A DNA stretch of 37,376 nucleotides, taken from positions 1-37,376 of the IMG/VR virus record IMGVR_UViG_3300020473_000065. One strand, given 5' to 3'. The notes under the pieces were generated by a model. It saw only the letters and a list, made by a program, of their open reading frames with translations. It did not search any database and was not told the origin of the DNA. This stretch comes from a virus. The translations under genes and the position numbers were made by a program. Shown in pieces: positions 1-37,376 of this stretch. Each line of letters begins with the position of its first letter. The stretch's first letter is position 1.

Positions 1-2940
1 TTTCCTGCAACTAAATGGACTTTCTTTACTGCAACTATTAAATCAAGTGTTACTACAGTTAACGAGTTATTAGATACTGGCGACATTGAGTATAGAAATT
101 TCTTTGGCCCTACTGACACTGCTGCGGGCGGAGAGGCCACTTCGCCAATACCTTATTTACAATCAGAGCTTTTTAATCTTCAGTATGCAATTTCTGGAGA
201 TTTAATGTTTATTACTCACCAAAATCATCAGCCAATTAAAATAGAAAGAGTCGGTTTAGAAAGCTTTAAGGTTCATTACCATCATACGATTGGTGGTCCT
301 TGGCGACCGTATCCTACTTATCCTAATACATATTGGGGTGGCACATATTTTATAACTGGTAGCGAAGATACAGTATTGCCTGGGAATGGAGGCAATGGAC
401 CGACGCCGACAGATAGCGACATAAGAAACGTCAGCGATGCTACAGACGTTATTTATCTTTGGAAAAGCAAAGGCACTCCAGACATTATTACTAATTCTGA
501 TTTAAGTTCTACAGAAGCAGATGACTCAATTGTAGGTAGAAAAATTAGAATTTGTTTACCTGTAGGCCATCCAGTTTTTTCTAATGGGGCTACGAAAATT
601 AGTGCTACTAACTTAAATAGTTGGAATTCAGATTCTATAAATACAAGAGATATTGTTTCTTATAGTGCTTCGGGGGGAGAAGTAAATACGGGAACCAAAG
701 CTGTTCCGCCCCGAGCTATTGGAAATATTATTTCAAAAGACTCAATTGACTCGCCTGTTTTCTTTTGGATGGAAGCCGAAGTAGAAGCTTTAGTTAACAC
801 TAGTGGTTCTATCAAACATAAAAATCCTACTTCCGGCTACAGAATAAGAATTACTAAAGGCGCCAATGTTCTCCAAACTGAAATATTTTCTCAATACTTT
901 GGACCTTGTGCCAGGACTAAGATAGGCCGTCTGTTTGAAAATGTTCAACCTGATGGAACTGGGGGATGGCCTGCCTGCGTAGCAATTGTGGATAACAGAC
1001 TTGTTTACGCCGCAACTCAAGAAGCTCAAAACGCTTTGGCGTTTTCTAGTGCTGGAAATTTTGATGATTTTACGCCTGACGATTATGGATACAATAATGC
1101 AGATACTGTTATTGACAGTAATTTATACAACTGGTCTGTAGGAGGTACTTATAACCCGGAGACTTTTGACTATCACAGTTTTGTACATATGCTTCAGGAA
1201 GGCTTTGCTGACAAAATCCAATGGCTCAAAGCTACAAATTACGGACTTATCGCAGGAACGGAAAACGGAATCTACCTCAGTCCCAAACTTCCTAGTGGAC
1301 AGGCGTATACGCCTTTTAACTTTACTATGCGGTTGATTTCGGAAGAGGGATGCAACAACGTTCAAGCGGAATACATCGACGGGAAAATTTATTATATTAA
1401 TAAGCTTGGCGACAAGCTTTTAAGCATGGAGTACGTCAACGAAGCGGATGGATTTCGACCTAAAGTCGAATCCATCCTTAGCGAGCATTTAATAAAAGAT
1501 GGCGTTAAGGCCATTACTTACGCCCGAACTCCAATCAATGTCATTTGGCTTGTTACTAATAACGGATCTTTAGTGTCTGGCGTAAGGCTAGATACAAATA
1601 GAGAAAAAGCATTTTTCAAACACAAAATTGCATCCGCTGACTTCAATAAAAAATCAAATAGCTTAATTGATTCCGTTGCTGTTGTTCCGTCTGACGACCA
1701 ATCTTTTGATCAGCTTTACGTAAGCGTAAGGCGACAAATTACTTTTAACGGAGTGAATTCCGGGGTTTATGCAGAGCCGACTGGCACTTCGGGCATTAAT
1801 GGCAAAGAAGCAAATTCCATAGAACGCTTGACTCAGTACAGCCCATTTCTAAATGACAGTAGAGATTTTGTTGGTCTTGATTGCTCTGTAAGCCATACGA
1901 CACATTATGACGGAAATCAATCAGCCACAGCGAGCTACAAAGGCGTTACTGAAATTAGCTCGATATTAAATTTTAATGATTCTACTTCGCCTGCAACTAA
2001 TGAACTAAAAATCACAACAACAGAAAATCATGGGCTTTCTGCTGATGATGATTTTATGTTGAATGCTGTAAAAGGCGAACTTTCGTTTTTGAATCTTTCT
2101 ACGTTACATAACGCTACAGTTGCAGCTACTACAAATCTTGAGACGACACCCGTTGAAGCACCTGGAGTGTATTTAACAGGGCAGGGATATTCTGCTGGCA
2201 CTTTAATATCAAATGCCCATTTGCTGACTAAGCAAGATGCTTATTTGCCTGGGCGATTAAAAGAAGATGGCACAAATTACAATCTTCTTTTTAAATATTT
2301 CCCTATGTTAAATAATTACGCTTTTTTTAAAAATGGATTGTTAGAGATTTCTGTATTTTCTTTAGGAGAAAAAGGCGACCCTGATTCTTATACTGAATGG
2401 AGTTCTAATACTTATGGATTTTACAAAGCATCGGTTTACCCTCACAGAGTTTTTTACACAAGGCAGACGACATCTTCTACTTTTGCCACTAGCGCTGCTT
2501 CAGGTGATCCAACAGATAAATTTCTTACGGGCAAAGAGCCTTATCATTATGTTGCTGGGTTTAAGCCTGACATTTATTTTACAACGCTGCCTCCTAGAGT
2601 AAATAATCAATACGGGGATTCTGCTCCATTTGCCAGAGTAGGTAACGCAGATCTTTCTTACGCTTTTGTTTCTTCTGTTTCTGCTCATGTAATGGATACG
2701 CATCAGATCAAAGTGCGAAGCAATCAAATTGACTCTTATGAAGTCAATTTGATTGATGATCAGTACAAATCTGAAAGTGCTCAACCTTCAGATGTTGCAA
2801 GAAGGTCAGGAACTTACAAACAAGAACTTGTGCAGCCAGAAGAAAATACACGCGGTCAAGTCAGGTTTGAGCCGGAGCCTGGGTATCCGTTTAGAGTTCT
2901 TGAAATAAACCTTCGCGGCGAAAGATCAAGCAGAGGCTAG
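1..2940 (+). CDS. Tail tube/stabilisation protein (gp12-like), C-terminal part, cut by left edge
   Basis: The frame is open from base 1 and the 979 codons end in TAG at 2938-2940, so the start is missing. The first residues lead into 'LQYAISGDLMFITHQ', the signature found about 200 residues into podovirus nozzle/stabilisation proteins. The N-terminal part of such a protein lies at the right edge (36883-37376), so the two are one gene of about 1144 aa. The rest is beta-rich and poor in Cys, as expected of a nozzle that closes the tail tube. The in-frame ATG at 205 is internal, not the start. Arg is mostly AGA, as in the neighbouring virion genes. It is followed after 2 bases by the next gene. 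Confidence 0.85.
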   Translation, partial: FPATKWTFFTATIKSSVTTVNELLDTGDIEYRNFFGPTDTAAGGEATSPIPYLQSELFNLQYAISGDLMFITHQNHQPIKIERVGLESFKVHYHHTIGGPWRPYPTYPNTYWGGTYFITGSEDTVLPGNGGNGPTPTDSDIRNVSDATDVIYLWKSKGTPDIITNSDLSSTEADDSIVGRKIRICLPVGHPVFSNGATKISATNLNSWNSDSINTRDIVSYSASGGEVNTGTKAVPPRAIGNIISKDSIDSPVFFWMEAEVEALVNTSGSIKHKNPTSGYRIRITKGANVLQTEIFSQYFGPCARTKIGRLFENVQPDGTGGWPACVAIVDNRLVYAATQEAQNALAFSSAGNFDDFTPDDYGYNNADTVIDSNLYNWSVGGTYNPETFDYHSFVHMLQEGFADKIQWLKATNYGLIAGTENGIYLSPKLPSGQAYTPFNFTMRLISEEGCNNVQAEYIDGKIYYINKLGDKLLSMEYVNEADGFRPKVESILSEHLIKDGVKAITYARTPINVIWLVTNNGSLVSGVRLDTNREKAFFKHKIASADFNKKSNSLIDSVAVVPSDDQSFDQLYVSVRRQITFNGVNSGVYAEPTGTSGINGKEANSIERLTQYSPFLNDSRDFVGLDCSVSHTTHYDGNQSATASYKGVTEISSILNFNDSTSPATNELKITTTENHGLSADDDFMLNAVKGELSFLNLSTLHNATVAATTNLETTPVEAPGVYLTGQGYSAGTLISNAHLLTKQDAYLPGRLKEDGTNYNLLFKYFPMLNNYAFFKNGLLEISVFSLGEKGDPDSYTEWSSNTYGFYKASVYPHRVFYTRQTTSSTFATSAASGDPTDKFLTGKEPYHYVAGFKPDIYFTTLPPRVNNQYGDSAPFARVGNADLSYAFVSSVSAHVMDTHQIKVRSNQIDSYEVNLIDDQYKSESAQPSDVARRSGTYKQELVQPEENTRGQVRFEPEPGYPFRVLEINLRGERSSRG

Positions 2941-2942
2941 TT

Positions 2943-3347
2943 ATGGCTTGGCAAGCAATGGCTATAAAAGCTGCGGTTGGTGCTATTGGCAATACGATGA
3001 GTGCGATTTCTGATTCGCGCAAAAACCAAGCATCGGAGCGACTTTTAGAACAAGGGATTAGTTCTTTAGTTCATACAAATAATGTGTCATTAACAAGAGA
3101 GCGAGCGTCTCAAGCTGTTCGGGGCTTTGTTGCAGGAACTTCTGTTGGCGTAAATGAAGAAAGGCAAAACACAATAAATGCTATGGGTGAATACGCAATG
3201 CAAAGAGATGCATTGCGTTCCGCTACTCAAGCTGGCTTTATTAATGCTGCAATGGGTACTACGCTTGATGCAACTGAAACTGGACTTGAATTTAAAAGGC
3301 AAAGCCGAGAAGAGGCTGAAACCCAAGAGCTTGAACTTTTGGCGTAA
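2943..3347 (+). CDS. Small internal virion protein (gp14-like position)
   Basis: This 134-aa protein sits between the tail nozzle gene and the giant ejection proteins, the position of T7 gp14. The N-terminus (MAWQAMAIKAAVGAIGNTM) is a short hydrophobic helix and the rest is predicted helical, rich in Ala, Gln and Glu. No catalytic motif is visible. Assignment rests on order and composition, not on a recognised domain. It starts 2 bases after the stop of the nozzle gene, so the two are co-transcribed and probably translationally coupled. Confidence 0.55.
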   Translation: MAWQAMAIKAAVGAIGNTMSAISDSRKNQASERLLEQGISSLVHTNNVSLTRERASQAVRGFVAGTSVGVNEERQNTINAMGEYAMQRDALRSATQAGFINAAMGTTLDATETGLEFKRQSREEAETQELELLA

Positions 3348-3358
3348 GGGCAAAAAAA

Positions 3359-6300
3359 ATGTCTGAGGGAATTAAATCAATTACAGCAGGGCTTCAAAAA
3401 AGCCTTTCTATGATTGCTAAATCGCAACAAGACGAATTCAACCAAGATCAGGTTAATCGTCGAATTGTTGCCAAAGGCATTATTGCAAACAGAAATAAAA
3501 CTCTCGGCTTTAATTTAGAAAGAGATTTGCAATTACAAATTAGCCAACAGCTTTTAGAAACTGATTTTGAAAAACCCGAGTCGGTAGAAAAATCAAGAGA
3601 AAAAATATATGGCGAGCAAGGTTTTGTCGCACAAGCTCAAGCTAATTACGAATCTGGCTTTACTCGAATACCTAATGCTCCCAATGAAGACTTTCCGCTT
3701 GGACTAGAGCGAATTACTAGACAAGGATCTGTTGCTGCCGACAGATTTATTGAATTAGAACAACAAGGCGCTCAAAGGGCTTTAGATAAATCTAGTAACA
3801 ATCAGTTAATAGATATTCATTCTACCATTAGACCTTCCCTCCAAAAAGAAGAAACTTCAAATGGAATTATTGATATTTTGCAAAATGGAAGTTTGCAAAT
3901 TGGAGAAGTAAGGAGACGTTACGATGAGCAAATTATTCTAGAAAGCCCAGGCGAAGAAGTACAGCAAGAATTTAAGCATCCGATTAGTGGCAAAAAACTT
4001 AATGTTGTTACCGGAAAAAGGTTAACTGACGACTTTGAATTAAGTCAAAGTGGAATGCTTTTCATTTCTGCTTTTCAAGAATTAGTTTCTGGCGGCAGGG
4101 AGTTTCTTGCTTTTGAAACTTTTCAAGCAATGCAAGCCAATCCTGCTTTTCAAGAAATATTAGATCACCCATTGCGAGAGCTTTCTCGTCAAACTAATGG
4201 CGTATCTAGTTCTATTGGGAAAAGAGAATCTGCAAGAGAGTACATTAGAGATCTTTTAGTAACAGAAACAAATAGGTCTATTAGCAACTTTTCTAGAGAC
4301 AATAGAGTTGCAATGTCAGAACTTCAGCGTCTTCGTCAAGAAGAAAAATTGTCTGGAGTACCTGGTCTTAATGTTGCTCAAACAGATCAAATTGTTTTTG
4401 AATTGACAAGCAAAGCTATAGATTTATCTAACGCTGCCGTTGGCCTTGGGATCTTAACGGAATCTGAAGCAAGCTCTTTTGTTGTTCAGTCCACATTGCC
4501 TGTTCAAGCAAGAGAAGTAAGTGTTACTTCAAGCTCTGGGCAAAAGTTAAGCAATTCATCTAGTAGCATTGGTGATTTACTTTTTGCAATTCAAGAAAAT
4601 AATTTAAAGCTTGGACAAGAATCTAATCCGCCTCAAGATTTAATTAGAGCTATTGATATTAAAAGTAGAGAAAATCAAGGATTTTCAGCAGATGAAATTT
4701 TAGAAATATTTTCTTTAGGTGCAAGATACGAAAAAGAAAACTCCGCTGAAGGCATGAAGATACATACTGTATTAAGGACTTTAGTTGATGAAGGAAAACT
4801 GTTTAGGCAAAATGATCTGTATTCCGCAGATGAAAGACAATTCAAACGAATTGAAAGAATAAGAAGGTCTTTAAGTGAATCTGTTGGTATGGGTCAAGCC
4901 TATGATATTTACACTGCTAAATTAGAGGAAGGCGATGAGCAAAAAGAATCACTTGAAGGCATGTCTTTAGCGTTTTCTTCTGCTTTTGACGATGATGAAG
5001 CTTCTTTACCCATAGAAGATTATAGTCAACTTATAGTAGGACTTGAGTCTGTTGAGCCAGGATTATTTACTAGCAATCAATCTTCACAATCTATTTTTGG
5101 GGCTCTTCTTTCTGCTCAAGCTAACGAAACAGGTTCTGTTCTTTCTCGTTTTACTAGAGGTGTATTTAATCCTGATTTAGCAGGAAGACCTTATACTGGA
5201 TCAAGAAGTCAAATTTTACAAAATGGTGTTTTGCACATTGCTTCTAATGATGGAATTACTTCTGGTCAAGCGTTAAACAAAGTTCTTAAATTTAGTAATA
5301 ACATTCCTAACTTTGGCTTTGTTTATGGTGCAGGTGGTCTTGATCCACAACTTCTTGGGAAAACTGCGTACACTGCACTTGTTATGAGCGGTATAGCTCA
5401 ACCAGGCTTAGACGAAGATGACCAAAAAAATATTGCTAATAACTATGAAATTATTCCTATTAATCTTAGTTTAGACGGCGATCCGTACCAAAGGCAATTT
5501 TTAATTGCAAATAAAGTTACTGGCGAAAGAGTCGTTGATTCAAGTGGCGTACCTATGATTATAGATATGCAAGAGTTTCAGGAAAGAAACATTAGAACTT
5601 ACGATGATTACAGAGAGTATAGATCAAGTGATGACCCTACTCCCATATTTGACGATGCCGATACAGAGTTAGCGTTTCACACAAATGCTTATGAAAGACC
5701 TGGTTTCGCAGGTAGGGTTATGGACTCTGTTTTTTCATTATCAACTTTTGCTGAAGCAGCTTCTAACCCTGAAAATAAAAGATTTCTTGAATCTCGTTAT
5801 TTATCGGGAAGAGAAGATCTTTATCCTCAAGAAGACAAAAACATATACACAAGCGATGCGACTAACTTGCAAGCCTTACTAGGATTAGAAGACAACAACG
5901 ATGCTTTACTTGCTTTAGCAAGCTCCGGCCCTGCTGGGGCCGAGCTGGCAAAGCAAGGAAGATTGCTATCTAGGTTGTTGCAAAGGTGGAATTACTCTGG
6001 GCGACCAGCTTCAGTAGAGCAAGCATTGGTTGCCGGAATGAGAAGCTTTTTGCTGCAAACTGCTGAAATTGGTTTAGCCGATTTAGGCGAAACAGAAATG
6101 AATCTCAGCGAGTACATGAGCGAGAACACATTTCAAGATGTTATAAGCCAAATAACTGATGAACAGTACGACAGAGAAGAAACTGGGATGCTTGGAGTAG
6201 ACGTTAACTCGTTTGCTAACGACGCTGGTAGATGGGTGAATGGATTAGCTCGCGGAGTAGTAGATACTAGAAATCAATTCAATGCGTTTTTGAAAAGCGC

Positions 6301-7792
6301 AGGGCCAAATACTGATGCTTACAAAGATTACATAGATATAAGCACAGCAAAAGACTTTATTGGAAGCAGTTTAGCGGACGAAAATGCTTACACTGGGCGT
6401 AATGTTACTGATCAAGAGGTGCAGCTTGCTATTAATGAGCAAATTGCATTATCTGCACAATTGCATTTGCAAGATGTAACAATAAGAAGAGTGGACAATC
6501 TTGATTCCCAAGGGTTAATTGATGCAGCTACTAGCTCTGAAGGTTTAAATCCAGACCAAGTTGTTTTTAAATCAGTGCCAGTTGATACTGCTCAAGCGTC
6601 TGTTGATAGCGTAAGCCAAGGAAATTCTACTGACATTAGAGTCAATAGCGAATCAGGCAAAGCTTCGGTTCATTCCTTAAGCAAAGGCGCGCCTTCTGTT
6701 TTGTCGATAAACGGCCAGCCCGTAACCATGTTCCCCTACCAGCCTCCTGATATAACCAGCATGACAGCTTTGGATCTGCCTGAAGCAGATCAAAAGCTCC
6801 CTTTCATGGCAATTAGAGGATGGATTGGAAGAGGCGCTAATAGAAATACAAAGAGATATATTTTAGAAGTTCCCGCTTCTAACGGAAAATCTGTATATGT
6901 ACAAAAAGACATACCTGCAAATGAAAATCCGTCCGAAACAATTCTAAGCCAATTTACTACTAGATTTGGGAAAATGCCTCAATACGATATTGGTGAACTT
7001 TCGCTTGAAGAGGCTTTGAAAGCAGGCCGAATTGAATTCACTCCAGAAGTCGAAGTTCAGTTTGGCGGAATAGCTGATACAGAAGCTCTTAGATATGCAA
7101 ATGAATTAGCCAAATTAAGAAGAATAGGAGTTCATTCAGAAACCATTAGCAGAGTTGAATCTGTTAATGATGATTTTATTTACAATTTTCACAACAGAGT
7201 ATTAGACGAAAATAGGGAAGGTACTGACGAAAAAGGCAGAACTGTAACTATGCGTTTAATTTCTGTTACTCCTTATGAGAATTCAGAAGCTACTTATTTA
7301 ATACCTTCTTACAACCCGGAAACGGGTGAAATTATGGAAATGGAAGAAGCTATTGAGTATTCGCTTCAATTTATTAAAGCCAACGAAATTCTTCCTTTTC
7401 CCAATGTAAATGCAGCAGAGGATTTCAGAAGGAGAAGTTACAACAGGGTTGTGAAAGCTCCTGAAAGAGAAATGCATATTAGACGTTACTTATCAACATC
7501 GCATGACACTAGATGGAGATTTTTAGACGATAAAAGGCTTGACGAATTATTATCTATTTCGTCTGAATGGACAGATGAGCAACTTAAAAGTGTTCTTTGG
7601 GGTTACGACCAAATAGGCGGAGGTTCGATTCCTTCTGCATCTGCTTTACAAAAAGTTTACGATCATATGTATAATCATAGGACTTCTGTAAAGACTCCTT
7701 TGCCTCAAATTAGAAAAGGTTTTGTAACTGGCGAAAGGCAAGATCTTACTCTTGTTCCTTACGGGCGTCGGAAGATTCAAGATGTCGATTAA
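3359..7792 (+). CDS. Giant internal virion (ejection) protein
   Basis: At 1477 aa this is the largest gene here. It lies between the gp14-like gene and a second large protein, the place of T7 gp15/gp16. It is acidic to neutral, helical and coiled-coil-like, rich in Gln, Glu, Ser and Asn, with no signal peptide and no transglycosylase motif that I can see. The known role of such proteins is to be packed in the capsid core and ejected to form the DNA channel across the envelope; that role is inferred here. ATG 3359 follows an AAGGG Shine-Dalgarno sequence. Codons are strongly AT-biased (AGA, TTA, ATA, CAA). Its 3' end overlaps the next gene by 11 bases. Confidence 0.7.
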   Translation: MSEGIKSITAGLQKSLSMIAKSQQDEFNQDQVNRRIVAKGIIANRNKTLGFNLERDLQLQISQQLLETDFEKPESVEKSREKIYGEQGFVAQAQANYESGFTRIPNAPNEDFPLGLERITRQGSVAADRFIELEQQGAQRALDKSSNNQLIDIHSTIRPSLQKEETSNGIIDILQNGSLQIGEVRRRYDEQIILESPGEEVQQEFKHPISGKKLNVVTGKRLTDDFELSQSGMLFISAFQELVSGGREFLAFETFQAMQANPAFQEILDHPLRELSRQTNGVSSSIGKRESAREYIRDLLVTETNRSISNFSRDNRVAMSELQRLRQEEKLSGVPGLNVAQTDQIVFELTSKAIDLSNAAVGLGILTESEASSFVVQSTLPVQAREVSVTSSSGQKLSNSSSSIGDLLFAIQENNLKLGQESNPPQDLIRAIDIKSRENQGFSADEILEIFSLGARYEKENSAEGMKIHTVLRTLVDEGKLFRQNDLYSADERQFKRIERIRRSLSESVGMGQAYDIYTAKLEEGDEQKESLEGMSLAFSSAFDDDEASLPIEDYSQLIVGLESVEPGLFTSNQSSQSIFGALLSAQANETGSVLSRFTRGVFNPDLAGRPYTGSRSQILQNGVLHIASNDGITSGQALNKVLKFSNNIPNFGFVYGAGGLDPQLLGKTAYTALVMSGIAQPGLDEDDQKNIANNYEIIPINLSLDGDPYQRQFLIANKVTGERVVDSSGVPMIIDMQEFQERNIRTYDDYREYRSSDDPTPIFDDADTELAFHTNAYERPGFAGRVMDSVFSLSTFAEAASNPENKRFLESRYLSGREDLYPQEDKNIYTSDATNLQALLGLEDNNDALLALASSGPAGAELAKQGRLLSRLLQRWNYSGRPASVEQALVAGMRSFLLQTAEIGLADLGETEMNLSEYMSENTFQDVISQITDEQYDREETGMLGVDVNSFANDAGRWVNGLARGVVDTRNQFNAFLKSAGPNTDAYKDYIDISTAKDFIGSSLADENAYTGRNVTDQEVQLAINEQIALSAQLHLQDVTIRRVDNLDSQGLIDAATSSEGLNPDQVVFKSVPVDTAQASVDSVSQGNSTDIRVNSESGKASVHSLSKGAPSVLSINGQPVTMFPYQPPDITSMTALDLPEADQKLPFMAIRGWIGRGANRNTKRYILEVPASNGKSVYVQKDIPANENPSETILSQFTTRFGKMPQYDIGELSLEEALKAGRIEFTPEVEVQFGGIADTEALRYANELAKLRRIGVHSETISRVESVNDDFIYNFHNRVLDENREGTDEKGRTVTMRLISVTPYENSEATYLIPSYNPETGEIMEMEEAIEYSLQFIKANEILPFPNVNAAEDFRRRSYNRVVKAPEREMHIRRYLSTSHDTRWRFLDDKRLDELLSISSEWTDEQLKSVLWGYDQIGGGSIPSASALQKVYDHMYNHRTSVKTPLPQIRKGFVTGERQDLTLVPYGRRKIQDVD

Positions 7793-10700
7793 AACTATTA
7801 ATGGCACTAAGCCCAATATAAATCCTGATTATATAGCTCCTGCTACTGATAATTTTTGGGACAAATTAAATGCTGCTGCTGCATTTACAGTAGGCGGAAG
7901 TGTTATAAACAATATTGCTCCTAACGATTACCAAATTCAAAATGTTGATTATGTGCTTTCAAATTTGCCTGACCGAGAACAGGACGAAAATTTTTTTGAT
8001 GACCGATGGAATAGAAAAAAACGAGGATTAATCGCTGACATCATTCCTTCGATTAACGAATACAGAAAGCAAAACGATTTAGAAGAGCTAAATTATAAAG
8101 CTTACAGATATTTAACTGACTCTGATACTGTTTCGGAATTTGAAAAACGTTACAACGAGCTGGACAAGTTAGCGTTTGCAAATAGAACTATGGCTCGGAA
8201 TCCTGCTTCTGTTCTTGGTCTCACCGTTGGATTATCAATGGTTGAACCTTGGAACTTATTTGCAGGCCCATATGCATTGGTTGGACAAGCGACTGCTGGC
8301 AAAGCAGCCTTGCGGGCTGGGGCCGCAACGGCTGCTATTGCCGCTACAGAAGAAGCAATTTTATACAGAAACGACCCTCATCGTACTCCTGGCATGTCTC
8401 TTCTTAATATTGGAGCTGCTGGCGTTATTGGTTCTACGATTGGAGGAATAGTTGGAGCAAGGAAGTCTAATCAAAAAGCTTTAATTAAAGACATCAGCGC
8501 AAGAATGAAAAGCATTGATGATGAACAGCATGTAGTTCTAGATGTAGATAATTTTTATACAGGCTCAAGCCCTGATACTATTAATTTAAATCTTGCTTCT
8601 TTTGAAGACATTCTAGAAGCAACTAAAAGCATTCCTGGCGTTGGCAAAAAAACTGCTCAACTTATTGTTAAACTTAGAAATTCTAAACCGAACAAAGTGT
8701 TTGATAGCTATGCAGATTTACTTGATGACCCAGACCTTACTAAAGCACAGAAAAAACAACTTGAGATTGCTTTAGGTCATTGTACTTCACCATGCAGATT
8801 CCATGTTAATGGAATGCCTTATGGTGGAGATGAAGCAACAATTATTGGTTCGTACGGTTTAGATAAAGTTGCAGCAATAACCTCTCCTCTGGCTCGATTG
8901 TTACAGAGCGAATTTCCAGAAATAAGAAGAGAGGCTGTAAGTCTTTTAAATACTCCATTTATGCTATCTGATAACTTGCAAGGAGTAGCAACTAAAAAAT
9001 CTTTAGAAGAAATTATTGATGGTAATAGAATTCATTACACAAGATTAATTGATTCGTTAGAAAACAATTACTTTAATTATTTGAATATTAAAACCGCACC
9101 AAATGGATCAGTTCGCAAACACATTGCAAAAACTCGTGCTGGTAGAATTTTAAGAACACCTTCAAATGTTGTTAGGAATGGCCTTCGAGGCAACTTTTCC
9201 AAGATGGGTACTCCTGCTGGAAAAATGAGCTTTGAAGAATTCAAGTTAGCTGCTGTAAAACACAGAACAGGTGCTGTTGTAAGTCTTGATAAGAATGTTA
9301 TTGCTGCTTCTAAATCTATTGACGATCTTTTTGATTCAAATGCTGATGCTGTTAAAAAACTTATGAAGTCAATCTACAGAGGTAAGGAATTTACTTGGAT
9401 TGATTCTGAGCCTTATACCCATCGGTTGTGGAACAAAGCTGTTATTTCATCAAATAAAGAAGGATTTATTTCTTTCTTACACGAACAGTTAATTAAAAAA
9501 TACGGATCTAAAGAGGCTGTCGAAGAAGCTATTGGTGACGGAATGCAACATATTGACGCATCAATTCGTCGGTCTGTTGATAAGATTGTTATGTCTCCAG
9601 AAGAAAGAATTGACTTAAGCAACATTTTTGAACCGTTAAAACGTGGAGCAACGCACAATAGATTTTGGAATTTTGTTGATGACTCTGATTTATACAATAC
9701 GGATTGGGCAGTACATGACATTGAGGCAATAGCTAATTCTTATATTATGGGACCGCTTGCCGATGTTTCATTTTATAATACTTACAAAACTCTTAACCCT
9801 GAAACAGTTACATTAAGAATTAGAAAGGCCGCTATAGACAATGCTCGAATGAGGTATAGGCAAGAAGGTATTCAATTAGACGATGATGTTGTTTTATTTG
9901 AAAAGCATATGGAAAGCTTGGACAACTCATTATCTTTATTAGAAAGTATGTTAAAGAGAGTAAGGGGCAGTTATGTAGACGTGTGGTCCCCTGTTCCTGG
10001 CGGAACAATTCAGGGAGTTCTTGATAACATTAAACGTTACAACAACATTCGGTTAGGCGGAGCTTTTGGTTTACGATCTGCTGCTGACGTTGGTCGAACA
10101 GTTATGTTTTTAGGATTAAAAAAAGCTTACGGTCCTTTATTTGAGTCATACATAAAGAGAAACCGCAAAGCAATGATGATGTACGACCAAGCAAGCGCAG
10201 AGCTTGCTGCAATTAACGTTGGTAATGAAATAAATTCAATGAGCTTGGTTAGTGCTATTACTAACACTAATTTTAATACGCCGTACTCTGATAAATTTAC
10301 TCAGCTAATGAGTAAAGCAAATAGCTCTATGTTTGTTTTCAATGGACTGGTTCTTTGGAACCAGTCCATGAAAAGAAATGCTGGAATTGGAGTAATGAAT
10401 GAAATCATTACTTCTGCAAAAGCAGCAACGTTAGGAAAGCTTGATTCTAAAAAAGCTTCCAATTTGGCAAAGCTTGGTTTAGAGAGAGAAGATCTCTACG
10501 AAATAGCAAAAGAGTTTAAAGCTCATGGTGCTAGCTATCGTGGAGTCCATTTAATGAATTTTGAGAATTGGAACGCTGATTCTACAATTGCAGACAAACT
10601 TGCTAGAGCTGTTAAAAAAGAAGTAGATACAATTATCGTTACACCTGGCATTGGTGACACTCCACTTTTAATGGAAAACTCTTTTGTTTCAATGATGATG

Positions 10701-11132
10701 CAATATAGAAGTTTTCCGATGGCAGCAATGCTTAGGCAAACAATACCTTTGGCTCAAAATATGAATAGAAACGCTTTGTCTGGTCTTTTGATTTCTGTTG
10801 TAACTGGAATGGCTGCTCGTCAATATATTAATTTTGCAAACGACAAAGATGGACCGGACGATCTTGACGAATTGCTTTATCAAGGATTAGAGGATACGGG
10901 AACTCTGTCTACAATTGGCGAGTTCGCAAATTACGGACAAATGATTTACAATAGAAATCCATTCTTTTTAGGGCCTACAGTAACTGGTGCTGGGGATATG
11001 TATAAAGTAGGATCTAGTTTGATTTCTGGTGAAGAAATGAACCAGTATGAAATCAACGCAGCCAGCAGGCTTGTTCCTTATGATGGGCTCAAGAAGTTGG
11101 TAACGGCCATAGTGCCAGAAATCGGAGAATAA
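7782..11132 (+). CDS. Second large internal virion protein with helix-hairpin-helix segment
   Basis: This 1116-aa protein follows the 1477-aa one. ATG 7782 (MSIKTINGTK) after GGAAG is preferred to the TTG at 7752. Residues about 140-230 hold Ala/Gly-rich hydrophobic stretches suited to membrane insertion. Residues about 270-330 contain 'ILEATKSIPGVGKKTAQLIV' followed by a second helical repeat, which resembles the ComEA-type helix-hairpin-helix DNA-binding fold. Near residue 980, 'FVSMMMQYRSFPMAAMLRQT' resembles a segment common in the C-terminal part of large podovirus ejection proteins. The ejection role is inferred from family context; the HhH reading is from sequence. Confidence 0.7.
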   Translation: MSIKTINGTKPNINPDYIAPATDNFWDKLNAAAAFTVGGSVINNIAPNDYQIQNVDYVLSNLPDREQDENFFDDRWNRKKRGLIADIIPSINEYRKQNDLEELNYKAYRYLTDSDTVSEFEKRYNELDKLAFANRTMARNPASVLGLTVGLSMVEPWNLFAGPYALVGQATAGKAALRAGAATAAIAATEEAILYRNDPHRTPGMSLLNIGAAGVIGSTIGGIVGARKSNQKALIKDISARMKSIDDEQHVVLDVDNFYTGSSPDTINLNLASFEDILEATKSIPGVGKKTAQLIVKLRNSKPNKVFDSYADLLDDPDLTKAQKKQLEIALGHCTSPCRFHVNGMPYGGDEATIIGSYGLDKVAAITSPLARLLQSEFPEIRREAVSLLNTPFMLSDNLQGVATKKSLEEIIDGNRIHYTRLIDSLENNYFNYLNIKTAPNGSVRKHIAKTRAGRILRTPSNVVRNGLRGNFSKMGTPAGKMSFEEFKLAAVKHRTGAVVSLDKNVIAASKSIDDLFDSNADAVKKLMKSIYRGKEFTWIDSEPYTHRLWNKAVISSNKEGFISFLHEQLIKKYGSKEAVEEAIGDGMQHIDASIRRSVDKIVMSPEERIDLSNIFEPLKRGATHNRFWNFVDDSDLYNTDWAVHDIEAIANSYIMGPLADVSFYNTYKTLNPETVTLRIRKAAIDNARMRYRQEGIQLDDDVVLFEKHMESLDNSLSLLESMLKRVRGSYVDVWSPVPGGTIQGVLDNIKRYNNIRLGGAFGLRSAADVGRTVMFLGLKKAYGPLFESYIKRNRKAMMMYDQASAELAAINVGNEINSMSLVSAITNTNFNTPYSDKFTQLMSKANSSMFVFNGLVLWNQSMKRNAGIGVMNEIITSAKAATLGKLDSKKASNLAKLGLEREDLYEIAKEFKAHGASYRGVHLMNFENWNADSTIADKLARAVKKEVDTIIVTPGIGDTPLLMENSFVSMMMQYRSFPMAAMLRQTIPLAQNMNRNALSGLLISVVTGMAARQYINFANDKDGPDDLDELLYQGLEDTGTLSTIGEFANYGQMIYNRNPFFLGPTVTGAGDMYKVGSSLISGEEMNQYEINAASRLVPYDGLKKLVTAIVPEIGE

Positions 11133-11136
11133 AACG

Positions 11137-11436
11137 ATGGCTTCTAAAAGTATTGAAATGACTGCTGGAAAAATAGAGAGCATGTCCTTACGAGATGGTG
11201 CTCGTGGCGTTATTCAAGTTGATTATGGGGACACTACTGTTTCTTTATATGGAAGCTTGAACGATGTAAATTACATTCTAATTGAAACTTATTCTTCAGC
11301 TTCTGCTTTAAAAGAAGTTGCACTTTGTAAATACATGGCGTTTTTTGCAGGAACTAATGCTACTAGAACTAAGGCTGAAATTGTGGGTGGTGGAAGCTTT
11401 GGCACTACTAAGGCTTACATAAACGAAACTAGATAA
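11137..11436 (+). CDS. Small putative virion protein
   Basis: This 99-aa protein has short alternating hydrophobic and polar stretches typical of a beta-sandwich (VIQVDYGDTTVSLYG; AEIVGGGSF). It follows the ejection protein after 4 bases, with GGAG about 10 bases before ATG, and its stop overlaps the next start (TAATG). I recognise no family. The position suggests a tail-end or fibre-associated component. A real gene is supported by tight packing and codon use matching its neighbours. Confidence 0.6.
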   Translation: MASKSIEMTAGKIESMSLRDGARGVIQVDYGDTTVSLYGSLNDVNYILIETYSSASALKEVALCKYMAFFAGTNATRTKAEIVGGGSFGTTKAYINETR

Positions 11437-12050
11437 TGATTTCTTCTGTAGCAAAGCCTTTAAATAATGTTTCCGTTGGAGAGCTGGGTAAACCTCGGTA
11501 CGGCTCTAAGAGTGATTCTTTAGGGAATCCTCTTGGAGTAGGTCAGTTGCTTTGCACCGGGGCTGCGGTGGCTACATCGAGTGGTGTTAATTATTTGCAA
11601 TTTAGCAACAGGCAAAGCTTTGATCTAAATGGAAATACTTATAGCCTTAGTGACCAATGGTCTTTAATAGCGTTTAGGCAAAGAGATAGTGATAATGTTC
11701 AAGATCATTTTGGAATAACTTTAAGACCAGGAGGAGCTTCATCTTCTTCTAGGCAAGATTTAGAAGATGAGTTGACTGGTACAGATTTAATAAAAACTGT
11801 AAGTTTTAAAGTTTCTGGTCGAGGTGGGACTTATTGGTACAGGCCCTATGACACTGGTTTTGGGGCTAGGAATAGCTTTTACGTTGAAGATGGGAATTCG
11901 AATAATTGGATTTTTTTTAGAATGATTGGATTGCCTTCTGAAAATGACGTTAGATTTCCTGCTTTTAAAACTGCTAGTGGTGAAAGTTTTTCGCCTTCTT
12001 TGAGTTCTGGGGATTCAGATGCCACTCTTAAAATAACTATTTACGTTTAG
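11436..12050 (+). CDS. Putative tail-end structural protein, paralogue A
   Basis: This 204-aa protein is rich in Gly, Ser, Asn and aromatic residues, with no membrane segment, and looks like an all-beta structural protein. It shares an ordered pattern with the 199-aa product at 12300-12899: a 'F-L-G-TY' core (FDLNGNTYSLSDQW against FTLSGTTYVVSSLQ) and a later 'RGGTYWYRPYD' against 'RGTETYYATSD'. The two therefore look like diverged paralogues separated by one small gene. Its place downstream of the ejection genes fits a fibre or tail-tip part. The function is inferred. Confidence 0.6.
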   Translation: MISSVAKPLNNVSVGELGKPRYGSKSDSLGNPLGVGQLLCTGAAVATSSGVNYLQFSNRQSFDLNGNTYSLSDQWSLIAFRQRDSDNVQDHFGITLRPGGASSSSRQDLEDELTGTDLIKTVSFKVSGRGGTYWYRPYDTGFGARNSFYVEDGNSNNWIFFRMIGLPSENDVRFPAFKTASGESFSPSLSSGDSDATLKITIYV

Positions 12051-12060
12051 GAATTTAAAG

Positions 12061-12300
12061 TTGCCTGTTAACAACGGAATTGAATATGAGGTTTTGGGAG
12101 AGTCTCCTGAACTTGGAATTGTTATTTATTCCGTAGAGGATAATTACAATGTTGATCTGTTTTTGTCTGCGGTTTATGACAGAGATACTTTTTGTGACAA
12201 TCTTATAGACTTCTCATTTCAGGGGAACTTCATCTCTAGCGCATTAAGCGAGAAAGAACTAATTGTAAACTTATTCGATGTATATAAGGTTCTTTTGTAA
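12061..12300 (+). CDS. Small acidic protein between tail-end paralogues
   Basis: This 79-aa acidic protein (NYNVDLFLSAVYDRDTFCDN) probably starts at TTG 12061, 10 bases after the previous stop. Its own stop TAA overlaps the ATG of the next gene (TAATG at 12298-12302), so coupling is likely. No family is recognised. It could be a small chaperone or connector for the two flanking paralogous proteins, but nothing in the sequence proves this. The start is uncertain. Confidence 0.5.
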   Translation: MPVNNGIEYEVLGESPELGIVIYSVEDNYNVDLFLSAVYDRDTFCDNLIDFSFQGNFISSALSEKELIVNLFDVYKVLL

Positions 12301-12899
12301 TGTTAAGAAACATACCCATCCAACTACAGGGATCTTGCGTTGGTCCTATAAACAAAGTCTTAAATGCAGACAATCATGATTTTATGGGGAATGCGTTAGG
12401 GCCAACAAGGCAACAGATACATGATGGAACTCATGGTGCTGTTATTTATATTGCTAATACACTTGTTCTTGGTTCTTTGATTGGTGGATTTAGTAATTTT
12501 ACATTAAGTGGCACAACTTATGTTGTTAGCAGTTTGCAGGTTGTTTATTTCACCGGATCGTTTGGTGCTTTTCCTTACGCTCTGCTTGCAACAAACACTT
12601 CCTCTTCTGAAAGCGCAACAATTTTAACGGATATTCAAAACTCTGGGCTAGATGAAACGATGGGGATTGAGTTTACTGGGTCAAGAGGCACTGAGACTTA
12701 TTATGCTACTTCAGACAATAAATGGCAGGCTTCATCTTCATACGTTGACCGTATTGCTTTGCCTTTAAAAAATTCAAATACAACTTCTGGTCTTGACGAC
12801 AACAGCTTTTTGGCATGGGAAGCTAACAGTGCATACTGGGGTCGAACTGGCTCCCATAACCAAACAGATACAACTTCTGTTGCAACGTTGCTGACTTGA
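12300..12899 (+). CDS. Putative tail-end structural protein, paralogue B
   Basis: This 199-aa protein is rich in Ser, Thr and Gly and looks all-beta. It aligns by eye with the 204-aa protein at 11436-12050 over the central 'G-TY' strand and the later 'RGT-Y' motif. No enzymatic residues or membrane segments are evident. It is the last apparent structural gene before the lysis block; the next ATG lies directly after its TGA. A role as tail fibre or tail tip is an inference from position. Confidence 0.6.
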   Translation: MLRNIPIQLQGSCVGPINKVLNADNHDFMGNALGPTRQQIHDGTHGAVIYIANTLVLGSLIGGFSNFTLSGTTYVVSSLQVVYFTGSFGAFPYALLATNTSSSESATILTDIQNSGLDETMGIEFTGSRGTETYYATSDNKWQASSSYVDRIALPLKNSNTTSGLDDNSFLAWEANSAYWGRTGSHNQTDTTSVATLLT

Positions 12900-12900
12900 T

Positions 12901-13149
12901 ATGGAAAACAACGGTCACCAGAGGGAGCTTGGGCAATTCTTTCAGGAAGTTAAAGAATTGAGACATGATTACCAAAATCTCAAGATGGTCGTTTCTGTGT
13001 TAGACGAAAATCAAAGGAATTTGGAAAGAGAGCTTATGGGTTTGCGTAGCGACTTAAAGGCTTTCCAAGCAAAAATCATGGCGATGGCTTCTGGAGCTGT
13101 TGCTGTCATTACTGCTGGTGCATGGGCAATTCAGTTGTTTTACGCATGA
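12901..13149 (+). CDS. XhlA/holin-like membrane protein
   Basis: This 82-aa protein has a charged helical region (residues about 10-58, coiled-coil pattern, 'LDENQRNLERELMGLRSDLK') and then one C-terminal hydrophobic segment (about 61-80, 'MASGAVAVITAGAWAIQLFY'). That layout matches XhlA-type haemolysin/holin accessory proteins. It opens the lysis block, and its TGA overlaps the ATG of the next gene (ATGA at 13146-13149). A holin or holin-accessory role is likely but not proven, because a 58-aa membrane protein at 13928 competes for the holin role. Confidence 0.6.
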   Translation: MENNGHQRELGQFFQEVKELRHDYQNLKMVVSVLDENQRNLERELMGLRSDLKAFQAKIMAMASGAVAVITAGAWAIQLFYA

Positions 13150-13514
13150 GAGCGAAGAATCGTTTTGAAAGAGCTACCCAAATAGTCAGGTGGCTAAAGA
13201 CCGAGTTTAAACTTGATTCTTTAAAGCGATTGGAATGGGTAGACATACTTCTTGACGATGATGGCACTTCCCAATTATGTGGTTGCGTAGAAGAAGAGTC
13301 GAATGGCAATCTCACAATCACGCTTTCTAAGCGTGCTTGTTCGACCACTCAGCTTACTATTGACACCGTGATACACGAAGCCGCCCACGCGGCTTTGTGG
13401 GACACGGGGCTTGGGATGCTTCACGGAGACAAGTTCTGGAAGCGTTACGGCAGAATGATGGACGCTTACGAGCATCATGGTTACATGGACTCGAAAGCAT
13501 TTGACCCGAAGTAG
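13146..13514 (+). CDS. SprT-like zinc metallopeptidase
   Basis: This 122-aa protein carries 'VIHEAAHAALWD' (HExxH, residues 77-81). 'HGDKFWKRYGRMMDAYEHHG' follows about 12 residues later and supplies a probable third metal ligand, as in SprT-like peptidases. ATG 13146 overlaps the upstream stop (ATGA) and is preferred to 13122. Two Cys at 45 and 47 are the only partial trace of an accessory metal site. It lies among lysis genes, so it may help cell-wall or protein breakdown at lysis. The substrate is unknown. Confidence 0.65.
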   Translation: MRAKNRFERATQIVRWLKTEFKLDSLKRLEWVDILLDDDGTSQLCGCVEEESNGNLTITLSKRACSTTQLTIDTVIHEAAHAALWDTGLGMLHGDKFWKRYGRMMDAYEHHGYMDSKAFDPK

Positions 13515-13524
13515 GGACTGAAGA

Positions 13525-13920
13525 GTGTCAGAAATTAGAAGCAGACACGGTGCGAGAGTCATTTTTAAAAGAGATGAGGAGTCGTCGGTCGGGCGTGGCG
13601 CGGTTTTGTACCGCGCTCACTTCCGCCCTGAGATCGCTCTCATACTCTATTGGGCTTCTTTTTATGCTCCCGAAGAGCTTGGCAATGAGATGTGGGTCAC
13701 TGAAGGATGGAGAAACATTAGGAATTCCAGGGACTTACACGAAGAATGCCGTGCTTTTGATTTTGATTGCACCAGAATAGAAGCGGACTCTCACAAAAAC
13801 CGTTATGAAATAGCTCGTTTGTGGGGTAGGTTTTTACAGGAAGAACTTGGACCAGATTATCAGGTAATTCTACATGGCGGAGAAGACAGTCTTCACCTCC
13901 ATGTAGAGCTTGACCCTTGA
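13525..13920 (+). CDS. M15-like peptidase, likely endolysin
   Basis: This 131-aa protein contains 'RDLHEECRAFDFD' (His72, Asp79), a variant of the SxHxxGxAxD motif. Its C-terminal 'SLHLHVELD' gives HxH (His124, His126). Together these are the zinc-binding pattern of M15/VanY-type carboxypeptidases used as phage endolysins. The canonical Ser and Gly of the first motif are changed. It has no signal peptide, so it would need a holin, and candidates flank it on both sides. GTG 13525 begins the frame. Best guess: cleaves peptidoglycan stem peptides. Confidence 0.7.
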   Translation: MSEIRSRHGARVIFKRDEESSVGRGAVLYRAHFRPEIALILYWASFYAPEELGNEMWVTEGWRNIRNSRDLHEECRAFDFDCTRIEADSHKNRYEIARLWGRFLQEELGPDYQVILHGGEDSLHLHVELDP

Positions 13921-13927
13921 GGCTTAA

Positions 13928-14104
13928 ATGGACTTCATTATTAACAACGTTGATAACTTTCTTTCGATCGCCACTCAGATCATTGGCGTCTTTGCTGTAA
14001 TTGCTTCGATGACTCCCAATGAAGTAGACAACCAAATCCTTGATAAGGTTGCAAGACTTATCAACGTCTTTGGCTTTAACTTTGGAAAAGCAAAGAATGA
14101 GTAA
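13928..14104 (+). CDS. Short single-TM holin-like protein
   Basis: This 58-aa ORF starts at ATG 13928 (MDFIINNVDNFLSIATQIIG), 7 bases after the endolysin stop, and ends at TAA 14102-14104, which overlaps the next ATG. One hydrophobic helix spans residues about 11-29. The tail 'TPNEVDNQILDKVARLINVF' and then 'GFNFGKAKNE' resembles a small membrane-protein family common in phage lysis cassettes, which has a TPxxxD turn and an NxGKAK end. Holin or antiholin is the likely role. Confidence 0.65.
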   Translation: MDFIINNVDNFLSIATQIIGVFAVIASMTPNEVDNQILDKVARLINVFGFNFGKAKNE

Positions 14105-14379
14105 TGACTGATTTTTTTGCGATCTTAATAGGAGTTTCTAGCATTGCCGTTCTGGCTTTCGGTGTTGGGTATTTCAACACTAGAATGCATACGGCTGACA
14201 AAAAGCTAAGAAAGCTAAGGAAAGATCGTGAAAAAATACTCAAGCCCCTTATGTCTTCTAGTGAGTTGTCTCAGCACGCTGCTCGTCTTATCAAGCTGCG
14301 CGAGAAGGCCCGCCGAATGCGGAATTCCAGCTCCGCCCACTGCTGCTCTAACAGAGATTGCAGAGGGGACTGTAGCTGA
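14104..14379 (+). CDS. Rz-like inner-membrane spanin
   Basis: This 91-aa protein has an N-terminal membrane anchor (residues about 3-25, 'FAILIGVSSIAVLAFGVGYF') followed by a highly charged helical periplasmic domain (KKLRKLRKDREKILK), the i-spanin layout. A second gene with a lipobox lies inside it in another frame, the classic embedded Rz/Rz1 arrangement. Its own C-terminus is Cys-rich (CCSNRDCRGDC), perhaps partly dictated by the overlapping frame. With the o-spanin it would bridge the periplasm and fuse the two membranes at lysis. Confidence 0.75.
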   Translation: MTDFFAILIGVSSIAVLAFGVGYFNTRMHTADKKLRKLRKDREKILKPLMSSSELSQHAARLIKLREKARRMRNSSSAHCCSNRDCRGDCS

Positions 14380-14443
14380 ACAAGCTCCAGGCACTGAGCT
14401 TTGGCTTCGTGAAATATTCAGGGCTTGCGAATGGACGAAATAG
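14228..14443 (+). CDS. Rz1-like outer-membrane lipoprotein spanin, embedded
   Basis: This 71-aa protein starts at GTG 14228 in the +1 frame relative to the i-spanin and extends 64 bases past its end. It has a basic start (KKYSSP), a hydrophobic core and the lipobox 'LSSC' (Cys24), then a short mature part with Pro (CGIPAPPTAA). This is the expected signal peptidase II lipoprotein. The 3' end overlaps the phosphoesterase start by 13 bases. The partial nesting within Rz and the lipobox together make the assignment strong despite its small size. Confidence 0.75.
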   Translation: MKKYSSPLCLLVSCLSTLLVLSSCARRPAECGIPAPPTAALTEIAEGTVAEQAPGTELWLREIFRACEWTK

Positions 14444-15465
14444 ACGGCAAAGAACTGGTTGCTTTACGCTATCTTCAGAGGCAAAAGGATACTGTTGCAA
14501 CTCTGAAGGCCGCTCTTTCTGAATCAGAAAAGGAAAATGAAGATCTCAGAAGACAGGTAGATTTGCTTGCCAAGCAAGGCAGTAAAAAGATACAAACGAA
14601 AAAGCTCTCTGCTCCTAAAGGCAAGAGAGCTTTTATTTTGGGGCTTACTGACAATCACTACACGCAGCAGGTTGACCCGACGTTAAGCGGAGGGGAAAAC
14701 CTGCACAATGAACAAGTGGCTGTCAGCAGGGTCAATAGTGTTATTGATCAAGCGAAAGAAATCATTGATAACGCCAAGTCTAAATACGGAGTATCTGAGG
14801 TACTTGTTTGGCTTGGTGGTGACTCAATGGTCAATGCAGACTTGCATCCGAACTTTCAAAGGCTGACTCCGTATGAGCCGCTGGAAGAGTTAGAAATCGT
14901 CTACAACATTAAGGTTGATTTATTTAAGAGGTTACAGGATGGCCCGCTTCGCCGAGTACCCTTGCGGGTACACGGCTCGCTGTCCAACCACGGTAGGGAT
15001 GGGAAGAAGGAAGAGGTTTCGGCTGAGATGGCGTACAGGAGAAGCTACGACGTAGCTCTGTACAATCAACTACAACGTAGCCTCGGGTTGCCTTTCCACA
15101 TCGAGAAGACCTACTTCGGGATTGAGACTGTTGGAGGCGTCAAGACGCTTCTCCACCACGGTCACATGATCGGCATGAAGGCTATGCCCAACACCAACTT
15201 CTACCAGCCAAATTGGACCCAGATCGGGAAGAGGCTTATCCACCCCAAACACCAAGGTACGTCTTTGATGATGATTGGGCACTGGCATACAGCGGCTGAG
15301 TATCAGAGTTCCTACTTTACTTTTGTAAGCGCAGGCTGCACCGTAGGCCAAGATGGTTATGCCTACGGGCATGGCTTCTTGCCTGAAGCGCCTAGTCAGC
15401 CTCTTGTGGAAATTGATGCGGAGCACAACAGGGTCGTCCAAGTCCACCGCATTTACGTTAAATGA
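14431..15465 (+). CDS. Calcineurin-like metallophosphoesterase
   Basis: This protein is 344 aa from ATG 14431, preferred to the TTG 6 bases earlier. Residues 10-50 form a charged coiled coil. The catalytic part has the ordered metal-binding motifs of the family: 'LTDNHY' (Asp74, His76), 'LGGDS' (Asp131), 'SLSNHGRDG' (Asn186, His187), 'LLHHGH' (His242-His245) and 'IGHWH' (His284, His286). It is thus a probable two-metal phosphodiesterase or phosphatase. The substrate cannot be told. It closes the rightward lysis block and abuts a convergent gene with no gap. The GC-richer 3' half differs in codon use from the virion genes. Confidence 0.75.
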   Translation: MDEIDGKELVALRYLQRQKDTVATLKAALSESEKENEDLRRQVDLLAKQGSKKIQTKKLSAPKGKRAFILGLTDNHYTQQVDPTLSGGENLHNEQVAVSRVNSVIDQAKEIIDNAKSKYGVSEVLVWLGGDSMVNADLHPNFQRLTPYEPLEELEIVYNIKVDLFKRLQDGPLRRVPLRVHGSLSNHGRDGKKEEVSAEMAYRRSYDVALYNQLQRSLGLPFHIEKTYFGIETVGGVKTLLHHGHMIGMKAMPNTNFYQPNWTQIGKRLIHPKHQGTSLMMIGHWHTAAEYQSSYFTFVSAGCTVGQDGYAYGHGFLPEAPSQPLVEIDAEHNRVVQVHRIYVK

Positions 15466-16125
15466 CTACTTTGCTTTAGTGTCTTTTACTTTAGACCTTG
15501 CAATACGCATTGCGCCTTCTCGGCTAAGTAACGCTCCAGTCGGGGTAAACCCTCGGACATTGCGAGTGAGTGCTTGAGCTGCGCCTAAAGATCTAAGCTT
15601 CTTTTTCTTTTTCTTGGCTTGCTTTTTTTCATGTTCTCCAACGCCAACTAAAATTCCCGCAGCAACAGCAGCAATTGGTAAAGCAAAAGCGCCAACAGTA
15701 CCTGCTCCTAATGCTGCGCCAAAAGCATAAGACCCAGTCGTAGCACCAACGGTAGCTGCTCCAGTTGCAGCTCCAGCAGTAACTGCACCGCCCGCTGCTG
15801 CTCCAGTATATTTTATTTGATCGTCTTTTGATTGAGTAATTCTTCCCTGGGGTCCGACTCTAGTGCCTGCTGATCCATACTCTTTTGTTTTATCTGCAAT
15901 TTCAAACTGTCTTTTAAGTGCTTGCCTTCTTGATCGTTCGTTGCCTAAGAATGCGAGCTCTCTTTTTTCTTTTTCAGTGAATCCAGATCCAAGACGAACT
16001 CCACCTTCGTCTCCACTTAAGACTTTGAAAAGGAAGGGATCAATCTTCCCGCCTTCAATGGATTCTTGCTGACGCTTGTATGCGTCTAAAAATCTGACCT
16101 GTTGTCGCCATGCAGGCTTTGCCAT
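15466..16125 (-). CDS. Glycine-zipper, lysine-rich protein
   Basis: This 219-aa protein uses ATG 16125 (MAKPAWRQQV) after GACGAGGT, so the longer frame from 16155 is not needed. Residues 1-105 are polar and charged. Residues 107-165 are almost all Gly, Ala, Thr and Val (repeated AxxG/GxxxG), a glycine-zipper membrane segment. They are followed by a run of Lys (KKQAKKKKKKL) and a basic tail. It could insert in membrane or bind nucleic acid. No family is recognised. It ends convergent to, and directly abutting, the phosphoesterase gene. Confidence 0.6.
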   Translation of the reverse strand: MAKPAWRQQVRFLDAYKRQQESIEGGKIDPFLFKVLSGDEGGVRLGSGFTEKEKRELAFLGNERSRRQALKRQFEIADKTKEYGSAGTRVGPQGRITQSKDDQIKYTGAAAGGAVTAGAATGAATVGATTGSYAFGAALGAGTVGAFALPIAAVAAGILVGVGEHEKKQAKKKKKKLRSLGAAQALTRNVRGFTPTGALLSREGAMRIARSKVKDTKAK

Positions 16126-16127
16126 GA

Positions 16128-16391
16128 CTACCTCGTCATTTGGATCTGATACCAATTAGCTATGGTAGATCTCATTGCTTCTATAAGCAATTTTAACTCA
16201 ATAGCGTCCTTGGTCAAAGTTGCTTGCTCGGAAGCTACTTGGCTAATTGTGGCGCTAATCAGCTTTTCTGCGGCGTCTCCGACGTTTTCGAGTTCGTACT
16301 TTTGCCCCTGAACTTCCAGAAACCAGTGGGTCGGGTGTCCGTTCTGGTACATTTGTACTGAAGGTGTGAAAGTAATCAGGTTCCTCTTCAT
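16128..16391 (-). CDS. Small hypothetical protein, overlapping upstream gene out of frame
   Basis: This 87-aa protein probably starts at ATG 16391 (MKRNLITFTPSVQMYQ), with AGG 6 bases upstream, though the frame is open back to 16439. Its sequence has natural composition, with a beta-rich first third and a helical second half (DAAEKLISATISQVASEQAT). It overlaps the 98-aa gene by 137 bases in another frame. The overlapped C-terminus of that gene ends in an unlikely Arg run, so either this is a true overlap or the junction hides a frameshift. No function recognised. Confidence 0.5.
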   Translation of the reverse strand: MKRNLITFTPSVQMYQNGHPTHWFLEVQGQKYELENVGDAAEKLISATISQVASEQATLTKDAIELKLLIEAMRSTIANWYQIQMTR

Positions 16392-16551
16392 TCCATACCT
16401 GCAAAAATCTGACCAGCACTTCAGCAGACTGAGGGCCAATTGAATTGGCAGCGTATTTATTTATTTCTTTTAAATTCCATCTATTACAGGTTTTGCCGCT
16501 TTGTTTAAAATGAACAAAGTCGTCTGTAATTTCAATCAGCACTCTCTGCAT
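16255..16551 (-). CDS. Small hypothetical protein with Arg-rich tail
   Basis: This 98-aa protein starts at ATG 16551 (MQRVLIEITDDFVHFKQ) after TAGG, preferred to the ATG at 16647. Residues 1-55 look like a normal small domain. The last 45 residues, in the region shared with the next frame, become low-complexity and end 'RTRKRRRRRRKAD'. The tail may be a real basic nucleic-acid-binding extension or only out-of-frame reading. The neighbours are a RuvC resolvase and small unknowns, so a DNA-linked role is possible. Confidence 0.45.
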   Translation of the reverse strand: MQRVLIEITDDFVHFKQSGKTCNRWNLKEINKYAANSIGPQSAEVLVRFLQVWNEEEPDYFHTFSTNVPERTPDPLVSGSSGAKVRTRKRRRRRRKAD

Positions 16552-16795
16552 GGATATACCTAGCCAGAATCCTTTCTGAGATTGTGGCCTCATCGAGAAC
16601 TCGGAGGCGATAATTCCCGGCTGTAAGATATTCGAGATCTTCGACAATCAAGCGGGAGCCGAACGGTAGCCCTTGATTGACTGGAGAAACAGCCTTGAAT
16701 TGTATTGAATTCTCTGCAATAGACAGAATTTCGATGTGAATTTCAGTCTTTCTTCGATACTCGTTTCCGATAAGTATCATGAGGAACAGAGCCAT
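16532..16795 (-). CDS. Small hypothetical protein downstream of resolvase
   Basis: This 87-aa protein is read from ATG 16795 (MALFLMILIGNEYRRKTEIH), which lies inside the 3' end of the resolvase gene. Starts further upstream (16849) or at the next ATG are also possible. A short hydrophobic N-terminus leads into a beta-rich body (IQFKAVSPVNQGLPFGSRL). It overlaps genes on both sides by 20-53 bases, which implies coupled translation in the leftward operon. No family recognised. Confidence 0.5.
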   Translation of the reverse strand: MALFLMILIGNEYRRKTEIHIEILSIAENSIQFKAVSPVNQGLPFGSRLIVEDLEYLTAGNYRLRVLDEATISERILARYIHAESAD

Positions 16796-17303
16796 TTCTT
16801 TTGAAAGCGCGGAGGGGTCCACTGCTTTCGTTAGCTTCAAAACTCTCAAGAGTTATCTCCCTGCCCAGATAAGCAATCCACATAGAGTCAGCTTCATTGT
16901 CAGTCAGCTTCCAATCTGGTTTAAACCGATTGGTAGCTGACTCAATCATTATGTCTTTCTTTGCAGCGCCTTTGCCAGTGGCAGCTTTTTTGATGGCTTG
17001 GACAGAAAGCTCTTTGCAAGGAATGCCTCTGTCGTGGCACGCCATTAGCAAGATCATTCTATACGCACCGTAAGCATGTGCAGCTTTTGTGCCAAGGTGT
17101 CGAGCTACATATTCATAAAAGACAATCGGTTTGTAAGTCTCGTATGTGTCAAAGATTTCGCAGATGTGATCCCAAAACTTTTTATATTTAAGAGGCTCTT
17201 CTTTGCCACCAAACTTAGCTTCATGCGAAAGCATGATATCTCCGTTAATAACAGAAATACCCGCTTTGGCGCCAAGATCCATACCTATGAAAATATTATA
17301 CAT
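16743..17303 (-). CDS. RuvC-like Holliday junction resolvase
   Basis: This 186-aa protein has the RNase H-fold acidic residues in order: 'FIGMDLGAKAGI' (Asp9), 'IVFYEYVARHLG' (Glu64) and 'LTDNEADSMWIA' (Asp135, Asp139), with basic 'ATGKGAAKKD' between, as in RuvC and phage resolvases. Expected role: a dimer cutting four-way junctions made by recombination or branched replicating DNA before packaging. It is co-operonic with the helicase upstream, and its start overlaps the upstream gene by 19 bases. With ERF and SSB nearby it supports recombination-dependent replication. Confidence 0.8.
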   Translation of the reverse strand: MYNIFIGMDLGAKAGISVINGDIMLSHEAKFGGKEEPLKYKKFWDHICEIFDTYETYKPIVFYEYVARHLGTKAAHAYGAYRMILLMACHDRGIPCKELSVQAIKKAATGKGAAKKDIMIESATNRFKPDWKLTDNEADSMWIAYLGREITLESFEANESSGPLRAFKRNGSVPHDTYRKRVSKKD

Positions 17304-17584
17304 AGGATTACCAGAACAATGGTTCGGATTAAACTACCAATCTCGTATCCTAAAAAGTCTCGGTAACTATCTTCAACTCGGTCAACCTGAGTCACTAACT
17401 CTAAGGCTTCATCGCCAACAAATAGCTTCAATCTATTCTCATTAGGCTTTGCATAGTAAGGCCAACCGGGAGGCCACTGGGCATGTTCCCGTCCCCAACC
17501 GACAAACGGGATGAGTCCAATAAGTATGTGGCCTATGTCTTCGTACCACTTCTTGTCTTGCATAAAACCGTAAAGATACTTCAA
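17285..17584 (-). CDS. Small membrane protein
   Basis: This 99-aa protein starts at TTG 17584, with AGGAG 7 bases upstream inside the previous gene. It has two hydrophobic stretches: a short one at residues about 18-30 (GHILIGLIPFVGWG) and a clear C-terminal membrane helix at about 82-98 (LIRTIVLVILCIIF). The middle holds 'REHAQWPPGWPYY', an aromatic/Pro motif that recalls small phage membrane proteins near lysis or replication genes. No firm family. Confidence 0.55.
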   Translation of the reverse strand: MKYLYGFMQDKKWYEDIGHILIGLIPFVGWGREHAQWPPGWPYYAKPNENRLKLFVGDEALELVTQVDRVEDSYRDFLGYEIGSLIRTIVLVILCIIFS

Positions 17585-17585
17585 T

Positions 17586-17942
17586 TTAAATCTCCTGTGT
17601 TGACATTCGCTTTTGTTGTCTGTAAACCCGCTTGAGCGGGTTTACAGACAACAACAATGCAACGGCAATTGCTATACCTGATCCAAAGTAAGGCTCTGGA
17701 AGGTACACTGGCAACTTATTTGACCAAACGCTTGGTATCTCATTACTAATAGATCTTGATCTTACTAGCAATGCGTTTGCAGGCAGTTCAATAACTGCTT
17801 GAAAACAATTTAAACAATCGTCTACGGGTTCTACCCGAATAACCCATTCCCATTCATTAGATGCGACTCGCTGGAACTGAAATTCCCAAGAGTCTACTAA
17901 TTCATGTTCTTGTTGTTGCCAGTAGATTGTTTTAAGAGGCAT
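17586..17942 (-). CDS. Fn3-like small protein with C-terminal LPEP-TM-basic tail
   Basis: This 118-aa protein starts with MPLKTIYWQQ. Residues 15-80 look like one beta-sandwich (WEFQFQRV... ALLVRSRSISNEIPSVWSN), close to a fibronectin type III pattern. It ends 'YLPEP' (81-84), a hydrophobic helix (about 86-100, GSGIAIAVALLLSV) and basic residues 104-112, the tripartite layout of PEP-CTERM sorting tails. No N-terminal signal peptide is visible, which argues against true exosortase sorting. The codons for residues near 99-111 form a perfect 19-bp inverted repeat. Confidence 0.5.
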   Translation of the reverse strand: MPLKTIYWQQQEHELVDSWEFQFQRVASNEWEWVIRVEPVDDCLNCFQAVIELPANALLVRSRSISNEIPSVWSNKLPVYLPEPYFGSGIAIAVALLLSVNPLKRVYRQQKRMSTQEI

Positions 17943-17950
17943 AATAAACC

Positions 17951-19042
17951 TTAGTCCGGCAATAAGATCTTTGCGCCTCTACCCTTCTTGATTCTGGAAA
18001 CTTTATTAGATTGGTACCATTCGGTCATTAGATAGGATGCTACGACCCGTGCTCGGTCAAGGTTGGGGATGGGGTCAGGTACGAGCAGGGCTGCTATGTC
18101 GTCCTTGCTGTATTCGACCCCAGGGGTAAGCATTTGTTCTGGCTCTTTGCCATGAACTGCTTCGATGTCGGACTTGTCTGGATCTGTTACTGGACGAAAG
18201 TAAAGAATCTCGTCGCTGCCGTAGTGTTTGGGTCTGATTTCAAAAAACGTAGTAGGCATTCCGCTAGATACATTTGAGACTACGCGAAGTCTACGGATGT
18301 TTCCGTGATCAGGATCATCAAGTTGTTCGATCAAAGCGTTACTGGATGCACTACCAGAAATTGCACCAGCACCACGAACGCTTGACCAAACTTCAGTCTC
18401 GGACTTGCCTTGTGTTGGTTTTGCAGTGTGATGAATCAACAAGACTGCGACGTTGCAACGGGAAGCAATCTTTTGAATGTTGTTCATTACTTTAGCCATG
18501 CCAGCATTATCATTTTCTGTAACGTTGTCAGGCAAAGAAGCCGAAAGAGTATCAATGATAACTAAGCTTGCTCCCTCGGGGATAACTTCATCCATAAAGC
18601 GAATAACGCCTTCGCTATCCATTCCATAGATTCCTCGGGGAAGCAGTACCCCAGGGGCGTCACCTACAAGATAGATGTTGTCCCAATAAGAATCTTTGCG
18701 AACGAGGTCGGAACGCATGTTGTCGAGCTTTTTTAGACGCCGTGCAAGCTCCGAGGCTGGAAAGTCGGGAGACAGGTAGACGACCTTAGTGCCGGGGCAC
18801 TCAAGGACTGCTCCGGGCCAAGGAGCGGGCACACGGGCTTCATCGACAGAAGCTACTGCGCTGGCAATGTTGAGTGAAAACCAGCTCTTGCCAGAGTACG
18901 GAGGAGCACTTAACACAGTAATGTGACCACGATGCAGGAGTCCAGCGACGACTGCATCGGGAGGCGGACTGGATGCGAGTTCCATAGCTCGCTCGCCGTT
19001 GTAGATATAGGGCTTGGTTTTGGTGCGAATACTTTCAGACAT
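17951..19042 (-). CDS. RepA-like hexameric helicase / RecA-fold ATPase
   Basis: This 363-aa protein has Walker A 'SAPPYSGKSW' (residues 45-54), Walker B 'SLVIIDTLSA' (Asp164), the following 'NVAVLLIHHTAKP' (His204, His205) and a Ser/Gly-rich 'RGAGAISGSASS' loop. This is the order in RepA-type (AAA_25) replicative helicases and RecA-like ATPases. The N-terminal 20 residues are a short polar lead. With no polymerase or primase in the genome it is the best candidate for the replication motor, working with SSB from the divergent operon and host enzymes. ATG 19042 follows AAAAGG. Confidence 0.75.
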   Translation of the reverse strand: MSESIRTKTKPYIYNGERAMELASSPPPDAVVAGLLHRGHITVLSAPPYSGKSWFSLNIASAVASVDEARVPAPWPGAVLECPGTKVVYLSPDFPASELARRLKKLDNMRSDLVRKDSYWDNIYLVGDAPGVLLPRGIYGMDSEGVIRFMDEVIPEGASLVIIDTLSASLPDNVTENDNAGMAKVMNNIQKIASRCNVAVLLIHHTAKPTQGKSETEVWSSVRGAGAISGSASSNALIEQLDDPDHGNIRRLRVVSNVSSGMPTTFFEIRPKHYGSDEILYFRPVTDPDKSDIEAVHGKEPEQMLTPGVEYSKDDIAALLVPDPIPNLDRARVVASYLMTEWYQSNKVSRIKKGRGAKILLPD

Positions 19043-19124
19043 TGAAGACCTTTTCGGTTGATACAGAGGTGCGGCACGCTAGTCTGGGTCTACGTCGATT
19101 GCAATACAGCAAATCGAAAACATA

Positions 19125-19511
19125 GTGAGAAAAACTTTGCTCAACGTGAATCGTGTAACTCTCCTCGGGAATGTGATCGAAGATCCGACCGTGCGAGAAA
19201 CTAAAAATGGAACCAAGGTTGCAAACTTCCGTGTCGCTACTTCAAAGCGTTGGAAAGACAAAAGCGGAGAAAAGAAAGAAAGCAGGCAGTTTCATCGTTG
19301 TACTGTGTTTGGCGGCGTTGCCGATTGGGTCGGCACGCTCGCCAAGGGAGATGCAGTATACGTTGAAGGCGAACTGACCTACGGATCTTACGAGAAAGAT
19401 GGTCAAAAGGTCTATACGACTGACATCAACATTGGGTTTGATGGCAAGGTAATTGCACTTGATGAATACGAGGATGATGCAGATGGCAGCAGCAACGAAG
19501 CCCCTTTCTGA
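19125..19511 (+). CDS. ssb: Single-stranded DNA-binding protein
   Basis: This 128-aa protein has a clear OB-fold SSB sequence (NRVTLLGNVIEDPTVR..., TSKRWKDKSGEKKES, AKGDAVYVEGELTYGSYE). Its acidic C-terminal tail (DEYEDDADGSSNEAPF) ends in Pro-Phe, the peptide that recruits partner proteins. GTG 19125 is used because it gives the fullest N-terminus, but TTG 19137 is also possible and no strong Shine-Dalgarno is seen. The 82-bp gap to the divergent helicase holds a weak TTGATA-N16-TAGTCT promoter candidate (19058-19085). It overlaps the ERF gene, which fits joint use in annealing. Confidence 0.88.
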   Translation: MRKTLLNVNRVTLLGNVIEDPTVRETKNGTKVANFRVATSKRWKDKSGEKKESRQFHRCTVFGGVADWVGTLAKGDAVYVEGELTYGSYEKDGQKVYTTDINIGFDGKVIALDEYEDDADGSSNEAPF

Positions 19512-20121
19512 AAACATTCATACAGCAATCTTTAACATCAGGCGTGATCTAGCGAATGTAAATAAGAGCAGGAAAGGATATAACTATAAATACGCTGATC
19601 TGAAAGATTGCCATGAAGCACTCGATCCGCTTCTCGAAAGAGAAGGTGTTGTCTGGATTACAGAACCCCAATGTACAGACGACGGTAGGGCTGGCGTTAG
19701 CTACTCTGCCATTCATCTTGAGTCCAACACTTCGCGTGAAGGCTCATTACTGTTGCCAATGGTTGACGGCGACCCCCAGAAGGCGGGAAGCGCTATTACA
19801 TATAGCCGGAGGTATGCTCTCGCATTATTCGGACTCCTTACCGAAGGAGACGATGATGGGAAAGCAGCCACTAAAAAGCGCGTCACCACAAAGCAGAAGA
19901 AAGCCGACCTCCCCAACTACATCACAATGGAAGAGTCGCAAGAATTTCTGACTAAGTGCAGAAAGATTGCGGACGACCGTTTTGATGACAAGGAAAAAGC
20001 TGACGCTGAATACATGCGTATTGGTAAAGCTTTGGTCGCTCACCTTAACATCGAGAGACTTGGCGCTATGGAGCAATCTATGATTGCCAAGGCCAACAAG
20101 TTCCTTGAAGCATCTCCGTAA
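19483..20121 (+). CDS. erf: ERF-family single-strand annealing protein
   Basis: This 212-aa protein starts at ATG 19483 (MAAATKPLSENIH), with GAGG 9 bases before, inside the end of ssb. ERF hallmarks: 'GYNYKYADLKDCHEALDPLL', then 'AGVSYSAIHLESN', then 'AGSAITYSRRYALALFGLL' with a following acidic 'EGDDDG'. The second half is a Lys/Asp-rich helical tail. Expected role: annealing of complementary single strands for recombination, genome circularisation or concatemer formation. Overlap with ssb implies balanced expression. Confidence 0.85.
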   Translation: MAAATKPLSENIHTAIFNIRRDLANVNKSRKGYNYKYADLKDCHEALDPLLEREGVVWITEPQCTDDGRAGVSYSAIHLESNTSREGSLLLPMVDGDPQKAGSAITYSRRYALALFGLLTEGDDDGKAATKKRVTTKQKKADLPNYITMEESQEFLTKCRKIADDRFDDKEKADAEYMRIGKALVAHLNIERLGAMEQSMIAKANKFLEASP

Positions 20122-20383
20122 CGGAAAAGGTGAGATAATTGACTACAGCAATGCACGCATCGCGTGTTTTGAGCTGGCAGTCAATTATTACGGAGCAGCG
20201 GGGGGAGGCCCGTGGATTGGATTCCACGGGATTCCCTCCGCTCTCTCCGCGTTAGCTGCAGCAGGCAATACGATTGCACTGTGCATGAGCCAGAACATCA
20301 TTACTGATGAAAGCGGCACCAACGCCCTGAAGGCGTTGGAGCGCGCTTACAATCAGATTGGACGCCAAGCCGATCCGTTCTAG
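20105..20383 (+). CDS. Small hypothetical protein after ERF
   Basis: A frame of natural composition (ARIACFELAVNYYGAAGGG... ALERAYNQIGRQADPF) follows erf. Start unclear: in-frame TTG codons lie at 20084 and 20105 inside erf, while the only good Shine-Dalgarno (AAGGTGAG, about 20127-20134) sits just before ATA/ATT codons at 20135-20140, beyond the erf stop. A rare ATT start is possible. It has a Gly-rich turn and two helices, with no known domain. Its TAG shares bases with the stop of the convergent gene at 20380. Confidence 0.5.
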   Translation: MKHLRNGKGEIIDYSNARIACFELAVNYYGAAGGGPWIGFHGIPSALSALAAAGNTIALCMSQNIITDESGTNALKALERAYNQIGRQADPF

Positions 20384-20643
20384 CCCTTGCGGTGCCCGAA
20401 CGTCTTGGTGGCTTCTCCGTCTAGCAAGACTTGGAGAATTAAACCAACACGATGCTCTGCTTCATCGAGCGAGATTTTTTCTTCTCGAAAGTATTGACCA
20501 TAAAGCTCAATTGCTTGAGCAAAGCCATTAGCGTAATGCCTACGTTGAGAAGGGCTACCGGCAAAGTTGACCGAGGCATCAAGAGCTTTAAGGTATATTT
20601 CGTTAAATTCATCAGGATCAAGAACATTATCATTCCTCGGCAT
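20380..20643 (-). CDS. Small helical hypothetical protein
   Basis: This 87-aa protein (MPRNDNVLDPDEFNEIYLKA) looks helical (RRHYANGFAQAIELYGQYF), with no membrane segment. It is the last gene of the leftward operon from about 25 kb. Its stop overlaps that of the convergent rightward gene, leaving no room for a terminator between them. It is four bases downstream of the stop of the next small gene. Function unknown. Confidence 0.5.
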   Translation of the reverse strand: MPRNDNVLDPDEFNEIYLKALDASVNFAGSPSQRRHYANGFAQAIELYGQYFREEKISLDEAEHRVGLILQVLLDGEATKTFGHRKG

Positions 20644-20646
20644 TAG

Positions 20647-20835
20647 TTAGAACCTCTCGTCGCAATGACGAAGCTCATCTTCAAACTTGTCTTCTTCTTT
20701 GTCGATAGCCTTTTCGATACGAATGTCGGTGTATCGCTCGACAGCTTCCTCATCGAAATCGTCTGAGGTGTCGTGGATGTAGTCTTCCTCAAACAAGGAA
20801 GGCTCAAGGCTAAGATCGGCACCAATTCTAGGCAT
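20647..20835 (-). CDS. Small acidic hypothetical protein
   Basis: This 62-aa protein is read from ATG 20835 (MPRIGADLSLEPSLFEED), with GGAG 9 bases upstream; ATGs at 20844 and 20859 are alternatives. It is very acidic (DTSDDFDEEAVERYTD; EKAIDKEEDKFEDE) and helical. Such acidic small early proteins are often DNA mimics or host-protein binders, but that is only a possibility here. It overlaps the upstream 57-aa gene by 8 bases. Confidence 0.45.
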   Translation of the reverse strand: MPRIGADLSLEPSLFEEDYIHDTSDDFDEEAVERYTDIRIEKAIDKEEDKFEDELRHCDERF

Positions 20836-21001
20836 TTCGATCATCTCCGATGTAATCAACAGTAACGCTAACGATATCTTCTAGAGAAAGAATTTCCTTC
20901 TCAAGCAAATTGACGACATTCATGTTGTACTGACATTCTTCTTTCCACTCACGAATGATTCCACCGTCGTTCGTCGTCCAAGTAACTAACCAATCGTTCA
21001 T
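20828..21001 (-). CDS. Small hypothetical protein directly after tRNA cluster
   Basis: This 57-aa protein begins at ATG 21001 (MNDWLVTWTTNDGGIIREWK) with a strong AAGGAG 6 bases before, so the longer frame into the tRNA is not used. It is beta-rich at the start, helical later, and acidic. Its leader is only 18 bases from the 3' CCA of the tRNA-Gln gene, so the mRNA is probably released by tRNA 3' processing. No family recognised. Confidence 0.5.
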   Translation of the reverse strand: MNDWLVTWTTNDGGIIREWKEECQYNMNVVNLLEKEILSLEDIVSVTVDYIGDDRNA

Positions 21002-21019
21002 TTCTTTCTCCTTATGGAA

Positions 21020-21095
21020 TGGATGCTGGGGCGGGGATCGAACCCGCAACCTACAGGTTCAAAGCCTGTCGCTCTACCAATTGAGCTACCCAGCA
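21020..21095 (-). tRNA. tRNA-Gln (anticodon TTG)
   Basis: On the minus strand the acceptor TGCTGGG pairs with CCCAGCA. The D arm is GCTC/GAGC. The anticodon stem ACAGG/CCTGT has loop CTTTGAA, giving anticodon TTG (codon CAA). The T arm is GCGGG-TTCGATC-CCCGC and CCA is encoded. Discriminator base is T, which is unusual for Gln. One base separates it from the next tRNA. Confidence 0.9.
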
Positions 21096-21096
21096 G

Positions 21097-21173
21097 TGGC
21101 GCACTCGGCAGGACTCGAACCTGCGACCCGTTGCTTAGAAGGCAACCGCTCTATCCAACTGAGCTACGAGTGC
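21097..21173 (-). tRNA. tRNA-Arg (anticodon TCT)
   Basis: The acceptor is GCACTCG/CGAGTGC, the D stem GCTC/GAGC, the anticodon stem GTTGC/GCAAC with loop CTTCTAA, so anticodon TCT (codon AGA). The T arm is GCAGG-TTCGAGT-CCTGC, and GCCA ends the gene. AGA is the dominant Arg codon of the virion genes here. Confidence 0.93.
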
Positions 21174-21178
21174 GTAAA

Positions 21179-21254
21179 TGGTGAACCCCCTCGGAATCGA
21201 ACCGAGAACCCACGGGTTAAAAGCCCGTTGCTCTACCAATTGAGCTAGGGGTCC
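21179..21254 (-). tRNA. tRNA-Lys (anticodon TTT)
   Basis: The acceptor GGACCCC pairs with GGGGTTC (one G-U). The anticodon stem ACGGG/CCCGT has loop CTTTTAA, giving TTT (codon AAA). The T arm is CTCGG-TTCGATT-CCGAG and the ACCA end is encoded. It is the first tRNA of the three-gene group in transcription order. Confidence 0.93.
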
Positions 21255-21263
21255 AGTGAGAAG

Positions 21264-21350
21264 GAGAGGAACACCCCCTCCCTCTCTGAACCGTAGACAT
21301 AAGGTTGGATAAAACTCCCCAGTACCACCCAGCCTTATTTCTGTCTACGG
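21264..21350 (-). repeat. Hairpins between XRE gene and tRNA-Lys
   Basis: This gap has no gene. On the minus transcript CCGTAGACA (21342-21350) pairs with TGTCTACGG (21291-21299), and TAAGG/CCTTA inside extends it (21333-21337 with 21300-21304). A second short stem GAGAGG/CCTCTC follows. No U-run follows either, so a processing or stability element before the tRNAs is more likely than a terminator. Confidence 0.6.
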
Positions 21351-21358
21351 AACTTTTG

Positions 21359-21616
21359 TCAATGTATGTCGAGCGCGACACCACGTTCAGCAAACTCTTC
21401 AATTAAGTATTGAAGAGTTGTTCGCTGAGGCTTTGTGATGCCACGCTCGACGTTCCTGATCGTGACATGGGATACGCCGATAGCATCCGCAAGCTGCTGT
21501 CTCGTGAGGCCGCATTGCTCTCGGGCATCCTGAATGATTTTACCACGAACAGAGATCGAACCTGTGCCCATACAAAATGGGCACAGTGTTCGTTCTTCAG
21601 TACCGGAAATGGACAT
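21359..21616 (-). CDS. XRE-family regulator with N-terminal CxxC
   Basis: This 85-aa protein has residues 12-18 'CPFCMGT' (one half of a zinc-knuckle pattern) and then a clear XRE helix-turn-helix: 'IIQDAREQCGLTRQQLADAI' followed by 'GVSHVTIRNVERGITKPQRT'. The likely role is a DNA-binding regulator of early or tRNA-region transcription. It lies between two tRNA groups on the same strand, which is unusual packing. The Shine-Dalgarno (AGGTAGGG) is far, about 14 bases upstream, so the start is moderately certain. Confidence 0.7.
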   Translation of the reverse strand: MSISGTEERTLCPFCMGTGSISVRGKIIQDAREQCGLTRQQLADAIGVSHVTIRNVERGITKPQRTTLQYLIEEFAERGVALDIH

Positions 21617-21637
21617 AAAAAAGTTGCCCTACCTGTA

Positions 21638-21714
21638 TGGTTGGCCTACCGGGACTTGAACCCGGAACCGCACGCTTATAAGACGTGTGCTCTAACCAGT
21701 TGAGCTATAGGCCA
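21638..21714 (-). tRNA. tRNA-Ile (anticodon TAT)
   Basis: The acceptor is TGGCCTA/TAGGCCA, the D stem GCTC/GAGC, the anticodon stem CACGT/GCGTG (last pair T-G) with loop CTTATAA, so anticodon TAT (codon AUA). The T arm is CCGGG-TTCAAGT-CCCGG and ACCA is encoded. A direct AUA reader avoids the host's need for lysidine-modified CAT tRNA. Confidence 0.85.
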
Positions 21715-21715
21715 G

Positions 21716-21791
21716 TGGTAGGGATGGTGGGAGTCGAACCCACACTGGAGGGATTTTAAGTCCCCTGCCTCTGCCGTTGGGCTACATCCCC
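21716..21791 (-). tRNA. tRNA with anticodon TAA (Leu), short variable loop
   Basis: The acceptor GGGGATG pairs with CATCCCT. The anticodon stem GGGGA/TCCCT has loop CTTAAAA, so anticodon TAA (codon UUA). The T arm is GTGGG-TTCGACT-CCCAC and ACCA is encoded. The variable loop is only about 5 bases (CCAGT), while bacterial tRNA-Leu normally has a long variable arm. One base separates it from tRNA-Ile. A Lys-rich ORF ends inside its 5' half. Confidence 0.82.
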
Positions 21792-21893
21792 ATTTTTCTT
21801 TTCTTTCTTGGCATCACGCTTGCGCTTCACATTAGCCTTGTGACGCGCTTTTTTTGCCATCTTCTTTGTCTTAGCTTTTCCGCTTCCAGGCAT
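21756..21893 (-). CDS. 45-aa lysine-rich protein ending inside tRNA-Leu
   Basis: ATG 21893 (MPGSGKAKTKKMAKKARHKA) starts a very basic peptide, about 40 percent Lys plus Arg. The last 11 residues (GDVAQRQRQGT) are encoded by the 5' half of the tRNA, so the mRNA and tRNA compete or the tRNA is cut from a shared transcript. It may bind nucleic acid. It follows the previous stop by one base, but the Shine-Dalgarno is weak, so its reality is moderate. Confidence 0.45.
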   Translation of the reverse strand: MPGSGKAKTKKMAKKARHKANVKRKRDAKKEKKNGDVAQRQRQGT

Positions 21894-21894
21894 G

Positions 21895-22293
21895 TTACCA
21901 CCAGCACCTATAGACGATGTTCCATCCCATATTTGCATATGAAATAGCTTCGTCAAAGATTAAAAGATCACGTTGCTTCTCTGCGTCGTCTCCATACGAT
22001 GCACCAAAGAAAAACCCAGTAGTAGCAGGAAGCAAATTCAAAGAAATTGCGGCTGTAACTTGGGCTAGATCTTCCTTGGTAAGTGGAAGATCTACGCAAT
22101 TGAAGTCGTCTACACGATCAACGACTCCCTTTTCTACTGCTAGGTTTTGCATAAGACCTTGGAGATTTGCGTGCTTACGCCATACGCCGAGCTGTTCAAC
22201 AACTACATTGCTGGATGGGTTGCCGAAAAAATCTCCTGTTTCAGTGTTGTTTTCGTTTTCTTTCTGAGCAACCAAGTATTGATCAAGACCCAA
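21895..22293 (-). CDS. Conserved phage protein of the MGLDQYL type
   Basis: This 132-aa protein starts at TTG 22293 with AGGAG 7 bases upstream (MGLDQYLVAQKENEN). It has the recurring features of a small family seen in many phages: MGLDxYL start, 'LGVWRKHANLQGLM', 'FNCVDLPLTKEDLAQV', 'LPATTGFFFG', 'IVYRCWW' end. The biochemical role is unknown. It is preceded by a long hairpin leader (22320-22405). Confidence 0.65.
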   Translation of the reverse strand: MGLDQYLVAQKENENNTETGDFFGNPSSNVVVEQLGVWRKHANLQGLMQNLAVEKGVVDRVDDFNCVDLPLTKEDLAQVTAAISLNLLPATTGFFFGASYGDDAEKQRDLLIFDEAISYANMGWNIVYRCWW

Positions 22294-22319
22294 AGTAGTT
22301 CTCCTAGTGTGAGGGAAGC

Positions 22320-22405
22320 GCGGGGGTGGAATAGATTTAGTGGACGAGTAGACATTACCGATGTAGCCACTAGTGCATCTATTCCGATCGAGGAACTGCC
22401 CCCGC
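22320..22405 (-). repeat. Long three-tier intergenic hairpin
   Basis: The 130-bp gap between two leftward genes holds three stacked helices: GCGGGGG/CCCCCGC (22320-22326 with 22399-22405), GGAATAGAT/ATCTATTCC (22328-22336 with 22377-22385) and TAGTGG/CCACTA (22338-22343 with 22367-22372). The loop sequence CCGATGTAG (22358-22366) can instead pair with CTACATCGG at 22424-22432 around the upstream stop codon, so an alternative fold exists. No T-run follows. Confidence 0.7.
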
Positions 22406-22423
22406 TCAGTACCGTAGAAGGAC

Positions 22424-22615
22424 CTACATCGGCAAATCGGAATCTTCCTCTTCGGCGTGAAGCTTTTCCATAAGCTTATTCAAGCCGCTTTCAAAATCGG
22501 CAACATTCTTATTCATTTCAAAAATGAAAGTTCCAATCAAATCAAGAATGTCACGCGGATTCAGATTGGAAACCAATCGGTCAAGCTTAATCTGTTCGTC
22601 GGAAACCTTGCTCAT
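22424..22615 (-). CDS. Small helical hypothetical protein
   Basis: This 63-aa helical acidic protein (MSKVSDEQIKLDRLVSNLNP) has a hydrophobic stretch 'ILDLIGTFIFEMNK' in the middle and an acidic end (EEEDSDLPM). It overlaps the upstream 158-aa gene by 29 bases, so translation is coupled. It is followed by the long hairpin at 22320-22405. No known family. Confidence 0.5.
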   Translation of the reverse strand: MSKVSDEQIKLDRLVSNLNPRDILDLIGTFIFEMNKNVADFESGLNKLMEKLHAEEEDSDLPM

Positions 22616-23063
22616 CTAAATACTCATTTGCATATCGAATGCGGTTGTACAAAGCATGAATAGATTGAAGTATTTCTTCAGCTTCATTATTTGCAATTGT
22701 ACGTTTTCTTTGAGCTACGACTGTGTAGTTATACAAGTCAGCAAGCTCTTCTAATGAGTCTTTGTAGGGCTCACCTACAAAATCATTAACGTCGGGAGGC
22801 CAAGCATCGCTATTGCCGTGCTCTTGTGCTCCTTTTGTCCACTTCTCCCTAGCTAAGTCTTTTAAAGACTTAGCTTGAGGGAGGAATACTTTTACCAATT
22901 CGCCGTCGTGTTTCCATACAAAGTCAGGGAACTTCTTGGCTAGTTGGTAAACTGTAGATTTTGCAGACGCAGGATTACCTACTTTTTGGACAAGCTCATA
23001 GACTCCGAATTCTTCTGCATTTTGTACGAAGTTTTGAAGTCTATCTGTCCATCGGTCACTCAT
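22587..23063 (-). CDS. Hypothetical protein, early region
   Basis: This 158-aa soluble protein has an N-terminal winged-helix-like stretch (VYELVQKVGNPASAKSTVYQ, LAKKFPDFVWKHDGELVKVF), a middle 'EKWTKGAQEHGNSDAWPPDV', and a helical end 'EELADLYNYTVVAQRK' that recalls the helices of MazG-like or dUTPase-like phage enzymes. The metal-binding residues of those families are not clear, so no function is assigned. It is tightly packed between the 76-aa and 63-aa genes. Confidence 0.55.
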   Translation of the reverse strand: MSDRWTDRLQNFVQNAEEFGVYELVQKVGNPASAKSTVYQLAKKFPDFVWKHDGELVKVFLPQAKSLKDLAREKWTKGAQEHGNSDAWPPDVNDFVGEPYKDSLEELADLYNYTVVAQRKRTIANNEAEEILQSIHALYNRIRYANEYLDEQGFRRTD

Positions 23064-23072
23064 TGAAAGCTC

Positions 23073-23303
23073 CTAGTACCGCTCGTCGATCTTAACCTCA
23101 ATGAACGAGCGATAGGGGTTGAAGTCTTCGGAAGAATTAGAAAGCTTGCTGTCCTTGTCAATGTGCTTCCAAGAAGTATGGACAGTGTAACCCTTATCAG
23201 GGTCAATCATGTCTTCAACTCCGAGGATAGCAGCGGCTTCTCGCGCCTTGGTGACAAGCATTCGCTCGATCTGAGTAGCAGTAAACTTAATAACAGGCAT
23301 CAT
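23073..23303 (-). CDS. Small hypothetical protein
   Basis: This 76-aa protein starts at ATG 23303 after AGGAG (MMPVIKFTATQIERMLVTKA). The first half is helical and the second beta-rich ('TVHTSWKHIDKD', 'FNPYRSFIEVKIDERY'). It is preceded by the 13-bp hairpin at 23325-23381, which forms its leader. Codon use is balanced rather than AT-biased. Unknown role. Confidence 0.5.
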   Translation of the reverse strand: MMPVIKFTATQIERMLVTKAREAAAILGVEDMIDPDKGYTVHTSWKHIDKDSKLSNSSEDFNPYRSFIEVKIDERY

Positions 23304-23324
23304 CTTCTCCTAGTGAAAATAAAA

Positions 23325-23381
23325 GGTAGGGACACGGCTTCTGACAAGAGAGAGAGAACTCGTCTTCACCGTGCCCCTACC
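23325..23381 (-). repeat. Intergenic hairpin downstream of DUF932 gene
   Basis: GGTAGGGACACGG (23325-23337) faces CCGTGCCCCTACC (23369-23381): 13 positions with one A-C on the plus strand, which becomes U-G on the minus transcript. The helix is therefore perfect for leftward RNA. It lies between the DUF932 stop and the next start, with a 31-base loop and no U-tract. Confidence 0.7.
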
Positions 23382-23390
23382 CAAACTGTA

Positions 23391-24458
23391 TTACGACAGA
23401 ACCTTAACTCGCTTGGCGAGCTTCTTGTACGCAAGGCTCTTCTTGGCAGCACCGTCACCCATCCAGCTATTACGGACGGCCTTGGCAGCTCGCTTACCCT
23501 TCTCAACCTGATCACGAACGTGATTGAGGTCGAAGTGGTCGAAGTATTCCGTAAACGCCTGAAGTGCGTCGTATGAGGAATTACCTTCGTTTCCGTAACC
23601 ACTGTGGAAGAGGTCAGTGACCTTTGCGACCTTATTGGTCATAATGACCTTGCTGCGCTGAGGTGCATTTTCGTAAAAGAACTTGACTTCTTCCTTGATC
23701 TTGGTCTTTGGCCCGTCGAGGTTCAAAAAGACCTCAAGAGCAAAGTCCATGAACTCGTCCTGAGTCATGCTGTTCTGAGCGAACTCCTGAAGAATTCGAC
23801 GACGCTCGTCACTTTCTCCACGCATGACATCAATTGCAGTTGCTGCAAGCTCAAGCTTCTCAAGAACAGCACCCTTGTGAGGAATGCGGAACATGAGGTT
23901 TTCTCGCTTGGCAATGTCTTCTGCGAAGCCAACCGTGTTTGCACACTCTGCGCGAACGTCAGTAGGCATCATGTTGATCGAAGACTTGCCGTCGTGACCA
24001 ATAGCAACAAGCAGAAATGCATGGTGCGTATTGTTAGCGCCAGACTTGCGACTGATCTGCCAAGAGTCTGGAGTCTGTGCAAGAATCCAGACTCGTCTCC
24101 CCTCCTCCAGAGAACCAGCAGTGTGATAAAGCAAGTCACCATTAGTGACTAGGTTATCAAGGAAAGTAAAAGCTTCGCGATTCTGAAAGAGTTCATAAGC
24201 ATCAGTACAGCGACCAAGTACAGAATTATCGCTTGTCCGAATAAGGAACTTTTCATTATCGGCTTCCTGATACTCATCAGAAACCTTGTAATAAGCGGGC
24301 GTCTTGGCGACTTCCCAATCAAGTCCAGCAGCAGCAATTGCTTCTGCGGAAGTGACTGCGCCTTCGCCCAAATCAACGCCTACTGCGTTTCCCTGTGCTG
24401 AGTTGCCATACCACCAAGGCTTCTTACCAGTGAACATCATCTTTTCTACAGCGTGCAT
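23391..24458 (-). CDS. DUF932 phage/plasmid-like protein
   Basis: This 355-aa protein starts at ATG 24458 (MHAVEKMMFTGKKPWWYGNS) after AGGAG. The pattern 'TPAYYKVSDEYQEADNEKFL', 'RTSDNSVLGRCTDAYELFQN', 'ALEEGRRVWILAQ'-type (here SLEEGRRVWILAQTPDSW) and 'VRAECANTVGFAE' is that of DUF932/TIGR03299 proteins found on phages and plasmids. Their biochemical role is not established; an early DNA-linked function is usually supposed. It is the largest gene of the leftward early operon and is GC-richer than the small genes upstream. Confidence 0.75.
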   Translation of the reverse strand: MHAVEKMMFTGKKPWWYGNSAQGNAVGVDLGEGAVTSAEAIAAAGLDWEVAKTPAYYKVSDEYQEADNEKFLIRTSDNSVLGRCTDAYELFQNREAFTFLDNLVTNGDLLYHTAGSLEEGRRVWILAQTPDSWQISRKSGANNTHHAFLLVAIGHDGKSSINMMPTDVRAECANTVGFAEDIAKRENLMFRIPHKGAVLEKLELAATAIDVMRGESDERRRILQEFAQNSMTQDEFMDFALEVFLNLDGPKTKIKEEVKFFYENAPQRSKVIMTNKVAKVTDLFHSGYGNEGNSSYDALQAFTEYFDHFDLNHVRDQVEKGKRAAKAVRNSWMGDGAAKKSLAYKKLAKRVKVLS

Positions 24459-24466
24459 GTAATCTC

Positions 24467-24721
24467 CTAATGGATTTTTAGATCTTCATCGTCGAGCAAA
24501 CCTGCTGCGACGAATGCTTGGTCTGCAATTTCATTTGAAACTTCTTCGTTTTCATGAAATTGCACGATTGTTGCTCCTAAAAAGAAAGCAGTTAATGGCT
24601 TAAGCTTTTCTACTTTAGAAAAGGTTTTTGCAATTGTGTCAAGGACTTCATCTTCCATAAGTCCTTCGACTTCTTGAATCAATTCTGATCCAATCTTTCC
24701 GATTTCATCAATTTTACGCAA
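24467..24721 (-). CDS. Small hypothetical protein
   Basis: This 84-aa helical acidic protein probably starts at TTG 24721 (MRKIDEIGKIGSELIQEVEG). A mildly hydrophobic segment, 'PLTAFFLGATIVQF', lies in the middle. The leader holds AGAAGGGAG and the conserved sequence CCTTCTATTTGAGACTT (plus strand, 24734-24750), which is repeated ahead of the 105-aa gene at 25280-25297. Function unknown. Confidence 0.5.
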   Translation of the reverse strand: MRKIDEIGKIGSELIQEVEGLMEDEVLDTIAKTFSKVEKLKPLTAFFLGATIVQFHENEEVSNEIADQAFVAAGLLDDEDLKIH

Positions 24722-24766
24722 ACAATTCTTCTCCCTTCTATTTGAGACTTAAGTAAAAAAATTAAG

Positions 24767-24815
24767 CTCTCCCCTGTAGCGCTCCCCGAGGAACGAGGGG
24801 CGCGGAAGGGGAGAG
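24767..24815 (-). repeat. Leader hairpin repeat, copy 1
   Basis: The outer stem CTCTCCCC/GGGGAGAG (24767-24774 with 24808-24815) encloses a 30-base core, GTAGCGCTCCCCGAGGRACG plus AGGGGCGCGG (24776-24805), itself a stem-loop. The core recurs at 25371-25400 with different but still paired outer arms. It sits in the leader of the 84-aa gene. Confidence 0.75.
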
Positions 24816-24829
24816 GTTATCACCCTCTA

Positions 24830-24934
24830 CTAGTCGGCTTTTGTCTTTTTGACTTCTTGGATAGCAACTGCTGTCATGAAACAAATTGCAGGAAACATGA
24901 CAAAAGCATTTACATATTTCTTAAACTTATCCAT
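24830..24934 (-). CDS. 34-aa membrane peptide
   Basis: ATG 24934 follows AGG by 6 bases and opens a 34-aa frame (MDKFKKYVNAFVMFPAICFM..., then TAVAIQEVKKTKAD) with TAG at 24830-24832. Basic start, one hydrophobic helix (about residues 9-24) and a charged tail give a single-pass membrane peptide. It fills what would otherwise be a gap between two leftward genes. Real-gene status rests on the ribosome site and layout. Confidence 0.45.
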   Translation of the reverse strand: MDKFKKYVNAFVMFPAICFMTAVAIQEVKKTKAD

Positions 24935-24953
24935 TTGATACCTGCTAATTGAT

Positions 24954-25271
24954 TTACTTGTTTACGATTTCTTGAAGCAACCTGCTGCGAATTTCTTGAG
25001 CTTGTTTTTCAGAAACTGACAAATCACATTTTGCTTTTTTTGTTTCTGGATGAACAATTAGAGCTGCAAGAATTAAATGATCTGAAAAATCTAGATATCG
25101 AGTTGGGTTTTTCTTTTTGTCCTGAAGTATTTCTTGCTCACTAAGTGATGTGTCGATTGATTTTAGGACTTTCCTAGTTTTGCGTGTAATAGATGGAGAT
25201 GTTCCAGTAATACTACGCAAGAATGAAATGATTATTAGTAAGAGAACGATGTTTCCAATGATTGCTGCCAT
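24954..25271 (-). CDS. N-terminally anchored small membrane protein
   Basis: This 105-aa protein starts at ATG 25271 with AAGGA 7 bases upstream. Residues 1-20 (MAAIIGNIVLLLIIISFLRS) form a membrane anchor, then a basic stretch (TRKTRKVLK) and a soluble helical domain (SVSEKQAQEIRSRLLQEIVN). The leader contains the repeated hairpin copy at 25359-25413. It could act at the inner membrane, for example in exclusion or takeover, but no family is known. Confidence 0.55.
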   Translation of the reverse strand: MAAIIGNIVLLLIIISFLRSITGTSPSITRKTRKVLKSIDTSLSEQEILQDKKKNPTRYLDFSDHLILAALIVHPETKKAKCDLSVSEKQAQEIRSRLLQEIVNK

Positions 25272-25358
25272 TCAAGAATCCTTCTTATTTGAGACTTCCC
25301 CTCGTTTCTCTCGAAAGTCTCGAATCACGGCTTCTGGGTTCTTTTTTGCAGAAGCTTT
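25272..25358 (-). promoter_or_regulatory. 5' leader of the 105-aa gene
   Basis: This stretch is gene-free. It contains the shared CCTTCTTATTTGAGACTT block (25280-25297) and two stems: GAGACTT/AAGTCTC and GCTTCTG/CAGAAGC. As the rightward-reading terminator-type hairpin at 25566-25608 stops leftward RNA from upstream, a leftward promoter should lie between here and 25560, but I see no good -35/-10 pair. Confidence 0.4.
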
Positions 25359-25413
25359 GATCGGTGCCCCGTAGCGCTCCCCGAGGGACGAGGGGCGCGG
25401 AGGGGTACCGATC
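25359..25413 (-). repeat. Leader hairpin repeat, copy 2
   Basis: The outer stem GATCGGTGCCCC/GGGGTACCGATC (25359-25370 with 25402-25413, one G-T) encloses the same 30-base core as copy 1 (25371-25400, one base changed). The outer arms share almost no sequence with copy 1 beyond CCCC/GGGG but keep full pairing, so the structure, not the sequence, is conserved. Confidence 0.75.
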
Positions 25414-25559
25414 CCAGAGTTAGGATGTTCCTACATCCGTGTTTAGTGGTCGAGCGGCGTTACGCTCGTCCGAAGAGTGCGTCAGCGGCGATACGCGGTC
25501 CTCGCGAAGCGAAATATCTAAGAGAACGCTCATATCCTTGAGTGTGCTTTCACCCGCGC
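25414..25559 (+). ncRNA. Structured module related to the 1-kb RNA
   Basis: No gene. On the plus strand there are three hairpins: GGATGT-TCCT-ACATCC (25423-25438), CGAGCG-GCGTTA-CGCTCG (25451-25468) and CGCG-GTCCT-CGCG (25494-25506). The second, with flanks TTTAGTGGT and AAGAGTGCGT, matches 27556-27592 in the large RNA, with the stem changed to GCAGCG/CGCTGC. Either a second RNA of the same type or a duplicated domain. Strand is inferred from the shared orientation. Confidence 0.5.
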
Positions 25560-25608
25560 AAAAAAAGGGAGAGGAATGGCACCCGATGTGGGTACCACTC
25601 CCCTCCCT
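25560..25608 (-). terminator. Leftward intrinsic terminator
   Basis: On the minus strand a 19-bp stem (25590-25608 with 25566-25584, loop of 5) is followed directly by seven T (25566-25560). The three A-C contacts on the plus strand become U-G on the minus transcript, confirming direction. It sits 6 bases beyond the stop of the 167-aa gene. Confidence 0.88.
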
Positions 25609-25614
25609 CTACGG

Positions 25615-26118
25615 CTACGGCTGCTGCACTTCGTCCAGCGTGTTGACGTAGTTCGCTCGATCGCAGCGGCCCGTCTTCATCTGGAAGTCGTTCGCCTCGC
25701 TGCGTCCGATGTGGGCGAGGAAGCTCCGCTTCTTCGGCTTGGGCTCGTACTTCCCGAGCGCGACGTGGATCTCCTCTCCGTCGCCCGTGATGCCGAAGAC
25801 GCTCGGTCCGTCCGCTGCGGTCTTCTCGGGTTGCGCTCCGGTGATGTCCAGAAGCTCAGCGAAGAGCCCGATGTGGCGCGGATCTGCACCCTGCGGATTC
25901 GTCATGGCACTCCATGAGAGCGGAACCTCGGCCCGTCGAACCTGTGCCTCCAATTCGCCGTTCGGGAGTTGTACCCGATACGTGATATAGAGGCGTTCGT
26001 TCGCCTTTCCTGCAAGGCGTACTGCCATGCTCTCAAGCTGGGCCTTGTACGTGCCTTCCATGAGGCAGTCGGGGGTGCGCGTAACGTCGTTTACCATCTT
26101 AGCCGTGAATCGTGCCAT
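25615..26118 (-). CDS. Hypothetical protein, GC-rich early gene
   Basis: This 167-aa protein starts at ATG 26118 after AAGGAG (MARFTAKMVNDVTRTPDCLM). It is a beta-rich soluble protein: 'ERLYITYRVQLPNGELEAQV', 'EIHVALGKYEPKPKKRSFLA'. It resembles small phage single-strand-binding or DUF-type proteins in having a substituted beta core, but I cannot name a family. Codons are GC-rich, unlike the AT-rich virion genes. It is the last gene of the first leftward transcript, as a terminator follows directly. Confidence 0.6.
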   Translation of the reverse strand: MARFTAKMVNDVTRTPDCLMEGTYKAQLESMAVRLAGKANERLYITYRVQLPNGELEAQVRRAEVPLSWSAMTNPQGADPRHIGLFAELLDITGAQPEKTAADGPSVFGITGDGEEIHVALGKYEPKPKKRSFLAHIGRSEANDFQMKTGRCDRANYVNTLDEVQQP

Positions 26119-26139
26119 CGTATCTTATCTCCTTCGCGA

Positions 26140-26688
26140 TTATCGCGAGAACGTGTGGGAGTCGGACTCCCAAGTTTCGGTCACGGTACCTTCCGTGACG
26201 TGTTCAACCGTGTGGCTTCGGACAATGCGGGACTTCCGCGTCTGCCTCCAAAGCACCTTCTCATGCTCGATGATCGGATCATCCCCGAAATCGAGCCAGT
26301 CCCGATATGGGTCTTGGCTACTCGCGTCGTCGAGCCCGTAAGGCCCGAGTGCGTCCGTCTCGCTGGCTTGGTCGGGTCCAAGCAACTCACTCGCCTGATG
26401 CTCGACGCATCGGAGCGCGAGAGGGCCTGCTGCGAAGCTCGGACAGCCCCAGACGATGCACATCCCCTGCGAATGACGCTTGGAGGCGGAATCGTCTGCG
26501 AGGTGTTCTGCAATGAGCAGCAAGTAGCTCTCAAATTCCGTGACTGAAAGGACTCCTTTCTTTGCGGCGCCTAGCTGATCTGCTCGTCTACAGAGCCAGT
26601 CTGAGTAGCTAGGCTGTCGGGGCTTCTGATGATGAGCTTCCGTAAGCTCGCCATCCCGAGGCCATGAACTGCGAATCGAATCTTGCAT
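26140..26688 (-). CDS. Hypothetical protein with Cys/His cluster
   Basis: This 182-aa protein starts at ATG 26688 (MQDSIRSSWPRDGELTEAHH) after a strong GGGAGG. The frame upstream to 26919 crosses a hairpin and reads unnaturally, so it is left out. A 'MCIVWGCPSFAAGPLALRCV' segment followed by EHQ gives C-x4-C and CxxH, a possible zinc site. The rest is acidic with many Asp and Ser. GC-rich codons. No family is recognised. Confidence 0.55.
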   Translation of the reverse strand: MQDSIRSSWPRDGELTEAHHQKPRQPSYSDWLCRRADQLGAAKKGVLSVTEFESYLLLIAEHLADDSASKRHSQGMCIVWGCPSFAAGPLALRCVEHQASELLGPDQASETDALGPYGLDDASSQDPYRDWLDFGDDPIIEHEKVLWRQTRKSRIVRSHTVEHVTEGTVTETWESDSHTFSR

Positions 26689-26705
26689 CTCATTCCCTCC
26701 CTTGC

Positions 26706-26757
26706 TGGCGTCCCCTGCGCCGCCCCGAGCTTGCGAGGCGGCGGCAGGGGGTGCCGG
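26706..26757 (-). repeat. Intergenic GC hairpin
   Basis: CCCCTGC/GCAGGGG and GCCGCC/GGCGGC, with a 12-base loop, extend outward to GGC/GCC through G-T contacts. It lies between the stop of the 68-aa gene (26762) and the Shine-Dalgarno of the 182-aa gene. No T-run, so not a classic terminator. Confidence 0.65.
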
Positions 26758-26761
26758 ATAA

Positions 26762-26968
26762 CTAAATAAGTTTCTTGAGCGCCTCATACGTCTCTTCGGC
26801 GACCATGAGGCGTCCGTCTGCCTCTTCGACGTATGGAAGCTCCCAGTAGCTTTCGGAGTCGCCTTCGAGGTAGGTACCACTTTCGTAAAACATGTCGGAA
26901 TACCGCTCAACCTCGGCATTCGCCTGATGAAGCTCGCGCTTCCAAATTTGAATCAATCCGTCGATCAT
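26762..26968 (-). CDS. First small gene of the leftward early operon
   Basis: This 68-aa acidic helical protein starts at ATG 26968 (MIDGLIQIWKRELHQANAEV) with AGGAG 6 bases upstream; the ATG at 26974 is an alternative. Many aromatic and acidic residues (SESYWELPYVEEADGR). It is the promoter-proximal gene of the leftward transcript and diverges from the large RNA. Small, acidic first-expressed phage proteins often bind host factors; this is only a guess. Confidence 0.5.
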   Translation of the reverse strand: MIDGLIQIWKRELHQANAEVERYSDMFYESGTYLEGDSESYWELPYVEEADGRLMVAEETYEALKKLI

Positions 26969-27039
26969 GCTCATCTCCTATTCTTGCGCCCGCCCTGCCC
27001 TCTGCACGACGGGAACCCACGTGTAGCGCGGGCCGGAGG

Positions 27040-28068
27040 TTTTGTGGCTGGAGGGAAAGTTCTCGCAGCGATCTGACCCTATCCTGGGGCGCCCGTCCAC
27101 GTCCTCGTGGACAAAAGTGGGCGCGAAAATTGTCCTCAATTTTCTCAGTCGCGAGGACAGTTTCACGGAGGCCACAAAATTGCTCTTACCCGCATGGCTT
27201 TGCCTTCGATTGAACTGTGCAAATCTCCCAGCGGGGAAGGCAACCTGCGCTATCGTTGGTGATCCCGTTGTGTGTGGTAATATCCTCCCGAGTCTGGCGA
27301 ACGGCGAGTCCGCGAGCCAAGGAGCGTCAGGCAGTACCGGATGAGCGATCCAGAGCTTCGGAAGTGCCGTCGTTAGCTAAAGAAAAATCCAGCACGGCAA
27401 ACGATCAACCCCGCTTCCCGCCAGGTTTGTCTCTGGGTGAGTCCTCGGCGTAGATTTTTCGCGGTGTCCATGCCCAGCCATGTCCTCATGGATGAAGAGG
27501 GCATGGACGTGAACTGGATTGCATGAATGAGGCGCGATGTGCCCTCGCATCGCTTTTAGTGGTGCAGCGGCGTTACGCTGCCACAAGGTGCGTACTGCGT
27601 CAGCGATCGAAGCCCGAAGGGTCAAGACTCGATTCCTCCGAGGCTTGATTCACGAGAGCGCGGTCCGCGTTCCTACGCGGAGACGCCCAACAACGCCTAC
27701 GGCAGATGTGTTACCCCAAGCTAACGGAAGAGGCAGTCAGTCCCGTGATGGGACAGCAAGGCTATGGAACCAAGCAATGCCAATGAGTTAGCGTGAATCC
27801 CTGCGGGGACGTCAGGCTATAGCTAGATGTTACGAATACAGTCAACATGGTGGACGAAGGCGAACGTGGACAGAAAGAGCTGTTGTGACGCACAGCAACG
27901 TGCGTGCGTATGCGTTGGCATGAGCCACTGGAACAGCTAGATCACCGTAGCGGTCAACGAGCTGCGTCGTTAACGAGGAGTGCAAGGCACTGTTTGTCAC
28001 TGTAAAGTCGCGGCTTCGCCGCGCTGGTGGAATTGCTAGGGGGGTGGCCCCCCGCTTCGCAATTTTTT
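27040..28068 (+). ncRNA. Giant structured noncoding RNA (about 1 kb), GOLLD/ROOL-like in kind
   Basis: No plausible gene occurs between 26985 and 28109; frames present read as low-quality shadows. Plus-strand helices visible: TTTTGTGGC/GCCACAAAA (27040-27048 with 27171-27179) closing GTTCTCGC/GCGAGGAC (27059-27066 with 27151-27158, G-U valid only on the plus strand) around two UCCU-loop hairpins; TTGCCTTC/GAAGGCAA (27200-27207 with 27236-27243); TGCCGT/ACGGCA (27365-27370 with 27394-27399), pseudoknotted with GAAAAATC/GATTTTTC (27382-27389 with 27453-27460); a 10-bp stem 27466-27475 with 27499-27508; hairpins at 27564-27581, 27622-27648 and 27664-27681; CGCGGC/GCCGCG at 28009-28023. It ends in a rightward terminator. 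Size, phage setting and density of helices recall GOLLD and ROOL RNAs; a homology test was not possible. A weak promoter (TTGGTG, TAATAT near 27255-27284) would cut off the 5' domain, so the true start is probably upstream of 27040. Confidence 0.75.
28031..28068 (+). terminator. Rightward intrinsic terminator of the large RNA
   Basis: AATTGC (28031-28036) and GGGGGG (28039-28044) pair with CCCCCC (28048-28053) and GCAATT (28059-28064), then TTTT (28065-28068). T-run only in the rightward direction. Confidence 0.9.
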
Positions 28069-28109
28069 AAAGTAACAAAATCTCGATTCTCAGTCTGGCA
28101 TCATTTTTA

Positions 28110-28427
28110 TCAATTAGAATCGAAGTGCGATCTGATGTGTTCAGGCAACTGATCTAGCGCTTTCTTACGCTGGCGCTCTTTATCGAAGTCCTTTGTAGCT
28201 TTGATTCGATCAGCTCTACGTTTTGCAGATTTACGAGATTGAAAAATATGCTGTAAGCCACGAAGAGTAACTGGCATGATTGATGGGATTCTGGATCTGC
28301 CCGTTTCCCAACGCCATATCGTTATACGACTGACACCTAGTTCTTTGCCCAATGCCTTTTGGCTAAGGCTGTGCTTTTCTCTGAACGAGATAAGGTCACT
28401 CGGAATTGAACGAATTTTAGTTGACAA
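28110..28427 (-). CDS. XRE-family repressor-like protein
   Basis: This 105-aa protein starts at TTG 28427. Residues 10-45 carry a clear XRE helix-turn-helix: 'LISFREKHSLSQKALGKELG' and 'VSRITIWRWETGRSRIPSI'. The rest is very basic (SRKSAKRRADRIKATKDFDK). Its start overlaps the -35 box of the divergent terminase promoter, so it may repress late transcription and itself. Direct repeats AACGTAA downstream of that promoter are candidate operators. Confidence 0.75.
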   Translation of the reverse strand: MSTKIRSIPSDLISFREKHSLSQKALGKELGVSRITIWRWETGRSRIPSIMPVTLRGLQHIFQSRKSAKRRADRIKATKDFDKERQRKKALDQLPEHIRSHFDSN

Positions 28428-28480
28428 AGCCTTCTAAAAGCTCTTAAAATGTTAAGGGACGCAACGTAAAGTTAACGTAA
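28421..28480 (+). promoter_or_regulatory. Late promoter with possible operators
   Basis: TTGACA (28421-28426), an 18-base spacer and TAAAAT (28445-28450) form a strong sigma70-type promoter heading to the terminase genes. Two AACGTAA repeats (28463-28469 and 28474-28480), 11 bases apart (one helical turn), lie just downstream and could bind the adjacent XRE protein. Confidence 0.7.
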
Positions 28481-28485
28481 TGCAA

Positions 28486-28522
28486 GTCTGCCTGGGTCCG
28501 CTTTCGGCGGACCGGGGCAGAC
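28486..28522 (+). repeat. Leader hairpin of the terminase operon
   Basis: GTCTGCC/GGCAGAC (28486-28492 with 28516-28522) and GGTCCGC/GCGGACC (28495-28501 with 28507-28513) form a nearly perfect stem with a 5-base loop in the 5' untranslated leader. No T-run, so stability or processing rather than termination. Confidence 0.75.
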
Positions 28523-28567
28523 GTAGTAGTGTTCTTGTTCAGCGCTTAAGTACAATTACGCCCACAG

Positions 28568-29176
28568 GTGAACTTCTTGATAGACGAGATCCTAGAAGAG
28601 TACGAGTGCCTGACGGATCAGGAGAAGCTGGGACGCCCTTTAGACAACATGCGGCACGAGATCTTCTCTGTCCACGTTGCTACGGGGCGGAGTCTTCAGG
28701 ATTCTTACCGGGCTGCGTTTGGAATCCCCGAAGGTGGCGCTGTCGGCAGTCGGCCTGGGGCTCTCGTCAAGAAGCAGGACATAAGGGTAAGGATCGGACA
28801 CCTCGCCACCCAGCGGGCGGAAATGGTGATCAACCGCTCCCTGCTGACCGAGAAGAACATCCTAGACGAGTACGCTTGGGGCGTCCGAAATGCCCGTGAC
28901 CAACTGAGGTTCAAGGAACACAAAGGATACTTAGATAGCCTTTCAAAGATCTTTGGCTTATTTTCGGAATCTGACTCTAAGAACGAGATGGCAAACAAGT
29001 CCATCGAAGAGCTTCGGCAAGAAGTAAAGATGTTGGAGGAAGAGTTTGGATCAGTCGGAGGAATACAAGAATCTCCAGCGCAAGGCCCAGATTTTGCGCG
29101 AGATGTCACGCCGGAAACTGGAGAATTACCAGCCGTACTTGAAGCAGATGGAGTTCCACAAGACCGGAAGCACTAA
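28568..29176 (+). CDS. terS: Terminase small subunit
   Basis: This 202-aa protein lies directly before the large terminase, with a typical helix-turn-helix-like N-terminal half (LDNMRHEIFSVHVATGRSLQ, DSYRAAFGIPEGGAVGSRPG) resembling TerS proteins. Residues 115-155 are coiled coil (NEMANKSIEELRQEVKMLEE). Role: binds the genome's packaging site and loads the motor. GTG 28568 lacks a clear ribosome site; TTG 28577 is possible. Its last 43 codons overlap terL by 131 bases and look like out-of-frame reading. Confidence 0.7.
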   Translation: MNFLIDEILEEYECLTDQEKLGRPLDNMRHEIFSVHVATGRSLQDSYRAAFGIPEGGAVGSRPGALVKKQDIRVRIGHLATQRAEMVINRSLLTEKNILDEYAWGVRNARDQLRFKEHKGYLDSLSKIFGLFSESDSKNEMANKSIEELRQEVKMLEEEFGSVGGIQESPAQGPDFARDVTPETGELPAVLEADGVPQDRKH

Positions 29177-30446
29177 CCGTGAACGGTGCTTCATGGCAGG
29201 AAACCAGCTAGGCAAGACTCTCTCCGGCGGCATGGAAATGGCGATGCACCTGACCGGGAACTACCCCGATTGGTGGCAAGGCCGTAGATTCGAGCACCCG
29301 ATCCGCGCGTGGGCAGCAGGGAACTCCTCCGAGACGACTCGGGATAACCCTCAGCGCGTACTGCTCGGAGACGCCCCCGAAGTATGGGGAACCGGCTCCC
29401 TCCCAGCCTCCTCCATTGTCGAAGTGAAGCGTGCTAAAGGCGTCAGTGACGCGGCGGATATTATCTCTGTCCGGCACTCCACCGGAGGCATCTCGACCCT
29501 CAAGTTCAAAACCTATGATCAGGGTCGGGAAAAATGGCAGGGCGTTCCTGTCCATGTCGTGTGGTTCGATGAGGAGCCGCCTGCGGACGTTTACTCCGAG
29601 GGCGTGACCCGTACTAACGCGACCCAAGGAATCGCTTATATCACGGCTACGCCGCTGATGGGCATGACGCATGTGGTTCGCCTTTTTTACCCGGAACCCG
29701 TGGACGAGGCCAAAAGCCTCGTCACGATGACAATCCACGATGCAGGACATTACACACAGGCACAAATCGACGAAATTATTGCTAAAACCCCTCCCCATGA
29801 AGTTGAAGCTCGTACCCAAGGCAAGCCTATGCTTGGCGAGGGGCTCATCTTCCCCGTTCCTCATTCAGAAATTATGGTCGATCCCTTTGAGATTCCGACG
29901 CATTGGGCTCGCATTATTGGAATGGATTTTGGATGGGACCACCCTACTGCTGGTGCTCTTTGTGCTTGGGATAGGGATTCTGACTGTTTTTATGTTACTG
30001 CCACTTATAAGCAGCGTAGAGAAGTTATCGCGATCCATGCAGCAGCAATAAACGGTTGGGGAAAGTATCCAGTCGCTTGGCCGCATGATGGATACAAGCA
30101 TGACCAAACTTCAGGCGAGCAGATCGCAATGCTGTACCGAAACCACGGACTAAGAATGCTGCCTGAACACGCAACAAACGTTTCTGGCGGGATAGGCACT
30201 GAAGCGCCCGTCCAAGAAATGCTTGAAGCAATGATTACTGGAAAGTTTAAAATCTTTTCTCATTGCCAAGCTTTGCTTGATGAACTTGGGCAGTACCACA
30301 GAAAAGCAGGCAAAATTGTGAAAATCTACGATGATGTTATATCATCGGTTAGATACGCTTGGATGATGAGGCGTTTTGCCAATACTTCTTCTAAGAAGAT
30401 CATGCCTACAGAAACAGGCATTGATTACAACCCGCTTTACCACTGA
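29046..30446 (+). CDS. terL: Terminase large subunit
   Basis: This 466-aa protein starts at TTG 29046, 5 bases after a strong GGAGG, and overlaps terS. Walker A is 'FMAGNQLGKTLS' (51-60), Walker B with catalytic Glu 'VVWFDEEPP' (173-177), and coupling 'AYITATPLMG' (197-206). The RNase H-type nuclease begins at 'IIGMDFGWDHP' (Asp294) with a late 'DDVISSVRYA'. It is the packaging ATPase and nuclease. GC-rich 5' half, AT-richer 3' half. Confidence 0.92.
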   Translation: MDQSEEYKNLQRKAQILREMSRRKLENYQPYLKQMEFHKTGSTNRERCFMAGNQLGKTLSGGMEMAMHLTGNYPDWWQGRRFEHPIRAWAAGNSSETTRDNPQRVLLGDAPEVWGTGSLPASSIVEVKRAKGVSDAADIISVRHSTGGISTLKFKTYDQGREKWQGVPVHVVWFDEEPPADVYSEGVTRTNATQGIAYITATPLMGMTHVVRLFYPEPVDEAKSLVTMTIHDAGHYTQAQIDEIIAKTPPHEVEARTQGKPMLGEGLIFPVPHSEIMVDPFEIPTHWARIIGMDFGWDHPTAGALCAWDRDSDCFYVTATYKQRREVIAIHAAAINGWGKYPVAWPHDGYKHDQTSGEQIAMLYRNHGLRMLPEHATNVSGGIGTEAPVQEMLEAMITGKFKIFSHCQALLDELGQYHRKAGKIVKIYDDVISSVRYAWMMRRFANTSSKKIMPTETGIDYNPLYH

Positions 30447-30454
30447 GGCTAACA

Positions 30455-30793
30455 ATGGGTTTGTTTAGTAAACCGGACTTGCCGTCAAGCAAGCCGCGTT
30501 ACATTGAAGAAAGAGAAGAAGAGCAAGAAGAAAGAATTAGACGAGCTTTAGCTGGTTTAAGATCTACTTATTCTTCTAAAAGCCCTTTTAACGTAATGCT
30601 GCAATCTGCAAGAGGATCGGGCGGAACTGGTTCTTACAGTCGCCAGCAAAGAACTGCGTTTAGAAATCTGGGACGCGGTATGAGTTCTGGGATATTTACA
30701 AATCAGCTTGTGGGACTTCTCCCGGGCAGGCAATCTCAACAAACAGCTCCTCAAGGAACAGCTTTAAATAGTTCCAGAGTTTCAGGTGGCTAG
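30455..30793 (+). CDS. Small head-region protein
   Basis: This 112-aa protein (MGLFSKPDLPSSKPRYIEER) has an acidic-basic helical start (EEREEEQEERIRRALAGLR) and a Ser/Gly/Gln-rich end. It sits 8 bases after terL and overlaps the portal start by 8 bases. Position suggests a packaging or head-completion accessory protein. No domain is recognised. Confidence 0.5.
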   Translation: MGLFSKPDLPSSKPRYIEEREEEQEERIRRALAGLRSTYSSKSPFNVMLQSARGSGGTGSYSRQQRTAFRNLGRGMSSGIFTNQLVGLLPGRQSQQTAPQGTALNSSRVSGG

Positions 30794-32408
30794 AGTGATT
30801 AAAACCGCAAATGATTGCCGCAATACTTTTGGGACTATGAAGACTGCGCGAATCCCTTGGGAATCGCGCTATCAATCTATTTCAGATTATCAGCTCGCTC
30901 GCACTGACTTTCAAAAAGAAAAACAAAGCAAATCGCCTGAAGACTCTTTGATTTATGATGGTACTGCAATGGACTCTTGGTTCATGCTTACTAATGCAAT
31001 ACAAGCAATACTAATTAACACTGAAACAAATTGGGTTTACTTAGATACTTTAATGGAAGTCGATTTAAACGACGAAGAAATTCTTTATTTAGATATTGCA
31101 AGAAACACTCTTCAAAGCATTTTTAGATCGAACGCATCTAGATTCCCAACGCAAATTAATGAATCGCTTGGTGATTTAACCGGATATGGATACTGTGCCA
31201 TGCATACGGGTTACGACCCGTTTAAAGGATCAATATTTTTTAATTCTCGACCTATCAATGAAATTTATATTGACCAAGATCCTGGTGGAAACATCAACAA
31301 AGTCTTTCGTCGGTTTTGCTTAAAAAACTCAGACGCTGAAAAGATCTACGGAGACAAAACGCCTGACATTGTTAAGAAAGCAAACAAAGCAGGCAAAGGC
31401 ATGGAAGAGATGTATTGGCTTAATACATTCTCTGATCATCCTGATAAAAACAACGTAGTCATTTCTTATCATTTACTTGAAGATGGCAAAGACGAATTTA
31501 TTCGTACTGATGAATATCTTGAAATGCCTATTCATGTTGCTCGTTGGCGTACTGACCCCGGTCAAGTCTACGGTAGAGGCCCCGGCGTTATTGCTGATCC
31601 TTTCGCAAGAACCCTCAATCAAGTTGTAAAGACTTGGATTAAGCAAGCGCAAAAAGCAGTTGATCCCCCGCTTCTTGTTGCAGACGATGGGGTTATCCAA
31701 GGTCCGCGAACTACTCCGGGCGCTATTAACTTTGTGAACTCTTATTCGCCTGGCTCTCAAGAGCCAATTCGACCTCTTGATTCAGGAGCCAATTTCAGCG
31801 TGGCAAACGCTGAAATTGAGCGACTGCAAATGTCGATTCGCAAAGCGTATCACCATGACATTCTTCAAATTACTGACAGCAAAGAGCTGACTGCTTTCCA
31901 TGTTCAAGAGTTAACCAATAGAGCGCAGCAGTGGATTTCTCCGGTATTCCAAAGAATCAAGGTTGAGCTTATTCAGCCAATGGTTGAACGGACGCTTGGT
32001 CTTGCAATGCGGAACAGATTAATTCCGCCGATGCCCGAATCTTTAATAGAGAAAGGCATTAAGATTGTTTACATCTCGCCTGCTCAACGAGCTAACCAGA
32101 TTCAAGAAGCTGAAAGCACAATGAGAGCTTTAGAAAGAATCATCGCTTTGTCTCAGGTTTATCCTGAAATGCTCGACAATTACAATGCTGACAAGATTGC
32201 ACGAACAATTCATAATGATTTTGCTGCTGATCCGAGTATTTTAAGAACACGCAAAGAAATTCAGGAAATGCGTGAAATGCGTCAAGAACAACAGCAAGCC
32301 CAAGCAGAGCAAGAACAACAAATGCAAATGGCTCAAGCTGGCATTGCTCAACCCGAAGAGCCTGCCGAAGCAGCTTCAATTCTTAACGAAATTAGAGGCG
32401 GGTTTTAA
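30786..32408 (+). CDS. Portal (head-to-tail connector) protein
   Basis: This 540-aa protein starts at GTG 30786 and has the T7 gp8-like size and sequence style: 'IPWESRYQSISDYQLARTDF', 'LIYDGTAMDSWFMLTNAIQA', 'SLGDLTGYGYCAMHTGY', 'YGRGPGVIADPFARTLNQVV', with a Gln-rich helical C-terminus. Role: 12-subunit ring at the capsid vertex for DNA entry and tail binding. AT-biased codons. It is followed directly by the Bbp19-like gene. Confidence 0.85.
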   Translation: MARVIKTANDCRNTFGTMKTARIPWESRYQSISDYQLARTDFQKEKQSKSPEDSLIYDGTAMDSWFMLTNAIQAILINTETNWVYLDTLMEVDLNDEEILYLDIARNTLQSIFRSNASRFPTQINESLGDLTGYGYCAMHTGYDPFKGSIFFNSRPINEIYIDQDPGGNINKVFRRFCLKNSDAEKIYGDKTPDIVKKANKAGKGMEEMYWLNTFSDHPDKNNVVISYHLLEDGKDEFIRTDEYLEMPIHVARWRTDPGQVYGRGPGVIADPFARTLNQVVKTWIKQAQKAVDPPLLVADDGVIQGPRTTPGAINFVNSYSPGSQEPIRPLDSGANFSVANAEIERLQMSIRKAYHHDILQITDSKELTAFHVQELTNRAQQWISPVFQRIKVELIQPMVERTLGLAMRNRLIPPMPESLIEKGIKIVYISPAQRANQIQEAESTMRALERIIALSQVYPEMLDNYNADKIARTIHNDFAADPSILRTRKEIQEMREMRQEQQQAQAEQEQQMQMAQAGIAQPEEPAEAASILNEIRGGF

Positions 32409-32669
32409 TTGGACGTTCAGTCGATAGACAAGGAAAAAGCTTCTTTGTATCACGCTCTTTTTGATACGCCCAATGGCAGAAAGGTACTAGATGATCTTTT
32501 GAGTTTTGTAGGCTATTACGGTGACCCGTTTGTTGCCGGTGATCCTTGTATTACTTCCTACAATTGCGGGCAACGTCGAGTGGTCGCGCGCATTCTAAAC
32601 CTCTTGGGATCTGGTCATGCAATTGAAATGATCAAATCTCACCAAGAAAGGCATTTAATAAATGAGTGA
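32409..32669 (+). CDS. Bbp19-like protein
   Basis: This 86-aa protein starts at TTG 32409 directly after the portal stop. 'ALFDTPNGRKVLDDLLSFVG' and 'DPCITSYNCGQRRVVARILN' match the Bbp19-type pattern (GR-VL-DLL, DP-...-GQR). Such small proteins stand between portal and scaffold genes in podoviruses, with unknown function. It overlaps the scaffold gene by 8 bases. Confidence 0.65.
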   Translation: MDVQSIDKEKASLYHALFDTPNGRKVLDDLLSFVGYYGDPFVAGDPCITSYNCGQRRVVARILNLLGSGHAIEMIKSHQERHLINE

Positions 32670-33489
32670 TGAAGTTCAAGAGACAGAAACGCAAGCTCAA
32701 GACACGGCGGTTGAAACTTCGCCTAGCTTTCTTGATGGCGTTGATTCTCAGTTTGCAAGTGATCCTAACATTGCGAAATTCGACAATGTAAATGATTTAG
32801 CTCGCGAGCATGTGAACTTACAATCTCTTTTGGGCCGCAAGGGTCTGGTGGTTCCCAAGGAAGGGGATAGCCAGGAAATCTGGGACAAGTACAGAACGGA
32901 AATGAATATTCCTTCTGATACGTCTGGTTATTTTGGTGATACAACTCCAGAAGAAAACGATTTGCCTTCTCATATTGCTAAAGTTGCCCACAACTCAAAT
33001 TTGAGCGTTGATCAATACAATGAAATTATGCAGGGTTACGAATCTTGGTATAAAGACGTTATTGAAAATAACTCTCAAGAAATTGAGCAAACTACAAATG
33101 AGAATTTAAATAGTCTTAAAAAAGAATGGGGTCGCGCTTACGAAGCCAAAACAGACATGGGTGCTTCCGCGCTTTCTACTTTGACTAAAGGGAAGGCTGA
33201 GTCGGTTGCTAATATTGAATTGTCTGATGGCACTTCTTTAGGAAACAATCCGAATTTCATTAAAGTTATGGCTTCTATAGGCGAGATTTTGCAAGAGAAG
33301 GGCCTTCTTGAAGGTACAAACGTCAATCCTTCGGCAATGTCTCCAGATGAAGCTCAGTCAAAGCTATCGCAGCTTATGGCCGATCCTGAAAAATCTGCAA
33401 TACTATTTAGTCAAGATTTCCACCCAGCCAAACAAGAGCTGGTCAAAGAAAGAGAAAGATTGTTATCTTTTGCTTATCCGCAGGAGTAG
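32662..33489 (+). CDS. Capsid scaffold protein
   Basis: This 275-aa protein is acidic and largely helical, with a disordered Gln/Glu/Thr start (MSDEVQETETQAQDTAVETS), 'LQSLLGRKGLVVPKEGDSQE' and a helical middle, and lies directly upstream of the capsid gene, the classic scaffold place. 'WDKYRTEMNIPSDTSGY' recurs in scaffold proteins of T7-like and related phages. It would shape the procapsid and leave or be lost on maturation. Confidence 0.75.
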   Translation: MSDEVQETETQAQDTAVETSPSFLDGVDSQFASDPNIAKFDNVNDLAREHVNLQSLLGRKGLVVPKEGDSQEIWDKYRTEMNIPSDTSGYFGDTTPEENDLPSHIAKVAHNSNLSVDQYNEIMQGYESWYKDVIENNSQEIEQTTNENLNSLKKEWGRAYEAKTDMGASALSTLTKGKAESVANIELSDGTSLGNNPNFIKVMASIGEILQEKGLLEGTNVNPSAMSPDEAQSKLSQLMADPEKSAILFSQDFHPAKQELVKERERLLSFAYPQE

Positions 33490-33623
33490 TTCTGCGTTCT
33501 GGGTAGCCGAAAGGTCCAGTGCTTGAGCAAAGTGCTTCGTCGCAGAGGCGTAAATTCTGTAGGGAAAGGGTCCGATTTCGGGTAGCCCCATCCTGTTAAA
33601 CCCTAAAGTCAATGGAGGTGGCT
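33490..33623 (+). promoter_or_regulatory. Capsid gene leader
   Basis: About 134 bases lack a gene. TCTGCG/CGCAGA (near 33491 and 33541) form a stem, GGGTAGCC occurs twice (near 33501 and 33580), and GGAGGT stands 5 bases before the capsid ATG. No convincing -35/-10 pair or T-run is visible, so a structured translation leader is likelier than a promoter. Confidence 0.35.
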
Positions 33624-34544
33624 ATGTCTACCCAAATTACGACTTCCTTTATTCAGGGGTTCAAGCAGGGTATTGATATTCTCACCCAGCAAAAAGGCTC
33701 CAAACTTCAGAACACGGTTCGCAACGAGATGCAAAACTCGAAGCAGGACCATTACGACCAGATTGGCGCAACTGCTGTTGTTCAGCGGACGAGCCGTCAT
33801 GGTGACACGCCGATCGTTAACACGCCGCATTCCAGACGGAATGTGACGTTAAACGATTACGAGTGGGCAGATCTTATTGATCGCCAGGATCGGCTTCGAC
33901 TGCTCAACGATCCGGGCAACGCTTACTCGATGAATGCCGCTATGGCAATGGGTCGCAAAAAGGATGAGCTTATCCTTGCTGCGGTCACCGGCACGGCAAC
34001 GACGGGCGAAACGGGTTCTGGTTCGACGACGATCAGCGACATCACTGCCGTAAACGGCAACACGTCTCACGCTGAGCTTACGATTGAAAACCTGCTTCAA
34101 GCCCGAACTATCCTTAACCTTGAGGATGATTCGGACGAAGAGGCTACGGTTGTTTGCTCGGCTTATCAGATTGCTCAGCTTCTTGCTGATAGCAAGATCT
34201 CGTCGGCTGACTACAACACGGTTCGCGCTCTTGCTGCGGGTCAGATTGATACCTTCATGGGCTTCAAGTTCGTGCAGGTTGCAAGCAGCATTCTTCCGAT
34301 GCAAAGCGGCACTGCTGGCGCGACTGGCTCGGGTGACATTCGCATTATTCCCGTCTACAAGAAGAGTGGATTACTTCTTTCGACGGGCGTAGGCGAGTCT
34401 GGTTCTAACGCTCGAATCACTGAGCGTGCGGACAAGAGCTACTCGACGCAGATTTACTACTCTGCTTCTTACGGCGCTACGCGCATGGAAGAGGCAAAGG
34501 TTACGGTGATTTACGTCGGTGATGACAATCCGGTGCTTTCGTAA
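33624..34544 (+). CDS. Major capsid protein
   Basis: This 306-aa protein starts at ATG 33624 (MSTQITTSFIQGFKQGIDIL) with GGAGGT before it; the ATG at 33612 contains that ribosome site and is rejected. Features match podovirus HK97-fold capsids: 'LQNTVRNEMQNSKQDHYDQI', 'NDYEWADLIDRQDRLRLLND', 'AMAMGRKKDELILAAVTGTA' and late 'IYYSASYGATRMEEAKVTVI'. It is GC-richer, with CGT/CGC Arg codons, against AGA-rich neighbours, as expected for the highest-expressed gene. A strong terminator follows. Confidence 0.85.
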   Translation: MSTQITTSFIQGFKQGIDILTQQKGSKLQNTVRNEMQNSKQDHYDQIGATAVVQRTSRHGDTPIVNTPHSRRNVTLNDYEWADLIDRQDRLRLLNDPGNAYSMNAAMAMGRKKDELILAAVTGTATTGETGSGSTTISDITAVNGNTSHAELTIENLLQARTILNLEDDSDEEATVVCSAYQIAQLLADSKISSADYNTVRALAAGQIDTFMGFKFVQVASSILPMQSGTAGATGSGDIRIIPVYKKSGLLLSTGVGESGSNARITERADKSYSTQIYYSASYGATRMEEAKVTVIYVGDDNPVLS

Positions 34545-34554
34545 ACAATAAATG

Positions 34555-34600
34555 AGTAGAGTCCCCGGTGCATTTGTGCCGGGGACTCTACTTTGTTTTT
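34555..34600 (+). terminator. Terminator after capsid gene
   Basis: AGTAGAGTCCCCGG (34555-34568) pairs perfectly with CCGGGGACTCTACT (34579-34592), loop 10, followed by TTGTTTTT (34593-34600). This caps the capsid transcript, allowing more capsid than tail message. Confidence 0.92.
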
Positions 34601-34601
34601 C

Positions 34602-34628
34602 CTAGCGCGGGGACGTGTTAGAGGAGAA
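34602..34628 (+). repeat. Structured leader repeat, copy 1
   Basis: CTAGCGCGGGGACGTGTTAG plus AGGAGAA, directly before the 183-aa gene. CTAG/TTAG ends pair, and the Shine-Dalgarno AGAGGAGAA follows the stem. It recurs with paired changes at 35245-35271. Confidence 0.7.
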
Positions 34629-34635
34629 ATGAAAC

Positions 34636-35187
34636 ATGGCTGTTGTTTATCAGTATTCAACTCTTTTGACCGATGGCGCTCAGGATGGAGTAGGCAATTT
34701 AACGCCTAATATGCAGAAGATGAATGCGCCGTCAGTAGATGGCGCTGTTATCCGTGTAAAATACGGAGAGTGCTATGTACCTACTGACGATATTTCAGAG
34801 GGACCAAACGTTTTTGCTCTTGCAAGATTTAAGTCCAATGATCGCCTTTGGAAATACCATATGGGAAGCTCTGGAGTAGATCCTTCTGATGGAGATTTGA
34901 GGTGGGACACTGGCGTATACAAGGTAAATACGAATGGAACTATCGGTGATTTGGTTGGGGATCAGTACAGTCTTTGTAGAGTCAATTCTGCAGACGCCGT
35001 TGTCATGGGTTCAGGCAATGGAATACAAGGACATATTAATCTAAATGGGTCCAAAGAAGTCTGGGAATATGCTGGTTACAGCAGCGATCCTGGTGGTGAT
35101 CTTTATATCTGCGCTACAAATTTTAATGCCGATGTAAATTACGCTTTCACTTGTAGGTTTATGTTTGAATACAGTTATGGTGATTAA
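34636..35187 (+). CDS. Small virion (decoration-like) protein, paralogue 1
   Basis: This 183-aa beta-rich protein (MAVVYQYSTLLTDGAQDGVG) is poor in charge, rich in Gly, Asp and Tyr, and ends 'FMFEYSYGD'. It shares 'DPGGDLYICAT' with 'DPGGQFYVCGT' and the Gly-Asp terminus of the next gene. Both follow the capsid gene and both have the same structured leader, so they are tandem paralogues, likely decoration or head-fibre proteins. The exact role is an inference. Confidence 0.6.
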   Translation: MAVVYQYSTLLTDGAQDGVGNLTPNMQKMNAPSVDGAVIRVKYGECYVPTDDISEGPNVFALARFKSNDRLWKYHMGSSGVDPSDGDLRWDTGVYKVNTNGTIGDLVGDQYSLCRVNSADAVVMGSGNGIQGHINLNGSKEVWEYAGYSSDPGGDLYICATNFNADVNYAFTCRFMFEYSYGD

Positions 35188-35205
35188 GCTTTAACGAGCA
35201 AAACA

Positions 35206-35227
35206 ACCAGCGCGGAGTCGTGCTGGT
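35206..35227 (+). repeat. Short stem after paralogue 1
   Basis: ACCAGC pairs with GCTGGT over a 10-base loop between the two paralogous genes, ahead of leader copy 2. No T-run follows, so termination here is unlikely. Confidence 0.45.
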
Positions 35228-35244
35228 AGCAATGTTCGCTATTT

Positions 35245-35271
35245 CTAGTGCGGGGACGTGCTAGAGGAGAA
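35245..35271 (+). repeat. Structured leader repeat, copy 2
   Basis: CTAGTGCGGGGACGTGCTAG plus AGGAGAA. Compared with copy 1, a G-T pair becomes G-C and a C-G pair becomes T-G inside the stem, so pairing is kept. It precedes the 172-aa gene. Confidence 0.7.
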
Positions 35272-35277
35272 TAAAAA

Positions 35278-35796
35278 ATGGCTTTTTACGGTGATCATTT
35301 TGCAACTCAGGTTAGTGGTGGAGTTACCACTACGGATTTCCAGACTAAATCTGGCCCGAACACTTCGGGCGGAAGGCTGCGCCAGAAGGTTATGAACCTT
35401 ACGACGCCTGCATCTGGAAATAATCAGGCGGTTCTCGTTTTTGGTTTAATGAAATCGACTGACGCAATTCACGATCTTTTCTTCGAGTCCGATAACGTTG
35501 GAGCTACCAGTCACGCTACGACGATTGGCCTTTACGAAGTTGGTCCTGCTGGAGAGCTTGGTGCTGTTTATGATGTGGATTGCTTAGCTGCTGCTCAAGC
35601 AACTGCTAGTGCAGTTTCTCGTGCAGCCGATGGTGTTCTTGTTGCTGCTTCTCGTCACGCAGAGCTTTGGACCTTAAAGGCTGGAGTTACGGAAGATCCC
35701 GGTGGTCAGTTCTACGTTTGTGGAACGACCAGCGATCATGCTTTTGATAATTCCGGCAACATGAAACTTTCGATTGTTTACACCTCTGGTGATTAA
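35278..35796 (+). CDS. Small virion (decoration-like) protein, paralogue 2
   Basis: This 172-aa beta-rich protein (MAFYGDHFATQVSGGVTTTD) has Ala/Gly-rich strands, an acidic pI and the end 'LSIVYTSGD'. The shared 'DPGG-Y-C-T' motif and final Gly-Asp mark it as a paralogue of the preceding gene. Arg/Ala codons are GC-richer than in the tail genes. Likely a capsid surface or vertex protein made in high copy. A stem-loop (35808-35841) follows. Confidence 0.6.
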   Translation: MAFYGDHFATQVSGGVTTTDFQTKSGPNTSGGRLRQKVMNLTTPASGNNQAVLVFGLMKSTDAIHDLFFESDNVGATSHATTIGLYEVGPAGELGAVYDVDCLAAAQATASAVSRAADGVLVAASRHAELWTLKAGVTEDPGGQFYVCGTTSDHAFDNSGNMKLSIVYTSGD

Positions 35797-35807
35797 TTAA
35801 TGCAAGC

Positions 35808-35841
35808 GCGCACGGGGGCGGCTCAAGCCGCCTCCGTGTGC
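35808..35841 (+). repeat. GC hairpin before tail tube A
   Basis: GCGCACGGGGGCGGC (35808-35822) pairs with GCCGCCTCCGTGTGC (35827-35841): 15 bp including two G-U, loop TCAA. No T-run follows; it ends 19 bases before the next start and may be an attenuator or processing site. Confidence 0.7.
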
Positions 35842-35860
35842 CGCTTACGCGAGGCAAACC

Positions 35861-36886
35861 GTGGGACAAGCACAATCAGAAGTCGATGTTGCAAACAGGG
35901 CTTTAATCCGATTGGGGCTACAAACAATCACTGCTGCCAGTGATAACCCTATGACTTTTGCCTCTGCTATTTCTAATGGAGACACCAAGAACAGTACGGC
36001 TCTCTTAAACACTCATTTTGACGAGTGGAAAAAAGAGTTACTGCGAAGTCACCCTTGGAATTTTGCGACTAGCCGGATGACTTTGATTAACCCAATTGCA
36101 ACTAATCCAGGCTCGATAACAATTAAAGAAATTAGCCACGCAGATCCTGTTGTTGTTGATCTGACTCCCGCTGATAATCAAACTGGATACGATCATAATC
36201 TTTACGATTATGACGTTATTGAAATAAAAAATGCTTTGTATACAAATTTAAACAACAACAAATATTACGTATTTAGGGGCCATGATGATGGATCTGGAAG
36301 CAATAGAATAAATACAACTAACCATATTACGCTTTTTAAAAAGCTTCAAAGTAATGGAACGCTTCCTTCTAACGGAATTGCTTCTACTGGAAATTCTGAA
36401 AGTACAACTGGCGAAAGCGCAATCACTTGGACTTCTGACAATCGGTATAACACTGGAACAGTGAACACGTTTGAGAAGTCTCAGTTTGATTACGAATACA
36501 ATGTTCCAAGACGAGTTATTAGACTTTTAAATGTTAGAGAGATACCTGAAGGAGACGAATATAGGTTGCAGCGAAGGGACAGTTCTTCTGACACTGCTAT
36601 TGATAAAATTTTGCTTTGCAACGTCTCAGAAATGGTCAATATTGAATTTATTGAAGATGTTACAATGGGAAATTTTGATTTAGACAGAAGCTTTGCAGAA
36701 TGTCTTTCTATAAAAGTTGCAATGAAGCTTTCTGAAGTTTTGCTTAAAACTGCTTCTGTTACTAGAGAATTAAACGAAGAGTTTATCCTTTCTCTATCTC
36801 AAGCAAAGTCTATTGACGCTCAGGAAAATTCTCCTGTCATTGATTTCCATTCGACGTGGGCAAATGAAATGAGGCGTTCTCCGTGA
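35861..36886 (+). CDS. Tail tubular protein A (gp11-like)
   Basis: This 341-aa protein starts at GTG 35861 after GAGG. The N-terminus 'GQAQSEVDVANRALIRLGLQ', later 'LLNTHFDEWKKELLRSHPWN', is the hallmark of podovirus gp11-type tube (adaptor) proteins. It is much longer than T7 gp11 because of an Asn/Ser/Thr-rich insertion in the middle (residues about 70-210). It forms the ring between portal and nozzle. Its TGA overlaps the nozzle GTG (GTGA). Confidence 0.8.
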   Translation: MGQAQSEVDVANRALIRLGLQTITAASDNPMTFASAISNGDTKNSTALLNTHFDEWKKELLRSHPWNFATSRMTLINPIATNPGSITIKEISHADPVVVDLTPADNQTGYDHNLYDYDVIEIKNALYTNLNNNKYYVFRGHDDGSGSNRINTTNHITLFKKLQSNGTLPSNGIASTGNSESTTGESAITWTSDNRYNTGTVNTFEKSQFDYEYNVPRRVIRLLNVREIPEGDEYRLQRRDSSSDTAIDKILLCNVSEMVNIEFIEDVTMGNFDLDRSFAECLSIKVAMKLSEVLLKTASVTRELNEEFILSLSQAKSIDAQENSPVIDFHSTWANEMRRSP

Positions 36887-37376
36887 CTCAAGTCAATATC
36901 ACGCAAAAAAGTTTTGCTGGAGGCGAACTTAGCCCCGAACTTCACGTCCGTACTGATATTTCTAATTATTCTATTTCTTTAGGAGATAGTTTAAATGTAC
37001 TTTGTACTAATAAAGGCGATTTAATTCCTCGCCCTGGCACTGAGTTTGTTGGCTTAACAGCGGGAGTGGAATCAGACGCTGCGCCTAACCGCGCGCGGCT
37101 GATTCCTTTCAAGTTTTCAGAAACAGAATCGTACATACTAGAATTTACTGAACGACAACTACGCATTTATAAAAACGGAAAGCCTCTTTCCTACACAACT
37201 GGCGGCTCTACATACGAGTCTATTGAGTCAGCGCAGTACCTTCACGAAATGCAATATCCCGTAGTTGGCGGCGACTACGCTAGTGAAAGCGGTCAGTTTG
37301 TTTTTGCCGGAGAAGGCGGATTTCCGTACGAAGCAGGAGCAGGGCCTTTTACAATTACTGATGTGCAAGGCAATAC
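36883..37376 (+). CDS. Tail tube/stabilisation protein (gp12-like), N-terminal part, cut by right edge
   Basis: GTG 36883 overlaps the previous stop. The first residues 'TQKSFAGGELSPELHVRTDI' are the signature start of podovirus nozzle proteins. It runs 164 codons plus 2 bases to the edge, ending 'GPFTITDVQGN'. With one added base the frame continues into base 1 as '...GNTFPATKWTFFTA', giving one gene of about 1144 aa split by the linearisation. If more bases are missing the gene is correspondingly longer. Confidence 0.88.
   Translation, partial: MTQVNITQKSFAGGELSPELHVRTDISNYSISLGDSLNVLCTNKGDLIPRPGTEFVGLTAGVESDAAPNRARLIPFKFSETESYILEFTERQLRIYKNGKPLSYTTGGSTYESIESAQYLHEMQYPVVGGDYASESGQFVFAGEGGFPYEAGAGPFTITDVQGN

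Follow-up and report, generated by a model that had tools for sequence, protein, structure and literature searches.

The gene-free block of the phage DNA analysed here contains a five-helix element, which we call E, that also occurs in plasmids, single-stranded DNA microviruses and other phages and that likely acts as single-stranded DNA. The window, meaning the whole stretch analysed, is a 37,376-base IMG/VR virus record that encodes terminase and tail genes, and its nearest isolate terminases are those of Rhizobium phages (52% identity). With moderate confidence we interpret the block as a divergent control region, possibly an origin region, of a tailed dsDNA phage, in which E would be a single-strand DNA start element of the Frpo/ssi/CUP type. 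The first-pass annotation had proposed one giant multi-helix RNA and likened it to GOLLD and ROOL; it is supported as regards a gene-free, heavily structured, plus-strand block with covarying elements, but not as regards one giant RNA of that kind.

The gene-free block and its relatives

Reading directions diverge, being leftward from 26974 and rightward from 28568, and at the block the GC skew flips sign. Between the 70-aa gene at 26762-26974 (minus strand) and the HTH gene at 28110-28427 (minus strand) no credible ORF is present, which agrees with the first-pass annotation; overlapping ORFs are short and mutually conflicting, and a protein-coding reading of the block was rejected. The neighbouring genes 26762-26974 and 26140-26919 matched none of the families tested. 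The features of the block and its surroundings are:

23391-24458, minus strand: DUF932 gene of the leftward operon (Pfam match), downstream of E and pointing away from it
26975-28109, plus strand: structured gene-free block, separating the leftward operon from the HTH/terminase genes at a divergent junction with a GC-skew sign switch
27005-27272, plus strand: clade-specific 5' domain closed by CACGACGGGA / TCCCGTTGTG, with a counterpart helix at 3523-3542/3900-3919 of L009 and, by eye, in G001
27040-27179, plus strand: helix TTTTGTGGC / GCCACAAAA, shared with G001 only
27095-27144, plus strand: two hairpins kept in G001 and L009; in the first, a GAA triloop replaces the TCCT loop
27466-27508, plus strand: bulged hairpin, the same design being repeated three more times in L009
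28041-28064, plus strand: rightward terminator-like hairpin and T run
28110-28427, minus strand: HTH regulator gene flanking the block
28568-30446, plus strand: start of the rightward operon, with a putative small terminase (by position only, without family match) and then the large terminase

The block was also expected to be heavily structured in plus-strand orientation, and folding indeed beats shuffled sequences. For 26990-27690 the z-scores (20 shuffles each) are -4.3 for the plus and -3.3 for the minus strand folded as RNA, and -7.4 and -5.4, respectively, folded as DNA, whereas RNA folding of 27040-28039 and DNA folding of 27691-28070 each give -2.4. Most of the structure thus lies in 26990-27690, with the plus strand folding better than the minus. 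The 9-bp helix that the first-pass annotation took to close the RNA is present (27040-27048 / 27171-27179). Inverted repeats of at least nine Watson-Crick pairs number 12, against 5.5 in shuffled sequences, and about half of them are thus at chance level. The predicted terminator has its hairpin and T run at 28041-28064, but a rightward promoter-like site was found neither inside nor just before the block. The promoter scan, which used a plain linear consensus only, picked up a weak leftward candidate at 28113-28086, with no site within the hairpins; a promoter-like TTGACA-18-TAAAAT lies at 28421-28450, ahead of the rightward operon. A G-rich/C-rich hairpin followed by CGATTCTCAGTCTGG (window 28041-28099; also L006, L009 and L092) is conserved in all relatives and lies on differing sides of the HTH gene; it could be a packaging or terminal signal.

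The comparison covers close relatives by terminase (83-90%). In G001, similarity to the block is confined to its first ~310 nt (88%) and some short pieces; a global MAFFT alignment of the window with G001 over-aligned unrelated middles, and homology is limited to those ~310 nt. G004 (L009) has a different gene-free block of 1.08 kb, with common hairpins and a closing helix of like layout, and L006 has ~690 gene-free nt without sequence similarity to the window block. As relatives share just the first ~310 nt or isolated hairpins, the block is a fast-evolving mosaic and not one conserved RNA. Pattern searches for the clade-specific part (TTGTGTGTGGT..GGCGAACG, GCTCCGTAGTC.TCGGAGGACG, CCATGTCYTCATGGAYRAA) found it in G001 and L009 only, and BLAST of this part against phages gave no match. 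The second hairpin of 27095-27144 reads GAAAATTG-TCCT-CAATTTTC versus TAAGTTG-TCCT-CAACTTA. Counted over the three blocks, the long helices contain 11 internal G-T mismatches and one A-C mismatch, which indicates the plus strand; this clade-specific remainder of the block may be RNA.

Two further repeats were observed. L009:3700-4250 holds three near-identical long hairpins (ATCCATG-TCTT-CATGGAT, A-rich bulge on the 3' side) plus one more of like design, each enclosed by an outer stem; the window holds one copy of this design, at 27466-27508. The block hairpin GCAGCG-GCGTTA-CGCTGC (27564-27581) has a second copy, 92% identical, at 25442-25466 in the leftward gene region; it is the same in G001, and the L009 version has a changed stem and the same loop.

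Rfam 15 gave only tRNAs over the window and nothing relevant within the block even at E=10. GOLLD (RF02032) had no match at the gathering cut-off, at E<=10 or in a dedicated search, and no covariance-model match was obtained for ROOL, OLE, HEARO or the other large RNAs of Rfam, for the four families named by the first-pass annotation even at E<=10. Readings as a group I or group II intron or as an N4-type promoter were set aside on the impression given by the sequence only; introns had no Rfam match. With the GOLLD and ROOL giant RNAs (PMC12286853) the block shares its phage setting, a size of ~1 kb and tRNA genes ~6 kb away; it differs from them in having no covariance-model match, in being a mosaic and in that its conserved module pairs in a DNA-like manner. 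Five phage tRNA genes (Gln, Arg, Lys, Ile, Leu) lie at 21020-21791 on the minus strand of the window, ~6 kb left of the block.

Structure, covariation and hosts of element E

Element E, the only part of the block with homologues beyond the closest relatives of the phage, was first found through a 55-nt BLAST match to the intergenic region of a marine microvirus. Covariance model R1, built from 25 sequences with the window copy among them, locates P2, P3, P4 and the conserved loops at 27602-27662 of the window (73.8 bits, E=1e-18). All parts of E lie on the plus strand:

27597-27686, plus strand: element E, autonomous, helices P1-P5 (model match, covariation, DNA fold z -3.3)
27597-27601, plus strand: P1 5' arm GCGTC, pairing with 27682-27686
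27603-27605, plus strand: P2 5' arm, pairing with 27659-27661
27613-27621, plus strand: hairpin P3, CCC-GAA-GGG, with a GNA triloop
27622-27648, plus strand: hairpin P4, TCAAG..CTTGA, with an A.G mismatch and an upper CTCG/CGAG stem
27664-27681, plus strand: hairpin P5, TCCGCGT-TCCT-ACGCGGA
27682-27686, plus strand: P1 3' arm GACGC, then CCA

The design is family-wide: P1 as GCGNN/NNCGC followed by CC, then P2, P3 with a GNA (or GNNA) loop, P4 with the A.G mismatch, and P5. The window copy has the P1 arms and the CC by which membership was judged, and, folded as DNA, it takes the same form as the F and gokushovirus copies. It is nearly certain that the window copy belongs to this family, a structured family absent from Rfam.

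Covariation inside the block, which the first-pass annotation had named as a check, is real for E. In alignment A1, 89.7% of cells are paired, against 78.7% when shuffled. Alignment A3 was fitted to the model and holds 86 distinct sequences, some of them collected by pattern. It contains 170 double-changed cells, against 49 +/- 5 in shuffled alignments, by statistics that ignore relatedness; slid controls collapse, and both sides have changed in 11 of the 14 pairs. P1, counted by script with the arms anchored on the conserved CC, occurs with nine distinct arm pairs and is Watson-Crick in 44 of 45 cells, which none of 10,000 shuffles reached.

E is present in ~80 different viral contigs (31, 11 and 69 contigs in the exact-pattern IMG/VR scans). 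R1 matches two microviruses, whose genomes measure 4-5 kb, as well as NAH7, pWW0, IncN plasmids, R46, R100 and F; besides plasmids and microviruses, the genomes bearing E are mostly dsDNA phages. Among culturable phages, Sphingopyxis phage VSN-002 has E. Such dsDNA phages are not known to pass through an obligatory single-stranded stage at the E site, which speaks against the single-strand reading. BLAST of an IncN copy against plasmids returned 4,709 records, of which 3,761 are conjugative, and a pattern scan of bacterial genomes placed E in Pseudomonas plasmids and alphaproteobacterial contigs. IncP-9 plasmids have two to six copies each. No E was found in ColIb-P9, a plasmid with ssi promoters. 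In the alphaproteobacterial phages L112, L114, L118, L105 and L144 (G008, G011-G014) there are 3-13 copies per genome on both strands, often overlapping gene starts, with the ORFs running on the other strand; a dispersed or cis-regulatory element would account for this as well. The overlapped ORF starts yield N-terminal peptides such as SDQAAPRLAPSGFDPSR, including that of a likely DNA methyltransferase.

Two outlying records were noted. The E region of a Streptomyces sp. IBSBF 2953 contig (L130) is identical to that of the Pseudomonas contig L131 and probably reflects contamination or mis-binning. PLSDB NZ_CP045120.1 (Rubrobacter tropicus), an actinobacterial plasmid far outside Pseudomonadota, has a 32-nt, 94% E match at 11066-11097.

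The flanking genes of viral E loci are divergent in 40 of 61 informative cases, with a median gap of 917 nt. The Pfam family DUF932 is common to the window gene and to leading-region genes of F and IncN plasmids, and the IncP-9 and R100 genes belong to it by annotation. Where the family was found at E loci, it lies left of E on the opposite strand at 1.2-4.2 kb in 9 of 11 cases, the window included. Since this is the geometry of F, the phage carries E together with a gene family of the leading-region type. No E was found in the closest relatives G001-G004, yet these keep the gene-free blocks or the junction, and E is therefore not essential for the junction.

Strand polarity and pairing of E

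The F plasmid has E on the minus strand at 58110-58167 and 63498-63555 (R1 E-values 1.4e-12 and 3e-10). Both copies sit within 559-bp repeats (89% identity), upstream of ssb and of the DUF932-containing operon (ygeAB). These regions upstream of ssb and ygeAB are Frpo2 and Frpo1, which are 92% identical to each other and drive early expression from the incoming single strand (PMC9849209). E may fall outside the 328-nt Frpo of the in vitro work. Firstly, E thus resembles Frpo1/Frpo2 (Masai and Arai 1997; PMC9849209) and ssi in lying inside both F repeats on the transferred strand. Secondly, the phage block is like them in that genes are transcribed away from E and a DUF932 gene lies downstream. 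It differs in belonging to a dsDNA tailed phage and in showing no recognisable promoter hairpin with -35/-10 boxes.

On R46 the E copies are located on the plus strand among ccg and ard genes, on the first-entering side of stbABC; ccg stands for CUP-controlled gene. The CUP elements of pKM101/R46 reportedly go back to Delver and Belogurov 1997. CUP is a regulatory repeat that binds ArdK (TrfB-type) (PMC6289460), and the stb side enters the recipient first (PMC3098194). The R46 copies of E, among CUP-controlled and ard genes and on the transferred strand, therefore recall the CUP elements of IncN pKM101/R46 (PMC6289460), but an ArdK homologue was not identified in the window. Our search of openly available literature yielded no paper that ties Frpo or CUP to phage or microvirus hosts.

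In six MOBF plasmids, 17 of 17 copies lie on the transferred strand (F 2/2, R100 2/2, R46 3/3, NAH7 3/3, pWW0 3/3, IncN-like 4/4), this strand being inferred from synteny and gene direction for pWW0 and R100. Both microvirus copies (2/2) are on the virion strand. In the plasmid and microvirus members the E region does pass through a single-stranded state, and reading of E on single-stranded DNA is the simplest feature that would unite them. One single-strand DNA device thus seems to be common to very different mobile elements. C(GNA)G triloops are an unusually stable DNA minihairpin motif. They favour the transferred strand in R46 (8:0), NAH7 (15:1) and an IncN plasmid (8:2), together 31:3, and are balanced in F (3:3); the count of 0:1 in the window block is too small to inform.

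The pairs themselves also point to DNA. Among 1,198 pair cells of A3, 1,090 are Watson-Crick, 6 are G-T and 5 are A-C. G-T wobble amounts to 0.5% in the E helices, whereas tRNAs from these loci reach 6.3% (Fisher p=5e-12). The E count depends mostly on P2 and on the pairs of P4 that vary, as the collection patterns fix part of P3/P4; variable pairs alone give 495 Watson-Crick, 4 G-T and 5 A-C. An RNA with 170 compensatory changes should pass through many G-U pairs, and the near absence of both G-T and A-C therefore fits strict DNA pairing. These comparisons of sequences are arguments, rather than proof, for E acting as folded DNA and not as RNA.

It is accordingly unlikely that the whole block is one large rightward structured non-coding RNA that ends at 28064 and has E as one of its domains. 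The better folding of the plus strand, the 11:1 excess of G-T over A-C mismatches in the long helices and the terminator agree with such a transcript, but it has neither an Rfam match nor a rightward promoter-like site, the block is a mosaic in relatives, E is almost without wobble, and a plus-type E RNA in plasmids would be antisense to the leading-region genes. Less probable still is a cis-regulatory RNA formed by the minus-strand copy in the 5' leaders of leftward mRNAs (plasmid leading operons, the phage early operon and gene starts of alphaproteobacterial phages). E is mostly antisense to, and just upstream of, the adjacent genes, and P3 would allow a C(UNCG)G RNA tetraloop on that strand; however, the mRNA-sense strand of both microviruses bears E and not its complement, and with G-T and A-C both nearly absent there is no sign of RNA on either strand. 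The least probable reading, a selfish dispersed element (cf. Rickettsia palindromic elements and MITEs of ssDNA transposons) of no service to the host genome, would suit the several copies per genome, the copies inside ORF ends that encode SDQAAPRLAPSGFDPSR-like peptides and the sporadic occurrence among close relatives, but is opposed by compensatory substitutions in variable helices, a strand fixed relative to transfer in six plasmids and persistence in microvirus genomes of 4-5 kb.

A proposed single-strand start element and its meaning

As a start element, E would operate as follows. The plus strand would be exposed as single-stranded DNA, either in replication intermediates or by supercoil-driven hairpin extrusion, as known for N4. 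Exposed E would then fold into its fixed five-helix DNA structure. This could mark the spot at which host machinery, be it RNA polymerase or primase with SSB, would begin synthesis of the complementary strand, early leftward transcription of the operon that includes the DUF932 gene, or both. Promoters of the phage N4 virion RNA polymerase are DNA hairpins that become active after extrusion. Shared with E are DNA hairpins with GNA triloops and, as proposed for E, action on a single strand of a dsDNA phage genome; E differs in being a multi-helix structure common to different hosts. The sequences themselves show family membership, structure, covariation, strand polarity, scarcity of wobble and gene geometry. 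For the window phage, we infer the action as single-stranded DNA, a host factor that reads E, and the output, be it priming or transcription. Because the nearest relatives have no E, E is multicopy on both strands in some phages and no -35/-10 hairpin was recognised, we grade the single-strand mode as likely only, below family membership.

A few plasmids are known to have single-stranded DNA promoters and priming sites, which have hitherto been searched for by BLAST in leading regions (PMC11541004). E provides a covarying structural definition that joins the Frpo elements of F and R100 with those of IncN and IncP-9 plasmids and adds microviruses and tailed phages to their hosts. With it, one can test which part of the start regions forms their common core, which host factor reads it and whether single-strand exposure is programmed in dsDNA phages. 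It also corrects the giant-RNA reading, and wobble avoidance can help to tell folded DNA from RNA in comparative data. Lastly, we propose tentatively that E unites plasmids, ssDNA microviruses and tailed phages and that tailed phages use it as a strand-specific start of priming or early transcription. If this is true, the early control region of at least some dsDNA phages would pass through a functional single-stranded stage.
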